Part shown: one piece after another, positions 1 through 41,601 of the stretch
Layout of the letters: every line of letters starts with the position of its first letter
Numbering within the stretch: position 1 is the stretch's first letter
The notes under the pieces: model-generated
The model's input: the letters and a program-made list of their open reading frames with translations, nothing else
Database searches by the model: none
What the model was told of the DNA's origin: nothing
IMG/VR virus record: IMGVR_UViG_3300036852_000185
Location: 1-41,601 of that record
DNA length: 41,601 bases
Reading direction: 5' to 3' (one strand)
From: a virus
Made by a program: the position numbers and the translations under genes

Positions 1-127
1 TCACGAAACAGCAGAAGGCCCTCTCCAAGCCTCTGCCGGGCCTGAGCCCGAATCAGACCCGCGTGGCCGAGAAGTTCCTTGCCTCTGGGGTAAAGCAGCA
101 GGCGACCAAAAAGCAGCTCCTCTCGGG
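1..127. repeat. Terminal direct repeat, left copy
   Basis: Bases 1-127 are identical to 41475-41601. The repeat lies inside a coding frame that reads through it without interruption. An exact 127-base overlap is what a k-mer assembler leaves on a circular contig, so this more likely marks a circular or circularly permuted genome than a physical terminal repeat. Confidence 0.97.
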
Positions 128-1094
128 GATTGAGACGGGGCTCGTGGAAACCAACCTCCACAACCTCGCGGGAGGCGAGGGAACATCGGTGGGAGTTCGC
201 CAGGAAACGGCTTCGTCCTATCCCGACGTCAACCGTCGCAACGTCAGAGCCGCAGGGACACGCTTCTTCTCCGAGGCCAAGGCCGCCGACGTGGGGCAGT
301 CGGCCGGAACCCTCGCTCAAGACGTGCAGCGCTCCGCTTTTCCCGGCCGCTACGCGCAGGTGCAGGGGCAGGCGAAGCCGATCTTGAGGGCCTATGTGCA
401 TCGGGTCAAGAAGGCCGGGGGAAAGGCCCTGATCCCAAAGGGGCCGATGAAGGTATCGAAGCTCCCTGGCCCCTGGAATGGCTCTAAGGCGGCTGTTGCC
501 AGGGGGCTCAAGGGAATCGCCCCTGTGAGCGCTGGCAAGCGGACCCCCTCCGAGAATTTGGCCGTAGGGGGTTCACCGACCTCCGATCACCTGACCACCA
601 ACAAAGCGGCCTACGCGAAGGACATCCCGGCCACCGGCACCCAGGGGACAAAGACTGCCCGCAAGGTCGCCCGCAACCTCGGGATCACGAACTTCTCGCC
701 GGGGACCTACGACTGGTACACCTCCCCGAAGGCTCCCGGCTATCGCTTTCAGATCCTCTGGCAGGTCGAGGGGCACTTCGACCACGTTCACGTCGGAGCC
801 GAGTATGTCGGGGCGCGGGCAACGGCAACGACTCCGAGCGCGGTGAGTTCCGTCGCGGCGACGGGAGTGCCCACCACAGCCTCTCCTGGGCTGTCTGGGG
901 CGACGAAGGCCAAGCCGGGCAAAAAGCCCGCCCAGACGGCTGCGGCCCGCAGAAAGCGCCAAGCAGAGCACAAGCGAAGCCAAGCCGCAAGCGCAATCGG
1001 CCGCTACCGGCGAAGCCTGAAGCCGATCAAGGTCACGGTGGCAAAGCCGCAGAGCGCCGCGCCAGCGCTTCCGAAAGTGAAGCTGGGCCTATGA
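1..1094 (+). CDS. C-terminal part of joint-spanning M15-like peptidase virion protein
   Basis: This is the continuation of the gene that starts at 41165; across the joint the whole protein is 467 residues. The N-terminal third is basic and low in complexity. The C-terminal half carries a zinc-peptidase-like domain: SPTSDH, then AYAKDIP, then HFDHVHVG, giving the His/Asp/His-x-His pattern of M15 D-Ala-D-Ala carboxypeptidase-type folds. A Lys/Arg-rich tail follows. The stop overlaps the large-terminase ATG. A likely role is a virion-associated peptidoglycan peptidase carried in the particle to open the wall at entry, but this is inferred from domain and position. GTG 63 is the first start visible in the linear contig, but the same frame is open back to 41165, so it is not the true start. 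Confidence 0.75.
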   Translation, partial: TKQQKALSKPLPGLSPNQTRVAEKFLASGVKQQATKKQLLSGIETGLVETNLHNLAGGEGTSVGVRQETASSYPDVNRRNVRAAGTRFFSEAKAADVGQSAGTLAQDVQRSAFPGRYAQVQGQAKPILRAYVHRVKKAGGKALIPKGPMKVSKLPGPWNGSKAAVARGLKGIAPVSAGKRTPSENLAVGGSPTSDHLTTNKAAYAKDIPATGTQGTKTARKVARNLGITNFSPGTYDWYTSPKAPGYRFQILWQVEGHFDHVHVGAEYVGARATATTPSAVSSVAATGVPTTASPGLSGATKAKPGKKPAQTAAARRKRQAEHKRSQAASAIGRYRRSLKPIKVTVAKPQSAAPALPKVKLGL

Positions 1095-2578
1095 GTGGGC
1101 CGATCACGATCAACGAGGAGGCCCTGGCGGAGCTTCCGGCGGCGGATCGCAAGGAACTCGAGACGCTCCTGCGAAAGGCCAAGCACGAGCTTGAGAGCAA
1201 TCCCCTGGCCTCCTACCTGCCCGAGCCAAAGCAGACGCCCTTCCACACCGCTCATACGAAGATCAAAGCCTTCATCGGCGGGAACCGAAGCGGCAAGTCC
1301 ACGAGTGGCGTCGTGGACGACCTGATCCAGGTCGTGGACCGCGAATGCCTTCCGTCCCACTTATGTCCGTTCAAGCGCTGGGAGCCCCCGATCCGTGCCC
1401 GCATCGTCGCCCCGAAGTTCAACGAGAACATCGAGCAGGTGATCTTCCCGATGATTCGCCGCTGGGTTCCCAAGGCTCAGCTCAAAGGTGGCGGCTGGGA
1501 CTCGGCCTTCTCGAAATCACGACGGGTCTTGGAGTTCGCCAACGAGTCCACGATCCAGTTCCTCACCTTCGACCAAGACTTGGACGCTCACGCTGGTGCA
1601 GCACTTCATAGGGCGCACTTCGATGAGGAACCCGAGGGCGAGAAGGGCATGGCGCTGTTTCAGGAGACGATGATGCGCCTTTCTGACTTCGACGGCGACT
1701 TCGTCCTGACGATGACGCCGCTGTTCGGGCTTTCATGGGCCTATGACGAAATCTTCAAGCGCCGCCTCGATCCCTCGATCACAGTCGTCCAGGTGGATTC
1801 TTCGGAGAACTCCTATGTCGATCAGGCCGCTTTGGAGCGCGAGTTCGCGCGGATGCCGAAGGAGATGCGGGACGCCCGAAAGCACGGCAAGTTCGTCCAC
1901 TTCGCGGGCAAGTTCTATCCGGAGTTTGGGGAAGACCATCTCGTGGACCCGCCGAGCCCAGAACACGTCAAGGAACAGGCGATCGTCGTCGGTATCGACC
2001 CCGGCCTCAACCGCACCGGAGTCGTCTGGGCTGCGTTCGACAACGACAACGTTGCGCTCATCTTCGATGAGCTCTACCCCGAGCAGGCCGTGGTGGAAGA
2101 CGTTGCGAAGCAGATCCACCAGATAAACCGCAAGTGGGGAATCGACCCTGACTACTACGTGATCGACCCCTCGGCCCGAAATCGGGCCACGGTGAACGCG
2201 GTGCGGATCGAGGACGCCTACCTGCGTGAAGGGATCGGCACCGTCCACGGTCAGGAAGATCGCGGGGCCGGGATTATGGAGGTGAAGCGCCGCCTCCAGC
2301 ACCAAGGGCTCTTCGTGTCGAAGGTCTGCGCCAACCTCAGCAACGAGTTCGAGCACTACCGGCGCGATCCGAACTCAAACGACGAGTTCGCTGCCGTGAA
2401 GAAGAACGACCATCTCGTGGACGCCCTCAGGTATCTGTGCATGTCGCGTCCGTGGGCCGGCGACAGCCCCCCGATCCAAGACGTTCCCGACCATTGGGTG
2501 CCGGGCACCGCTCCCTCGGCGGACTGGCTTGAACGTAATCACCACGGAACTTCCCCCCCGCTCGGCGTAATGAGCTGA
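1091..2578 (+). CDS. terL: Terminase large subunit
   Basis: ATP-driven DNA packaging motor and headful nuclease, 495 residues, a usual length. Walker A is GGNRSGKST at residues 63-71, and Walker B with catalytic acid is HFDEEP at 176-181. The C-terminal RNase H-like nuclease domain shows GIDPG near 301-305, an acidic DELY near 327 and HLVDALRY near 440, matching the three-acid nuclease centre. The ATG overlaps the stop of the preceding gene by four bases, so translation is probably coupled. The probable small subunit lies separately at 38397, with seven genes between the two on the circle. Confidence 0.95.
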   Translation: MSGPITINEEALAELPAADRKELETLLRKAKHELESNPLASYLPEPKQTPFHTAHTKIKAFIGGNRSGKSTSGVVDDLIQVVDRECLPSHLCPFKRWEPPIRARIVAPKFNENIEQVIFPMIRRWVPKAQLKGGGWDSAFSKSRRVLEFANESTIQFLTFDQDLDAHAGAALHRAHFDEEPEGEKGMALFQETMMRLSDFDGDFVLTMTPLFGLSWAYDEIFKRRLDPSITVVQVDSSENSYVDQAALEREFARMPKEMRDARKHGKFVHFAGKFYPEFGEDHLVDPPSPEHVKEQAIVVGIDPGLNRTGVVWAAFDNDNVALIFDELYPEQAVVEDVAKQIHQINRKWGIDPDYYVIDPSARNRATVNAVRIEDAYLREGIGTVHGQEDRGAGIMEVKRRLQHQGLFVSKVCANLSNEFEHYRRDPNSNDEFAAVKKNDHLVDALRYLCMSRPWAGDSPPIQDVPDHWVPGTAPSADWLERNHHGTSPPLGVMS

Positions 2579-2590
2579 AGAAAGGAACCG

Positions 2591-2899
2591 ATGCGCCTCG
2601 TCAAAGACACGAACATCCCCCATCGCTGCGCCGTGATCCCCGGCCGCTGCAAGGACCCCGATGGCTTCATATCAACGGGAATGGTCCTCACCGGCTGGGA
2701 TCAGCACGTTGAAATCTCCGCCGCCGGGGCCAGAGAGCTTGGCCGGATTGTCGGCATGAGGCCGAAGGAAGACTTCGAGGAACTTGAGGTCAAGGTTCAC
2801 GAAATGGCGGTCGAACTGGTGGCGGTCAAGCAGCGACTTGAGGACGTGACTCAGCTTAGAGAGCTGGAGCAGAAGGTCACGGAACCGGTGGCGGCATGA
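2591..2899 (+). CDS. Hypothetical protein with C-terminal coiled coil
   Basis: 102 residues. The first 70 form a compact region with two Cys (HRCAVIPGRC) and a GWDQHVEIS strand segment. The last 35 form a charged heptad-like helix. AAAGGA lies just before the ATG. It sits between the large terminase and portal genes and its stop overlaps the next start (ATGA). A head or packaging accessory role is possible from context only; no family is recognised. Confidence 0.7.
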   Translation: MRLVKDTNIPHRCAVIPGRCKDPDGFISTGMVLTGWDQHVEISAAGARELGRIVGMRPKEDFEELEVKVHEMAVELVAVKQRLEDVTQLRELEQKVTEPVAA

Positions 2900-3303
2900 T
2901 CGTCGGTGACAAGCACAAGACCCTGCTCGCCTCAGCCGTTCGCACGGCGACTACCTCGACCGATGACATTACTTCCGCAGGCGCGGGGGCGATCGTCTTC
3001 CTCGACGTAACCGCGACCCCGAACGACGCCCAAACCCTGACCGTCTCCCTTCAGGCCAAGGACCCGGTGACGGGCAAGTACGTGACGATCACGGCCTTTG
3101 CGGCCCTGACGGCATCGGTGATCGGGGCTACGTCCACCACGGCTACCTACGCCTACACGCTACGTCCCGGTGCCGCTGAGACGGCTGCGGTCGCTAACCA
3201 CGAGGTTCAGGCATTGGCCGTCCCCAAGCTGTGGCGGGTCACGGTCACGCACTCGGCTGCCGGCAACTGGACCTACACGGTCGGGCTGTCCGAGACCGGA
3301 TGA
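2896..3303 (+). CDS. Hypothetical beta-rich virion-like protein
   Basis: 135 residues, rich in Thr/Ala/Val with alternating hydrophobic positions, predicting an all-beta fold (DVTATPNDAQTLTVSLQAKD, then a WTYTVGLSE end). It has no signal peptide or membrane segment. This composition is common in phage decoration or structural proteins. The start overlaps the upstream stop and the stop overlaps the downstream start, so it is translated within the terminase-portal operon. The virion role is inferred. Confidence 0.7.
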   Translation: MIVGDKHKTLLASAVRTATTSTDDITSAGAGAIVFLDVTATPNDAQTLTVSLQAKDPVTGKYVTITAFAALTASVIGATSTTATYAYTLRPGAAETAAVANHEVQALAVPKLWRVTVTHSAAGNWTYTVGLSETG

Positions 3304-3551
3304 TCTACGTCGCCCTATGTGGGATCTTCGCCCTCAGCTTCCTGCTTTGGTGGGAGAAGCGCGATCGGGCTGAGGAGCGAAGGGAATGGGAGGCGGAGCG
3401 CTCCGCGCTTTTGCTTCGCATCCAGGCTCCCGAACTCGCCCCGACCATTGGTGCCCCAGAGCCCTCCGACGAACCTCTCTACGTGTCTCCGGACTCCGAT
3501 GAGGCATGGAGTGACTACGCCGAGGAGCGTAAGGCCGGGAAGGTGAACTGA
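3300..3551 (+). CDS. Small membrane protein with charged stalk
   Basis: 83 residues. An N-terminal membrane segment (YVALCGIFALSFLLWW, residues 3-18) is followed by a charged helix and an acidic tail. ATG 3300 overlaps the upstream TGA (ATGA); the frame is open further upstream but only this start fits the coupling pattern. The stop overlaps the portal ATG (TGATG). A membrane protein between terminase and portal is unusual; its function is unknown. Confidence 0.7.
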   Translation: MIYVALCGIFALSFLLWWEKRDRAEERREWEAERSALLLRIQAPELAPTIGAPEPSDEPLYVSPDSDEAWSDYAEERKAGKVN

Positions 3552-5479
3552 TGGCCGAAGAGACCAAGGTCCCGAAGGACCTAGAGGACCGCATCAAGCG
3601 CGGCCGTGAGCGGTTGGAGAAGATCGCGACCTCGCGCGATGAGGCGTGGGCCTTCTACCGCGGAGACCACTATGCCTACGTGGATTCGGACAACAAGCTC
3701 CAGTTCCTCGCCACCACTACCTCCGTCCGTCTGACGGGCAAGCCTCCCCACCGCGCCCGCCAGAAGCGCAACCTGATCTTCGATCACGTTCTGCGTCAAG
3801 CGTCCTCGGCCTCCCAAAGGGCCCCCTTCTACGAGGTCGTTCCCGCGACATCCGACCCTTCGGCCATCGGCGCCGCGGCTCTGGCGGAGAAGGTGGCGCT
3901 GTGGGGCTTCGACCGCTGGGGGCTGAGACGGACGAGGGTTGAGATGATCGTCCAGGCGATCGTCGGCGGGGAAGCCTTCGCGTGGCCCTACTTCGATAAC
4001 ACGATCGGCCCCTTCATCCAAGGCGAGAAGGTCGGCGAGGGCGACGTGCGGGTTCAAATCTTCGGGGGGAACGAGTGCTATTGGGAGCCGGGACTCCGCT
4101 TTCCTAACTCTCCCTGGCACGCGATCGAGCAGGCCCGCCCGATCAGTCAGGTGACGGCGATGGAGGGCTACTTCGGCGGCACCCTATCGCCCGACGCCTC
4201 CACCCGTCAGCTCTCAGGGCGAGGGAAGTCAGAGGGTAAGAAGCGCCTCGTCTTGGTCACGGAGTACCTGGAGCGGCCCTCTCCCGCGCGTCCCGAGGGC
4301 CGCTGGGTGGTGATGGCGAATCAGCGCAAGGTCGTCCCCGACCGTCCCTATCCGGGTGACGGTGAGGACCCGTGCCTCAGGTACCTCTCCTACGCCCCCG
4401 ACCCGGACTCAGACCGCGACCTCGGCTTGGTGCCTCAGCTCCTCGACGCCCAGCGGACGCACAACGATGCCAACAACAAGGCGGTCGAGATCAAGAACCA
4501 CTACATCATGCCCCGCCTGTTCGTGGCGCCGGGGGTGATGAAGCGCCAGCGGTTCACCGACGAGCCGGGCAAGGTCTATGAGATCCCCCAGCCCGAGCAG
4601 AACGTCAAGTTCCTCGAAACCGCTGGCATCCCCTCGGAGCTGTTCGAGATGATTGACCGCGCCGAGCAGGACATGGGGCGGATCGCCGCCCAAAACGACA
4701 TTCCCTCCCAGGTCTCGGCGGCTCAGGCCGTTCAAGCGCTCCAGCAGTCCGACCTCTCGCGGATGGGCATGTTCATCGCAGCTTTGGCTGAGTGCGACGC
4801 AAAGATCATGCACGACTGCCTCGGTCAGGTGCAGGAGCACTACACAGAGCCCCGCCTGATCAAGATCAAGGGTGACTTCGGCTGGGAGTCGATCGAGGAC
4901 TTCAGAGGAGCACAACTACGAGACCAGACCGATGTCAAGGTCGCAACGGACTCGATTGAGCCGCGCTCCAAGGCTGCGATCGAGCAGCGGGTGATGAACT
5001 ACGCGCAACTCGGCTGGATCGGGCCAGACGAGGCGATGGCGGCAATCGACCAGGGAACGGCTGAGGTCCTGACGCGCTCTTTGGCCGCAGACGAGGCGCG
5101 TGCCGGACGGATCATCCAGCGAATCAAGAATGGTCCCGAGGCCCTGTTCGGAATGCCCGACTTGCCCACCGGAGACCCATCGAATCCGGGTGCGATGGCT
5201 CCCGGCTGGATGCCGCGCTACTCCGACAACCTGACCGTCTTCCGCTCCATGTTCGAGGATTGGATGAAGACAGAGGCATTTGAAAGGCTTGACCCTGGGA
5301 TGCAGGAGGCGACCGCGAACATCTACGCGGGAGTGCTCCAGCTTGAGGCCCAAAAGCAGGCCCAGGCCGCCGCCGCCCAAACGGCGCAGGCCGAGCAGTA
5401 TGGGATGCAGAACGCAGCCGCGCCCCAGGGCAACGGCAAACCTAACCCGAGCTTTCCCTCACAGACACCCGCGCAGTAG
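3551..5479 (+). CDS. Portal protein
   Basis: 642 residues, within the range of podovirus portals. The start resembles other portals: a charged helix (LEDRIKRGRERLEKI), then the YRGDHYAY segment, then RNLIFDHVLRQASSASQRAP, the helix leading into the wing domain. The C-terminus is Gln/Ala-rich (residues 600-642), as in many portals with a barrel or disordered tail. It sits directly before the scaffold and major capsid genes. The portal forms the dodecameric ring at the capsid vertex through which DNA is packaged and leaves. Confidence 0.88.
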   Translation: MAEETKVPKDLEDRIKRGRERLEKIATSRDEAWAFYRGDHYAYVDSDNKLQFLATTTSVRLTGKPPHRARQKRNLIFDHVLRQASSASQRAPFYEVVPATSDPSAIGAAALAEKVALWGFDRWGLRRTRVEMIVQAIVGGEAFAWPYFDNTIGPFIQGEKVGEGDVRVQIFGGNECYWEPGLRFPNSPWHAIEQARPISQVTAMEGYFGGTLSPDASTRQLSGRGKSEGKKRLVLVTEYLERPSPARPEGRWVVMANQRKVVPDRPYPGDGEDPCLRYLSYAPDPDSDRDLGLVPQLLDAQRTHNDANNKAVEIKNHYIMPRLFVAPGVMKRQRFTDEPGKVYEIPQPEQNVKFLETAGIPSELFEMIDRAEQDMGRIAAQNDIPSQVSAAQAVQALQQSDLSRMGMFIAALAECDAKIMHDCLGQVQEHYTEPRLIKIKGDFGWESIEDFRGAQLRDQTDVKVATDSIEPRSKAAIEQRVMNYAQLGWIGPDEAMAAIDQGTAEVLTRSLAADEARAGRIIQRIKNGPEALFGMPDLPTGDPSNPGAMAPGWMPRYSDNLTVFRSMFEDWMKTEAFERLDPGMQEATANIYAGVLQLEAQKQAQAAAAQTAQAEQYGMQNAAAPQGNGKPNPSFPSQTPAQ

Positions 5480-5543
5480 CGCGGACCTGAACACCTAGCG
5501 GACACCCGCGTTAGCGGCTCCGCCACATACGAAGGAGTAATCC

Positions 5544-6239
5544 ATGCCGGACGAGAAGGCCCCTGCGCCGCAGGACACGCCAGACGATCCCGCGAGCGGC
5601 CCCGAAGAAGGGACACCCGCCGAGCCCGAAGAGGGCTCAACGCAAGCAACCGAAGAGACCACGGACTGGCAAGAGCGTTACGCCAACCTGCAACCCGAAT
5701 ACACGCGGGCCACGCAGGAGGCGGCGCAGTACCGCCAGATCATCGACCTCGCCCGCCAAGGCGACCCCCAAGCCCTTCAGATATTGGGCTTCGAGGACGC
5801 CGAGGAGAAGGACGAGCCCGATGAGGAGTTCCCAGACCCCGACCAGCGCCTCGATCGAATCGAGAGTCTGCTCGTCCAGCGCGCCGAAGAAGAACAACAG
5901 CGCGCCGAGGAGGAGCAGATGCTGGAGGAGGTAGACGACCACCTCGCCACCCAGCTCCACGAGCTTGAGTCTAAGCACGGGAAGCTGGACGACGACGACG
6001 CCGAATACCTCCTCCAGGTCGCGTATCTGTATCCCGACGCAGACGGGTTTCCCGACCTCGCGGCGGCATACGAGCACGACGCCTCTCGTTTAGAGGCAAA
6101 GCGCCAGGGTTGGGTAGACACCAAGCGAACTCCCCAGGTCCAGTCGGGTGCGAGCGCATCCAGTCAACCCGACCTGGACGATGACGAGCAGCGGCGCGAA
6201 TACATGGCGCGCCGCATGGCCGAAGAGCACTTCGCCTAG
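5544..6239 (+). CDS. Capsid scaffolding protein
   Basis: 231 residues, strongly acidic, helical and Gln/Glu-rich, with long coiled-coil stretches (residues 90-150) and a C-terminal basic helix (RREYMARRMAEEHFA), the usual capsid-binding end of scaffolds. GAAGGAG lies eight bases before the ATG. Its place between portal and major capsid genes is the standard scaffold position. It would direct procapsid assembly and be lost before DNA filling. Confidence 0.85.
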   Translation: MPDEKAPAPQDTPDDPASGPEEGTPAEPEEGSTQATEETTDWQERYANLQPEYTRATQEAAQYRQIIDLARQGDPQALQILGFEDAEEKDEPDEEFPDPDQRLDRIESLLVQRAEEEQQRAEEEQMLEEVDDHLATQLHELESKHGKLDDDDAEYLLQVAYLYPDADGFPDLAAAYEHDASRLEAKRQGWVDTKRTPQVQSGASASSQPDLDDDEQRREYMARRMAEEHFA

Positions 6240-6263
6240 GTCACGTTCCGAAAGGACAAGTAG

Positions 6264-7496
6264 ATGGCTGCTGAGTCAGTCAGCAACCTCTCCGATCTCC
6301 TGAAGGAAGTCTGGACGCAGGACCGCCTCGAACGGCAGTTCTACGACGGGACTCGCTTCGCGGACAAGATCGAGAGGACCAACAAGTACACCATCGGCCG
6401 CCAGGCTCAGGTTCCGCTTGAGACCGCGCTCCCCGGTGGCACGACTACCACCCTCGCTGCCGGTAGCGCCGCACTCAACGCGGCGGACACGCTGCACGTC
6501 GATCGTGCGGAGTACGTGCTCTCCTACCTGTGGCAGCAGGTGGCGCTCGAAACCGCCGCGATGGCGCAGGCCGATTCGGTCGGTGCCCGCTCGACGGTCG
6601 ATTCGGTCGATCAGACCGTGCAGTCGAACGTCCTTGCCCTGCGCAAGGAGTTCAACCGCCAGGTGGTCTCCAACGGAGACGCCCTGATCGCCCTGACGAC
6701 CGGCACGGCGTCAAGCGCCGACGTGGCGCTGTCCACCACGGGTTACGGCTATGACGCGATCGTTCGCGGCTGGCTGCGTCCTGGCATGACGGTGGACATC
6801 GGCACGACGGCAAACGAGGTGTCGATCACAGCCGACAAGCTCATCACCGCGGTCACGGAGTCATCGACGGCTCCCGTGGTCACGCTTGAGTCGTCGGTGA
6901 CGCTCTCGGGTACGACGTATGTGTCGATCGCCAACAACCGCTCCGGCACCACGTCGAAGGAGACGGGCGGTTTGCGTTCCTACGTCGGTTCGGCCACGAC
7001 CACGGTCGGCGGCACTGCCGGCGGCGGTTACTGGCAGCCGGCGAAGGTCGATACCGCGACCACGCTCCCGTCGTTGGACCTGATGCTGGACCTCCAGCGA
7101 GCGGTCTACCAGAAGACGGGCAAGTACCCGACCTACATCACCACCTCGGCGAAGCAGGCCGCGAACCTGTACGCGCAGTTCCAGAATCAGGTGCGGTTTG
7201 CCGATGACGGTGGCAAGGCCGGGAACGTGGCCGGTTTCACCTGGAACGGCCTCGACATCAACCCCGATCCGGACATCCCAGACCGCGAGCTCTACATGCT
7301 CGACCTGGATGCCTTCCTGTTGGTCACGGACGGCAAGTTCGGCAAGCCGACCTGGGTGTCGGACATCGAGGGTTCCGGTGGACGCCTGCGCTGGGCGCAG
7401 GGCACCACTCAGTTCAAGGACGCGATCACCTACCCGGTCAACCTGGCGATCAAGCGGCGCAACTCAAGCGCTGCCGCCATCGGTTTGACGGCGTAG
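6264..7496 (+). CDS. Major capsid protein
   Basis: 410 residues. The N-terminus (SNLSDLLKEVWTQDRLERQF), then VPLETALPGG and a DAIVRGWLRPGM beta segment, match the layout of podovirus HK97-fold coat proteins that carry an inserted beta domain. The C-terminal FKDAITYPVNLAIKRR strand fits the P-domain end. AAAGGA precedes the ATG. A strong hairpin follows the stop (7512-7535), as often seen after the most highly expressed capsid gene. The assignment rests on position after scaffold, length and sequence character. Confidence 0.9.
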   Translation: MAAESVSNLSDLLKEVWTQDRLERQFYDGTRFADKIERTNKYTIGRQAQVPLETALPGGTTTTLAAGSAALNAADTLHVDRAEYVLSYLWQQVALETAAMAQADSVGARSTVDSVDQTVQSNVLALRKEFNRQVVSNGDALIALTTGTASSADVALSTTGYGYDAIVRGWLRPGMTVDIGTTANEVSITADKLITAVTESSTAPVVTLESSVTLSGTTYVSIANNRSGTTSKETGGLRSYVGSATTTVGGTAGGGYWQPAKVDTATTLPSLDLMLDLQRAVYQKTGKYPTYITTSAKQAANLYAQFQNQVRFADDGGKAGNVAGFTWNGLDINPDPDIPDRELYMLDLDAFLLVTDGKFGKPTWVSDIEGSGGRLRWAQGTTQFKDAITYPVNLAIKRRNSSAAAIGLTA

Positions 7497-7511
7497 TCAC
7501 CGTGAGCAGTA

Positions 7512-7535
7512 GGGCGGGGGCTTCGGCCCTCGCCC
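7512..7535 (+). terminator. Hairpin after major capsid gene
   Basis: A 10-bp stem (7512-7521 with 7526-7535, one G-U pair) is closed by a TTCG tetraloop. No U-run follows, so it may stabilise the capsid mRNA 3' end or partly attenuate transcription rather than end it. Confidence 0.6.
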
Positions 7536-7566
7536 GAACCTCACCTATACCGAAAGGAAACCTGAG

Positions 7567-7905
7567 ATGGCAGTCACCATCACCCGCGTCACGGGCGCGA
7601 GCACCGTCTGGGGCAACAAGCGCGCTCGCGTGCGCGATCTTGTGTTCTCCAGCAACTACGCGACGGGTGGCGAATCAGTCGTGGCCTCTGACGTAAACCT
7701 GAAGACGATCGAGCAGGTGGTCATCCACGGTGGCGTCGCAGCCGCCTCGGACCTCGCCACCGCGATCCCCGTCTTCTACGACTACACCACGTCGAAGTTC
7801 ACCTTCTACGAGGGATCGGCGGCGGGCACCGCACTATCGGAGAAGACCAACGCTGAGGCGTACCCGACCGGCTGCAAGCTGCGGGCTACGTTCATCGGGT
7901 ATTAG
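7567..7905 (+). CDS. Head decoration-like protein
   Basis: 112 residues, predicted mainly beta, with regular alternation (VTITRVTGASTVWGNKRARV, VVIHGGVAAASD). A strong ribosome site (GAAAGGAAA) precedes the ATG. The gene lies directly after the major capsid gene, where many phages encode a small decoration or head-stabilising protein. No motif is diagnostic, so the role is inferred from position and size. Confidence 0.7.
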   Translation: MAVTITRVTGASTVWGNKRARVRDLVFSSNYATGGESVVASDVNLKTIEQVVIHGGVAAASDLATAIPVFYDYTTSKFTFYEGSAAGTALSEKTNAEAYPTGCKLRATFIGY

Positions 7906-8017
7906 GCGTGCCTGCTCGCAAGAGCAACGCTTGATCAGCCACGGCATACACCGCCGAACGTGGGTAGAGGACATCAGCACGCCCTCTGCGACGACTCGGT
8001 GCTGAAAGGAGCCTCGA

Positions 8018-8842
8018 ATGGCTTTCATCGCAGCCGATAAGTCCGTCTTCACGCAGGGCGGAACCTCGGCGTCATACATCCCCTGCCCGGATGGGCAGCT
8101 ACTCACCATCACCTCGGTAGGTGGGACGCTGTATTACAAGTCCACCTCCGACGTCACCTCGTCGTCCTCGGACGGCAACATCACGACCACCAACTCGGCG
8201 TCGTTTACGTCGGGCCAGTGGGTGATCTGCGCCCAGGGCGTTACCACGCGGGTTCAAACGACCTGCACCGAGGGCGTAACCGGCAACCTGCGGGTCGGCG
8301 GCACACTGACCGCTGTGGGCGCTCAGACGCTCACCGGAGTCAGCACCCTCACGGGCGGCGTCGCCGGGGGAAAGCCCTGGAACGTCTACACCTGGGAAGC
8401 CCCTACGGCGACCTCGGGTACGGACACGGCCTGCACCAACGGCACCGCCTACGTCGGCTCGGTGTTCGTGCCGATGAACGCCACCGTGACGGGGATTCAA
8501 TATCTCGTCGGCTCAATCGGCGGTACGGACAAGGTCGTTGCCTCCCTGCATGATTCCGCAGGCGCCCTGCTCGCCAACTCGGCCCTTGCGGGCGCGACGG
8601 TGGGCACGGCAGCCCAAGTTCAGCAGGTCGCCCTCACCGCCACCTATGCGGCGGTCGGCCCGGCGTTCTACTTCGTTGGCGTGACCTTCAACGGCGCTAC
8701 GGCGAAGTTCCGCTCGGTTCCCGCCCACACGCAGACGGGCGTGGTCGGCAACGGTGTTACGCAGACATTCGGCACGGCGGCGAGCTTCACCGCGCCGACG
8801 ACTTTCTCGGCAGACAAGGTACCGGTAGCGAGCCTTTACTAG
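8018..8842 (+). CDS. Virion surface protein, beta-rich
   Basis: 274 residues. The N-terminus (FIAADKSVFTQGGTSASYIP) leads into Ser/Thr/Gly-rich beta repeats. The C-terminal 150 residues (from WNVYTWEAPTATSGTDTACT) look like a jelly-roll domain and share character with the fibre-like protein at 12307. AAAGGAG precedes the ATG. It is a candidate head fibre, decoration or adhesin. The 112-base stretch before it (7906-8017) holds no gene I can see. Confidence 0.68.
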   Translation: MAFIAADKSVFTQGGTSASYIPCPDGQLLTITSVGGTLYYKSTSDVTSSSSDGNITTTNSASFTSGQWVICAQGVTTRVQTTCTEGVTGNLRVGGTLTAVGAQTLTGVSTLTGGVAGGKPWNVYTWEAPTATSGTDTACTNGTAYVGSVFVPMNATVTGIQYLVGSIGGTDKVVASLHDSAGALLANSALAGATVGTAAQVQQVALTATYAAVGPAFYFVGVTFNGATAKFRSVPAHTQTGVVGNGVTQTFGTAASFTAPTTFSADKVPVASLY

Positions 8843-8848
8843 GGTAAA

Positions 8849-8905
8849 GACGCCGCTGCTGGGCTTACCGTATGGGTTATGAAAAACCCAAATCCCAGCG
8901 GCGTC
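8849..8905 (+). promoter_or_regulatory. Nested hairpins presenting the HNH start codon
   Basis: The outer stem is 8849-8858 paired with 8896-8905 (10 bp, perfect). The inner stem is TGGGTT 8873-8878 paired with AACCCA 8885-8890, and it holds the ATG (8879-8881) in a six-base loop. No good ribosome site is visible. The structure probably limits translation of the HNH gene from read-through virion mRNA. Confidence 0.55.
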
Positions 8906-9337
8906 TGCATGTGTGGGTGCGGCGGGAAAACGAATCGCAGCCCTAAGGCCGGGCAGGGCTATGCGAAGGGCGCTTACAAGCGCTATATCCACGGACACCA
9001 CCGGCAGGGTAAGAAGTTCCCGACCGGAAAGAGGCCCCACAACTATGGCGGCGGTCTCTGGCAAGACAAGAACACTGGCCGGTGGTCGATCACCTGCCGC
9101 GACGGAACGCACCTGCTCTATTACCGCGCTGTCATGGAGGCTCAGCTTGGACGCCCATTGCGACGCGATGAGGTTGTTCACCACGTCAACGGGGACCCGA
9201 CAGACGACAGGCTCGAAAATCTCGAACTCTGGACTACTCGGCACCCTCCCGGTGGACGTGTGGAACAGCATCTCGCGTGGGCAAAGGAAATCCTTGGTCG
9301 CTATGGCGACATGAAATGGAGAACTACTGATGGCTGA
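8879..9337 (+). CDS. HNH homing endonuclease
   Basis: 152 residues. An N-terminal Cys motif (CMCGCG, residues 11-16) is followed by a basic linker with GHH, then WSITCRDG, and the HNH core VVHHVNGDPTDDRLENLELW near residues 100-120: His-His with a following Asn-Gly-Asp and the Asn of LENL. This fits the HNH_3 group of free-standing homing nucleases. It is inserted between two virion genes and overlaps the next start by eight bases. It is clearly related to the protein at 28821. It probably cuts DNA lacking the insertion and so spreads itself. Confidence 0.9.
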   Translation: MKNPNPSGVCMCGCGGKTNRSPKAGQGYAKGAYKRYIHGHHRQGKKFPTGKRPHNYGGGLWQDKNTGRWSITCRDGTHLLYYRAVMEAQLGRPLRRDEVVHHVNGDPTDDRLENLELWTTRHPPGGRVEQHLAWAKEILGRYGDMKWRTTDG

Positions 9338-9557
9338 CCTATTGACGCTCAACAACTCAGAGATCACCGTCTGGGCCGACAAGGACCACCCCCGCAAGAT
9401 CACGGGCAAGGTGAAGGTCAACGGCAAGCAGCTCGCCACCGCCTCCTCCTCGACCACGATCATCGAGACAGCGACCGTGAGCGGCAAAGGCAAGGTGACG
9501 CTGACCTTCGTTGCGAAGCGCAAGCCTGCCCCGAAGAAGGCGGCAAAGAAGAAGTGA
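9330..9557 (+). CDS. Small basic virion-region protein
   Basis: 75 residues. The first 60 are beta-like (LNNSEITVWADKDHPRKITG, then KVTLTFVAKRK) and the last 15 are Lys/Ala-rich (PAPKKAAKKK), suggesting nucleic-acid or charge binding. The start lies inside the end of the HNH gene, so before the HNH insertion it would have followed the 8018 gene. Function unknown. Confidence 0.65.
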   Translation: MADLLTLNNSEITVWADKDHPRKITGKVKVNGKQLATASSSTTIIETATVSGKGKVTLTFVAKRKPAPKKAAKKK

Positions 9558-10015
9558 CGAGTCTCTGGACTCCGACACGTGCTCAAAAGGAGGCGCGGCA
9601 AGCTGAGGCTGCCGCCCTCCTTTCGCGTGTTCATAGGGAACTCGGCCACTTCAACTACGAGCTTCAGCGGTTCGACCCTTACTTGCAGGTGGTTCGTGCG
9701 GACCCTCGCGCCGATCACAGGCTTCTGCGTCCGGGTTACTATCACCTGCTCCGCATCCCCCCCGACGGACCTCCTACGGTGGAGGTCTGGGAGGGAGATG
9801 ACGGTGAGTTCCGCGAGCTCGGGTCGGACCTGTTCGAGTGGCTGCGCCACGCAGACCTCTGGAACGACCGTTCTCGTCGGCAGCGTGAGAAGCGCCAACG
9901 AGAGCTGAAGCGACTGGCCGAGCGCGAGCGCGAGCTTGAGACCGAGGACCGCCGCCAGGAGATGTACGAGCGGCTGATGTCGAAGAACAACGTCTCGATC
10001 CAGGTGCCCGGATGA
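9554..10015 (+). CDS. Hypothetical head-tail region protein
   Basis: 153 residues from a GTG that overlaps the upstream TGA. The N-terminal 100 residues are mixed alpha/beta (YELQRFDPYLQVVRADPRAD, LFEWLRHADLW). Residues 105-140 form a very basic and acidic coiled coil (RQREKRQRELKRLAERE). The gene is coupled on both sides (GTGA, ATGA) and lies immediately before the tail connector gene, so a connector or head-completion role is plausible. No family recognised. Confidence 0.65.
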   Translation: MTSLWTPTRAQKEARQAEAAALLSRVHRELGHFNYELQRFDPYLQVVRADPRADHRLLRPGYYHLLRIPPDGPPTVEVWEGDDGEFRELGSDLFEWLRHADLWNDRSRRQREKRQRELKRLAERERELETEDRRQEMYERLMSKNNVSIQVPG

Positions 10016-10611
10016 CGGTCGCCGAGCTGAAGGCCGAGGTCCAAGCGAGGGGCTTCAACTACGTGTCGGGGTCCCGAATCCTCTCCTGGCTCAACCGCGT
10101 CTACAACCGGGCTTGTGAGCGCTACCCGTGGCCGTTCCTCGAAACCACCACCTCGTCAACGGCCCCGCTCTCGCTCACCAATCTGCGCAATGTCGTCTCG
10201 GTGGTCGATACGACCGCTGACCAGGCCCTCGTGTGGGAGGACCTGCGTTCGATCCGCGAGGAAGACCCGACTCTTTCGATTACCGGCACCCCGACCATTT
10301 GGTATCTGGATGGCACGAGTCTCAACGTCTACCCGGTCAACACCACCGACACGATCTCGGTGCGCTACCTGCAAATCCCGACCGCCCTGGCGCTGGACTC
10401 GGACACCCCCTCTCTTCTGCCGTCCCGCTACCACTACATCCTCGTTGACGGTGTGGTGGCGATGGCCTACGAAGACTCCGACAACCTCAAGGCTGCGGAG
10501 AGCGCCTGGGGAGCTTTCGATGGGGCCTTGCAGGAGATGGCAGATGTGCTCCTTGTGTCGAACTACGACACGGCCGCCGAGCTTCTCACATTTGGCTCTG
10601 TGGACTGGTGA
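10012..10611 (+). CDS. Head-tail connector (tail tubular A-like)
   Basis: 199 residues. The start (TVAELKAEVQARGFNYVSGS, then ILSWLNRVYNRACERYPWPF) has the helical form of podovirus adaptor proteins, where a short helix-loop reaches an aromatic-rich WPFLE. A central beta part (WYLDGTSLNVYPVNTTDTIS, VRYLQIPTAL) and a helical end follow. It would bind the portal and begin the tail. ATG overlaps the previous stop. Confidence 0.72.
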   Translation: MTVAELKAEVQARGFNYVSGSRILSWLNRVYNRACERYPWPFLETTTSSTAPLSLTNLRNVVSVVDTTADQALVWEDLRSIREEDPTLSITGTPTIWYLDGTSLNVYPVNTTDTISVRYLQIPTALALDSDTPSLLPSRYHYILVDGVVAMAYEDSDNLKAAESAWGAFDGALQEMADVLLVSNYDTAAELLTFGSVDW

Positions 10612-10722
10612 TGAACTTCCCTAACCGGAAGGAGCCGAGGGTTGCCGCGCGCACGCGGCTAGGCGTGGCTCGGTGCGCCGGGTTGCGCCTACACCTCGGC
10701 CTTCGCTGAAGGGAGACTTCCT

Positions 10723-12294
10723 GTGAGCTATGTACCAGTCGGTTTTAGGTCATTTGGGAATGGTTTAAATCTGACCGATAAGGAAGACGCGGTTTCAGAG
10801 GCCGACGCGATCGACGCCCGCAACGTCACCTTCACCACCCGAGGGGCGGTTCAGTCGCGCGATGGCTATGCGGCCTTCACCTCCCCGGCTCTCACGAACC
10901 GTGTGGCGACCCTCGATGTCTTCTACACCTCCACAGGCACCAAGCAACTCCTCGCTGGATGCGGGACGCGCCTAGAGGGGATCAACACCTCCGGGGCGGT
11001 AGTCGCCTCTGCCACGGCACTGACTTCGGGGGCGACCTGGGACTTCGCCCGCTTTGGCGCCCCTGGCTCGGAGGTGGCCTACGCGGGCAACGCCAACGAC
11101 ACGATCCGCAAGTGGTCGGGGGCCGCTTGGTCGGCGCCGGCCAACATGCCCAAGGCAGGCTCCCTGGCTGTGATGGCTGTCGATGCCGGGAATCGACTTG
11201 TGGCCGGGCGCTTCGAGGTGACGACCGGAGGGCCAACGGGAGGGGCTTCGACCTCCAATCCCTCCCGCGTCTATTTCTCCAACCCCGGAGACCCGGAGAC
11301 CTGGGGGATCAACAACTACGTTGACTTCACCCCCGGCGACGGGGAGAAGGTACAGGCCGTGATCGCCTGGCGGGAATTCACCCTGATCTTCAAGGAGACC
11401 AAGTTCTTCGTCGTCTACGGCACCTCCACGGACGCCACGGGGAACCCGGTCTTCAACTACCGCACGATCGACGCAGGGGTTGGTTGTGCCTCCCCGCGTG
11501 CCGTATGCGCGCTCGCCGATGGCGTCTACTTCATGGACCGCCGGGGCGTCTATCGGACGACTGGCTCGGAGCCTCAGCTCGTCTCGCATTCGATCGACCC
11601 GATCTTCCTCGGCGGCTCGACGGTCTACTACACCGGGGGAGCCCTGAACCATGCCCAGATCGCCCTCTGCGCGATGTGGTCGCATGAGCAGCGCGTCTAC
11701 CTCGCCTTTCCTTCGGGAACGGGGACATCATGTGACCGCCTGCTCGTCTACGACACGATTGGGGAATGGTGGTCGATCTTCGACATCCCCGCCTCCTGCG
11801 GGACCTCGTTTCGGATCTCAGACCAGGCCGAGCTGTGCTTCGGCTACGCGGCGGGCTCCAATCACATCGGCCGCTCCTCTTCGTCTCAGACCTCAGACGC
11901 TGGGGCGGCGATCATTAGCTGGTGGCGTTCCGGTTGGTTCGACTACGAGCTGACGATCGCCAAGACGATCCGCGAGTCGAAGCTATGGGGCTCGGGAGCG
12001 CCCTCGGTCGGGATCGCCAAGGATTACGAAGTGGGAACCCCTGCCTTGACGGCGGTTCCGTTCGGCACCTCCTCCACCACTCCAACTTGGGGAGGGTCGT
12101 TCTGGGGCTCCACGACTTGGGCGGACGGCGCCGTGGCGGTCTCCTCGATGCAGTCGGGCCTGGTCCGTAACGCCGTTCGCGGCACCGTCTTCTCGACCTA
12201 TCTCTACTCGAACACGCTCTCCCAGCCTTGGGCCATTCACCGACTCGCGCATCACCTGCGCGAAGAGCGCATTCCCTCGGCCACCTCCTCCTAG
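10723..12294 (+). CDS. Tail hub/nozzle-like protein (stabilisation protein family)
   Basis: 523 residues from GTG with GAAGGGAG upstream. The N-terminus (GLNLTDKEDAVSEADAIDAR, then NVTFTTRGAVQSRDGY) is the hallmark of podovirus tail-stabilisation and nozzle proteins: the 'DARNV...G..Q.R.GY' pattern. The rest is beta-propeller-like, with repeated WxIFDIP/YLAFPSG/VYFMDRRGVY segments. It would assemble below the connector as the tail tube end. The 111 bases before it hold no gene I can support. Confidence 0.78.
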   Translation: MSYVPVGFRSFGNGLNLTDKEDAVSEADAIDARNVTFTTRGAVQSRDGYAAFTSPALTNRVATLDVFYTSTGTKQLLAGCGTRLEGINTSGAVVASATALTSGATWDFARFGAPGSEVAYAGNANDTIRKWSGAAWSAPANMPKAGSLAVMAVDAGNRLVAGRFEVTTGGPTGGASTSNPSRVYFSNPGDPETWGINNYVDFTPGDGEKVQAVIAWREFTLIFKETKFFVVYGTSTDATGNPVFNYRTIDAGVGCASPRAVCALADGVYFMDRRGVYRTTGSEPQLVSHSIDPIFLGGSTVYYTGGALNHAQIALCAMWSHEQRVYLAFPSGTGTSCDRLLVYDTIGEWWSIFDIPASCGTSFRISDQAELCFGYAAGSNHIGRSSSSQTSDAGAAIISWWRSGWFDYELTIAKTIRESKLWGSGAPSVGIAKDYEVGTPALTAVPFGTSSTTPTWGGSFWGSTTWADGAVAVSSMQSGLVRNAVRGTVFSTYLYSNTLSQPWAIHRLAHHLREERIPSATSS

Positions 12295-12306
12295 AAGGGA
12301 CACACA

Positions 12307-12942
12307 TTGACGACCATCACTTTGCCCGTCACTGGCCGAACCGGCACGGACGCGAATAATTTCGCGGATTGCTTCTCGAACGACGTGGCGATCCGCGATG
12401 TCGTCAACGGGAACCTCGACAACTCCAACATCGCCGCCCTGGCGGGGATTGTGGACTCCAAGCTCGCCTCGCCGAACAACTCGGCCTACAAGTCCCTGCT
12501 CGCGGAGACACGCCGTTTCGGCACGGGGAGTACCTCGCCGAGGTATGTCATCTACTCATCGGGCGATATGGGCGCAACCCCGGCTATCGCAGACATATTG
12601 ATCCTGCTCTACTTCGCCGCCGCCGACTCCACGGTTTCGGGGCTGACCCAAAAGCTGCGGATTCGTGCCCAGCACGCTACAGGCGTCACCGCCCCGGCCG
12701 TGACCCTGACCCTGGGCCTATATCCCGTCACCGCCGTCTCGGCGGGCAACTTCACGATCGGCGCGGTGACCGCCGGCTCCACCGTCGCCTTTGCCTCGAC
12801 CGCCGCCAATACTCTCGCGCAGGGGAATTCGGGCGACTTCACGATTCCCTCGGACGGCTACTACTGCGTTGGTGTCGCCACGAGCGGCAACGCCCTCGGC
12901 GTCTCGGCGCTGTCATTCCAGCTTCAGACGAGGAACGTCTGA
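12307..12942 (+). CDS. Tail fibre-like protein
   Basis: 211 residues from a TTG with GAAGGG before it. The start (TTITLPVTGRTGTDANNFAD) and DNSNIAALAGIVDSKLASPN are typical of phage fibre base segments. The rest is beta-sandwich-like (KLRIRAQHATGVTAPAVTLT, DGYYCVGVATSGNALG). It resembles in character the C-terminal domain of the protein at 8018. The stop overlaps the next ATG (TGATG). A host-binding role is inferred. Confidence 0.7.
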   Translation: MTTITLPVTGRTGTDANNFADCFSNDVAIRDVVNGNLDNSNIAALAGIVDSKLASPNNSAYKSLLAETRRFGTGSTSPRYVIYSSGDMGATPAIADILILLYFAAADSTVSGLTQKLRIRAQHATGVTAPAVTLTLGLYPVTAVSAGNFTIGAVTAGSTVAFASTAANTLAQGNSGDFTIPSDGYYCVGVATSGNALGVSALSFQLQTRNV

Positions 12943-13739
12943 TGCCCTCTGTCACTTCCGCCCTTCCCCCTCTCGGTGGAGTCGAAGACTCAGAAGTCCG
13001 CTTTGCCTTGGAGCGGCTCGGCGCCCTAGTCAACACCCGGCTCACCTCACCCATAGCGGAATCGGACGTGACCAACCTCGTCACCGACTTGGCGCTCAAG
13101 GCCCCGCTCGCCTCCCCGGCTCTCACCGGCACTCCATCTGGCCCTACGGCGGCCCAGGACACGGATACCACCCAGCTCGCCACCACGGCTTACGTCCAAG
13201 GGCAGGCGGCGGTCGCCACCCCGCTCGCCGATGGCGTCGCGGCGATTGGAATCTCACGGCGCTATGCGCGTCAGGACCACGTTCATCCCGCCGGGGCGGG
13301 GGGCGGACCTACCATCACCACTCTCGGGTCAGATGCTACGGCAGTGGTCGGGACAGCCTACGCGGATGCGGCCTCGGGGCTCAACATCACGGTCACGGCT
13401 TCAACCCCGCTCCACTTTGCCTTTCGGATCAAGTGGGTAGCCAACGCGACGACCACGGGAGCGAGCTTCTCGATCAACGGTCCCACGCTCGGTCTTCTGT
13501 CCTATTCCTACCTCTTCAACGCCACCGCCACCGCCATCAGCGGCCCCACTAACTCGACCGTGTACAACGACACCCTTGCCACCGCGGGCGCCGCTTCTGA
13601 CGCCACCAACAACTTCGCCTACCTGGAAGGGACCATTCTCCCTTCAGCTTCGGGCACCCTCGCTCTGCGCGCCAGAGCCGAGGTCGCTTCCCCCGGCTCC
13701 GTGACCGTCAAGGCTGGATCATCGGTGATGTACTGGTGA
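12942..13739 (+). CDS. Tail fibre protein with tail-fibre repeats
   Basis: 265 residues. It contains the well-known fibre motifs PLASPALTGTPSGPTAAQ followed by TTQLATTAYVQGQ (residues 50-90), then ISRRYARQDHVHPAGAGGG (residues 105-123), a collar-type element. The C-terminal 140 residues form a beta domain that ends in a strand. ATG 12942 is chosen because it overlaps the previous stop and starts the natural sequence; upstream codons in the same frame are a shadow of the 12307 gene. Confidence 0.8.
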   Translation: MPSVTSALPPLGGVEDSEVRFALERLGALVNTRLTSPIAESDVTNLVTDLALKAPLASPALTGTPSGPTAAQDTDTTQLATTAYVQGQAAVATPLADGVAAIGISRRYARQDHVHPAGAGGGPTITTLGSDATAVVGTAYADAASGLNITVTASTPLHFAFRIKWVANATTTGASFSINGPTLGLLSYSYLFNATATAISGPTNSTVYNDTLATAGAASDATNNFAYLEGTILPSASGTLALRARAEVASPGSVTVKAGSSVMYW

Positions 13740-14509
13740 ACCGCATCCAAGCGCTTCGCAGGCGTATCCGCCAGCCGGGACCGAATCGCCAGGCAACCCA
13801 GGCACTCGCGCGCCTACGTACCCGTTCACAGCCCCGCCCGGTTGCACGGAGACCTGCCGCGCCAACGGCAAGGCCGAACGTTCCCGTCAACAGGCCGATC
13901 CCATGGCCTAGGCCCTCCCCGGTTCCCTTCTCGGGCACCGCCGAGACTCAGATCGCGGGGCTGAACCGCGACTACAACGACACCACAGCCGCTCTCACCG
14001 CTCAGCAGTTGGGCACCGAACAGTCCTACGGCTTCACCGACACCTCCAATCCCTTCAACCGAGCGGCCATGCTTCAGCAGGCATACGACCGAAACCGAGC
14101 CAAGACACAGACCAGCTACGCCGCCAGGGGGCAGCTCTACGCGGGCTCGCTGTCGAACGCCCGCAGCTACGACGAGGGCAACTACCTGCGCGGCTACGAC
14201 GCCCTGGCAAGGCAGTATCGAGGCGAGCTTGGAGACATCGCCGCCAAGCGTCTCGCGGCCTCTCGCACGCTCTCAGAGGGAACCCAGGCAGCCCGCGCCA
14301 AGGCGCTTGAGGAAGCCCTGAACGAGCCCACCGACCCGACTGAAGCTCCTCCGGGCCGCCAACGCGGCGGGGGTAGGCAAGGTGGCGGAGGCCGTCAGAA
14401 CGCCCCTCAGAGGCCCAGACAGCCGTCCAGGGCGGCGTTGCTGAGGCAGCGCGCTCGCCAGCAGAACCGCCCACAGAATCCCCCACGCCGCAGGAGACGA
14501 CATGGCTAG
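13736..14509 (+). CDS. Basic, low-complexity internal virion protein candidate
   Basis: 257 residues from a GTG overlapping the fibre stop. The N-terminal 65 residues are Arg/Pro-rich. The middle is helical with repeated Tyr/Ala/Arg patterns (NRAAMLQQAYDRNRAKTQTS, LYAGSLSNARSYDEGNYLRG), and the last 60 are Gly/Gln/Arg-rich and disordered. Helical Ala/Gln/Tyr proteins after the tail genes are typical of podovirus ejection proteins. Ejection role inferred from order, shared by this and the next two genes. Confidence 0.65.
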   Translation: MNRIQALRRRIRQPGPNRQATQALARLRTRSQPRPVARRPAAPTARPNVPVNRPIPWPRPSPVPFSGTAETQIAGLNRDYNDTTAALTAQQLGTEQSYGFTDTSNPFNRAAMLQQAYDRNRAKTQTSYAARGQLYAGSLSNARSYDEGNYLRGYDALARQYRGELGDIAAKRLAASRTLSEGTQAARAKALEEALNEPTDPTEAPPGRQRGGGRQGGGGRQNAPQRPRQPSRAALLRQRARQQNRPQNPPRRRRRHG

Positions 14510-15653
14510 GAAAAAGTCGTTTATCGGCCAATACCTGAAGCACCCTGGCCCACTTGCCAAGCCGCTGACGGGCAAGCGCTACAAGCGCGAGCTGAAGGCG
14601 CAGCGACGGCTTGAGTTCGGACCCGAGCAGCGCCAGCTTGCCTCTGAGAAACGCGCCGCTCGCCTCACCACCCAACGAACGGGCGACTGGTATGACTCCT
14701 ACCTCAACGACCTGAAGCGCCTTCAGGGCCAGGTCCAGGGCGCCTATGCGCAGGCGGGCCAACAAGTCGCAAGCGGCAACGCAGCCCAGGCCGGCTACGC
14801 CGAATCACTTCGCCAAAGACTTGGGACCGAGGACCGCGCCGACGCCAAGCTCAGGGGAGCAAACTATGACCCCTCGCAGTCCGGTACGGCTGCCCAAGCG
14901 GCCCTCGCCCGCTATTCGACGGGCAACACGATGGGCGGCCTACTCGCCACCCAGGGGGCGAACGAGAACGCCTACTTCGCAGCGGAACGGGGAATCGGCC
15001 ACGGCTCCAAGGTGGACCAGCTCCTACGCGCCCGCGCCAGAGGCCGGACGGTGAACGCCGACCTCCGCGACCTCGCATCCAGAAAGCGCAAGTTCGCCGC
15101 CGACTACGCGAGCCAGGCGCGCCCCCAGGAGCGCGACTTCTACCTCGGCCTCCTACAGGCGAAGCTCGGAAAGCAGGCATCGAAGCGCAGCGCGCAGACC
15201 TCGCTTGCAAACGCCCAGCTTTCCTCACAGACCTCACGGGCCAACTCCCGTCGCTCCTTCGAGGCCGCGATGGGCAACCTGCGCGAGCGGGTGCGCCACG
15301 ACCAAATCTCCGAGTCCCAAGCAGCCCAACAGGAGGCACGACTTCGCAAGCAGTTCCGCCAGGGCCGCAAGGAGTTTCGCCTCACTCACACACCCGGAGG
15401 CAAGTCGAGGGGGACGGTGGGGAGCGGCAGTTCGTCAGGGGGGGTTGGCAAGGCAATCGCGGAGCTTCGCTACCACGGCTCAACCCTCTCGCCGAAGGAG
15501 CAGAGGAGCTTCACTAGGCAAGATGCCATCGCCTACCTAATCCACGCGGGCTTCGATCGTCAGACGGCGCAGGAAGCGGTTCGTCACTTGCTCGGGGGCG
15601 GGGGTGGTTCCGGCGGCCCTTATAGCGGCGGTCATCCTGGTTTGGGGCGCTAG
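14502..15653 (+). CDS. Internal virion (ejection) protein candidate
   Basis: 383 residues, overlapping the previous gene by eight bases. It is mostly helical, with Ala/Gln/Arg/Ser-rich coiled-coil stretches (GQVQGAYAQAGQQVASGNAA, residues 75-95; 180-280). There is a Gly/Ser linker near 300-310, then a small helical domain with LSPKEQRSFTRQDAIAYLIH, similar in form to an EF-like or HTH-like bundle, ending in a Gly-rich tail. It probably travels inside the capsid and is injected with the DNA. Confidence 0.65.
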   Translation: MARKKSFIGQYLKHPGPLAKPLTGKRYKRELKAQRRLEFGPEQRQLASEKRAARLTTQRTGDWYDSYLNDLKRLQGQVQGAYAQAGQQVASGNAAQAGYAESLRQRLGTEDRADAKLRGANYDPSQSGTAAQAALARYSTGNTMGGLLATQGANENAYFAAERGIGHGSKVDQLLRARARGRTVNADLRDLASRKRKFAADYASQARPQERDFYLGLLQAKLGKQASKRSAQTSLANAQLSSQTSRANSRRSFEAAMGNLRERVRHDQISESQAAQQEARLRKQFRQGRKEFRLTHTPGGKSRGTVGSGSSSGGVGKAIAELRYHGSTLSPKEQRSFTRQDAIAYLIHAGFDRQTAQEAVRHLLGGGGGSGGPYSGGHPGLGR

Positions 15654-18600
15654 TGCCCCAGATCGGCAACCAAACCTCCGCCTCGCAGGCCGGGATTGCG
15701 AAGGGACGCAAGCGGGTCCGGCGAGCGAAGCCAACCCGAGTGGCCCCGCCAGGGCCGAGGGGTCCGACCAAGCCGCCAAAAGCCTCGACCGTCAGCCACA
15801 TTCCCCACACAGCGGGACTGACGCCAGCGCAGACCACTCGCAAGGTCAAGCGCCACCAGCAGGCGATCACAAAGGCCGCTGAAGCCGCCACCAAGACGCC
15901 CGAGTTCAAGAAGGCGCGCAAGGCTGCCAAGCCTCCCAGCCCTAAGGAGCAGGCCAAGATCGGGCGTGAGTATCGGCGCTACGCCAGGCGCACGGGCGGG
16001 ACGAAGCTCTCTGGGATCTCTAAGAAGGAGCAGAAGACTTACGCAGCACAGGAAAAGCTCGGGCTCACCTACAGGCCGGGGCCTGGGATCGGCAAGCTCG
16101 GGATTCAGCGAGTCGTAGGGAAGCCCTCAGCGGGAATACAGATCGTCCGGGCGCTGACCGGCGATCAGCCAGGGGCACAAACCCCGACGCTAAGCGAGAT
16201 CGGGAACGTGGCCGCCACTGTGGGGCTCCTCGGAGCGGGGCGAGTGCTCCGGGCGCCGAAGATTGCAGAAGACCTCGCGGCGAGCGAGCAGCGCGCCGCG
16301 GAAGTCACGCGGGCCGTCGAGGGGGAGCAGGCCGCTCGGGACATTCAGGGAGTCTCGCGCGTCCGCAAGGCCGCCCAGGCCGTGAAGACCCGCGGAGCGA
16401 TGAAGGTGCGCCGGGTCAAGTCGCTGGGCACCGTCGAGGGACGGGCGGCATCCCGCGCCCGCACCGCCGCGAGCGTCCAGCGAAAGACCGTCAAGGCGGC
16501 GCGCGCCTACACCCACCCAGCCGTTGTCGCTCCCGGCGTTCACGGGCGGATCAACGCGGCGATCCAGGGGCATCTCGCCGCGTTGAAGGAAGATCCGGTT
16601 GGAACGCTTGCCACCACGGGCCGAGTCCTTCCGGGCATGATCGCCTTCCCCGCCGCCGTTGCCTACGCTGCCGGAAAATCCGCTGTCGAGCGCAACCCGA
16701 AGCCACTCACCGATGAAGCTAAGGGTGTCGCGGCGTTCACGAAGGACATAGGCGGAAAGCTACTCTCGGGTGACCCACAGAAAGTCAAGCGCACCGTCGA
16801 GCATGATGTCGGGCTCTCGTTCGTCGTCCCGATTCCGAAACTCTTGGGGGGGGCGCGGGGAACGGCCCTGCGTGCTGCGACACGTGAGAAGCTGGCGAGT
16901 GCAACCGAGGCCCTTCCTGCGAAGCGAGTTGGCCCGGAGGGACGTTTCGGGTTCCAAGTCTCTCCCGAGAAACCCCGTGCGATTCGCCGCCGAAGTGCCG
17001 TCGAAGGGCGCAGGGTCCACCGGCGGGCCGAGCACGAGACGGCCTACTACTCGAACAAGGCCGTCAAGCACGCCCGTAAGCTGACGAAGAAGAAGGCGAA
17101 CCTTCCACGTGAAGGTGAGGTTGGCCCCGAGCACGCCGCTCATGCGGTAGTCAAGTACGGGGTCACGAGCCACGAGCACATCAAAGCGCTGAAGAAGGCA
17201 TCGAATCCTCACGAGCCGATCGAGGGCCACGTTCGCCTCAGCCAGGCGATCGACTACCTGGACAAGCACCCCGAGACGCTTGTCCACCCCGACTTCCAAA
17301 AGCTCACGGACTATCTGCGCAAGGCAGGCAAGGCCACTGAAACCTCCGAACGGGCGAAGTGGATGGGAATTGGCGATCTCTACGGACGCCAGCGCCCCGA
17401 GGACATGGTTCCCGTCTCGGCGCACGAGCTGACCGCCGCACGCACCCGCGAGGCCGCGTGGAAGGACGTACACGACCGCGAACGCACGATCAAGCAACTT
17501 CGACGCAACGCCCGCGATGCGCGCGCCAGGGGCGACCAGGATGCCTCTAAGGCCGCCTACAAGCGTGCCCGGGAAGTTCAGGCTGGAAGCCAGGCGCTGA
17601 AGAAGGCCCTCGACCCCTACACCCGTCCCGGTGGCTCGATCGACATAGCCCGCACGAAGCGCAAGCCCTGGGATAACCAGATGGTGAAGGCATACGTCGC
17701 GGATGTGAAACAGGTTGCAGCGGAGCGCGGCCACGCCGAGCCGGTTCACCTTCCTGCGGCGGGGTCGGTGATCTCCCACTACAAGGCTGGCGAGGTTTCT
17801 GCCCGCTTTGCCACGGGCGCCCCGGCCCAGCACACGGCGGCTCTGGACGAACTTAAGGCCGACCACATCGACAACACTCTCTCCTCGGTGATCGCAAGCG
17901 GCATCGACCGCCCGAGGCGGATCAGGGCATGGGCGACCTCGATGCAGCAGGCCCTCCTCAGAGAGGGGAGGCCAAACCCCGAGGGCGGCAACCTGTGGAC
18001 GCTTCAGAGTTACCAGGACGCGGTACGCAAGGGCGAGGTCAACCCGAACTTCTACGGGCTGATGCCTTCACGCGATTGGAAGCAGGCGGCTGAGAACGCC
18101 TTCGCCCACGAGGAGGTGCAGGGAACGAAGTTCGATGAGCTGACCCAGGTCGCTCAAGACATCGAGCAGCGTCGCCAGGACATCACGGGCGAATACGCGA
18201 GGCGGGCCGATGAACCAGGAACGAAGTACGTCCTCGTCCACCGCGAATACATGCGCGAGCTGGACTCGACCCTCTCCAAGCCAGGGCAGATCGAGAGCTT
18301 CCTGAACGCGAACTCGAAGCTGTGGAATCGCGTCCTGTTAGGCCTCTCACCGGGCTGGGAGCTATCGCAGTTCGTGGCCGAGGGCCTGCCGATCCTCATC
18401 GCCCACCCCGAGATCATCTACAAGGCTCCGAAGTACATCCGCGAGTACAACCGGATGACAAAGGACGACGCTCGCGCCTGGGCGGGACTGGCTGGCGAAG
18501 CCCCGCGTCTTGTGGAGTCGGCACGCGACCTGCGCCCCGACCTGCCCGAGAACACGATGGCCGACGTGGGACGGCTCGTGAAGCTAACGGAGCGAAACCG

Positions 18601-19828
18601 CGCGCTTCAAGGAATGTGGTCCGTTGCCCGAGCGCGCCCGCTGGGACTATTCGATATGGCGCGCACCGGGAAGTACCGCCAGGTGCTTGCGATGGCCGAG
18701 CTCGACCGCGACCTCAACACCTTCATGCGCGGGTTCCGTGGCTCGATGCACTTCTCCAAGGAGACGGCGGCCCGGATCAAGAACCTGCCCCTTCACGAGC
18801 AGATGGCGTGGCTCGGCAAGCACCCCTCCGAGGCCGTCAAGCTTGAGAACTACATCGACGACATAGCCGGGAATTGGGATGCCTTCACGAGCTTCGAGCG
18901 GTCGTTTTCTCCCGCCCTGATCTTCTTTCCTTTCATCCGCTACTCGCTTCGCTGGACGTTTTGGAGCTTCCCAATGCGCCATCCGGTCAGGGCGCAGATT
19001 CTCTACTTCCTGAGCCAGATGAACGCGGACTCGCTCGAGAAGCTGCTCGGGGCAAAGCCACACACCTGGACCGACTACGCCTTCCCGGTGGTAAACAGAG
19101 GCGGGGCGGTTGAACCCTACGGCACACGCATCTCCCCGGCACTCTCCACGCCTGTTGAGGCGGTTGGGTCGGGGAATGTCACGAGGCTGATGGGAGCAGC
19201 GAACCCCTCCCTCGCACTACTGGTCGAGGCCATCACGGGCGTCAACCCGATGACGGGCGAGCAGGAGGCCAAAGGCGCCGCCGCATTGCATCAGCTTCTC
19301 GCCATGCCAGCGCCGCTTCGGGCGTTGAGTCGTACCCAGCTCGGCCCGGTGAAGGTGCCCAACATCACGGGCGCCTCCACCTCTCCCACCGCACAGGCGT
19401 TCCGCAACATCGACCCGAATCGGAACCTGCGCTCGCTCCTTGCGCCGCCGCTTCCGCTTTCAGCGGAACGCTATCGGATGCAAAATGCCCTCTCCGCGAA
19501 CCTGGATGCTTCCAGCACGATTGACAGCGAGGTCGGCCAGTTTGCCGCCTTGGTGGATCAGTACGGAATGAAGGAAGCCTCCAAGCGATTCAAGGCCGAC
19601 ATCAAGGCAGGCAAGGTTCTCAGCGGCATCAGCGGTGGCTCCGCCGATGCCAAGTTCCAGCGGATTCAGGATCGTTTCTACGAAATCAAGTACGGGACTG
19701 GCGGTGGGGGGGGCGTGAAGGCTCCCTCGAATCCACTGTTCGGCGGATCGGCTGGAAAGTCGGTCTTCGGACCTTCGCGCGGCAAGGGCATCTTCGGCCC
19801 CTCCAAGGGCAAGTCGATCTTCAAGTAG
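15653..19828 (+). CDS. Giant internal virion (DNA-ejection) protein
   Basis: 1391 residues from a GTG whose first base is the last base of the upstream TAG. Residues 1-60 are basic and Pro-rich. There follow long Lys/Arg/Ala helices. The C-terminal third has hydrophobic segments (LLGLSPGWELSQFVAEGLPI and FFPFIRYSLRWTFWSFPMR) that could form membrane-crossing helices. The extreme C-terminus repeats FGPS/GKxIF-type units three times. Size, position last in the virion block and hydrophobic elements match the largest ejection protein of podoviruses, which forms a channel across the envelope. I see no transglycosylase Glu motif, so a lytic function is not claimed. Confidence 0.75.
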   Translation: MPQIGNQTSASQAGIAKGRKRVRRAKPTRVAPPGPRGPTKPPKASTVSHIPHTAGLTPAQTTRKVKRHQQAITKAAEAATKTPEFKKARKAAKPPSPKEQAKIGREYRRYARRTGGTKLSGISKKEQKTYAAQEKLGLTYRPGPGIGKLGIQRVVGKPSAGIQIVRALTGDQPGAQTPTLSEIGNVAATVGLLGAGRVLRAPKIAEDLAASEQRAAEVTRAVEGEQAARDIQGVSRVRKAAQAVKTRGAMKVRRVKSLGTVEGRAASRARTAASVQRKTVKAARAYTHPAVVAPGVHGRINAAIQGHLAALKEDPVGTLATTGRVLPGMIAFPAAVAYAAGKSAVERNPKPLTDEAKGVAAFTKDIGGKLLSGDPQKVKRTVEHDVGLSFVVPIPKLLGGARGTALRAATREKLASATEALPAKRVGPEGRFGFQVSPEKPRAIRRRSAVEGRRVHRRAEHETAYYSNKAVKHARKLTKKKANLPREGEVGPEHAAHAVVKYGVTSHEHIKALKKASNPHEPIEGHVRLSQAIDYLDKHPETLVHPDFQKLTDYLRKAGKATETSERAKWMGIGDLYGRQRPEDMVPVSAHELTAARTREAAWKDVHDRERTIKQLRRNARDARARGDQDASKAAYKRAREVQAGSQALKKALDPYTRPGGSIDIARTKRKPWDNQMVKAYVADVKQVAAERGHAEPVHLPAAGSVISHYKAGEVSARFATGAPAQHTAALDELKADHIDNTLSSVIASGIDRPRRIRAWATSMQQALLREGRPNPEGGNLWTLQSYQDAVRKGEVNPNFYGLMPSRDWKQAAENAFAHEEVQGTKFDELTQVAQDIEQRRQDITGEYARRADEPGTKYVLVHREYMRELDSTLSKPGQIESFLNANSKLWNRVLLGLSPGWELSQFVAEGLPILIAHPEIIYKAPKYIREYNRMTKDDARAWAGLAGEAPRLVESARDLRPDLPENTMADVGRLVKLTERNRALQGMWSVARARPLGLFDMARTGKYRQVLAMAELDRDLNTFMRGFRGSMHFSKETAARIKNLPLHEQMAWLGKHPSEAVKLENYIDDIAGNWDAFTSFERSFSPALIFFPFIRYSLRWTFWSFPMRHPVRAQILYFLSQMNADSLEKLLGAKPHTWTDYAFPVVNRGGAVEPYGTRISPALSTPVEAVGSGNVTRLMGAANPSLALLVEAITGVNPMTGEQEAKGAAALHQLLAMPAPLRALSRTQLGPVKVPNITGASTSPTAQAFRNIDPNRNLRSLLAPPLPLSAERYRMQNALSANLDASSTIDSEVGQFAALVDQYGMKEASKRFKADIKAGKVLSGISGGSADAKFQRIQDRFYEIKYGTGGGGGVKAPSNPLFGGSAGKSVFGPSRGKGIFGPSKGKSIFK

Positions 19829-19837
19829 CGGCGGCCT

Positions 19838-20071
19838 CTAGAAGGAGTAATAGCAGCGGTCGCTGCCGAGAGGACACAGGCTGTCCAGAAGCCCCGGGTG
19901 GCCGAACAGAATCGTCCAAATGATCGCCACGAAAGCGACGGCAGCGATGACGCACAGAACGGCAACCACAACGATCTGCGTCCACCACCAAGCACTTTTG
20001 AGCGCATTCACCACGACCCACAACCCTACACCCAACTTCTGAAAGGCCCAATGAAACGAGCAGATAGTCAA
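19838..20071 (-). CDS. Possible minus-strand membrane protein
   Basis: Up to 77 residues, with TTG 20071 as the furthest start; TTG 20035, TTG 20023 or GTG 20014 are alternatives and none has a clear ribosome site. It has a membrane segment (IVVVAVLCVIAAVAFVAIIW) preceded by Trp/Lys residues and a Cys-containing tail. The third codon positions are GC-rich on this strand, while the + strand frames here read unnaturally. If real, it is an antisense gene at the head of the lysis region. Confidence 0.45.
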   Translation of the reverse strand: MTICSFHWAFQKLGVGLWVVVNALKSAWWWTQIVVVAVLCVIAAVAFVAIIWTILFGHPGLLDSLCPLGSDRCYYSF

Positions 20072-20095
20072 CGTCGGGCCGTGAGGCGGGCGTGA
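20051..20095 (+). CDS. Possible 14-residue leader peptide
   Basis: ATG with GAAAGG upstream opens a 14-codon frame (MKRADSQRRAVRRA). Its TGA directly precedes GTG 20096 of the next membrane protein. It may serve to couple translation into the lysis genes. It overlaps the possible antisense gene. Weak evidence. Confidence 0.3.
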   Translation: MKRADSQRRAVRRA

Positions 20096-20260
20096 GTGAA
20101 TTGGAAAGCAGCCCGCGACACGATCCTGTTCGTATCCGGTCTAGCGGGCGTGGCCTACGAAACCCTGTCCGGCAAGCCGCCGAACCCGACGCTCCTGCTC
20201 TTGTTCGCGGCGATGATGGGCCTGCCCGCGTTTCTCCGCAAGGACGAGAACGGCCGGTGA
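20096..20260 (+). CDS. Small membrane protein of the lysis region
   Basis: 54 residues from GTG. Two hydrophobic segments, DTILFVSGLAGVAYETLSG and TLLLLFAAMMGLPAFL, are followed by RKDENGR. The pattern of a Leu-rich helix ending in GLPAFLRKDE recurs, to my memory, in small membrane proteins upstream of actinophage endolysins. It may be a holin or anti-holin. Its stop overlaps the next GTG (GTGA). It lies in a different frame from a longer opening (20092) that is rejected. Confidence 0.7.
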   Translation: MNWKAARDTILFVSGLAGVAYETLSGKPPNPTLLLLFAAMMGLPAFLRKDENGR

Positions 20261-20535
20261 ACGAGCGAGGCCAGCGTGGCGAGCCGGGTAAGCAGGGCCA
20301 GCCGGGACGTGGTACAACGGGCGGTGCCGGAGGCGCCGGGGGTGCCGGGGGGCGCGGTGAAGAGACAGGCGGGCCGGGCGGTACGGGCGGCGCGGGAGGA
20401 GAGGCGGGTTCCGACAGGCTTCCTGTCCAGATCGCTGAGCCGGGAATCCTGGGCCGCTACACCCGAACCTCGACCTACCTGTTGGTCGTGATCGTGGTGG
20501 AGGTCGCCATATTGATTGTCAAGAGCGGGCCATGA
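20257..20535 (+). CDS. Collagen-like membrane protein
   Basis: 92 residues from a GTG overlapping the upstream stop. Residues 4-50 are Gly-X-Y triplets, first charged (GQRGEPGKQGQPGRG), then a Gly-Ala-rich run. After a short linker comes a membrane helix (YLLVVIVVEVAILIV, about residues 74-88). The predicted form is a trimeric collagen-like rod anchored by one C-terminal helix. It is coupled to the genes on both sides. It could act in lysis or be displayed in the envelope; the function is unknown. Confidence 0.72.
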   Translation: MNERGQRGEPGKQGQPGRGTTGGAGGAGGAGGRGEETGGPGGTGGAGGEAGSDRLPVQIAEPGILGRYTRTSTYLLVVIVVEVAILIVKSGP

Positions 20536-21002
20536 CCCGTGCCCGCGCCTGGATCGCCAATCACAGGACCACCCTCACGTTTGTGGCCTTTGTCGGCGCG
20601 GCCGTGCTCATTCTCTTCACGACCTACCGCGCCCAGGAGGCGATCAACCGGGTCAAGAAGGTCGAGCCGCAGATTGCCTGCATCGACAACGCGCGGTGTC
20701 GGGCTTTCATCCAGCGCGAGATCCGCGCCGCGGTGAAGCCGCTGCGCATCCAACTGCACTTGGATCGCTCGCTCCCCCCGAACCAGCGTCGCGTGGTTCC
20801 TAGTACACGTGCACCTGGAGGAGGTGGTACTCAGCCCTCGGCTCCGCCGAGCCAGCCATTCGGGGGTGGCGGCCCCGGACCCAAACCGCCAGGCAACCCA
20901 CCGAACCCGCCGCCGCCAAAACCTCCACCAGGGCCGCCCCCGCTTTGTATTCGCAATCCGCTCCTGCCTGTGTGCGTGAGCGGACTGCCACCAATTCCCT
21001 GA
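20532..21002 (+). CDS. Membrane-anchored Pro-rich lysis-region protein
   Basis: 156 residues. One N-terminal membrane helix (TLTFVAFVGAAVLILFTTY, residues 14-32) is followed by a helix with Cys (IACIDNARCRAF), then 60 residues of Pro/Gly-rich chain and a Cys-containing end (PPLCIRNPLLPVCVSGLPP). The one-helix-plus-long-outer-stalk form resembles a spanin-like or wall-spanning element. ATG overlaps the previous stop. Position directly before the endolysin supports a lysis role. Confidence 0.65.
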   Translation: MTRARAWIANHRTTLTFVAFVGAAVLILFTTYRAQEAINRVKKVEPQIACIDNARCRAFIQREIRAAVKPLRIQLHLDRSLPPNQRRVVPSTRAPGGGGTQPSAPPSQPFGGGGPGPKPPGNPPNPPPPKPPPGPPPLCIRNPLLPVCVSGLPPIP

Positions 21003-21015
21003 AAGGAGGCCAGAG

Positions 21016-21732
21016 ATGGCCGAGAACGCAAAGGTTCACCGCGACCTGCGGATAGGAGCCAAGGGCGATGACGTAAAGGTGCTCCAAACGCACCTGAACG
21101 ACCTCGCAAAGCAGTTCGACGGGATCACCGAGTTCCACCTGACGACAGATGGCGTTGCGGGGAAGCACACCTTCGCGGCTACCCACCGGATCTCGCTCAT
21201 CCTTGGCCTGCCCTCCTCTCGTCTCAAGGAGATCGGTCCACCGAAGCGCCTCATCGTGGAGCGCGTCCAGACGCTTATTCGTCACCCCGACAAGCGATCT
21301 GACGAGGAGAAAAAAACCGCCGCCAACCGTCGCGAGGAGCTTCGCAAGAAGCACCGAACCCCGCCACCCGCCGGTAACTTCGTCAGCTTCGACGGCCACC
21401 AGGTCCCGCGCTGGATTGCCGAGATTCTCAACGCCGCACGCAAGGCGGGTTGGAGCGGTTCCGTGATCTCGGGCTACCGAACCCCCGAATACTCCACGAG
21501 CCTCTGCGAGGCGATGTGCGGGGCCCCGACTTGCCCTGGCCGTTGCGCCGGCGCGAACTCAAACCACTCCTGCCCGCCGACCCACACCGGCGTTCCGTAT
21601 GAGGGGGCGGTGGACGTACTCGAACCCGCAGGCCTTGAGTCCTACTGCCGAGCTCACACCAAGCCGCTCTACGGGAACGGCTACGCCCTCGGCGCGGCGG
21701 ACTTAAACCATTTCTCCGCAAGCGGGAGATGA
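21016..21732 (+). CDS. Endolysin: peptidoglycan-binding domain plus M15 peptidase
   Basis: 238 residues with an AAAGGAGG ribosome site. The N-terminal region (residues 7-60) has a peptidoglycan-binding repeat (LRIGAKGDDVKVLQTHLNDL, then TDGVAGKHTFAATHR). A charged linker follows. The C-terminal M15-type domain shows VISGYRTPEYS, SNHSC, GAVDV and DLNHFS: the His, Asp and second His zinc ligands expected for D-Ala-D-Ala carboxypeptidase-like enzymes that cut peptide cross-links. Extra Cys residues (CEAMCGAPTCPGRC) may stabilise the fold. It has no signal peptide, so it would need a holin for release. Confidence 0.92.
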   Translation: MAENAKVHRDLRIGAKGDDVKVLQTHLNDLAKQFDGITEFHLTTDGVAGKHTFAATHRISLILGLPSSRLKEIGPPKRLIVERVQTLIRHPDKRSDEEKKTAANRREELRKKHRTPPPAGNFVSFDGHQVPRWIAEILNAARKAGWSGSVISGYRTPEYSTSLCEAMCGAPTCPGRCAGANSNHSCPPTHTGVPYEGAVDVLEPAGLESYCRAHTKPLYGNGYALGAADLNHFSASGR

Positions 21733-21977
21733 AGCCGCCCGTTGTTTACTTCATCGAGAAGATGTGGGGCAACCTCGCATCGCCGGAGGAGATCAAGTGC
21801 CACTACTGCACCACGGTCCAGATTCGAGGCTTAGCGCCTTGGCCGGAAGGCGGTGGTCTCCCCAGCCGCCTCGTTTCCCTCGATGCCTATACGACCATCT
21901 TGCAGCAGATCATCGAGGAGCCGGAGCGGGCGAAGGAGATCGCGGAGGAGGCGATCCCCCGAAAAACCTCGCCGTGA
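21729..21977 (+). CDS. Hypothetical protein with CxxC
   Basis: 82 residues, start overlapping the endolysin stop (ATGA). It has an N-terminal KPPVVYFIEKMWG, then CHYC, a Pro-rich turn, and an acidic C-terminal helix. CxxC could bind metal, but only one pair is seen. Located between the endolysin and holin-like genes, so possibly a lysis regulator; unproven. Confidence 0.6.
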   Translation: MKPPVVYFIEKMWGNLASPEEIKCHYCTTVQIRGLAPWPEGGGLPSRLVSLDAYTTILQQIIEEPERAKEIAEEAIPRKTSP

Positions 21978-22002
21978 CCAACCACTACGAAGGAAGAATC
22001 TC

Positions 22003-22182
22003 ATGAGTCCAGCGAAGAAGAAGCCATCTCGAAAGCCGCATCCGAAGGTGATCGCAGGAACCGTCTCAGCCGGGACCATCGCAGCAGTCCTAGCAATCTT
22101 CGGCCTCCACATCCCAGACGCCGTGGCCGCTCTGGTCGCCGCCGTGGCGAGCTTTGCCGCGGGCTATCTGAAGCCCGCATGA
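22003..22182 (+). CDS. Holin-like membrane protein
   Basis: 59 residues. A basic N-terminus (PAKKKPSRKPHPK) leads into two hydrophobic segments, VIAGTVSAGTIAAVLAIF and AVAALVAAVASFAAGYL, joined by a short turn. This matches small two-helix holins that accompany actinophage endolysins. AAGGAAG precedes the ATG. It would make the membrane holes that let the endolysin out. Confidence 0.78.
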   Translation: MSPAKKKPSRKPHPKVIAGTVSAGTIAAVLAIFGLHIPDAVAALVAAVASFAAGYLKPA

Positions 22183-22185
22183 CCC

Positions 22186-22497
22186 ATGGCGGGATTGGGA
22201 TCGCTCCCCTTCGATTGGGAGCAGGCCGAGTCAGAACCAGCGGCCTACATGGAAATCGAATTGACCGTCGCTCAGTGGAAGTTTCTCTCTGACGTAGCCC
22301 ACCGAGAGCGCTCGCGGCCCAAGGCGAAGGCAGCGAGGGCTCTGTGGGCCTCGATAGAGCGCGAGCTTCAGCTTGCCCGCAGGATGGAAGGCGAGCGGGC
22401 GAGGCTGCCGTGGAGGGAGCTTGAGGCCGAAGCACGGCGCCAAGGCGTAAGCGTCATTGATGTTCTATTCGACCGGGCGCATGGACGCGAAGCCTGA
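22186..22497 (+). CDS. Hypothetical helical protein
   Basis: 103 residues, mostly helical and rich in Arg/Glu/Ala (WREL, RRQGVSVIDVLFDRAHGRE). The start is probably ATG 22186, three bases after the holin-like stop; an internal ATG giving MEIELTVAQW is a possible alternative. Function unknown. Confidence 0.55.
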   Translation: MAGLGSLPFDWEQAESEPAAYMEIELTVAQWKFLSDVAHRERSRPKAKAARALWASIERELQLARRMEGERARLPWRELEAEARRQGVSVIDVLFDRAHGREA

Positions 22498-22651
22498 GCC
22501 GATTTTTAGGTGCCAGCGCTGCTCGGCGTGGGTGCCCCGCGATCCCGATGCCCCCGATGTTCGCCCTTGGTGCCCGGTGTGCGAGCGGAGCAGTCCCGTG
22601 CATCGCGCTAGGCACGTGCCCCGGATGTGGCCAGCGATGAGGGTGAAATGA
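22481..22651 (+). CDS. Small zinc-ribbon protein
   Basis: 56 residues. Two Cys pairs, FRCQRCSAW and WCPVCERS, are separated by about 18 residues, giving a rubredoxin-like or zinc-ribbon knuckle. It overlaps the end of the previous gene by 17 bases. Function unknown. Confidence 0.6.
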   Translation: MDAKPEPIFRCQRCSAWVPRDPDAPDVRPWCPVCERSSPVHRARHVPRMWPAMRVK

Positions 22652-22797
22652 TCCGGAAGTAGCAATACACTCGTTCTCTCGCACCTCCGTGCGAGGATTG
22701 GACTGGACAGAGCGGCCCTTCGCTTCGGCGGGGGGCCGTTCGTCGTGAAGGGGCACTTCGTCATTCCGTCATTGGGCGGCACTACACTTTCTGAAGT
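22652..22797 (+). terminator. Two-hairpin intergenic region after the lysis operon
   Basis: The first stem-loop is 22678-22684 with 22689-22695 (7 bp, CTCC loop). The second pairs 22711-22718 with 22733-22740 (8 bp). No long U-run follows either. A probable terminator or processing region at the end of late transcription. TACACT near 22783 could be a -10 for the next small gene, but no good -35 is seen. Confidence 0.45.
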
Positions 22798-22938
22798 ATG
22801 GATGCCAAGACGAAAGCAGAGATTCGGCTGCTCTGGCCCGAGCTGTGGTTCTTCGCCGAGCTTCAGAAGCCGAAGCCCACAGCGCTCGATGAGCGCCGAC
22901 GCGCGAAGCAGCCAGTGAGCAACGGCAAGGCCGCCTAA
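22798..22938 (+). CDS. Small hypothetical protein
   Basis: 46 residues (MDAKTKAEIRLLWPELWFFA then a Lys/Arg/Pro-rich tail). An amphipathic, Trp-rich helix is followed by a basic end. The sequence reads naturally, but the ribosome site is weak; it might be translated from a short leader after the TACACT box at 22783. Function unknown. Confidence 0.5.
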   Translation: MDAKTKAEIRLLWPELWFFAELQKPKPTALDERRRAKQPVSNGKAA

Positions 22939-23129
22939 GGCCCTCCTGCGCGCTCTCAGGGCCTCTCACGGCCATTCCTGAAGTAACCGGCGAACCTGTC
23001 ATTCAGGATTGCTACGGTGCCCCGCGTCCGAAGCAAGCCAACCAGGAGATTCCTGCTTAGCCCAAGGCCGCCCGCCTAACGGACTTCACCGCGGCGGCAC
23101 CCAACCCCCTAAACGACCAGGAGGCCCGA
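22939..23129. other. Intergenic stretch, no gene seen
   Basis: 191 bases before the secreted Rpf-like gene. CCTGTCATTCAGG near 22996-23008 is a weak palindrome beside a possible TACGGT -10 element. Nothing stronger is seen. Confidence 0.4.
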
Positions 23130-23669
23130 ATGAACCGGACCCCCCGAGTCGGCCTGCTACTTGTCCTAGCGGCAGCGTCGATTCTCTCACTCGCGTCAAC
23201 CGCGCAAGCAGTCCCGATTCATCATCACGTCTACGCCGAGAAGCGGACGGTCGAAGGCGTGATCCTGAAGATCCCGCTCGGCACGGTGGTCTACGACGTC
23301 GCTCCGCGGGATCGGGATGACGATGGATGCGCGAACGCCGACGACACCTACAACGGACCGGGCTGCTCAGCGCCGGAGCCGACTGCCTCGCTAGCTCTCT
23401 CTAGTGTTGTCGCGTCGGCCCCGGCTCCGACTACGGTAGCGCCAGCGGCGGGCGCCTATTCGATTCCGAGCGGAATCGTCCAGTGCGAGTCGGGTGGCGA
23501 CTACTCGGCGGTTGGCCCCGGAACGACGGATGCCCCATACGGGGCCTACCAGATAAAACCCAGCACGGCCTCGAGCTATGGCTGCGATCTCTCGACGCCA
23601 GAAGGCCAGGATGCCTGTGCCGCTGAGATATGGGCCGCCGAAGGATCATCGCCGTGGGCTTGCGCGTGA
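23130..23669 (+). CDS. Secreted Rpf/lysozyme-like protein
   Basis: 179 residues with a textbook ribosome site (AGGAGG). A signal peptide (residues 1-27: RTPRVGLLLVLAAASILSLA, then STAQA) suggests export. After a Pro/Ala/Thr linker, the C-terminal 70 residues read IVQCESGGDYSAVG, then YGAYQIKP and a Trp near the end. The Glu in CESGG is the catalytic position of resuscitation-promoting factors and related transglycosylases. It lies outside the lysis operon, next to the immunity genes, so it may be expressed by the prophage and act on the host wall. It could also be a virion lysin, though the signal peptide argues against this. Confidence 0.75.
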   Translation: MNRTPRVGLLLVLAAASILSLASTAQAVPIHHHVYAEKRTVEGVILKIPLGTVVYDVAPRDRDDDGCANADDTYNGPGCSAPEPTASLALSSVVASAPAPTTVAPAAGAYSIPSGIVQCESGGDYSAVGPGTTDAPYGAYQIKPSTASSYGCDLSTPEGQDACAAEIWAAEGSSPWACA

Positions 23670-23902
23670 TAAGGAAGCCATCCTGAAGTAGCGCGCCGGG
23701 TAGCGCGCTAGGCTGTTGAAACCGATGCCGGGACGCGCCCGGTATGCCGTTAGCTTCGGCGCGGCTCCTTAGCCCGAGTTGGCCGCGGTGCAAGTCAGAG
23801 AAAGTGCGAGGTAGCGGCTCGCGTCCACGGGGTTCGGCTCCCGTGGAGAACTACGGCTCCACTCGACAAGCTCCCGCGCTCTACCGGCGGGGGCTTCGTC
23901 GT
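23670..23902. other. Structured intergenic region between convergent genes
   Basis: At least six stem-loops follow each other: 23689-23696/23703-23710 (8 bp), 23728-23732/23738-23742, 23746-23749/23757-23760, a GCGAG/CTCGC stem, a 7-bp CCACGGG/CCCGTGG stem with an 8-base loop, and an 8-bp GCTCCCGC/GCGGGGGC stem. It lies between the ends of a + and a - gene. It may be a two-way terminator or a structured RNA. Confidence 0.5.
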
Positions 23903-24235
23903 TCAGCCATAGGGTCCGCGGTTCCAACCCGCAAAGCATCGCCAGTCAGAGAGGAACTGGCGGTTGTAGCGGCTCTTCCAGAACACGAGCCGCCTGCACG
24001 CGAGCTTGCGATTGGGCTGGCGGATGATGTAGAGCCACGCTTGGCAACTGATCCCGCCGCTATGCCGGATGCAACGGTTGGCGCCGTAGCGTTTGCAGGA
24101 TTGGTGCTGGTTGCAAACGTGATGGGCGTAGTTGAAGGTTGCGTTCAAGGCGTCAGGACGGCTGATGTAACCCTGTGCCGATGACGCGAGGCCCACAACG
24201 ATGATGACGGTGACGATGACGAGCCTTGCCTTCAT
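23903..24235 (-). CDS. Secreted Cys-rich protein, candidate lysogeny gene
   Basis: 110 residues. ATG 24235 has AAAGGAG seven bases upstream. A signal peptide (MKARLVIVTVIIVVGLASSA, then QG) precedes a mature part of about 88 residues with six Cys (HHVCNQHQSC, NRCIRH, ISCQAW, LACRRL, WRCFAG). It follows the repressor and coiled-coil genes on the same strand, so it is probably made in the lysogen. A role in superinfection exclusion or host surface change is plausible but not shown. Confidence 0.75.
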   Translation of the reverse strand: MKARLVIVTVIIVVGLASSAQGYISRPDALNATFNYAHHVCNQHQSCKRYGANRCIRHSGGISCQAWLYIIRQPNRKLACRRLVFWKSRYNRQFLSDWRCFAGWNRGPYG

Positions 24236-24260
24236 ATTGTCTCCTTTCGTTGGCGGTTCG

Positions 24261-24413
24261 CTATCTAACCCGGTTCGTGCCCACCATTTTCGGCGAGCCG
24301 ATCCCTGATCTGTTTGAGGATTGCTCCATGATGCGTTCGACCATTTCGAGTAGCCGGTCCAGCTTCTCTTCAAGGCAGTCTAAGCGCTCACTCAGGCCAT
24401 CTTCCTCGCTCAA
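24261..24413 (-). CDS. Small coiled-coil protein, possible repressor partner
   Basis: 50 residues from a TTG whose bases overlap the repressor stop (TTGA). Residues 5-32 form a heptad-type coiled coil: LSERLDCLEEKLDRLLEMVE. This closely resembles the repressor's C-terminal helix (AERLSRLEDKMDQILKRL). A short polar tail follows. Translational coupling and similarity suggest it may co-assemble with the repressor and tune its oligomer state. Inference only. Confidence 0.62.
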   Translation of the reverse strand: MSEEDGLSERLDCLEEKLDRLLEMVERIMEQSSNRSGIGSPKMVGTNRVR

Positions 24414-24820
24414 GCTGGTGTCTCCGCCTTTTCTCCGGTGAGCCTCTTGAGGATTTGGTCCATCTTGTCTTCAAGGCGGGAGAGACGTTCGGCGAATTCG
24501 GCTTCCTCAAGTGCAGCGAGGACATCGGGGGTGGCTCCTTTCTCTCTCCCCCGCCACAACCAGTCCGTATCGACCTGGAATAAGTCCGCCAGCTTCTCGG
24601 CGTTCTCGTAAGTCATCGGCTTCGGTGCCGTGGGGGAGAGCCAACCGGCTACTGAGCGTTCCGTGACGTCGCAGTAATCCGCGATCGAGCGATTCGTCTC
24701 TCGGCTCGATTCCTTTAGGTCGCGCGCCCGCGCGCTGATCTCGGCCACTTGCTCCCGGTTCATCACCCAGCGAAGCGCCAAGGTAGGCGGAGTGAGCGGC
24801 TTTTTCAACGAGGCAGTCAT
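24410..24820 (-). CDS. Immunity repressor (HTH, coiled-coil tail)
   Basis: 136 residues from ATG 24820. A helix-turn-helix region (SIADYCDVTERSVAGWLSPT, about residues 46-65) is followed by YENAEKLADLFQVDTDWLW, the XRE-type ending seen in phage repressors. A C-terminal coiled coil (AEFAERLSRLEDKMDQILKR) probably dimerises it. ATG 24850 lies within the predicted -10 box on this strand, so 24820 is preferred; ATG 24763 (MNREQV) is also possible. It is divergent from the Cro-like gene, which is the classical lysogeny switch. No peptidase domain is seen, so induction would not be by LexA-type self-cleavage. Confidence 0.82.
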   Translation of the reverse strand: MTASLKKPLTPPTLALRWVMNREQVAEISARARDLKESSRETNRSIADYCDVTERSVAGWLSPTAPKPMTYENAEKLADLFQVDTDWLWRGREKGATPDVLAALEEAEFAERLSRLEDKMDQILKRLTGEKAETPA

Positions 24821-24829
24821 GAGGCGAGG

Positions 24830-24858
24830 TTGCGTCGTCCGACGGGACATTGTACTAT
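24830..24858 (+). promoter_or_regulatory. Early rightward promoter with overlapping leftward -10
   Basis: TTGCGT (24830-24835), a 17-base spacer and TACTAT (24853-24858) lead to the Cro-like ATG at 24871, leaving a leader of only a few bases. On the minus strand TACAAT (24849-24854) could be the repressor -10, overlapping the + strand -10. Binding at one would block the other. Confidence 0.6.
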
Positions 24859-24870
24859 CGCTATTGCTTC

Positions 24871-25062
24871 ATGAAGTCACCGACGAAACTCGACATCAGA
24901 CAGCGCCGCAAGGACGCCGGTCTCTCCCAGCAGCGACTCGCGGAGCTTGCCGGGTGCTCCATCGCCACGGTGCGGCTGGTCGAGAATGGCTGGCAAGCGT
25001 CGTCGCAGATGCTCGGTCACATCCTCGCTGCGCTGGATGAGGAAGAGAAGGCGACACCATGA
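24871..25062 (+). CDS. Cro-like HTH regulator
   Basis: 63 residues. The XRE helix-turn-helix occupies most of the chain: IRQRRKDAGLSQQRLAELAG, then CSIATVRLVENG. ATG 24871 is chosen over the earlier frame opening because the promoter -10 lies just upstream and the HTH begins normally. The very short leader suggests near-leaderless translation. It is the first gene of the long early operon, and likely represses the repressor promoter. Confidence 0.85.
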   Translation: MKSPTKLDIRQRRKDAGLSQQRLAELAGCSIATVRLVENGWQASSQMLGHILAALDEEEKATP

Positions 25063-25241
25063 AGTGGGGCAGCACCCGCCGTCAACGCCCACCACGGGTT
25101 TTCACCAATCCCGTGCGTGAGGAACTCGCAGAGCGCCAGGCTCGCGCTGAGAAGGCACTCATTCGGGCTGGCTACACGGAATACCCAATCGTCGTGCCGA
25201 CGAACCGTGTCCGACTCGGCATCGACAGGAGGAAGCCGTGA
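25059..25241 (+). CDS. Small basic early protein
   Basis: 60 residues, start overlapping the Cro-like stop. It is Arg-rich (KWGSTRRQRPPRVFTNPVRE) with a central helix and a short beta end (YPIVVPTNRVRLGI). Function unknown; early expression is inferred from the operon. Confidence 0.6.
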   Translation: MKWGSTRRQRPPRVFTNPVREELAERQARAEKALIRAGYTEYPIVVPTNRVRLGIDRRKP

Positions 25242-25447
25242 CCACCCAAGAGCGCCACTTCACCCTCCCCGAGGCGCAAACGGAAGCCGAGCGCCGAGAG
25301 CACCAACTGATGGTCCGCAACCTGAAGGGCGCCAGGGCGCAGCTTCTAAGAGTCGTAGCGGCCGCTGACGACTTCCACATGACGGAGCTTTGCCATGCCG
25401 TACGACTGTGGCTTACGGGCATTGACGAGCGGTTGGAGGAGCTGTGA
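25238..25447 (+). CDS. Small helical early protein
   Basis: 69 residues from GTG (GTGA overlap). Two or three helices (EAQTEAERREHQLMVRNLKG, MTELCHAVRLWLTGIDERLE). Function unknown. Confidence 0.6.
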   Translation: MTTQERHFTLPEAQTEAERREHQLMVRNLKGARAQLLRVVAAADDFHMTELCHAVRLWLTGIDERLEEL

Positions 25448-25740
25448 GGCCCTTACTCCCCGACCCCGGCCGCGAGACCCGCCGACGCCGAGAGGCTGAG
25501 GAACGCTATGCCCAAGAGGCTGCCCTACGCGACGAAGAGGAGTACGCCATAGCCGCTTATAACGCCTCTGAAAGCGCCAGAGAGGCCGCTGAGGCCGAAT
25601 GGGATGAAGAGCTAAGGAATCGCCACTACACGCCCCACGGAGCCTCAGAACGCGACCTAGAGCGTGATTACGAGGAGCCGATGGGCTACGGCTACGAATC
25701 TTCCGATCCCTACGAGCAAGGAATGGAGAGGTGGCGATGA
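25444..25740 (+). CDS. Charged helical early protein
   Basis: 98 residues from GTG overlapping the upstream stop. It is dominated by Glu/Arg/Ala coiled coil (residues 10-60), then a Tyr/Gly/Glu-rich tail. The acidic, helical composition could allow DNA mimicry, but no family is recognised. Confidence 0.55.
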   Translation: MRPLLPDPGRETRRRREAEERYAQEAALRDEEEYAIAAYNASESAREAAEAEWDEELRNRHYTPHGASERDLERDYEEPMGYGYESSDPYEQGMERWR

Positions 25741-26576
25741 GCACCTTCGAGATCACGGAGGTCGAGACTGAGTATCGCACCTGGGAGGCCAAGAAAGGCC
25801 CGGCGGCTGGCCAGGAGTTCCATTCCTACAACGTCACGGCCAAGGGACCGGACGGCGAGCTGCGCGACTACGAGATCACCCGCAAGCCATCCTCCGGCCC
25901 TCCACCGCTGGGAGTCGTTGAGGCTGAAGTGAAGCCCTCCAACGGCAACTTCCCCGACAAGCTCAAGCTAACGCCGCAGGGACGCTCTGGTGGCTCCTCA
26001 GACAAGGACGACTATTGGCGTCGAAAGGACGAACGGGATATCGAGTCGCAGGCCCGGATGGGTCGGGCACACGCGCAGGAGATGGCGATTCGCACCATCG
26101 CCCTCAAGGGAGTTCATTCCGACACCTACGCCGATAACGAGGCAATCAAAGTCACTTTGCGCGAATGGACCGACTGGTTCCACCAAGACGTACAACGCTT
26201 TCCGCTCGACGCTGATGCCAGCGGGGGAAGTCGCTCCGATATGAAACAGGCCCGGAGCGGTGCGAGGGGGTTACCTGTTGCTGCCCTCGTAGATCCCGCT
26301 GGTGTGAGCGCCAAGGTTGGCTTCGTCTCTGAGAAACAGCGCAACTACTACGAGCGCCTGCTGAACGGGCCGCGCGCCAGCGAATGGGGGAACGCAGAGA
26401 AGGCGACCGTTACCCGCTATCTGCAACAAACCGATAGGGCAACGGTCAGGGCCGCAATCGACGCGCTCTCGGGGGGTAGCGAAGCCGAGGTTGCAGGGCT
26501 GCTGCGTGAAGCAACGGATTGGGCCTCGAAGCAATCCGACGTTCCCTGGAACGAGGAAGGGCTGCCGCCCGCATGA
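25737..26576 (+). CDS. Possible ssDNA-binding (OB-fold-like) recombination/replication protein
   Basis: 279 residues; ATG 25737 is chosen because it overlaps the previous stop. The N-terminal 85 residues alternate strands in an OB-like pattern (FEITEVETEYRTWEAKKGP, FHSYNVTAKGPDGELRDYEI, PSSGPPPLGVVEAEVK). A helical middle (DESQ..RAHAQEMAIRTIAL) and a C-terminal part beginning FVSEKQRNYYERLLNGP follow; KQxxYxxxL helices of this kind occur in phage recombination-associated proteins. A single-strand binding or annealing role is inferred from fold pattern and operon position. Confidence 0.5.
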   Translation: MSTFEITEVETEYRTWEAKKGPAAGQEFHSYNVTAKGPDGELRDYEITRKPSSGPPPLGVVEAEVKPSNGNFPDKLKLTPQGRSGGSSDKDDYWRRKDERDIESQARMGRAHAQEMAIRTIALKGVHSDTYADNEAIKVTLREWTDWFHQDVQRFPLDADASGGSRSDMKQARSGARGLPVAALVDPAGVSAKVGFVSEKQRNYYERLLNGPRASEWGNAEKATVTRYLQQTDRATVRAAIDALSGGSEAEVAGLLREATDWASKQSDVPWNEEGLPPA

Positions 26577-26667
26577 CTTGTTCCCCCACCGGAAGAAGGC
26601 GAACTGAGAAGAAGCACGCCTTCTCGACAGGCCACGGCTTCGTGGTGCCAAGTGTTGTGGGGGAATC

Positions 26668-26847
26668 TTGACCAGCAAGGGCGAAGCCATATTTGCCCGT
26701 TTTCTCGGGGCGGTGTTAGTCGCAGGCGGCATATGGCTGATCGCCTATCAGCGGCTTCCGTGGTCGGTGGCAGGCTTCGCCTTGCTCGTAATCGGTTTTC
26801 AAGAGTGGGTTCACGGACTCGTGGATGACCCGAGGAGAAAGCCTTGA
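26668..26847 (+). CDS. Small two-helix membrane protein
   Basis: 59 residues from TTG with GTGGGGGA upstream. Hydrophobic segments FLGAVLVAGGIWLIAY and WSVAGFALLVIGF flank a short polar turn, and the tail is basic. The stop overlaps the next TTG start (TTGA). An early membrane protein could act in exclusion or replication anchoring; unknown. Confidence 0.6.
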   Translation: MTSKGEAIFARFLGAVLVAGGIWLIAYQRLPWSVAGFALLVIGFQEWVHGLVDDPRRKP

Positions 26848-27221
26848 CTGTCCATGAGCTCACTCCACCGCTGGACTTGGCGACGTTCCGAGAGAGAAAC
26901 CAGAGGATCATCCGAGCGCGAGAGTCTGCCGCCAAGGACGCAGAGGAACACGGCATCGAGGAAGCAGAAGCCGACTTCCGTTACCACAAGCTGAAGGCCC
27001 AAGCCCTCGCCTACTACCGCACCAAAGAGGACATGGGCGTCACGGAGGCGATGACGATGGCTGAGGGCTCGGAGAAGGTCGTCCAGGCAAAGCTGGAACG
27101 CCACACCGCCTGGGTGCTCAGAAGGGCCGCAGAGGAGCGCATGGCGGCTCTAGAACGCAACGCAGCCAGCCTTCGGACAGAGGCCAACATGTCGAAGGAT
27201 GAATGGCAGGGGGCTGCGTGA
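26844..27221 (+). CDS. Helical early protein, possibly recombination-associated
   Basis: 125 residues from TTG overlapping the upstream stop. It is a long alpha-helical chain, with repeated Ala/Glu/Arg (HKLKAQALAYYRTKEDMGVT, then KLERHTAWVLRRAAEER). The even spacing suggests a coiled-coil accessory protein. Position after the OB-like gene hints at a role in recombination, but nothing diagnostic is present. Confidence 0.58.
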   Translation: MTVHELTPPLDLATFRERNQRIIRARESAAKDAEEHGIEEAEADFRYHKLKAQALAYYRTKEDMGVTEAMTMAEGSEKVVQAKLERHTAWVLRRAAEERMAALERNAASLRTEANMSKDEWQGAA

Positions 27222-27343
27222 CCCTCTGGCTTGCCCTACTCGCGATCGTCATTGCCTTCGGCTTGGGCTGTATGTGGGGATACGTGATTGGCCAAGGGCA
27301 CCCGCCCGCCGCTTGGTTCGATTCTACGGAGCCGCCTCGATGA
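27218..27343 (+). CDS. Tiny single-helix membrane protein
   Basis: 41 residues from GTG (GTGA overlap with the previous stop). MTLWLALLAIVIAFGLGCMW forms an N-terminal membrane helix, followed by GYVIGQGHPP and a polar tail. Coupled at both ends. Function unknown. Confidence 0.6.
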   Translation: MTLWLALLAIVIAFGLGCMWGYVIGQGHPPAAWFDSTEPPR

Positions 27344-27558
27344 GTCGCTACCTGCTTTGCCGCGCTGATCTCTCGGGCACCGAGGACGTGATATCGCGGT
27401 ACGCGATCCCCGAGAGCGCCCTGAGAGACCGCGACTCGCGGCGCAAGCGTTCCAACTACAAGAGCGTGAACTGGCGCGTTCTCGACGACGACGACCCGGA
27501 GCGCGGCGAACTGGATTGGGACGACCTCGACGCGGACTACTCCTCCTTCAGGCGATGA
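27340..27558 (+). CDS. Small acidic early protein
   Basis: 72 residues; ATG 27340 overlaps the previous stop. The C-terminus is very acidic (DDDDPERGELDWDDLDADYS). Its stop overlaps the resolvase start. It may regulate the neighbouring nuclease or mimic DNA charge; speculative. Confidence 0.58.
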   Translation: MSRYLLCRADLSGTEDVISRYAIPESALRDRDSRRKRSNYKSVNWRVLDDDDPERGELDWDDLDADYSSFRR

Positions 27559-27890
27559 CGAACACCGCAGCCAAGGGAAACGCCTTCGAGGTCCAGGTGG
27601 CCCGTGAGCTTGAGAAGGCAGGAGCCATCGTAGGTTCCCGCCGCCACATCGGCGGGGCCGGCGACCTGATCGCCGTGTGGCCAGACTTGGGGCCAAACCT
27701 CATCGAGTGCAAGACCGCCAAGGACAGCCCCTACGAGAACTTCCGCCCTGACGACAGACAAGCGATGCGCGATGAACGTGACCGCTTCGGTGGACCGCTC
27801 AGCCTCTGGCTCGCATGGCGCAAGGTGGGGACACGAGAGATTCGGTGGGCCCCTGAGAGGGATTGGCCGGAAGGCCGAGAGGCCGCATGA
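27555..27890 (+). CDS. Holliday junction resolvase-like PD-(D/E)XK nuclease
   Basis: 111 residues; ATG 27555 overlaps the upstream stop. The fold motifs are clear: KGNAFEVQVARELEKAG (helix with Glu), GSRRHIGGAGDLIAV (catalytic Asp at residue 38), and NLIECKTAK (Glu-x-Lys, residues 49-51). This spacing matches archaeal Hjc-type and phage resolvases. It would cut four-way or branched DNA during recombination or before packaging. Confidence 0.82.
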   Translation: MTNTAAKGNAFEVQVARELEKAGAIVGSRRHIGGAGDLIAVWPDLGPNLIECKTAKDSPYENFRPDDRQAMRDERDRFGGPLSLWLAWRKVGTREIRWAPERDWPEGREAA

Positions 27891-28293
27891 ATCCGCAAAT
27901 TCCGGAAAGAGAAACGAAGCGGCAATTCGTTCCGTCCACCGTGTCGTGTAGAACGAAGCCATGGTGTCGCCGTACTACACTTTCAGCGGTTGCCCTCTTG
28001 GGGCGGACGTTGGTGCAACGGCGACACCCAGCGTCAGCGTCCGACCCAAGGGGGCGCTTCACGTCTAGGGGAACGCGACAACCCTCTCGCGCGAAGGCCG
28101 GTGCGAAGGAGCAACTCGCGCGGGGGAAGTCTCGGGATTGGGACGGCCAGCAGGACGCAAGCGAAGGCGCCATACCCCCTAAGACGACTCCTGAATGCCC
28201 AGGGCGTTATCGGAATGTTTGCCTGAGAGGGCCTAACCGTTGCAGAGGGTCCTATCGCGAGGAAACGCGACCTATGGGAGCAACCGGAGATAG
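27891..28293. other. 403-base region without a confident gene; structured
   Basis: Frames open here read unnaturally. An 11-bp perfect inverted repeat, 27963-27973 with 28018-28028, encloses 44 bases. Near the end are TCGCG/CGCGA and GTTGC/GCAAC stems (about 28240-28285). A 35-codon frame from 27961 exists but is weak. Candidate structured RNA, origin or regulatory region. Confidence 0.45.
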
Positions 28294-28824
28294 ATGCCTA
28301 AACCAGCCCGCAAACTTCGCCTACTCAACCCTGACACGGGAGAGGTCACGGAGCAAGCCTGCCCCGGTTGCCAAGAACGAGAACGAGTGCTGGCCGAGTT
28401 GGAGCGCAAGTATCGCGGCGCGCTCTCCCAAATCGGCAACCTGCGCGCCGACAAAGAACGGGAAGCACGAGGCCACGAGCTGTGGCCGAAGGCGCTCAAG
28501 CTGTTCGAGCTGTGGCGTGGCGGGACGCACAAGAAGCAGGCTCGCTGGACCGCCGACCGCTTCTGGCTCATACACCCCTACCTTGCCCAAGACAACGGCG
28601 AGCGGGAATGCAGGGACGCCATCCTTGGCCTTCTCTCATCGGACTACCACATGAAGCGCGGGGCCTATGAGAACCGCAAGGGACCGCGCTATGACGAGTT
28701 CGAGCGGCCGTTCAAGTCGCAAGGTGACTTCGAGAGATTCCGCGAGATGGCCCCGAAGCCCCATTCTGAGACTGTCGCCTTCTTCGCTTGGCTCGATTCC
28801 TTGCCGGGCGGTGAGTATCTGTGA
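28294..28824 (+). CDS. Hypothetical early protein with N-terminal Cys pair
   Basis: 176 residues. A CPGC pair (residues 23-26) is followed by a helix (ERERVLAELERKYRGALSQI), then a Trp-rich globular part (LWPKALKLFELWRGG, FWLIHPYLAQ) and a C-terminal FFAWLDSLPGG. It occupies a slot where phages often place replication proteins, but has no Walker or polymerase motifs. No family recognised. Confidence 0.65.
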   Translation: MPKPARKLRLLNPDTGEVTEQACPGCQERERVLAELERKYRGALSQIGNLRADKEREARGHELWPKALKLFELWRGGTHKKQARWTADRFWLIHPYLAQDNGERECRDAILGLLSSDYHMKRGAYENRKGPRYDEFERPFKSQGDFERFREMAPKPHSETVAFFAWLDSLPGGEYL

Positions 28825-29366
28825 ACGCAACCGCCACCAAGCCGCTCGAAGTGGAACGTGGGCTTTGTCAATGCGGCTGCGGGCAACCCACGAAGCTCGC
28901 GTCGAAGACGTCTACGAAAGCTGGCTGGGTCAAAGGGCAACCCTTGGCTTATCTACACGGCCACGGGCACCGGAAGCCCACCTGGATTCTCAGGGAATGC
29001 GCCCATTGCCACCGGTTTGCGCGGATCAGACCAAAGCAGCGATTCTGTTCGCTGAGGTGCGTCGGTTTCGCCACACGAGCGGCGCGGCTGAAAGGCAAGG
29101 AGCACCCGCATTACAACGGCGGTCTTTCGTTTCATCGAGGCGAGCAACGCTGGAGCATTGTGTGCCGGGATGGGACGAAGCTGCGTTACGCGCGTGGAGT
29201 CATGGCAGCGCATATCGGTCGGCTGCTACTGCCGCATGAGGTCGTTCACCACATCAACGGGGATTCGACTGATGACCGGATCGAGAATCTAAAGCTCCTC
29301 ACGCAGAGCGAGCACATCGAACTGCACCGCGACGCGATGATTGCGGCGCGACGGGCTAAGGCATGA
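28821..29366 (+). CDS. HNH homing endonuclease
   Basis: 181 residues from a GTG overlapping the upstream stop. An N-terminal CQCGCGQPT, a zinc-ribbon pair (CAHCHRFARI, FCSLRC), WSIVCRDGTKLRYARG and the HNH core VVHHINGDSTDDRIENLKL are all present. Over the core it closely matches the protein at 8879, so the two share a recent ancestor. The extra central Cys ribbon distinguishes it. It is neatly set into the operon with stop-start overlaps on both sides. Confidence 0.9.
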   Translation: MNATATKPLEVERGLCQCGCGQPTKLASKTSTKAGWVKGQPLAYLHGHGHRKPTWILRECAHCHRFARIRPKQRFCSLRCVGFATRAARLKGKEHPHYNGGLSFHRGEQRWSIVCRDGTKLRYARGVMAAHIGRLLLPHEVVHHINGDSTDDRIENLKLLTQSEHIELHRDAMIAARRAKA

Positions 29367-29554
29367 CGACTGAAGCGCGCAAGCTGCTTGAAGTTGAACT
29401 CCTGTGTTGCCCTACCTGCGGACTCGTGGGGAAGATTCCATTGGGACGCGGCTCCGCCAACTTCAAGGGAGCCTGCACCGGCCCGCCCGGAGCGGAGCAC
29501 AAAAGGACTGTCATGCGGAGAAGAGTCTTTCGAGAGGTTCGGGAAGACGCATGA
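29363..29554 (+). CDS. Small zinc-finger-like protein
   Basis: 63 residues, start overlapping the HNH stop. CCPTCGLVGKI provides one Cys knuckle, with a third Cys in GACTGPPG and His in EHKRT. Probably metal-binding. Function unknown. Confidence 0.6.
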   Translation: MTTEARKLLEVELLCCPTCGLVGKIPLGRGSANFKGACTGPPGAEHKRTVMRRRVFREVREDA

Positions 29555-29715
29555 CCCGCTACCACCTCACAGCCATCATCCCCGGCAAGGAACCCATCCA
29601 GGGCATGAAGTCCCACCGCTCCCACCGAGCGGTCCTTGAGCAGCTTCGGAAGACAGCTCCCCAATGGCGTCAGGTGATGCCGGGGGTGCGGTTCGAGATT
29701 CGGGAGACGAAGTGA
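29551..29715 (+). CDS. Small hypothetical protein
   Basis: 54 residues, ATG overlapping the previous stop. A beta-strand (YHLTAIIPGKEPIQG), a basic helix and a closing strand (PGVRFEIRETK) suggest a compact fold. Function unknown; coupled to the next HNH gene (GTGA). Confidence 0.58.
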   Translation: MTRYHLTAIIPGKEPIQGMKSHRSHRAVLEQLRKTAPQWRQVMPGVRFEIRETK

Positions 29716-30020
29716 CCAAGCGCGACACAGCCGCGATGAAGCGTGTCCTTTTGGCCGATCCCCATTGCCGCCTTTGCCGCACGAACCACGAGCTTGACGT
29801 TCACCATATCGTCCCTCGGCGCGTCACCCAATGCGACGAGCCCGAGAACTTGGTCGTCCTGTGCCGCCGCTGCCACCAGGACGTACACGACAAGCGCTGC
29901 GACCTGATGCCGGCGCTCAAGCCCTATGAGCAGGCGAAGGCAGTCTTGTTGACCGGCTCGATTGAGTCGGCGCGAACGCTGCTGTGCCCGAGCGCCTACC
30001 GAACCCCGGTGGCGGCATGA
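29712..30020 (+). CDS. HNH endonuclease (short form)
   Basis: 102 residues from GTG overlapping the previous stop. Two zinc pairs, CRLC and CRRC, frame the catalytic LDVHHIVPR (residues 28-36) with NLVVLCRRCHQDVH. This is the classical compact HNH nuclease fold, unlike the two homing-type proteins. In many phages such proteins stand beside the terminase; here it sits in the early operon, so a DNA-processing role is more likely. Confidence 0.85.
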   Translation: MTKRDTAAMKRVLLADPHCRLCRTNHELDVHHIVPRRVTQCDEPENLVVLCRRCHQDVHDKRCDLMPALKPYEQAKAVLLTGSIESARTLLCPSAYRTPVAA

Positions 30021-30208
30021 GCGGATCGAAGAGCCTGCGGGCTGGGCCGATGACGATGTTTCTGCTTTATCGGCTGGTCGTGGCAGACAACATCGCCGCG
30101 CGCCAGCACGGACGCTCGGAGGAAACCGAACTTGAATACGCACTTCAGCGCCTCGCATTAGAGGATCACATTGAGTCCGTCACCGTCAATCCTGGTCTGC
30201 CAGCATGA
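30017..30208 (+). CDS. Small hypothetical protein
   Basis: 63 residues, ATG overlapping the previous stop. Mostly helical (TMFLLYRLVVADNIAARQHG, YALQRLALEDHIESV). It directly precedes the excisionase-like gene and is coupled to it. Function unknown. Confidence 0.58.
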   Translation: MSGSKSLRAGPMTMFLLYRLVVADNIAARQHGRSEETELEYALQRLALEDHIESVTVNPGLPA

Positions 30209-30417
30209 CCGCCGAAGCCTGGCTTACGAAACAGGAGCTAGCTCAACGGCTCAAAGTCTCCACGCGCACCGTCGAGAGGCTTAGGATCAGACCCGTGGCG
30301 AGAGTCGGAGGTCAAAACCGATACACCTTCTCTGCGGCTCAGGCTCAGCTTCGAGGCGTTCCCGAGGATGGGGGGAACGTGATTCCCTTCCCCGACAAGA
30401 GAGAGGTGGCGGCGTGA
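30205..30417 (+). CDS. Excisionase-like HTH protein
   Basis: 70 residues. WLTKQELAQRLKVSTRTVER, then IRPVARVGGQNRYTFSAAQA, is the MerR/excisionase-type winged helix: a recognition helix after KVSTRTVER and a wing. It lies four small genes' distance before the integrase on the same strand. It probably bends attachment-site DNA to direct excision, though a plain DNA-binding regulator is possible. Confidence 0.72.
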   Translation: MTAEAWLTKQELAQRLKVSTRTVERLRIRPVARVGGQNRYTFSAAQAQLRGVPEDGGNVIPFPDKREVAA

Positions 30418-30605
30418 GCGAGCAGGAGCGGCTCAGAGAACAAGTACGTCAAGCATTCGGAGTTGAGGCTGGGTCGAGATGGGAGCCACTTGTTCGTCTT
30501 TGGGCGTGTCGTCTAGGGCGACGAGGAACGATTGAGCCGCTGTCCTATAGTCGCTCGATCTCATCGCGTGAGGCTAATCGGAGTTTCAAAGAAGCGGTTG
30601 AATGA
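30414..30605 (+). CDS. Small hypothetical protein
   Basis: 63 residues from GTG overlapping the previous stop. Helical and basic (EQERLREQVRQAFGVEAGSR). A TATAGT hexamer at about 30545 inside it could be a promoter for the integrase, but has no matching -35. Function unknown. Confidence 0.5.
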   Translation: MSEQERLREQVRQAFGVEAGSRWEPLVRLWACRLGRRGTIEPLSYSRSISSREANRSFKEAVE

Positions 30606-30618
30606 GAAGGCCGAATTC

Positions 30619-30822
30619 ATGACAGTCATCCGCCGCAAGAACCGGCTAGGCAAAGGCAACTGGAAATGTCGCCTGTTCGGCCACAAGCTGAAAGACATCA
30701 GTGGAGACTCAGCGCCGGGGCCGGACGGAACCATGCTCAGCATCCGCAACATGGGCATCTGCGAGCGGGAGGGGACGGTGCATGTCCTTAACCGTAAGAA
30801 GCGATGGTGGTGGAAGCGATGA
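30619..30822 (+). CDS. Small basic protein upstream of integrase
   Basis: 67 residues from ATG 30619 (GAAGG upstream); TTG 30598 in the same frame is an alternative. A CRLFGHKL and ICEREGTVHVLNRKKRWWWK pattern suggests a small metal-binding or basic protein. Its stop overlaps the integrase start. Confidence 0.55.
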   Translation: MTVIRRKNRLGKGNWKCRLFGHKLKDISGDSAPGPDGTMLSIRNMGICEREGTVHVLNRKKRWWWKR

Positions 30823-31868
30823 CCGTCATCAAGAGAGCCAACGGCTACGCGGCCAAGTTCGTCCAGAACGGACGCCAATACTGGATTCCCGGTTCCCCCT
30901 GGCCCACCAAGAGTGCAGCCCGAGAAGCAGAGCGCCGTTACCGCGACCGATTGAACGCAAGGCGTTCGGAGGAGACATGCGCGTCTTTCGTTGAGCGTTG
31001 GATCACCGAATGGGAACGGCCCGCCCCCGCTACTCGACGGCTATACGAAGCCGCGGCGCGGAAGTTCGCTGAGCACTTCGGCCCGACGCCCTTGGGGGAG
31101 GTCGAGCGCCTCTCTGCTCGCACCTGGGCGCTTTCCGTCCCCCGCTCGACGGCCAGGGTGATCGGGACGATGTTCGAGGACGCGCGCAACGTCGGGCTCG
31201 TGGAGGCGAACCCGTTTGCCAACTTGCGCCTTCCCCTCACCGAGAAGCCACCGGAGATCAAGCCGCCGACGATGGAGGAATATCGGGCGCTCTTGGATGC
31301 CTGCCCCATTCTCGGGGGCTACGCCAAGGAGTTCCGGGCGATGATTCAGTTCGCTGCCTGGACCGGCGTTCGCCAGGGGGAGCTGTTCGGGCTCCAATGG
31401 CAGGACATCGGAGAGGACACGATCCAGGTCCGTCGCTCGCGGAAGTTCGATGGCACGATCGGGCGCCCGAAGAATGGCAGGGAGCGCGAGATCATGCTGC
31501 TGCCCCCGGCACGGGTGCTTGAGGAAGTCCCCCGGCGCCCTGACCCGTTCATCTTCCACTCGCCCCGAGGCAATCCGCTTCTGAGGGGAACCCATGCTTG
31601 GTCGTGGCAGAAGGTGAAGGCATCTGCCGGGGTCGATTGTCGTTGGCACGATCTCAGGCACGCATGTGCGACGTGGCTGCTTGAGCTGGGCCTTTCGCAC
31701 TTCGATGTCTCGATCCAGCTCGGCCACACGGACGGTGGTGCCCTGGTCATGGCCCGCTACGGACACCCTTCCGTCGATGCCGCCAAACGCCGGCTACTGG
31801 CCGCCTTCGAGATCGCAGATGCCGAAATCGGTAGTTCGCAGGTAGCTGAGGGGAACGAACGTGGCTGA
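30819..31868 (+). CDS. int: Tyrosine integrase
   Basis: 349 residues; ATG 30819 overlaps the previous stop and begins the natural N-terminus (TVIKRANGYAAKF), an arm-type binding domain. A core-binding helical domain spans about 50-140. Catalytic residues are visible: Arg185 (TGVRQGELFGL), Lys near 218 (RPKNGREREI), His277/Arg280 (WHDLRHACATW), His303 (LGHTDGG) and the nucleophile Tyr314 (MARYGHPS). All expected residues are present, so it should be active. It would insert the phage at a host attachment site and, with the excisionase, remove it. Confidence 0.95.
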   Translation: MTVIKRANGYAAKFVQNGRQYWIPGSPWPTKSAAREAERRYRDRLNARRSEETCASFVERWITEWERPAPATRRLYEAAARKFAEHFGPTPLGEVERLSARTWALSVPRSTARVIGTMFEDARNVGLVEANPFANLRLPLTEKPPEIKPPTMEEYRALLDACPILGGYAKEFRAMIQFAAWTGVRQGELFGLQWQDIGEDTIQVRRSRKFDGTIGRPKNGREREIMLLPPARVLEEVPRRPDPFIFHSPRGNPLLRGTHAWSWQKVKASAGVDCRWHDLRHACATWLLELGLSHFDVSIQLGHTDGGALVMARYGHPSVDAAKRRLLAAFEIADAEIGSSQVAEGNERG

Positions 31869-32081
31869 GTTGGGGATTATGGTGCCACAGCGCCCATCTA
31901 GGTCGTCTCTACGGCAGATTGCGATAAGGCCCGCCACGCAGGTCTTTCCCTGCCCAACCCCCTCTCTACGGGCCTTAGAACGCTCCGCAATCGGACGCTG
32001 GGAAGTAGCTTGGAAACGCCGAAACCTCCTCCGGCTACCGGGGTGTTTCGACATGAGCTCTGAAAGGCACAAAGGAGAAGC
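31869..32081. other. Intergenic region after integrase, candidate attP
   Basis: 213 bases with no gene seen. It holds a CGAAAC (32020-32025) / GTTTCG (32045-32050) stem and GCAGG/CCTGC near 31939. Phage attachment sites usually lie next to int, but I see no tRNA 3'-end sequence to mark the core. Confidence 0.35.
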
Positions 32082-32510
32082 ATGACTACCACAATGCAAA
32101 AGGCGTTCGATGGGCAGGCGATCGCCATCGACGCTCAGCTGACGCTGACCTCCTGCTGGTGCGGGATCAATGTCGGCGTCCCGAGCAACCTCTATCGCCA
32201 GGCCCACGAAAAGGGAGCCGAGTTGCATTGCCCGCTCGGGCACGTCTTCGTCTTCAAGGAGACGGAGAACGACAGGCTCAAGCAGCAGCTAGAGGAGGAG
32301 GAGCGCCGACGCCGGATGGCCCAAGAGCGCGCTGATCGTGAACGAGCCCGCGCCGATCACGAGGAACAGAGGCGGATCGCTCAGAAGGCCGCGACGACCC
32401 GCGCCAAGAAGCGCCACGCCTCCGGCGTCTGCCCTGCTTGCAAGAGGACGTTCCAGAACGTCCAGCGTCACATGGCATCCCAACACCCCGATTACGACCC
32501 TTCGGCATGA
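32082..32510 (+). CDS. Zinc-ribbon, coiled-coil and C2H2-finger protein
   Basis: 142 residues with AAAGGAG before the ATG. Residues 25-51 contain CWCG and HCPLGH (a ribbon). A Glu/Arg coiled coil covers 60-110 (LKQQLEEEERRRRMAQERAD). The end is a single C2H2 finger, CPACKRTFQNVQRHMASQH, of a type seen widely in phages. The layout suggests a dimeric DNA- or protein-binding factor, but no target is known. Confidence 0.72.
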   Translation: MTTTMQKAFDGQAIAIDAQLTLTSCWCGINVGVPSNLYRQAHEKGAELHCPLGHVFVFKETENDRLKQQLEEEERRRRMAQERADRERARADHEEQRRIAQKAATTRAKKRHASGVCPACKRTFQNVQRHMASQHPDYDPSA

Positions 32511-32833
32511 GCCCTGAGCAGAAGGAGCAGAAGCGGTTGGAACTTCCACGGCCTTGGTGCTGTCCTGACCCGCAGTGTCGCCCGCTATTCCAGATCGACA
32601 ACGGCGACCTCTCCGAGCCTGCTCCCGGTGAGGCGTTCTCATGCTTCGGGAACATGGGCCGCATCGAGAGCTTCACATACGCCGGAACGGATCACGCGAA
32701 CGACCTCCGCTCTTGCCACTACACGCCGTTCCGGGGCCTCCTGTCCTTCTTCGAGAATGAGGACGACTGGACGCTCCTAAGTCGCGGCTATGCGACTGCG
32801 CGGAAAGCTCTCACGGAAGAACCGATTCGGTGA
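32507..32833 (+). CDS. Hypothetical protein with Cys-rich start
   Basis: 108 residues; ATG 32507 overlaps the previous stop. CCPDPQCRPL near residue 18, then CFGNMG and CHYTPFRG, may form a zinc site. The rest is mixed alpha/beta. Function unknown. Confidence 0.6.
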   Translation: MSPEQKEQKRLELPRPWCCPDPQCRPLFQIDNGDLSEPAPGEAFSCFGNMGRIESFTYAGTDHANDLRSCHYTPFRGLLSFFENEDDWTLLSRGYATARKALTEEPIR

Positions 32834-32914
32834 CCCCATCGGGAGAGAGGCTGAAGCGGTGAGCGAGCAGTCCATTTTAGGAGAGGACGATGAACGAGGG
32901 GAAGGACACACCAG

Positions 32915-33187
32915 ATGCCGAGTTACCCGATAAAGACCGATGCCGCAACAACTCCTCATGCGAGCGCCGACTTCAACCTGGGGATTGCAGAACAGTGGCT
33001 AGAAGCGGTTCGTAATGGCGGCGGGGCTGGCGACCCCGTGCTGGAGATTCAAGACACCGTTTCAACTGCGCTAGCTAACTGCCGCGATGCTCGAAAACTG
33101 CTGCGGGAAATACCAGCGAGGTTGCCCGTCGTGCAGAGCGAGAAGGGAGAGCGGAGTGGAAAAACCGATTCTGAGGAGCGGGGATGA
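32915..33187 (+). CDS. Hypothetical helical protein
   Basis: 90 residues (FNLGIAEQWLEAVRNGGGAG, VSTALANCRDARKLLREIPA). The stop overlaps the next ATG, which supports this frame. An ATG at 32890 with a better ribosome site (AGGAGAGG) opens a different 41-codon frame; one of the two may be a relic. The C-terminus lies in the first copy of a 39-base repeat found again at 34705. Function unknown. Confidence 0.5.
   Translation: MPSYPIKTDAATTPHASADFNLGIAEQWLEAVRNGGGAGDPVLEIQDTVSTALANCRDARKLLREIPARLPVVQSEKGERSGKTDSEERG
33142..33183. repeat. Direct repeat, copy 1
   Basis: Matches 34705-34743 over 39 bases apart from two extra G (33158-33159). The copies lie 1.56 kb apart and flank the methyltransferase block. 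Confidence 0.85.
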
Positions 33188-33408
33188 GCGGATTCTGGAT
33201 TCCAGACGGACTCGATCCGGAGGAAGCGGCCGACGAGCCCGTGAAGAAGTTGAGGCCGAGATTGCTTGGGCCGAGGAACGAGAGCGTGAGCTTGAGGAGG
33301 CCGACGAGCGCCGCCAAGCAGCCCGCGACGCTGCAATCGACTCTGCCCTATGAAGCCTGGATTGATGAGCAAGTGGAGCGGGCGTATGGGGAAGGGTCGC
33401 GGCCGTGA
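33184..33408 (+). CDS. Hypothetical protein with frame ambiguity
   Basis: 74 residues in this frame. The start (SGFWIPDGLDPEEAADEPVK) and end (YEAWIDEQVERAYGEG) read naturally, but the middle is Arg/Pro/Ser-rich with rare-looking AGG/AGA codons. Over the same bases another frame reads REEVEAEIAWAEERERELEE, a natural coiled coil. Either two frames overlap or paired indels have shifted the middle. Starts and stops are coupled to neighbours in the frame given. Confidence 0.5.
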   Translation: MSGFWIPDGLDPEEAADEPVKKLRPRLLGPRNESVSLRRPTSAAKQPATLQSTLPYEAWIDEQVERAYGEGSRP

Positions 33409-33506
33409 AGGAGCGGGGTGAGAAGCCGAGCGATTTGCAATCGCGCAGCGGTCACACAAATGGGGCGGCACCGCTTGCACGGCCCTCCCCCAGTCAACGG
33501 AAATGA
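33405..33506 (+). CDS. Possible short peptide gene
   Basis: 33 residues from GTG overlapping the previous stop (KERGEKPSDLQSRSGHTNGA...). Polar and disordered. It fills the gap to the next gene. Weak evidence. Confidence 0.35.
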   Translation: MKERGEKPSDLQSRSGHTNGAAPLARPSPSQRK

Positions 33507-33513
33507 GGTTCCG

Positions 33514-33717
33514 ATGACAGACGAGACTCTAACGAGGTTGATCCAAAAGCCTGGCGGCAAGGCCCACCTGCCTAAGTTCGGTGGGTTCCAGTATTCCCAG
33601 CAAGCCGCCTGCGGGATCGCCGTTCGGCCGCTTGAGCAAATGCGGATTGTGAGTGACACCGAGGTACGACCCGACGAGTTGTGTCGCCGCTGCTTCGATG
33701 AGCGGGGTGAGAAGTGA
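33514..33717 (+). CDS. Small Cys-containing protein before the methyltransferase
   Basis: 67 residues; ATG 33514 follows a GAGG. A zinc-like arrangement appears as QQAACG, then ELCRRCFDERGEK near the end. Its stop overlaps the methyltransferase GTG. Function unknown. Confidence 0.6.
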   Translation: MTDETLTRLIQKPGGKAHLPKFGGFQYSQQAACGIAVRPLEQMRIVSDTEVRPDELCRRCFDERGEK

Positions 33718-34706
33718 ATGTCTGCGGATCGCTTTTCTCAGGTGACGGACTCCTCGACTACGGCCTCGCTCTCGCCGGATGGGAACACGCCTTCTTCTGC
33801 GAGTCCGAACCCGACCGCCGCGCCATCTTGTCTATGCGATGGCCCGGAGTGCCGATCTACGAGGACGTGCGATCGGTGGATGGCGGTGCGCCTCGCGTCG
33901 ATCTTCTCGCGGGAGGATTTCCTTGCAAGGGAGCCTCTGTCACCGGAGACGGAACGGGACTCGACCATCCTGAGACTGCGCTGTGGCGGGAGATGGCCCG
34001 AATCGTCGGCGTACTTCGACCCCGATTCGTCCTCATCGAGAACGTCGCAAACCTCCTCGTCGTGGCGCGATCCAAGGGCGAGCCTCCTGGAACCGCGTGG
34101 GGAGAGGTATCTGGCGACCTGGCCTCGCTCGGCTATGTGTGCGCGTGGGATTGTCTACCCGCTGCCGCCTTCGGCGCCCCGCACTTCCGTGATCGGGTCT
34201 ACGCCGTTGCTGCCGATTCCGCATGGGATGCCGAAGGAGAAGCAAGCGCGCCGGCCGGGACCAACGGGCAACGAGCTCGGGCGAGCGATCACGCTGCTTC
34301 CGACACCACGGGCCAGGGTGGACAAGGAACACGGCCCGGAAGGACACCATCGGGGCGAGCTACGCGCAACGGTCACCCTCTTGCCGACGCCGACCGCGAA
34401 CGACGACAACAAGAGTCCCGAAGCGCACCTGGCGATGAAGGCCCGCATGAGTGGGCCGCGGAACACGATTATCCAACAGCCGTCGCGTGGGGCGAGTACG
34501 AGCCAGCTATCCGGCGATGGGAAGCCGTCCAAGGCCCCGCACCTGCACCCCTGTTTCGTGGAGTGGATGCTAGGGACGCCCGCTGGGTGGTCCGCTCCCG
34601 ATTGTCAGCTCTCGGCGATGGAGTTCAAGTCCAGGCCGGCCACTTCCTCGGAGCGAAGCTGATGGAGCTGAACCGCGAGCTACAAGCCGTTCAGAAAGCC
34701 GCATGA
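33714..34706 (+). CDS. C5-cytosine DNA methyltransferase
   Basis: 330 residues from GTG overlapping the upstream stop. Motif I is SLFSGDGLLDYGL (6-18). Motif IV, GGFPCKGAS (67-75), carries the Pro-Cys nucleophile. Motif VI, FVLIENV (105-111), carries the Glu-Asn. Motif VIII-like is GAPHFRDRV (154-162). The C-terminal part has AWGEYEPAIRRWE and LSALGDGVQVQAGHFLGA (motif X-like). It would methylate cytosine in phage DNA, probably as protection from host restriction; no partner nuclease is seen. The FVEWM motif often found in such phage enzymes is absent from this frame but present in the +1 frame. Confidence 0.88.
   Translation: MNVCGSLFSGDGLLDYGLALAGWEHAFFCESEPDRRAILSMRWPGVPIYEDVRSVDGGAPRVDLLAGGFPCKGASVTGDGTGLDHPETALWREMARIVGVLRPRFVLIENVANLLVVARSKGEPPGTAWGEVSGDLASLGYVCAWDCLPAAAFGAPHFRDRVYAVAADSAWDAEGEASAPAGTNGQRARASDHAASDTTGQGGQGTRPGRTPSGRATRNGHPLADADRERRQQESRSAPGDEGPHEWAAEHDYPTAVAWGEYEPAIRRWEAVQGPAPAPLFRGVDARDARWVVRSRLSALGDGVQVQAGHFLGAKLMELNRELQAVQKAA
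33718..34662 (+). other. Fully open +1 frame inside the methyltransferase gene
   Basis: ATG 33718 opens 314 codons in the +1 frame. The text carries family-like motifs: SSSSRTSQTSSSW, LATWPRSAM (132-140), YPLPPSAPRTS, two LLPTP repeats (193-197, 221-225), and HPCFVEWMLGTPAGWSAPDC (277-296). From memory, these occur together in many annotated phage proteins linked to methyltransferases. It may be an overprinted gene, a shadow, or the result of frameshifts. Confidence 0.5.
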
Positions 34707-34743
34707 AGGGAGAGCGGAGTAAAAACCGATTCTGAGGAGCGGG
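34705..34743. repeat. Direct repeat, copy 2
   Basis: Second copy of the repeat at 33142-33183, lacking two G. It lies at the start of the next gene, where the missing bases alter the reading frame. Confidence 0.85.
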
Positions 34744-34775
34744 TCGAAACGATTGACGAAACTTGCGACGACGAG

Positions 34776-34964
34776 ATGTGCAATTACAAGGGCACCTACA
34801 CGATGACGGCCCGTTGCTCGAACTGCGGCTGGGAAGAACGGGTGAAGATCACGAAGGGCCACGATGTGGTGGGGGTTCTGATGAGAACCGCTCGTCCTCG
34901 TTGCGAAACCCGCCGACTCCATGCTGGCGATTTCGTTGAGGCCGTTTCGGGGAGCGGGGCATGA
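34776..34964 (+). CDS. Zinc-ribbon protein, possibly 5'-truncated by a frameshift
   Basis: 62 residues. YTMTARCSNCGWEERVKITK gives a zinc knuckle, with a further Cys in RPRCETRR. No good ribosome site lies before ATG 34776. Upstream, an ATG at 34703 overlaps the methyltransferase stop, and adding the two G present in repeat copy 1 would join it in frame to this sequence (KGERSGKTDSEERVETIDE). The original gene was probably longer and lost its start by a two-base deletion. Confidence 0.55.
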   Translation: MCNYKGTYTMTARCSNCGWEERVKITKGHDVVGVLMRTARPRCETRRLHAGDFVEAVSGSGA

Positions 34965-34987
34965 CCAACCAACCAAAGGAGCAAGCG

Positions 34988-35539
34988 ATGAACGAAGTAC
35001 CGTGGATCAGAAGCGGAACGGGCGCAACCCCGGCTGACGGTGGCTGCGTCATGCAGATGGTCGATTGGGTGTCGCGCAACGAGTGGTCGGACAAGCCACC
35101 CTGCGTGCATCCGGTGATCCGGGTCTTGGCAATTGACATCAACGACCGATTGGGCGACGACGAGCGCCAGAAGCTCCTCGACTTGATCCCCCGGATGATG
35201 AACACCGCCGGGGGCGACGAGGCGCTGACCCGCAAGCTCCTGGGCCATCTGGCCCGACGCAGCTACAAGCTGTACGAGACGTGGACGACGAAGGCGCACT
35301 ACGACGACGGAGGTGCGGTTCTAGCCTGCATCGAAGCAGCCGAGCAAGGCGAGGCTGCGGAGGCTGCGTGGGCTGCGGAGGCTGCGTGGGCTGCGGAGGC
35401 TGCGTGGGCACCTGACTACCTGGGCCTCCTCACCGGCCTTCTCGATCGCTACGACGAGCTGGTGGACCGAGGGGAAGTCGAACAGGTTGACCTCACTCCC
35501 GTCTGCGAGGTCATGAACCGCGAACCCGTTTCTGCATGA
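34988..35539 (+). CDS. Phage protein of the 'CVMQMVDWVS...PVIRVLAIDIND' type
   Basis: 183 residues from ATG 34988, which has AAAGGAG upstream; ATG 34961, overlapping the previous stop, is an alternative. GGCVMQMVDWVSRNEWSDKP, then CVHPVIRVLAIDINDRL and LLDLIPRMMNTAGG recall a family of actinophage proteins of unknown function. Residues encoded by 35354-35407 are three identical AAEAAW units. The C-terminus is helical and acidic. Confidence 0.72.
   Translation: MNEVPWIRSGTGATPADGGCVMQMVDWVSRNEWSDKPPCVHPVIRVLAIDINDRLGDDERQKLLDLIPRMMNTAGGDEALTRKLLGHLARRSYKLYETWTTKAHYDDGGAVLACIEAAEQGEAAEAAWAAEAAWAAEAAWAPDYLGLLTGLLDRYDELVDRGEVEQVDLTPVCEVMNREPVSA
35354..35407 (+). repeat. Three tandem 18-bp units
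   Basis: Exact 18-bp units (gctgcggaggctgcgtgg) at 35354, 35372 and 35390, encoding AAEAAW three times. The frame is kept, so copy number could vary without breaking the gene. Confidence 0.9.
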
Positions 35540-35772
35540 CCGACCAACCGAAACACCTGGAAGTGGAGCGGGTGAAAATCGGCGATTGGTTTCGAGAGGT
35601 AGGACCACGGTTGTCAACGCACTTCTACCTTCCGGCCGAGGTCGAGGTCATTGAGATCGGGTTCGGCAAGGTGCGCATCCGAGCAGCGTGGGGGTGGACG
35701 GACACGATGCCCTTGGATATTTTGCTGAATCGCAAGCGGTGGCATCCCATTGCGTCGAAGGAGGCCCAATGA
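35536..35772 (+). CDS. Small beta-rich hypothetical protein
   Basis: 78 residues, ATG overlapping the previous stop. A beta-barrel-like pattern (VKIGDWFREVG, VEVIEIGFGKVRIRAAWGW) suggests an SH3-like fold. Function unknown. Confidence 0.6.
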   Translation: MTDQPKHLEVERVKIGDWFREVGPRLSTHFYLPAEVEVIEIGFGKVRIRAAWGWTDTMPLDILLNRKRWHPIASKEAQ

Positions 35773-36074
35773 TTGGTCCCGAACAAGCGCAAGCAGAGAG
35801 GCGGATCTATGTTTGCATGAACGACTACTTCAACTATCCGTGGTGCAGCGAGGCGCTTGCCGACTTCCTCGGTGACACCCGATCCTGCAAGCAGCCGCTA
35901 GTTCTGTATGAGCCCGCTTCCGACCTAGAGCGGCTACGAGAGGCGATCAGAAAGCATCGCGACGAACTGGATGCGGCTGCGCTGCACGGGGCCAAACGCG
36001 ACCGCGATCAAGTGGACAACGATCTCTACAACACCGCTTTTCCTGGCGGAGAGGAGCCTGTCGATGGGGAGTAA
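35769..36074 (+). CDS. Hypothetical protein
   Basis: 101 residues; ATG 35769 overlaps the previous stop. It has an N-terminal YVCMNDYFNYPWC segment and a long C-terminal charged helix (LERLREAIRKHRDELDAAAL). Function unknown. Confidence 0.58.
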   Translation: MIGPEQAQAERRIYVCMNDYFNYPWCSEALADFLGDTRSCKQPLVLYEPASDLERLREAIRKHRDELDAAALHGAKRDRDQVDNDLYNTAFPGGEEPVDGE

Positions 36075-36294
36075 GGCCCGATTCATTCAACGATGGGCGC
36101 AACGCAGGCTCGCCAGGATGCTGCCGCGACTTGAGGCCGAACTAGAGGATGCGGAGGACAAATTGGCACGGCTCAACCGTTTCCATCGTGACTTCGGCGG
36201 TCGCGCTACGCGCATCCTGGAACAGGAGAAGCGGATTGAGCGAAAAGCCCGACAAGTGGAGCGAGCGCGTGAAGCGCTGGAGGCCCGCTCCTGA
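36064..36294 (+). CDS. Coiled-coil protein
   Basis: 76 residues, almost wholly a basic coiled coil (LEAELEDAEDKLARLNRFHR, KRIERKARQVERAREALE). It overlaps the previous gene by 11 bases and its stop abuts the next ATG (TGATG). Function unknown. Confidence 0.58.
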   Translation: MGSKARFIQRWAQRRLARMLPRLEAELEDAEDKLARLNRFHRDFGGRATRILEQEKRIERKARQVERAREALEARS

Positions 36295-36479
36295 TGCCCG
36301 AGCAGCCCACCGAACTGACGCTCGAACAAGAACGCGACCGCCTAGCCGCCGTGATCCGTGACTGGATTCACGAACAACCGTTTAGCGAGTGCAACATGGG
36401 CGCCGATACATGCCCCGACTGGCCGCTGACCTACGAGCTTACCGACCGAATTCTGGTGGGAGTTGGTATCCGTATCTAG
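36294..36479 (+). CDS. Small hypothetical protein
   Basis: 61 residues. EQERDRLAAVIRDWIHE then a Cys-containing NMGADTCPDW segment, a pattern seen in other small phage proteins. Overlaps the next gene. Function unknown. Confidence 0.55.
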   Translation: MPEQPTELTLEQERDRLAAVIRDWIHEQPFSECNMGADTCPDWPLTYELTDRILVGVGIRI

Positions 36480-36927
36480 CTCCGAGCAGCCCAAGGGGGA
36501 GCGGTTGAGGGCGGCGATTGACGAGTTCGCTGACATCACCGTTCCGTCTGGCTACGGCGTTCTGGATCGGCGCGAGTACGATAGGTCCAAAGCCGAGGTC
36601 TACGTCGCCCTCGAAGCAGTCGAACACGATCTCGCCCGAGTACGGGAGCCCGGAAAGCAGACACGGGCCGCAGAGCGATTTGAACGGCTGGACGACATAC
36701 ACCAGCAGACGGTCGCCGAGATGGTCGAGCAGTCGGATCGGGCTAAAGCCGCCGAACGCGAGGCCGCTTCCCTACGTGCGAGGGTAGAGGAGTTTGAGCG
36801 GGTGCTGACTACGCTCATCGAGATTGACGCAACGGGCGACCGCTGCTGGCTTAGCTCTGATCCCGGTCCTACGGCAGGTACAATCCGCTCCCTGCTCTCA
36901 CCCCTAACCGCTCCTGAGGAGGATTGA
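36463..36927 (+). CDS. Helical hypothetical protein
   Basis: 154 residues from a TTG that lies inside the previous gene; other starts are possible. A long alpha-helical chain (residues 55-120, VAEMVEQSDRAKAAEREAAS) ends in a short Pro-rich tail. Function unknown. Confidence 0.52.
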   Translation: MVSVSSSEQPKGERLRAAIDEFADITVPSGYGVLDRREYDRSKAEVYVALEAVEHDLARVREPGKQTRAAERFERLDDIHQQTVAEMVEQSDRAKAAEREAASLRARVEEFERVLTTLIEIDATGDRCWLSSDPGPTAGTIRSLLSPLTAPEED

Positions 36928-37095
36928 ATGAAAGCTGAGATCAAGCAAGCGCCAGGAACCATCCCCGGCCTGTACGACATTCACTTGGAGAACGGAACGG
37001 TGCTGCGCGACCTGACCGCGAATCAGGTGAGCTACGTCATCGCCAAGGAAGGCCTAGTGCCCGCTTCTGGGGTCAGAGGAGGACTAGATGGCTGA
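36928..37095 (+). CDS. Small hypothetical protein
   Basis: 55 residues with GAGGAGG before the ATG. A beta-hairpin-like PGLYDIHLENGTVLRDLTAN is followed by QVSYVIAKEGL. It overlaps the 12-residue frame at 37088. Function unknown. Confidence 0.6.
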   Translation: MKAEIKQAPGTIPGLYDIHLENGTVLRDLTANQVSYVIAKEGLVPASGVRGGLDG

Positions 37096-37126
37096 GTTCG
37101 AAGTCACGATCACGACGGACTGGTGA
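37088..37126 (+). CDS. 12-residue micro-ORF with strong ribosome site
   Basis: MAEFEVTITTDW, preceded by AGAGGAGG at good spacing. Its stop overlaps GTG 37123 of the next gene. It may be a leader that delivers ribosomes to that GTG, or the remnant start of a lost gene. Confidence 0.45.
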   Translation: MAEFEVTITTDW

Positions 37127-37740
37127 CCCGTCCACGGACAAGCGAAGAACTCGCTCGAGCTTTGAGCATCTCCGAGCAAAGCCTTCGAGGAATGCGGATC
37201 ACCTATCGAAAGAAGTACGGCAATGGCTTCGAGGAGAAGCTTCACGGGTGGTTGGTGGCGACCTGGAAGGAGACGCGCGACGAGGATTACTTTCTGCGCG
37301 CCGGCGCCCTTCCATCGGGATTGGGGCAACGGCCGCAGAACCCCCGCCCAACGGCGTTGGGACGCGGCAGGACGGGGCGAAATAGACCGGCGGGCAAGGG
37401 ACGAAGACGCCACCACAAGACCGTCACGAAGCCTCCCACAGCCTCACAAATAGCCCAGGCAGCGGAGCAGTCCGCTTACGTTTCGTATCGGGACTCTTTG
37501 GACGCCGGTGCTGTCCCCACGAGTTACCAGAATGTGATCGACGTTCGATCACGGGAGCGATGGGTGGAGCACAAGCGCAACACAAATCGAGAAGCCGAGA
37601 CTCAAGCGGACCTCCGGCGCGTCAACGCCGAGCTTAGGGAGCTGGTCACGCGAGCCGTGAAGATGGGAGTCGATCCCGTCCAGGTACTCGCGCCGGTGGC
37701 GAGGGAGATCAAGGCCCAGCATCGGGACTTGGCGGCATGA
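37123..37740 (+). CDS. HTH-containing basic protein
   Basis: 205 residues from GTG. The N-terminus (TSEELARALSISEQSLRGMR, then ITYRKKYGNGFEEKLHG) is helix-turn-helix-like. A basic, disordered middle (GRGRTGRNRPAGKGRRRHHK) joins it to a C-terminal helical part (QADLRRVNAELRELVTRAVK). DNA binding is likely. As it lies just before the packaging block it could be a late-gene regulator or a second small-terminase candidate. Confidence 0.6.
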   Translation: MTRPRTSEELARALSISEQSLRGMRITYRKKYGNGFEEKLHGWLVATWKETRDEDYFLRAGALPSGLGQRPQNPRPTALGRGRTGRNRPAGKGRRRHHKTVTKPPTASQIAQAAEQSAYVSYRDSLDAGAVPTSYQNVIDVRSRERWVEHKRNTNREAETQADLRRVNAELRELVTRAVKMGVDPVQVLAPVAREIKAQHRDLAA

Positions 37741-38024
37741 ATAGACCTCTCTATGTACAGGTGCCTCTAAGGCACGATGGATGGCAACGTACTGCGTTCG
37801 TAACCGATTCGCCCGATCCAGTTGTGCAAGCGGCACAATGGCTCGACAGCACGCCTCACATTATCTGCGGAGAATGCAAGCGGTATCTGACCCACGCTGA
37901 GCAGGAGGTTGTACGCAAGCGAGCAATAGCCGAGGCGATGGAGGCGTGGCGCGCTCCGACACCGAGGCCCAAGTGCTGGGGAATGCATGGTGAACATCGC
38001 TCGCCGATGCTGTCCGGGCAGTGA
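37737..38024 (+). CDS. Hypothetical protein with Cys pairs
   Basis: 95 residues, ATG overlapping the previous stop. A beta start (PLYVQVPLRHDGWQRTAFVT) leads to ICGECKRYL, then a helix and KCWGMHGEH. Probably zinc-binding. Function unknown. Confidence 0.58.
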   Translation: MNRPLYVQVPLRHDGWQRTAFVTDSPDPVVQAAQWLDSTPHIICGECKRYLTHAEQEVVRKRAIAEAMEAWRAPTPRPKCWGMHGEHRSPMLSGQ

Positions 38025-38209
38025 AGGAGAGAGAGTCAACCGAGGCTGAGGGCAGCCGAGGCGGCTTCATAGTTTGCGAGTGCGGTCGCCACGGCGACTA
38101 CGTTTATCCCGGGGCGCGGTGCGTCTGCGGGCGGATCGTTAAGAATGCGGATGAACAGGCGCGGATCTACGCCCAGCAGGTCGCGGAGAAGAACCGACGC
38201 CGAGATTGA
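38021..38209 (+). CDS. Small zinc-ribbon protein
   Basis: 62 residues from GTG overlapping the previous stop. FIVCECGRHGDYV and RCVCGRIVKN give a four-Cys ribbon; a basic helix ends the chain. Function unknown. Confidence 0.6.
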   Translation: MKERESTEAEGSRGGFIVCECGRHGDYVYPGARCVCGRIVKNADEQARIYAQQVAEKNRRRD

Positions 38210-38294
38210 GGCGACTTCTGGGGCAACGGTGGTCTATGCGTTTGATCAGGCGATGCTGAAGCTGGCGAGAAGGGCCGGGATCAGGTGGTCGTAG
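38151..38294 (+). CDS. Possible overlapping small protein
   Basis: 47 residues from ATG 38151 in a second frame, overlapping the zinc-ribbon gene. Its second half (TVVYAFDQAMLKLARRAG) reads naturally. No ribosome site. Low confidence. Confidence 0.3.
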   Translation: MNRRGSTPSRSRRRTDAEIEATSGATVVYAFDQAMLKLARRAGIRWS

Positions 38295-38316
38295 CATCCG
38301 TCCGAGAGGTGAAGCT

Positions 38317-38397
38317 ATGATTCCTTCCGGCTTCAGTCCGCCCCGAGATAGCGGGCGGCCCCAGGTGGGCGAGCGCGACAAGTTCACCGACCCCTGA
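38317..38397 (+). CDS. 26-residue peptide coupled to small terminase
   Basis: MIPSGFSPPRDSGRPQVGER and six further residues; GAGAGGTGA precedes the ATG. Its TGA overlaps the next ATG (TGATG), so it may set terminase translation. Confidence 0.45.
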   Translation: MIPSGFSPPRDSGRPQVGERDKFTDP

Positions 38398-38969
38398 TGC
38401 CCCACCGAAACCAATACAGCCCGGAGCAGATCGACGCCGGCCTGACGGCGATGGCATGTGTGAATGGGAACCGCCGCAAGGCCGTTGAGCTTTTGGAGCG
38501 GGCAGGCAAGCTACCGATTCCCGCAGGCACCCTGACGGACTGGGTCCAGAGCGTCCACAAGGATCGCTACGCGCAGATTAGGGAGGCTGTCCTACCTGCC
38601 CTTAATGCACGGATGGCAGAGTCACACGAAGCCCTGGTAGACGCTTACAACGACCTTCAGTGGGAAGCGATCGACCAGGTGAAGCTAGGACTCCCCGAGG
38701 CCAACGCCTCCCAAGCCTCGAACATCGCCAAGAACGCAGCCATCGGAGCCGGGATACATACCGAGAAGGCCCAGCTCAGAAGGGGAATGCCAACCCAGAT
38801 TCACGGACAGGAAGACTTGGCCTCCACCCTGAAAGCGTTGGCGAGTAACCCAGCGTGGCGCAAGATCGTCCAGGTGGACCCACGGCTGTTGGTGGAAGGC
38901 GACGCCCATCATCCGCATCCCCTGCCGCAAAAGGGAACCACGCCTGAGCCACGCCTACTCAAGCCATGA
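38397..38969 (+). CDS. Probable terminase small subunit
   Basis: 190 residues. An N-terminal HTH-like region (NGNRRKAVELLERAGKLPIP, then AGTLTDWVQSVHKDRY) is followed by a long oligomerising helix and NIAKNAAIGAGIHTEKAQLR, then RGMPTQIHG. The order HTH, helix, 'GI.TEKAQLLRG.PT' matches small terminases in many actinophages. It would recognise the packaging site and recruit the large subunit. The separation from terL is unusual. Confidence 0.68.
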   Translation: MPHRNQYSPEQIDAGLTAMACVNGNRRKAVELLERAGKLPIPAGTLTDWVQSVHKDRYAQIREAVLPALNARMAESHEALVDAYNDLQWEAIDQVKLGLPEANASQASNIAKNAAIGAGIHTEKAQLRRGMPTQIHGQEDLASTLKALASNPAWRKIVQVDPRLLVEGDAHHPHPLPQKGTTPEPRLLKP

Positions 38970-39197
38970 TGATGTGTGCAACATGGCTTAGACATGCGGC
39001 ACGTGCGTTCCTAGCTACCGACTGAGCGACCGCTCGAAGCGAAAACCGAAACCGACCCAAACGCGTCAGCCGTGCGTAGGGGGCCGGGGAGTGGGCGAGC
39101 CACGCGTGCCTGACGTATGTATATAACACCCAGGGCGTAGATCCAGCAGAACAAACGGCCGCGTATATACGACCGCCCCGGTATATACGCTGAGGGA
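38970..39197. other. Intergenic region upstream of RHH regulator
   Basis: 228 bases without a gene. The last 80 hold the operator sites (39115-39188). A packaging site is possible, as this lies just after the probable small terminase gene. Confidence 0.4.
39115..39188. promoter_or_regulatory. Operator array for RHH regulator
   Basis: CGTATATACG (39162-39171) is a perfect 10-bp palindrome. GTATATAC recurs at 39181-39188, 18 bp away centre to centre, and GTATATAA at 39119-39126. They end ten bases before the RHH start, suggesting autoregulation. Confidence 0.6.
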
Positions 39198-39455
39198 ATG
39201 CGAAAGCAGATCGGGCTGAAGCTCGACACAGAACTTCTGAAACGAGTGGACGAGGCTCGTGGGATAACACCTCGGACGGCCTGGATCGAGCTGGCCCTTC
39301 AGGCGAAGCTCAGGGAGGCGCCATCCCTCGAACCAACCCCAGACTCCGATGTCTTCAAGGCAGCCGACCCCACCACTTACGAGCAGCGCGTTAAGGAGCT
39401 TTCCAAGACCCTCCCCCGCTCAACCGCCGAGCGGATAGCGAAGCTCGAAACCTAA
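39198..39455 (+). CDS. Ribbon-helix-helix DNA-binding protein
   Basis: 85 residues. KQIGLKLDTELLKRVDEARG, then ITPRTAWIELALQAKL, is a canonical ribbon-helix-helix: a beta-strand (QIGLKLD), helix A and helix B. The C-terminal half is a helical tail (YEQRVKELSKTLPRSTAERI) that may bind a partner. The ribosome site is GAGGGA. It probably binds the GTATATAC palindromes upstream and regulates the packaging and virion operon. Confidence 0.8.
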   Translation: MRKQIGLKLDTELLKRVDEARGITPRTAWIELALQAKLREAPSLEPTPDSDVFKAADPTTYEQRVKELSKTLPRSTAERIAKLET

Positions 39456-39460
39456 AGCTC

Positions 39461-39533
39461 CCACGGACCCCTCCCTCCGTGGACCCTCGCCCGAGCCTCC
39501 TCGGTTGGGCCATCACCCGACCCTCGGGCGAGG
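39461..39533 (+). terminator. Tandem hairpins after RHH gene
   Basis: Stem one pairs CCACGGA 39461-39467 with TCCGTGG 39476-39482. Stem two pairs 39485-39495 with 39523-39533 (11 bp), with a second 7-bp stem nested inside. No U-run. It could attenuate transcription or form an RNA switch before the next gene. Confidence 0.55.
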
Positions 39534-39559
39534 GAGACCTAATCCAGAAAGGAGAACGG

Positions 39560-39961
39560 ATGCCTCGTAACAAGCGACCTTGGTTCTGGAAGATCCCAGA
39601 CAGCGATTTCTTCGGCGGTGGCAGAGTGATGCTTTTCAATCGCTTCCACTTCGCTGGCGGCACTGTCTACTACTTCAACATGGTCGCTCACCCAGGAGGC
39701 GGAAAACTGAAGCGCCTGCTTCGGTGGCGTCCCTACACGCGAAAGGAACGCGCCCTTCGCCAGGCCCAAGAGTCTGCTCCTGTCTTTGACCTCACCGGGG
39801 TGAACCATCCACTGACCCTCCGTGACGTACCGAATTGGGGCTATCGATTGAGGATGCATTGGAGTCAGCAACGAGAGCTGCATGACTGCCTCAATCCCCG
39901 TTGGACCCGACTCGTTTGGGTTCAGGGCACCGATACCTACCGACTCGTCTCGCTTCGCTGA
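39560..39961 (+). CDS. Hypothetical aromatic-rich protein
   Basis: 133 residues; ATG 39560 has AAAGGAG upstream, and the frame open before it lies in the hairpins. Rich in Trp/Tyr/Phe/Arg (RPWFWKIPDSDFFGGG, VYYFNMVAHPGGG, WGYRLRMHWSQQ). Probably a compact beta-rich fold. It begins the run of genes leading to terL. Function unknown. Confidence 0.62.
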   Translation: MPRNKRPWFWKIPDSDFFGGGRVMLFNRFHFAGGTVYYFNMVAHPGGGKLKRLLRWRPYTRKERALRQAQESAPVFDLTGVNHPLTLRDVPNWGYRLRMHWSQQRELHDCLNPRWTRLVWVQGTDTYRLVSLR

Positions 39962-39972
39962 GAAAGGAAGAA

Positions 39973-40803
39973 ATGCCACGCAGATTCACCTCCCCCCTGT
40001 TCAGGGCGAGAGCGCGTAGGACAACCCCCCGAGCCTTCGGGAGGGTTACGGCCAGATCGACACCACGACCTGTAGCCGGATCTTTCACGGCCACTCCGTT
40101 GGGGCGCACCCCCCTTCCGGGTATCCGCCCAGGAGGTGGGGGTGATCTGCGCGGCCCTCCTTCGATCCGTCCGCCTGGACCCCAGAACACCGGCCCGCTT
40201 CCAGTAGGACGCCCACAATCCAACGTGCCTCGTTTCGGAGGGGCCTTGGCGTGGCGTCGTAACCAGCGGCGTCTCGCGGCCGGTAGACCAGTCCCCCCTC
40301 GTGCCCTCGGAGGGCCGGGAGGGCTGCCGGGAGGGGCCGCGAGGTTCGGCGCCCGAAGGGCGGTCGGCCCGATGACGGCGGTTACGCCTCCGCTCACTCC
40401 TACACCTCCGGTCGCTCCGTCACCGACTCTTCCACCACCGACTCTCAAACCGAAGACCGTCCGCCTCAGCGATGCGATCAAGTCAGGCGCCGCCTACGAC
40501 CCGAACGCCGTCTACGTCGATGACGCCGGCAAGCCCTCCTCGAACTACTGGTCCGTGGCGCAGCTCAGGGACATCCTCACGAACGGGGTATTCGGAGGAG
40601 GCCCGGCGACACCCGGTAGCAACTCGCGGGCTCCCAAGCCGCCGGAGACCACCGCTGCGCCGCAGAGAACGCCCCTTCAAGCGAATCCTACAACGCTCCC
40701 AGGATCGCTCAGGGCACGGCTTCTGACCGCACGGCGGCGAAGGCCCTTGAAGCCAGCCCAGATGCGCGCCGCAAGGTCGCATAAGCACCTGCGCTACCGC
40801 TAG
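39973..40803 (+). CDS. Pro/Arg-rich disordered protein, virion candidate
   Basis: 276 residues from ATG 39973 (AAAGGAAG upstream). Residues 1-160 are Arg/Pro/Gly-rich and basic. A central folded part (TVRLSDAIKSGAAYDPNAVY, NYWSVAQLRDILTNG) is followed by another basic, Pro-rich end. Composition resembles the basic proteins at 13736 and 41165, so it may be packed with DNA inside the capsid. The stop TAG directly abuts the next ATG. Confidence 0.6.
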   Translation: MPRRFTSPLFRARARRTTPRAFGRVTARSTPRPVAGSFTATPLGRTPLPGIRPGGGGDLRGPPSIRPPGPQNTGPLPVGRPQSNVPRFGGALAWRRNQRRLAAGRPVPPRALGGPGGLPGGAARFGARRAVGPMTAVTPPLTPTPPVAPSPTLPPPTLKPKTVRLSDAIKSGAAYDPNAVYVDDAGKPSSNYWSVAQLRDILTNGVFGGGPATPGSNSRAPKPPETTAAPQRTPLQANPTTLPGSLRARLLTARRRRPLKPAQMRAARSHKHLRYR

Positions 40804-40950
40804 ATGCCGAGCGCCAGCCCTCGGCAGGAGCGCTACGTCTACTCGCAGGCCGCTCAGGGGAAGCCATGGGCCAAGAAGTGGCTCGCGGACGAAGGCCATC
40901 CATTGCCAAAGGTGCGCCGTGGGCGCAGAAAGGTAAGACGAAGACGATGA
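40804..40950 (+). CDS. Small basic protein
   Basis: 48 residues, beginning immediately after the previous TAG. SPRQERYVYSQAAQGKPWAK is followed by an Arg/Lys-rich end (KVRRGRRKVRRRR). The basic tail suggests nucleic-acid binding. Its stop overlaps the next ATG (ATGA), supporting both. Confidence 0.58.
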   Translation: MPSASPRQERYVYSQAAQGKPWAKKWLADEGHPLPKVRRGRRKVRRRR

Positions 40951-41147
40951 CCGAGCACGGAGATCGCACCAGAGCTATCGCAGTCCTTCTCGACCTGGCT
41001 GAGGACCCGATGGTTGAGGATGAGCTTCGCATCCAAGCAGCCTCGACCATCGTGCTCTCCTCCGCGAATCCCTACAGCGCCGCGGACGAGGCGCGTATCG
41101 AGCAGTTGGCGGACGAGCTTGTCGTGCCCGAGGAGATCAAGGACTGA
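40947..41147 (+). CDS. Small helical hypothetical protein
   Basis: 66 residues; ATG 40947 overlaps the previous stop. Two or three helices (RAIAVLLDLAEDPMVEDELR, ADEARIEQLADELVVPEEI). The stop overlaps an ATG that opens a five-codon frame ending next to ATG 41165. Function unknown. Confidence 0.6.
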   Translation: MTEHGDRTRAIAVLLDLAEDPMVEDELRIQAASTIVLSSANPYSAADEARIEQLADELVVPEEIKD

Positions 41148-41164
41148 TGGCACGCGTTGGCTAG

Positions 41165-41601
41165 ATGGCCGCCGAAGGACTCACCCAGGCCCTGATCAAG
41201 CGCCGGACACGGCACGGCGGCTCCGCTACCTCTGACGCTCCGCTCTCCCCACCTGCGGGCAAGAGCCATTTCGTCGCCCCACCCGCGCCGGGGATTCGCA
41301 AGGGCTACTCGAAGAAGGTCTACCGGGCTTCCGCGGCGCCGACCTCGGCTTCATCCTCTGCGGGAGGCACGAGCGCTCACGCAGCTCGTGTGGCGACCCG
41401 GGCCAAGCGCCAAAAGGAACGGAAGACGCGCGTCCGCCGCGAAGGGCGCAAGCTCAAGCAGGCCCAGCGGACGATCACGAAACAGCAGAAGGCCCTCTCC
41501 AAGCCTCTGCCGGGCCTGAGCCCGAATCAGACCCGCGTGGCCGAGAAGTTCCTTGCCTCTGGGGTAAAGCAGCAGGCGACCAAAAAGCAGCTCCTCTCGG
41601 G
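41165..41601 (+). CDS. N-terminal part of joint-spanning M15-like peptidase virion protein
   Basis: ATG 41165 follows TAG 41162-41164 without a gap. The frame stays open through the 127-base repeat and continues at position 3 of the window to 1094. This portion is basic, Ala/Ser/Lys-rich and helical (KQKERKTRVRREGRKLKQAQ). The peptidase domain lies in the other part. A five-codon frame (MARVG) from 41147 in the same frame ends at the TAG, so the original start may have lain there. Confidence 0.72.
   Translation, partial: MAAEGLTQALIKRRTRHGGSATSDAPLSPPAGKSHFVAPPAPGIRKGYSKKVYRASAAPTSASSSAGGTSAHAARVATRAKRQKERKTRVRREGRKLKQAQRTITKQQKALSKPLPGLSPNQTRVAEKFLASGVKQQATKKQLLS
41475..41601. repeat. Terminal direct repeat, right copy
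   Basis: Identical to 1-127; see the left copy. Confidence 0.97.

Follow-up and report, generated by a model that had tools for sequence, protein, structure and literature searches.

Long genes nested on the same strand are considered rare in bacteria and phages, and annotation pipelines reject them. Among C5-cytosine DNA methyltransferases, M.EaeI is a two-polypeptide enzyme like M.EcoHK31I, and in work by Lee, Kam and Shaw that appeared in NAR in 1995, the coding sequence of the M.EcoHK31I small subunit is said to lie within the large gene, in a different frame. The multispecific C5-methyltransferases of Bacillus phages (SPR, phi3T), which Trautner et al. reportedly treated in 1996, hold several recognition modules in a single enzyme frame, in the stretch from motif VIII to motif IX.

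PMC3404938 describes M.EcoHK31I (YGGCCR) as a two-polypeptide C5-methyltransferase whose large subunit carries motifs I to VIII and X as well as the predicted target recognition domain, and whose small subunit carries motif IX. In the same source, M.AquI (CYCGRG) consists of two polypeptides, with motifs IX and X on the small subunit. M.EcoHK31I thus sets the experimental precedent for a small polypeptide of its own that bears motif IX, and M.AquI for a split form of the locus studied here. This locus lies in a 41,601-nt viral sequence (IMGVR_UViG_3300036852_000185), referred to as the window, and probably encodes a nested alpha/beta C5-cytosine DNA methyltransferase, in which two polypeptides form one enzyme. 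Like M.EcoHK31I, it has a large polypeptide, alpha (frame 0), that has motifs I to VIII and an X-like end and lacks motif IX, and a smaller one, beta, with motif IX; as is said of M.EcoHK31I, the smaller frame (here +1) lies inside the larger. In contrast to M.EcoHK31I, with its predicted target recognition domain on the large subunit, the LPTP cassettes that occupy the recognition position in the window are on beta and are disordered in structure models. Moreover, M.EcoHK31I belongs to a restriction-modification system, whereas the window gene is carried by an apparently temperate phage and is one of a large family with several partitions of motifs between the frames; the likeness is one of motif layout. 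The M.AquI arrangement is resembled by Andrew gp43/44 and Firecracker gp6/5 and, more generally, by 42 related loci with motifs IX and X on the small subunit; the window differs from it in having the X-like motif on alpha and beta wholly inside alpha. With the modules of SPR and phi3T the beta cassettes were compared by position; the former lie in the enzyme frame and the latter in +1.

The original prediction, drawn from the letters of the window, had described two frames open for more than 310 codons, a methyltransferase with motifs I, IV, VI, VIII and an X-like end in frame 0, and a +1 frame reading LATWPRSAM over frame-0 GDLASLGY, then two LLPTP repeats and HPCFVEWMLGTPAGW; FVEWM was said to be missing from frame 0. 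All of this was borne out. The frames run for 330 codons from a GTG and for 314 codons from an ATG, the strings are present in +1, and inspection of frame 0 showed no FVEWM. Alpha matches PF00145 (Pfam DNA_methylase; residues 5-170, 1.6e-29) and phrog_363 (1.1e-52), and its motifs could be located (Table 1), with PCK where PCQ is usual and GDGV where GNxV is usual. The profile search proposed for both translations also yielded a family for +1, phrog_1008 (residues 63-299, 1.2e-25), a family from phages that carries the annotation DNA methyltransferase. phrog_1008 weakly matches frame 0 as well, which likely stems from split relatives with a WGxYxxAIxRW segment inside their +1 protein. A PDB search with the +1 protein gave nothing meaningful (best E 0.23, retroviral integrases). 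The window departs from the usual monomeric form, with motifs IX and X on one chain: its X-like motif is in alpha and motif IX only in +1. Across the family, the C-terminal end of beta reads LNPxWVEWLMGFPxGW or similar. The +1 protein is the carrier of the motif IX missing from frame 0, which is the likely reason for the two-frame layout and had escaped the original prediction.

Table 1. Positions of the alpha and beta reading frames and of their motifs in the window.
Feature	Position	Strand	Basis
Alpha, C5-cytosine DNA methyltransferase catalytic polypeptide, frame 0	33714..34706	+	GTG start, 330 aa
Start region GAGCGGGGTGAGAAGTGAATG	33700..33720	+	TGA of upstream ORF overlaps alpha GTG and abuts beta ATG
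Alpha motif I, FSGDG	33735..33749	+	sequence
Alpha motif IV with catalytic Cys, GGFPCKGAS	33912..33938	+	sequence
Alpha motif VI, IENV	34035..34046	+	sequence
Alpha motif VIII, GAPHFRDRV	34173..34199	+	sequence
Alpha WGEYEPAIRRWE segment	34488..34523	+	split and single-chain relatives have it in frame with, and directly ahead of, motif IX
Alpha motif X-like, LSALGDGV	34602..34625	+	sequence
Beta (putative), polypeptide of at most 314 aa nested in +1	33718..34662	+	phrog_1008 match; homologues in +1 of methyltransferase genes
Beta FDPDSSSSRTSQ	34015..34050	+	resembles YDPDT..W(R/K)TSQ of relatives
Beta TWPRSAM	34117..34137	+	resembles TWPRSGM of relatives
Beta LLPTP cassette 1 (its start)	34294..34323	+	sequence
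Beta LLPTP cassette 2, LLPTPTANDDNKSPEAHLAMKARM	34378..34449	+	common to otherwise dissimilar loci
Beta motif IX, FVEWMLGTPAGW	34555..34590	+	without counterpart in alpha; complementary distribution in 177 loci; co-linear with M.HhaI RECARVMGYPDSY

A first survey of viral sequences retrieved 22 loci with the +1 protein and a further 80 with an alignment covering just its last 37 residues; together with Arthrobacter phage Andrew and the window, this gave a set of 104 loci including a few duplicates. In all 104, the +1 family and a methyltransferase ORF overlap, offset by exactly +1, and four further relatives of the window, retrieved by alpha alone, are also nested in +1. Among 80 loci on genome contigs, 72 are nested in +1, five are single chains, two are split in +1 and one is split in +2; as these loci were picked by +1 similarity, the counts do not give the share of methyltransferases without beta. 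The genome loci range in GC content from 0.34 to 0.74 and bear titles from Bacteroidetes, Firmicutes, Proteobacteria, Actinobacteria, Planctomycetes, Synergistaceae, Treponema, Chloroflexi, Acidobacteria, Nitrospiria, Gemmatimonadetes and others. No clearly freestanding copy of phrog_1008 was found among the loci surveyed.

Conservation of the +1 frame could be a shadow of conserved methyltransferase residues and GC-rich codons in a frame that is never translated. When the frame-0 codons of the window were permuted synonymously, a +1 frame devoid of stops had P = 0.048, the expectation being 2.35 stops, so that its openness alone is only mildly unusual at the GC content of the window; in the reverse permutation, frame 0 was open given +1 in 0 of 2000 cases. 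The content of +1 is a different matter. Against a +1 family profile built without the window (and without L105, L107, L108, L111 and L118-L120; L numbers denote loci of our set), the +1 frame of the window scored 132.7 bits, and 300 synonymous permutations of its frame-0 protein reached a mean of 24.3 bits (sd 10.5, maximum 63.2), corresponding to z = 10.3. Part of the +1 similarity is thus real shadow, as permuted sequences retain these ∼24 bits. Nine nested loci reached z values between 4.3 and 15.5 in the same test, inflated for those that were included in the profile (L001), and z was 1.4 for the negative control, the single-chain gp72 of Mycobacterium phage Tweety, in which use of +1 is not expected. 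In 68 nested genome loci, +1 contains no stop, although permutation leads one to expect 4.0 on average (P < 0.05 in 62 of them), and nesting persists at a genomic GC of 34-45%, at which +1 should contain several stops.

Substitution patterns, which the original prediction had also proposed to compare in both frames, were analyzed in nested loci, using 27 disjoint pairs at 72-99% DNA identity; a small set of eight pairs of flanking genes served as controls. Changes that are nonsynonymous in frame 0 occurred at 0.0181 per site if synonymous in +1 and at 0.0039 if nonsynonymous in +1. The resulting omega of the +1 frame (NN/NS) is 0.218, compared with 0.791 for the unused +1 frame of the controls, and differences by frame-0 codon position are distributed 1437/988/1697 in nested loci versus 260/152/883 in controls. 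The +1 frame is under purifying selection across the family. By region, its omega falls from 1.04 ahead of motif IV to 0.26 and 0.27 up to motif VIII, 0.17 from VIII to IX, and 0.14 after IX; constraint on beta sets in at motif IV and is strongest from VIII onwards. Since the N-terminal third is unconstrained, the full 314 aa may not be a real product. The ratio for alpha (NN/SN) is 0.06 to 0.13 except in the interval from VIII to IX; there it rises to 0.34, and beta is under the tighter constraint. Comparisons of the window with L001 and L118 gave NN/NS values of 1.65, 1.24 and 0.92, based on few NS changes in DNA too diverged for a pairwise test, so that selection in the lineage of the window rests on the profile test. 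Together with the distribution of motif IX and the start signals described below, the codon-permutation, profile and substitution tests led us to reject a shadow ORF, which we regard as highly improbable. Real dual coding is well supported at the level of the family and, for the window, by the profile test.

Assignment by simple patterns, with a few loci misfiled, placed motif IX in either alpha or beta in 177 loci, never in both. The main class (91 loci, including the window) has IX in beta and X in alpha. In 42 loci, including those of Andrew and Firecracker, IX and X are both in beta and alpha ends soon past motif VIII, and 18 loci (e.g., L126) have IX and X in alpha and LPTP cassettes in beta. 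In L165, L175, L188, Geralt gp64 and Tweety gp72, everything is in one frame. The split and single-chain relatives evidently reflect frame switches driven by indels in other lineages. Paired indels or an assembly error as the source of the second frame in our contig, which the original prediction had listed as one option, nevertheless have next to no probability: L001, whose alpha shares 51% aligned identity with that of the window, L118 and more than 170 other loci share the frame relation, and this option found no support among such distant relatives.

The single chains also indicate what beta may contribute. In these chains the LPTP cassettes separate motif VIII from motif IX, and cassettes of the same types recur in the +1 ORFs of 25-43 other loci. 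A single-chain profile puts EWMMGxPxGW on motif IX of M.HhaI (RECARVMGYPDSY) with motif X next, a co-linear match that by itself is far below significance. In a single-chain structure model, which matches M.HhaI and M.HaeIII, the core and the IX-X end are predicted with a pLDDT of 84-94 and the cassettes are unstructured. AlphaFold modeling of the window beta alone gave a mean pLDDT of 54, the NDDNK cassette and motif IX being the only confident regions.

The PTPxANDDNKSPEAHxAMK cassette, present in the window and in L001-L022, is common to methyltransferases with dissimilar backbones. This sharing suggests that a DNA module with two open frames has been exchanged horizontally.

The lack of a confident fold for beta alone would fit a translated product with a separate role, such as a regulator or an anti-restriction factor, rather than a methyltransferase subunit. 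We consider this unlikely, because alpha lacks motif IX whenever beta has it, beta of the split relatives carries motif X too, and the single-chain relatives have the cassettes and motif IX of beta fused into the enzyme. Beta is thus probably a subunit of the enzyme.

How beta would be translated is indicated by start signals. In the window, the stop codon of the upstream ORF overlaps the start of alpha and abuts that of beta (Table 1), an arrangement that may allow translational coupling. The beta start is uncertain; besides the ATG at 33718, an internal ATG at 33880 and an internal GTG at 33886 are possible candidates. In a clade whose alpha contains the stretch D[ETDA]RSI.DV, the bases encoding it also spell GGAG..ATG, the ATG being in +1, and both elements are present in 41 of 64 loci. 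Codon choice in this stretch is biased: Asp is GAT in 54 of 63 cases compared to 38% elsewhere in alpha (p = 3e-14), and NGG codons for Arg (p = 2e-8) and AGY codons for Ser (p = 3e-5) are enriched, all p-values ignoring relatedness. This clade, to which the window does not belong, apparently has an embedded Shine-Dalgarno sequence and ATG for beta. A dedicated start signal argues against programmed ribosomal frameshifting that would fuse frame 0 to +1 in one chain. A +1 shift would fit Andrew and Firecracker, where alpha stops soon past motif VIII and the remainder of the enzyme is in +1, but the nested form has motif X back in frame 0 and would need two shifts, and constrained beta residues lie well upstream of motif VIII. 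Frameshifting is therefore very unlikely. Of the origins offered by the original prediction, true dual coding thus gains support from nesting in the viral and genome loci, purifying selection in both frames and the embedded ribosome binding site and start of one clade. Its related suggestion, of an annotated family residing in +1 of methyltransferase genes, holds for phrog_1008.

In the two-polypeptide enzyme that we favor, frame 0 would provide AdoMet binding and catalysis (motifs I-VIII) as well as motif X on alpha, and the +1 frame of the same DNA would provide beta, with at least one LPTP cassette in the target-recognition position followed by motif IX. Because of their position and exchange, the cassettes may be DNA recognition units. 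Alpha and beta would assemble into a heterodimer with beta as a small DNA-reading domain, and the enzyme would methylate cytosines of phage, perhaps host, DNA. As terminase, portal and integrase genes in the window indicate an apparently temperate, tailed phage, self-protection against restriction is a likely role, and the enzyme would probably serve restriction evasion. We infer beta translation in this phage, formation of the heterodimer and its biological role from the evidence above.

On balance, we lean slightly towards a broader reading, in which a very widespread class of methyltransferases, spread over phages and over bacteria from many phyla, is dual-coded, specificity evolves by swapping cassettes that are open in both frames, and small indels switch the assignment of motifs IX and X between frames. 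If true, this class would hold the catalytic and target-reading halves of an enzyme on the same DNA, in nested, split, cassette-only and fused forms, and target specificity is suggested to reside in exchangeable second-frame cassettes. With hundreds of loci in which both frames are under purifying selection, and with natural split and fused versions serving as controls, the family offers a tractable model for the co-evolution of two proteins on one DNA sequence.

Our analysis also corrects a common annotation gap: one of the two polypeptides of the enzyme goes unannotated, and clones of alpha only may therefore be inactive. Of the phage records with beta-family matches (224 and 212), the majority of those listed carry a single methyltransferase. 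Beta is the annotated gene in Pseudomonas phage PMG1 and Cylindrospermopsis phage Cr-LKS3, and PMG1 has only beta annotated. The nested pair is also present in Bas72 and Bas80, two BASEL phages that infect laboratory E. coli K-12. Escherichia phage K1ind3 annotates both nested ORFs, and its ORF29 ("putative Mte8-like protein"), like phrog_1008, is a beta homologue; such annotations read methyltransferase or unknown and leave nesting and motif IX unexplained. In the literature searched, we found no paper describing the nesting as a family, which does not prove absence, and no description of its breadth, cassette content and frame switching as seen here.

Several loci show further peculiarities. 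In Mycobacterium phage Llama (gp74/75; L116, 1122-2037), alpha is broken just past motif VI and resumes in another frame while beta is open; several phages have this type of interruption, which could be decay or a frameshift. In phage PMG1 (L282, 1164-1994), alpha apparently has no in-frame N-terminus. At least five separate nested methyltransferase genes (L220-L224) are located on one Roseovarius MAG chromosome (OX638333.1). Elsewhere in the window, the structural region contains a 1391-aa ORF (15653-19828) without a PHROGs match at E 0.001, and the ORF downstream of the methyltransferase (34961-35539) carries a short repeat, EAAWAAEAAWAAEAAWA.
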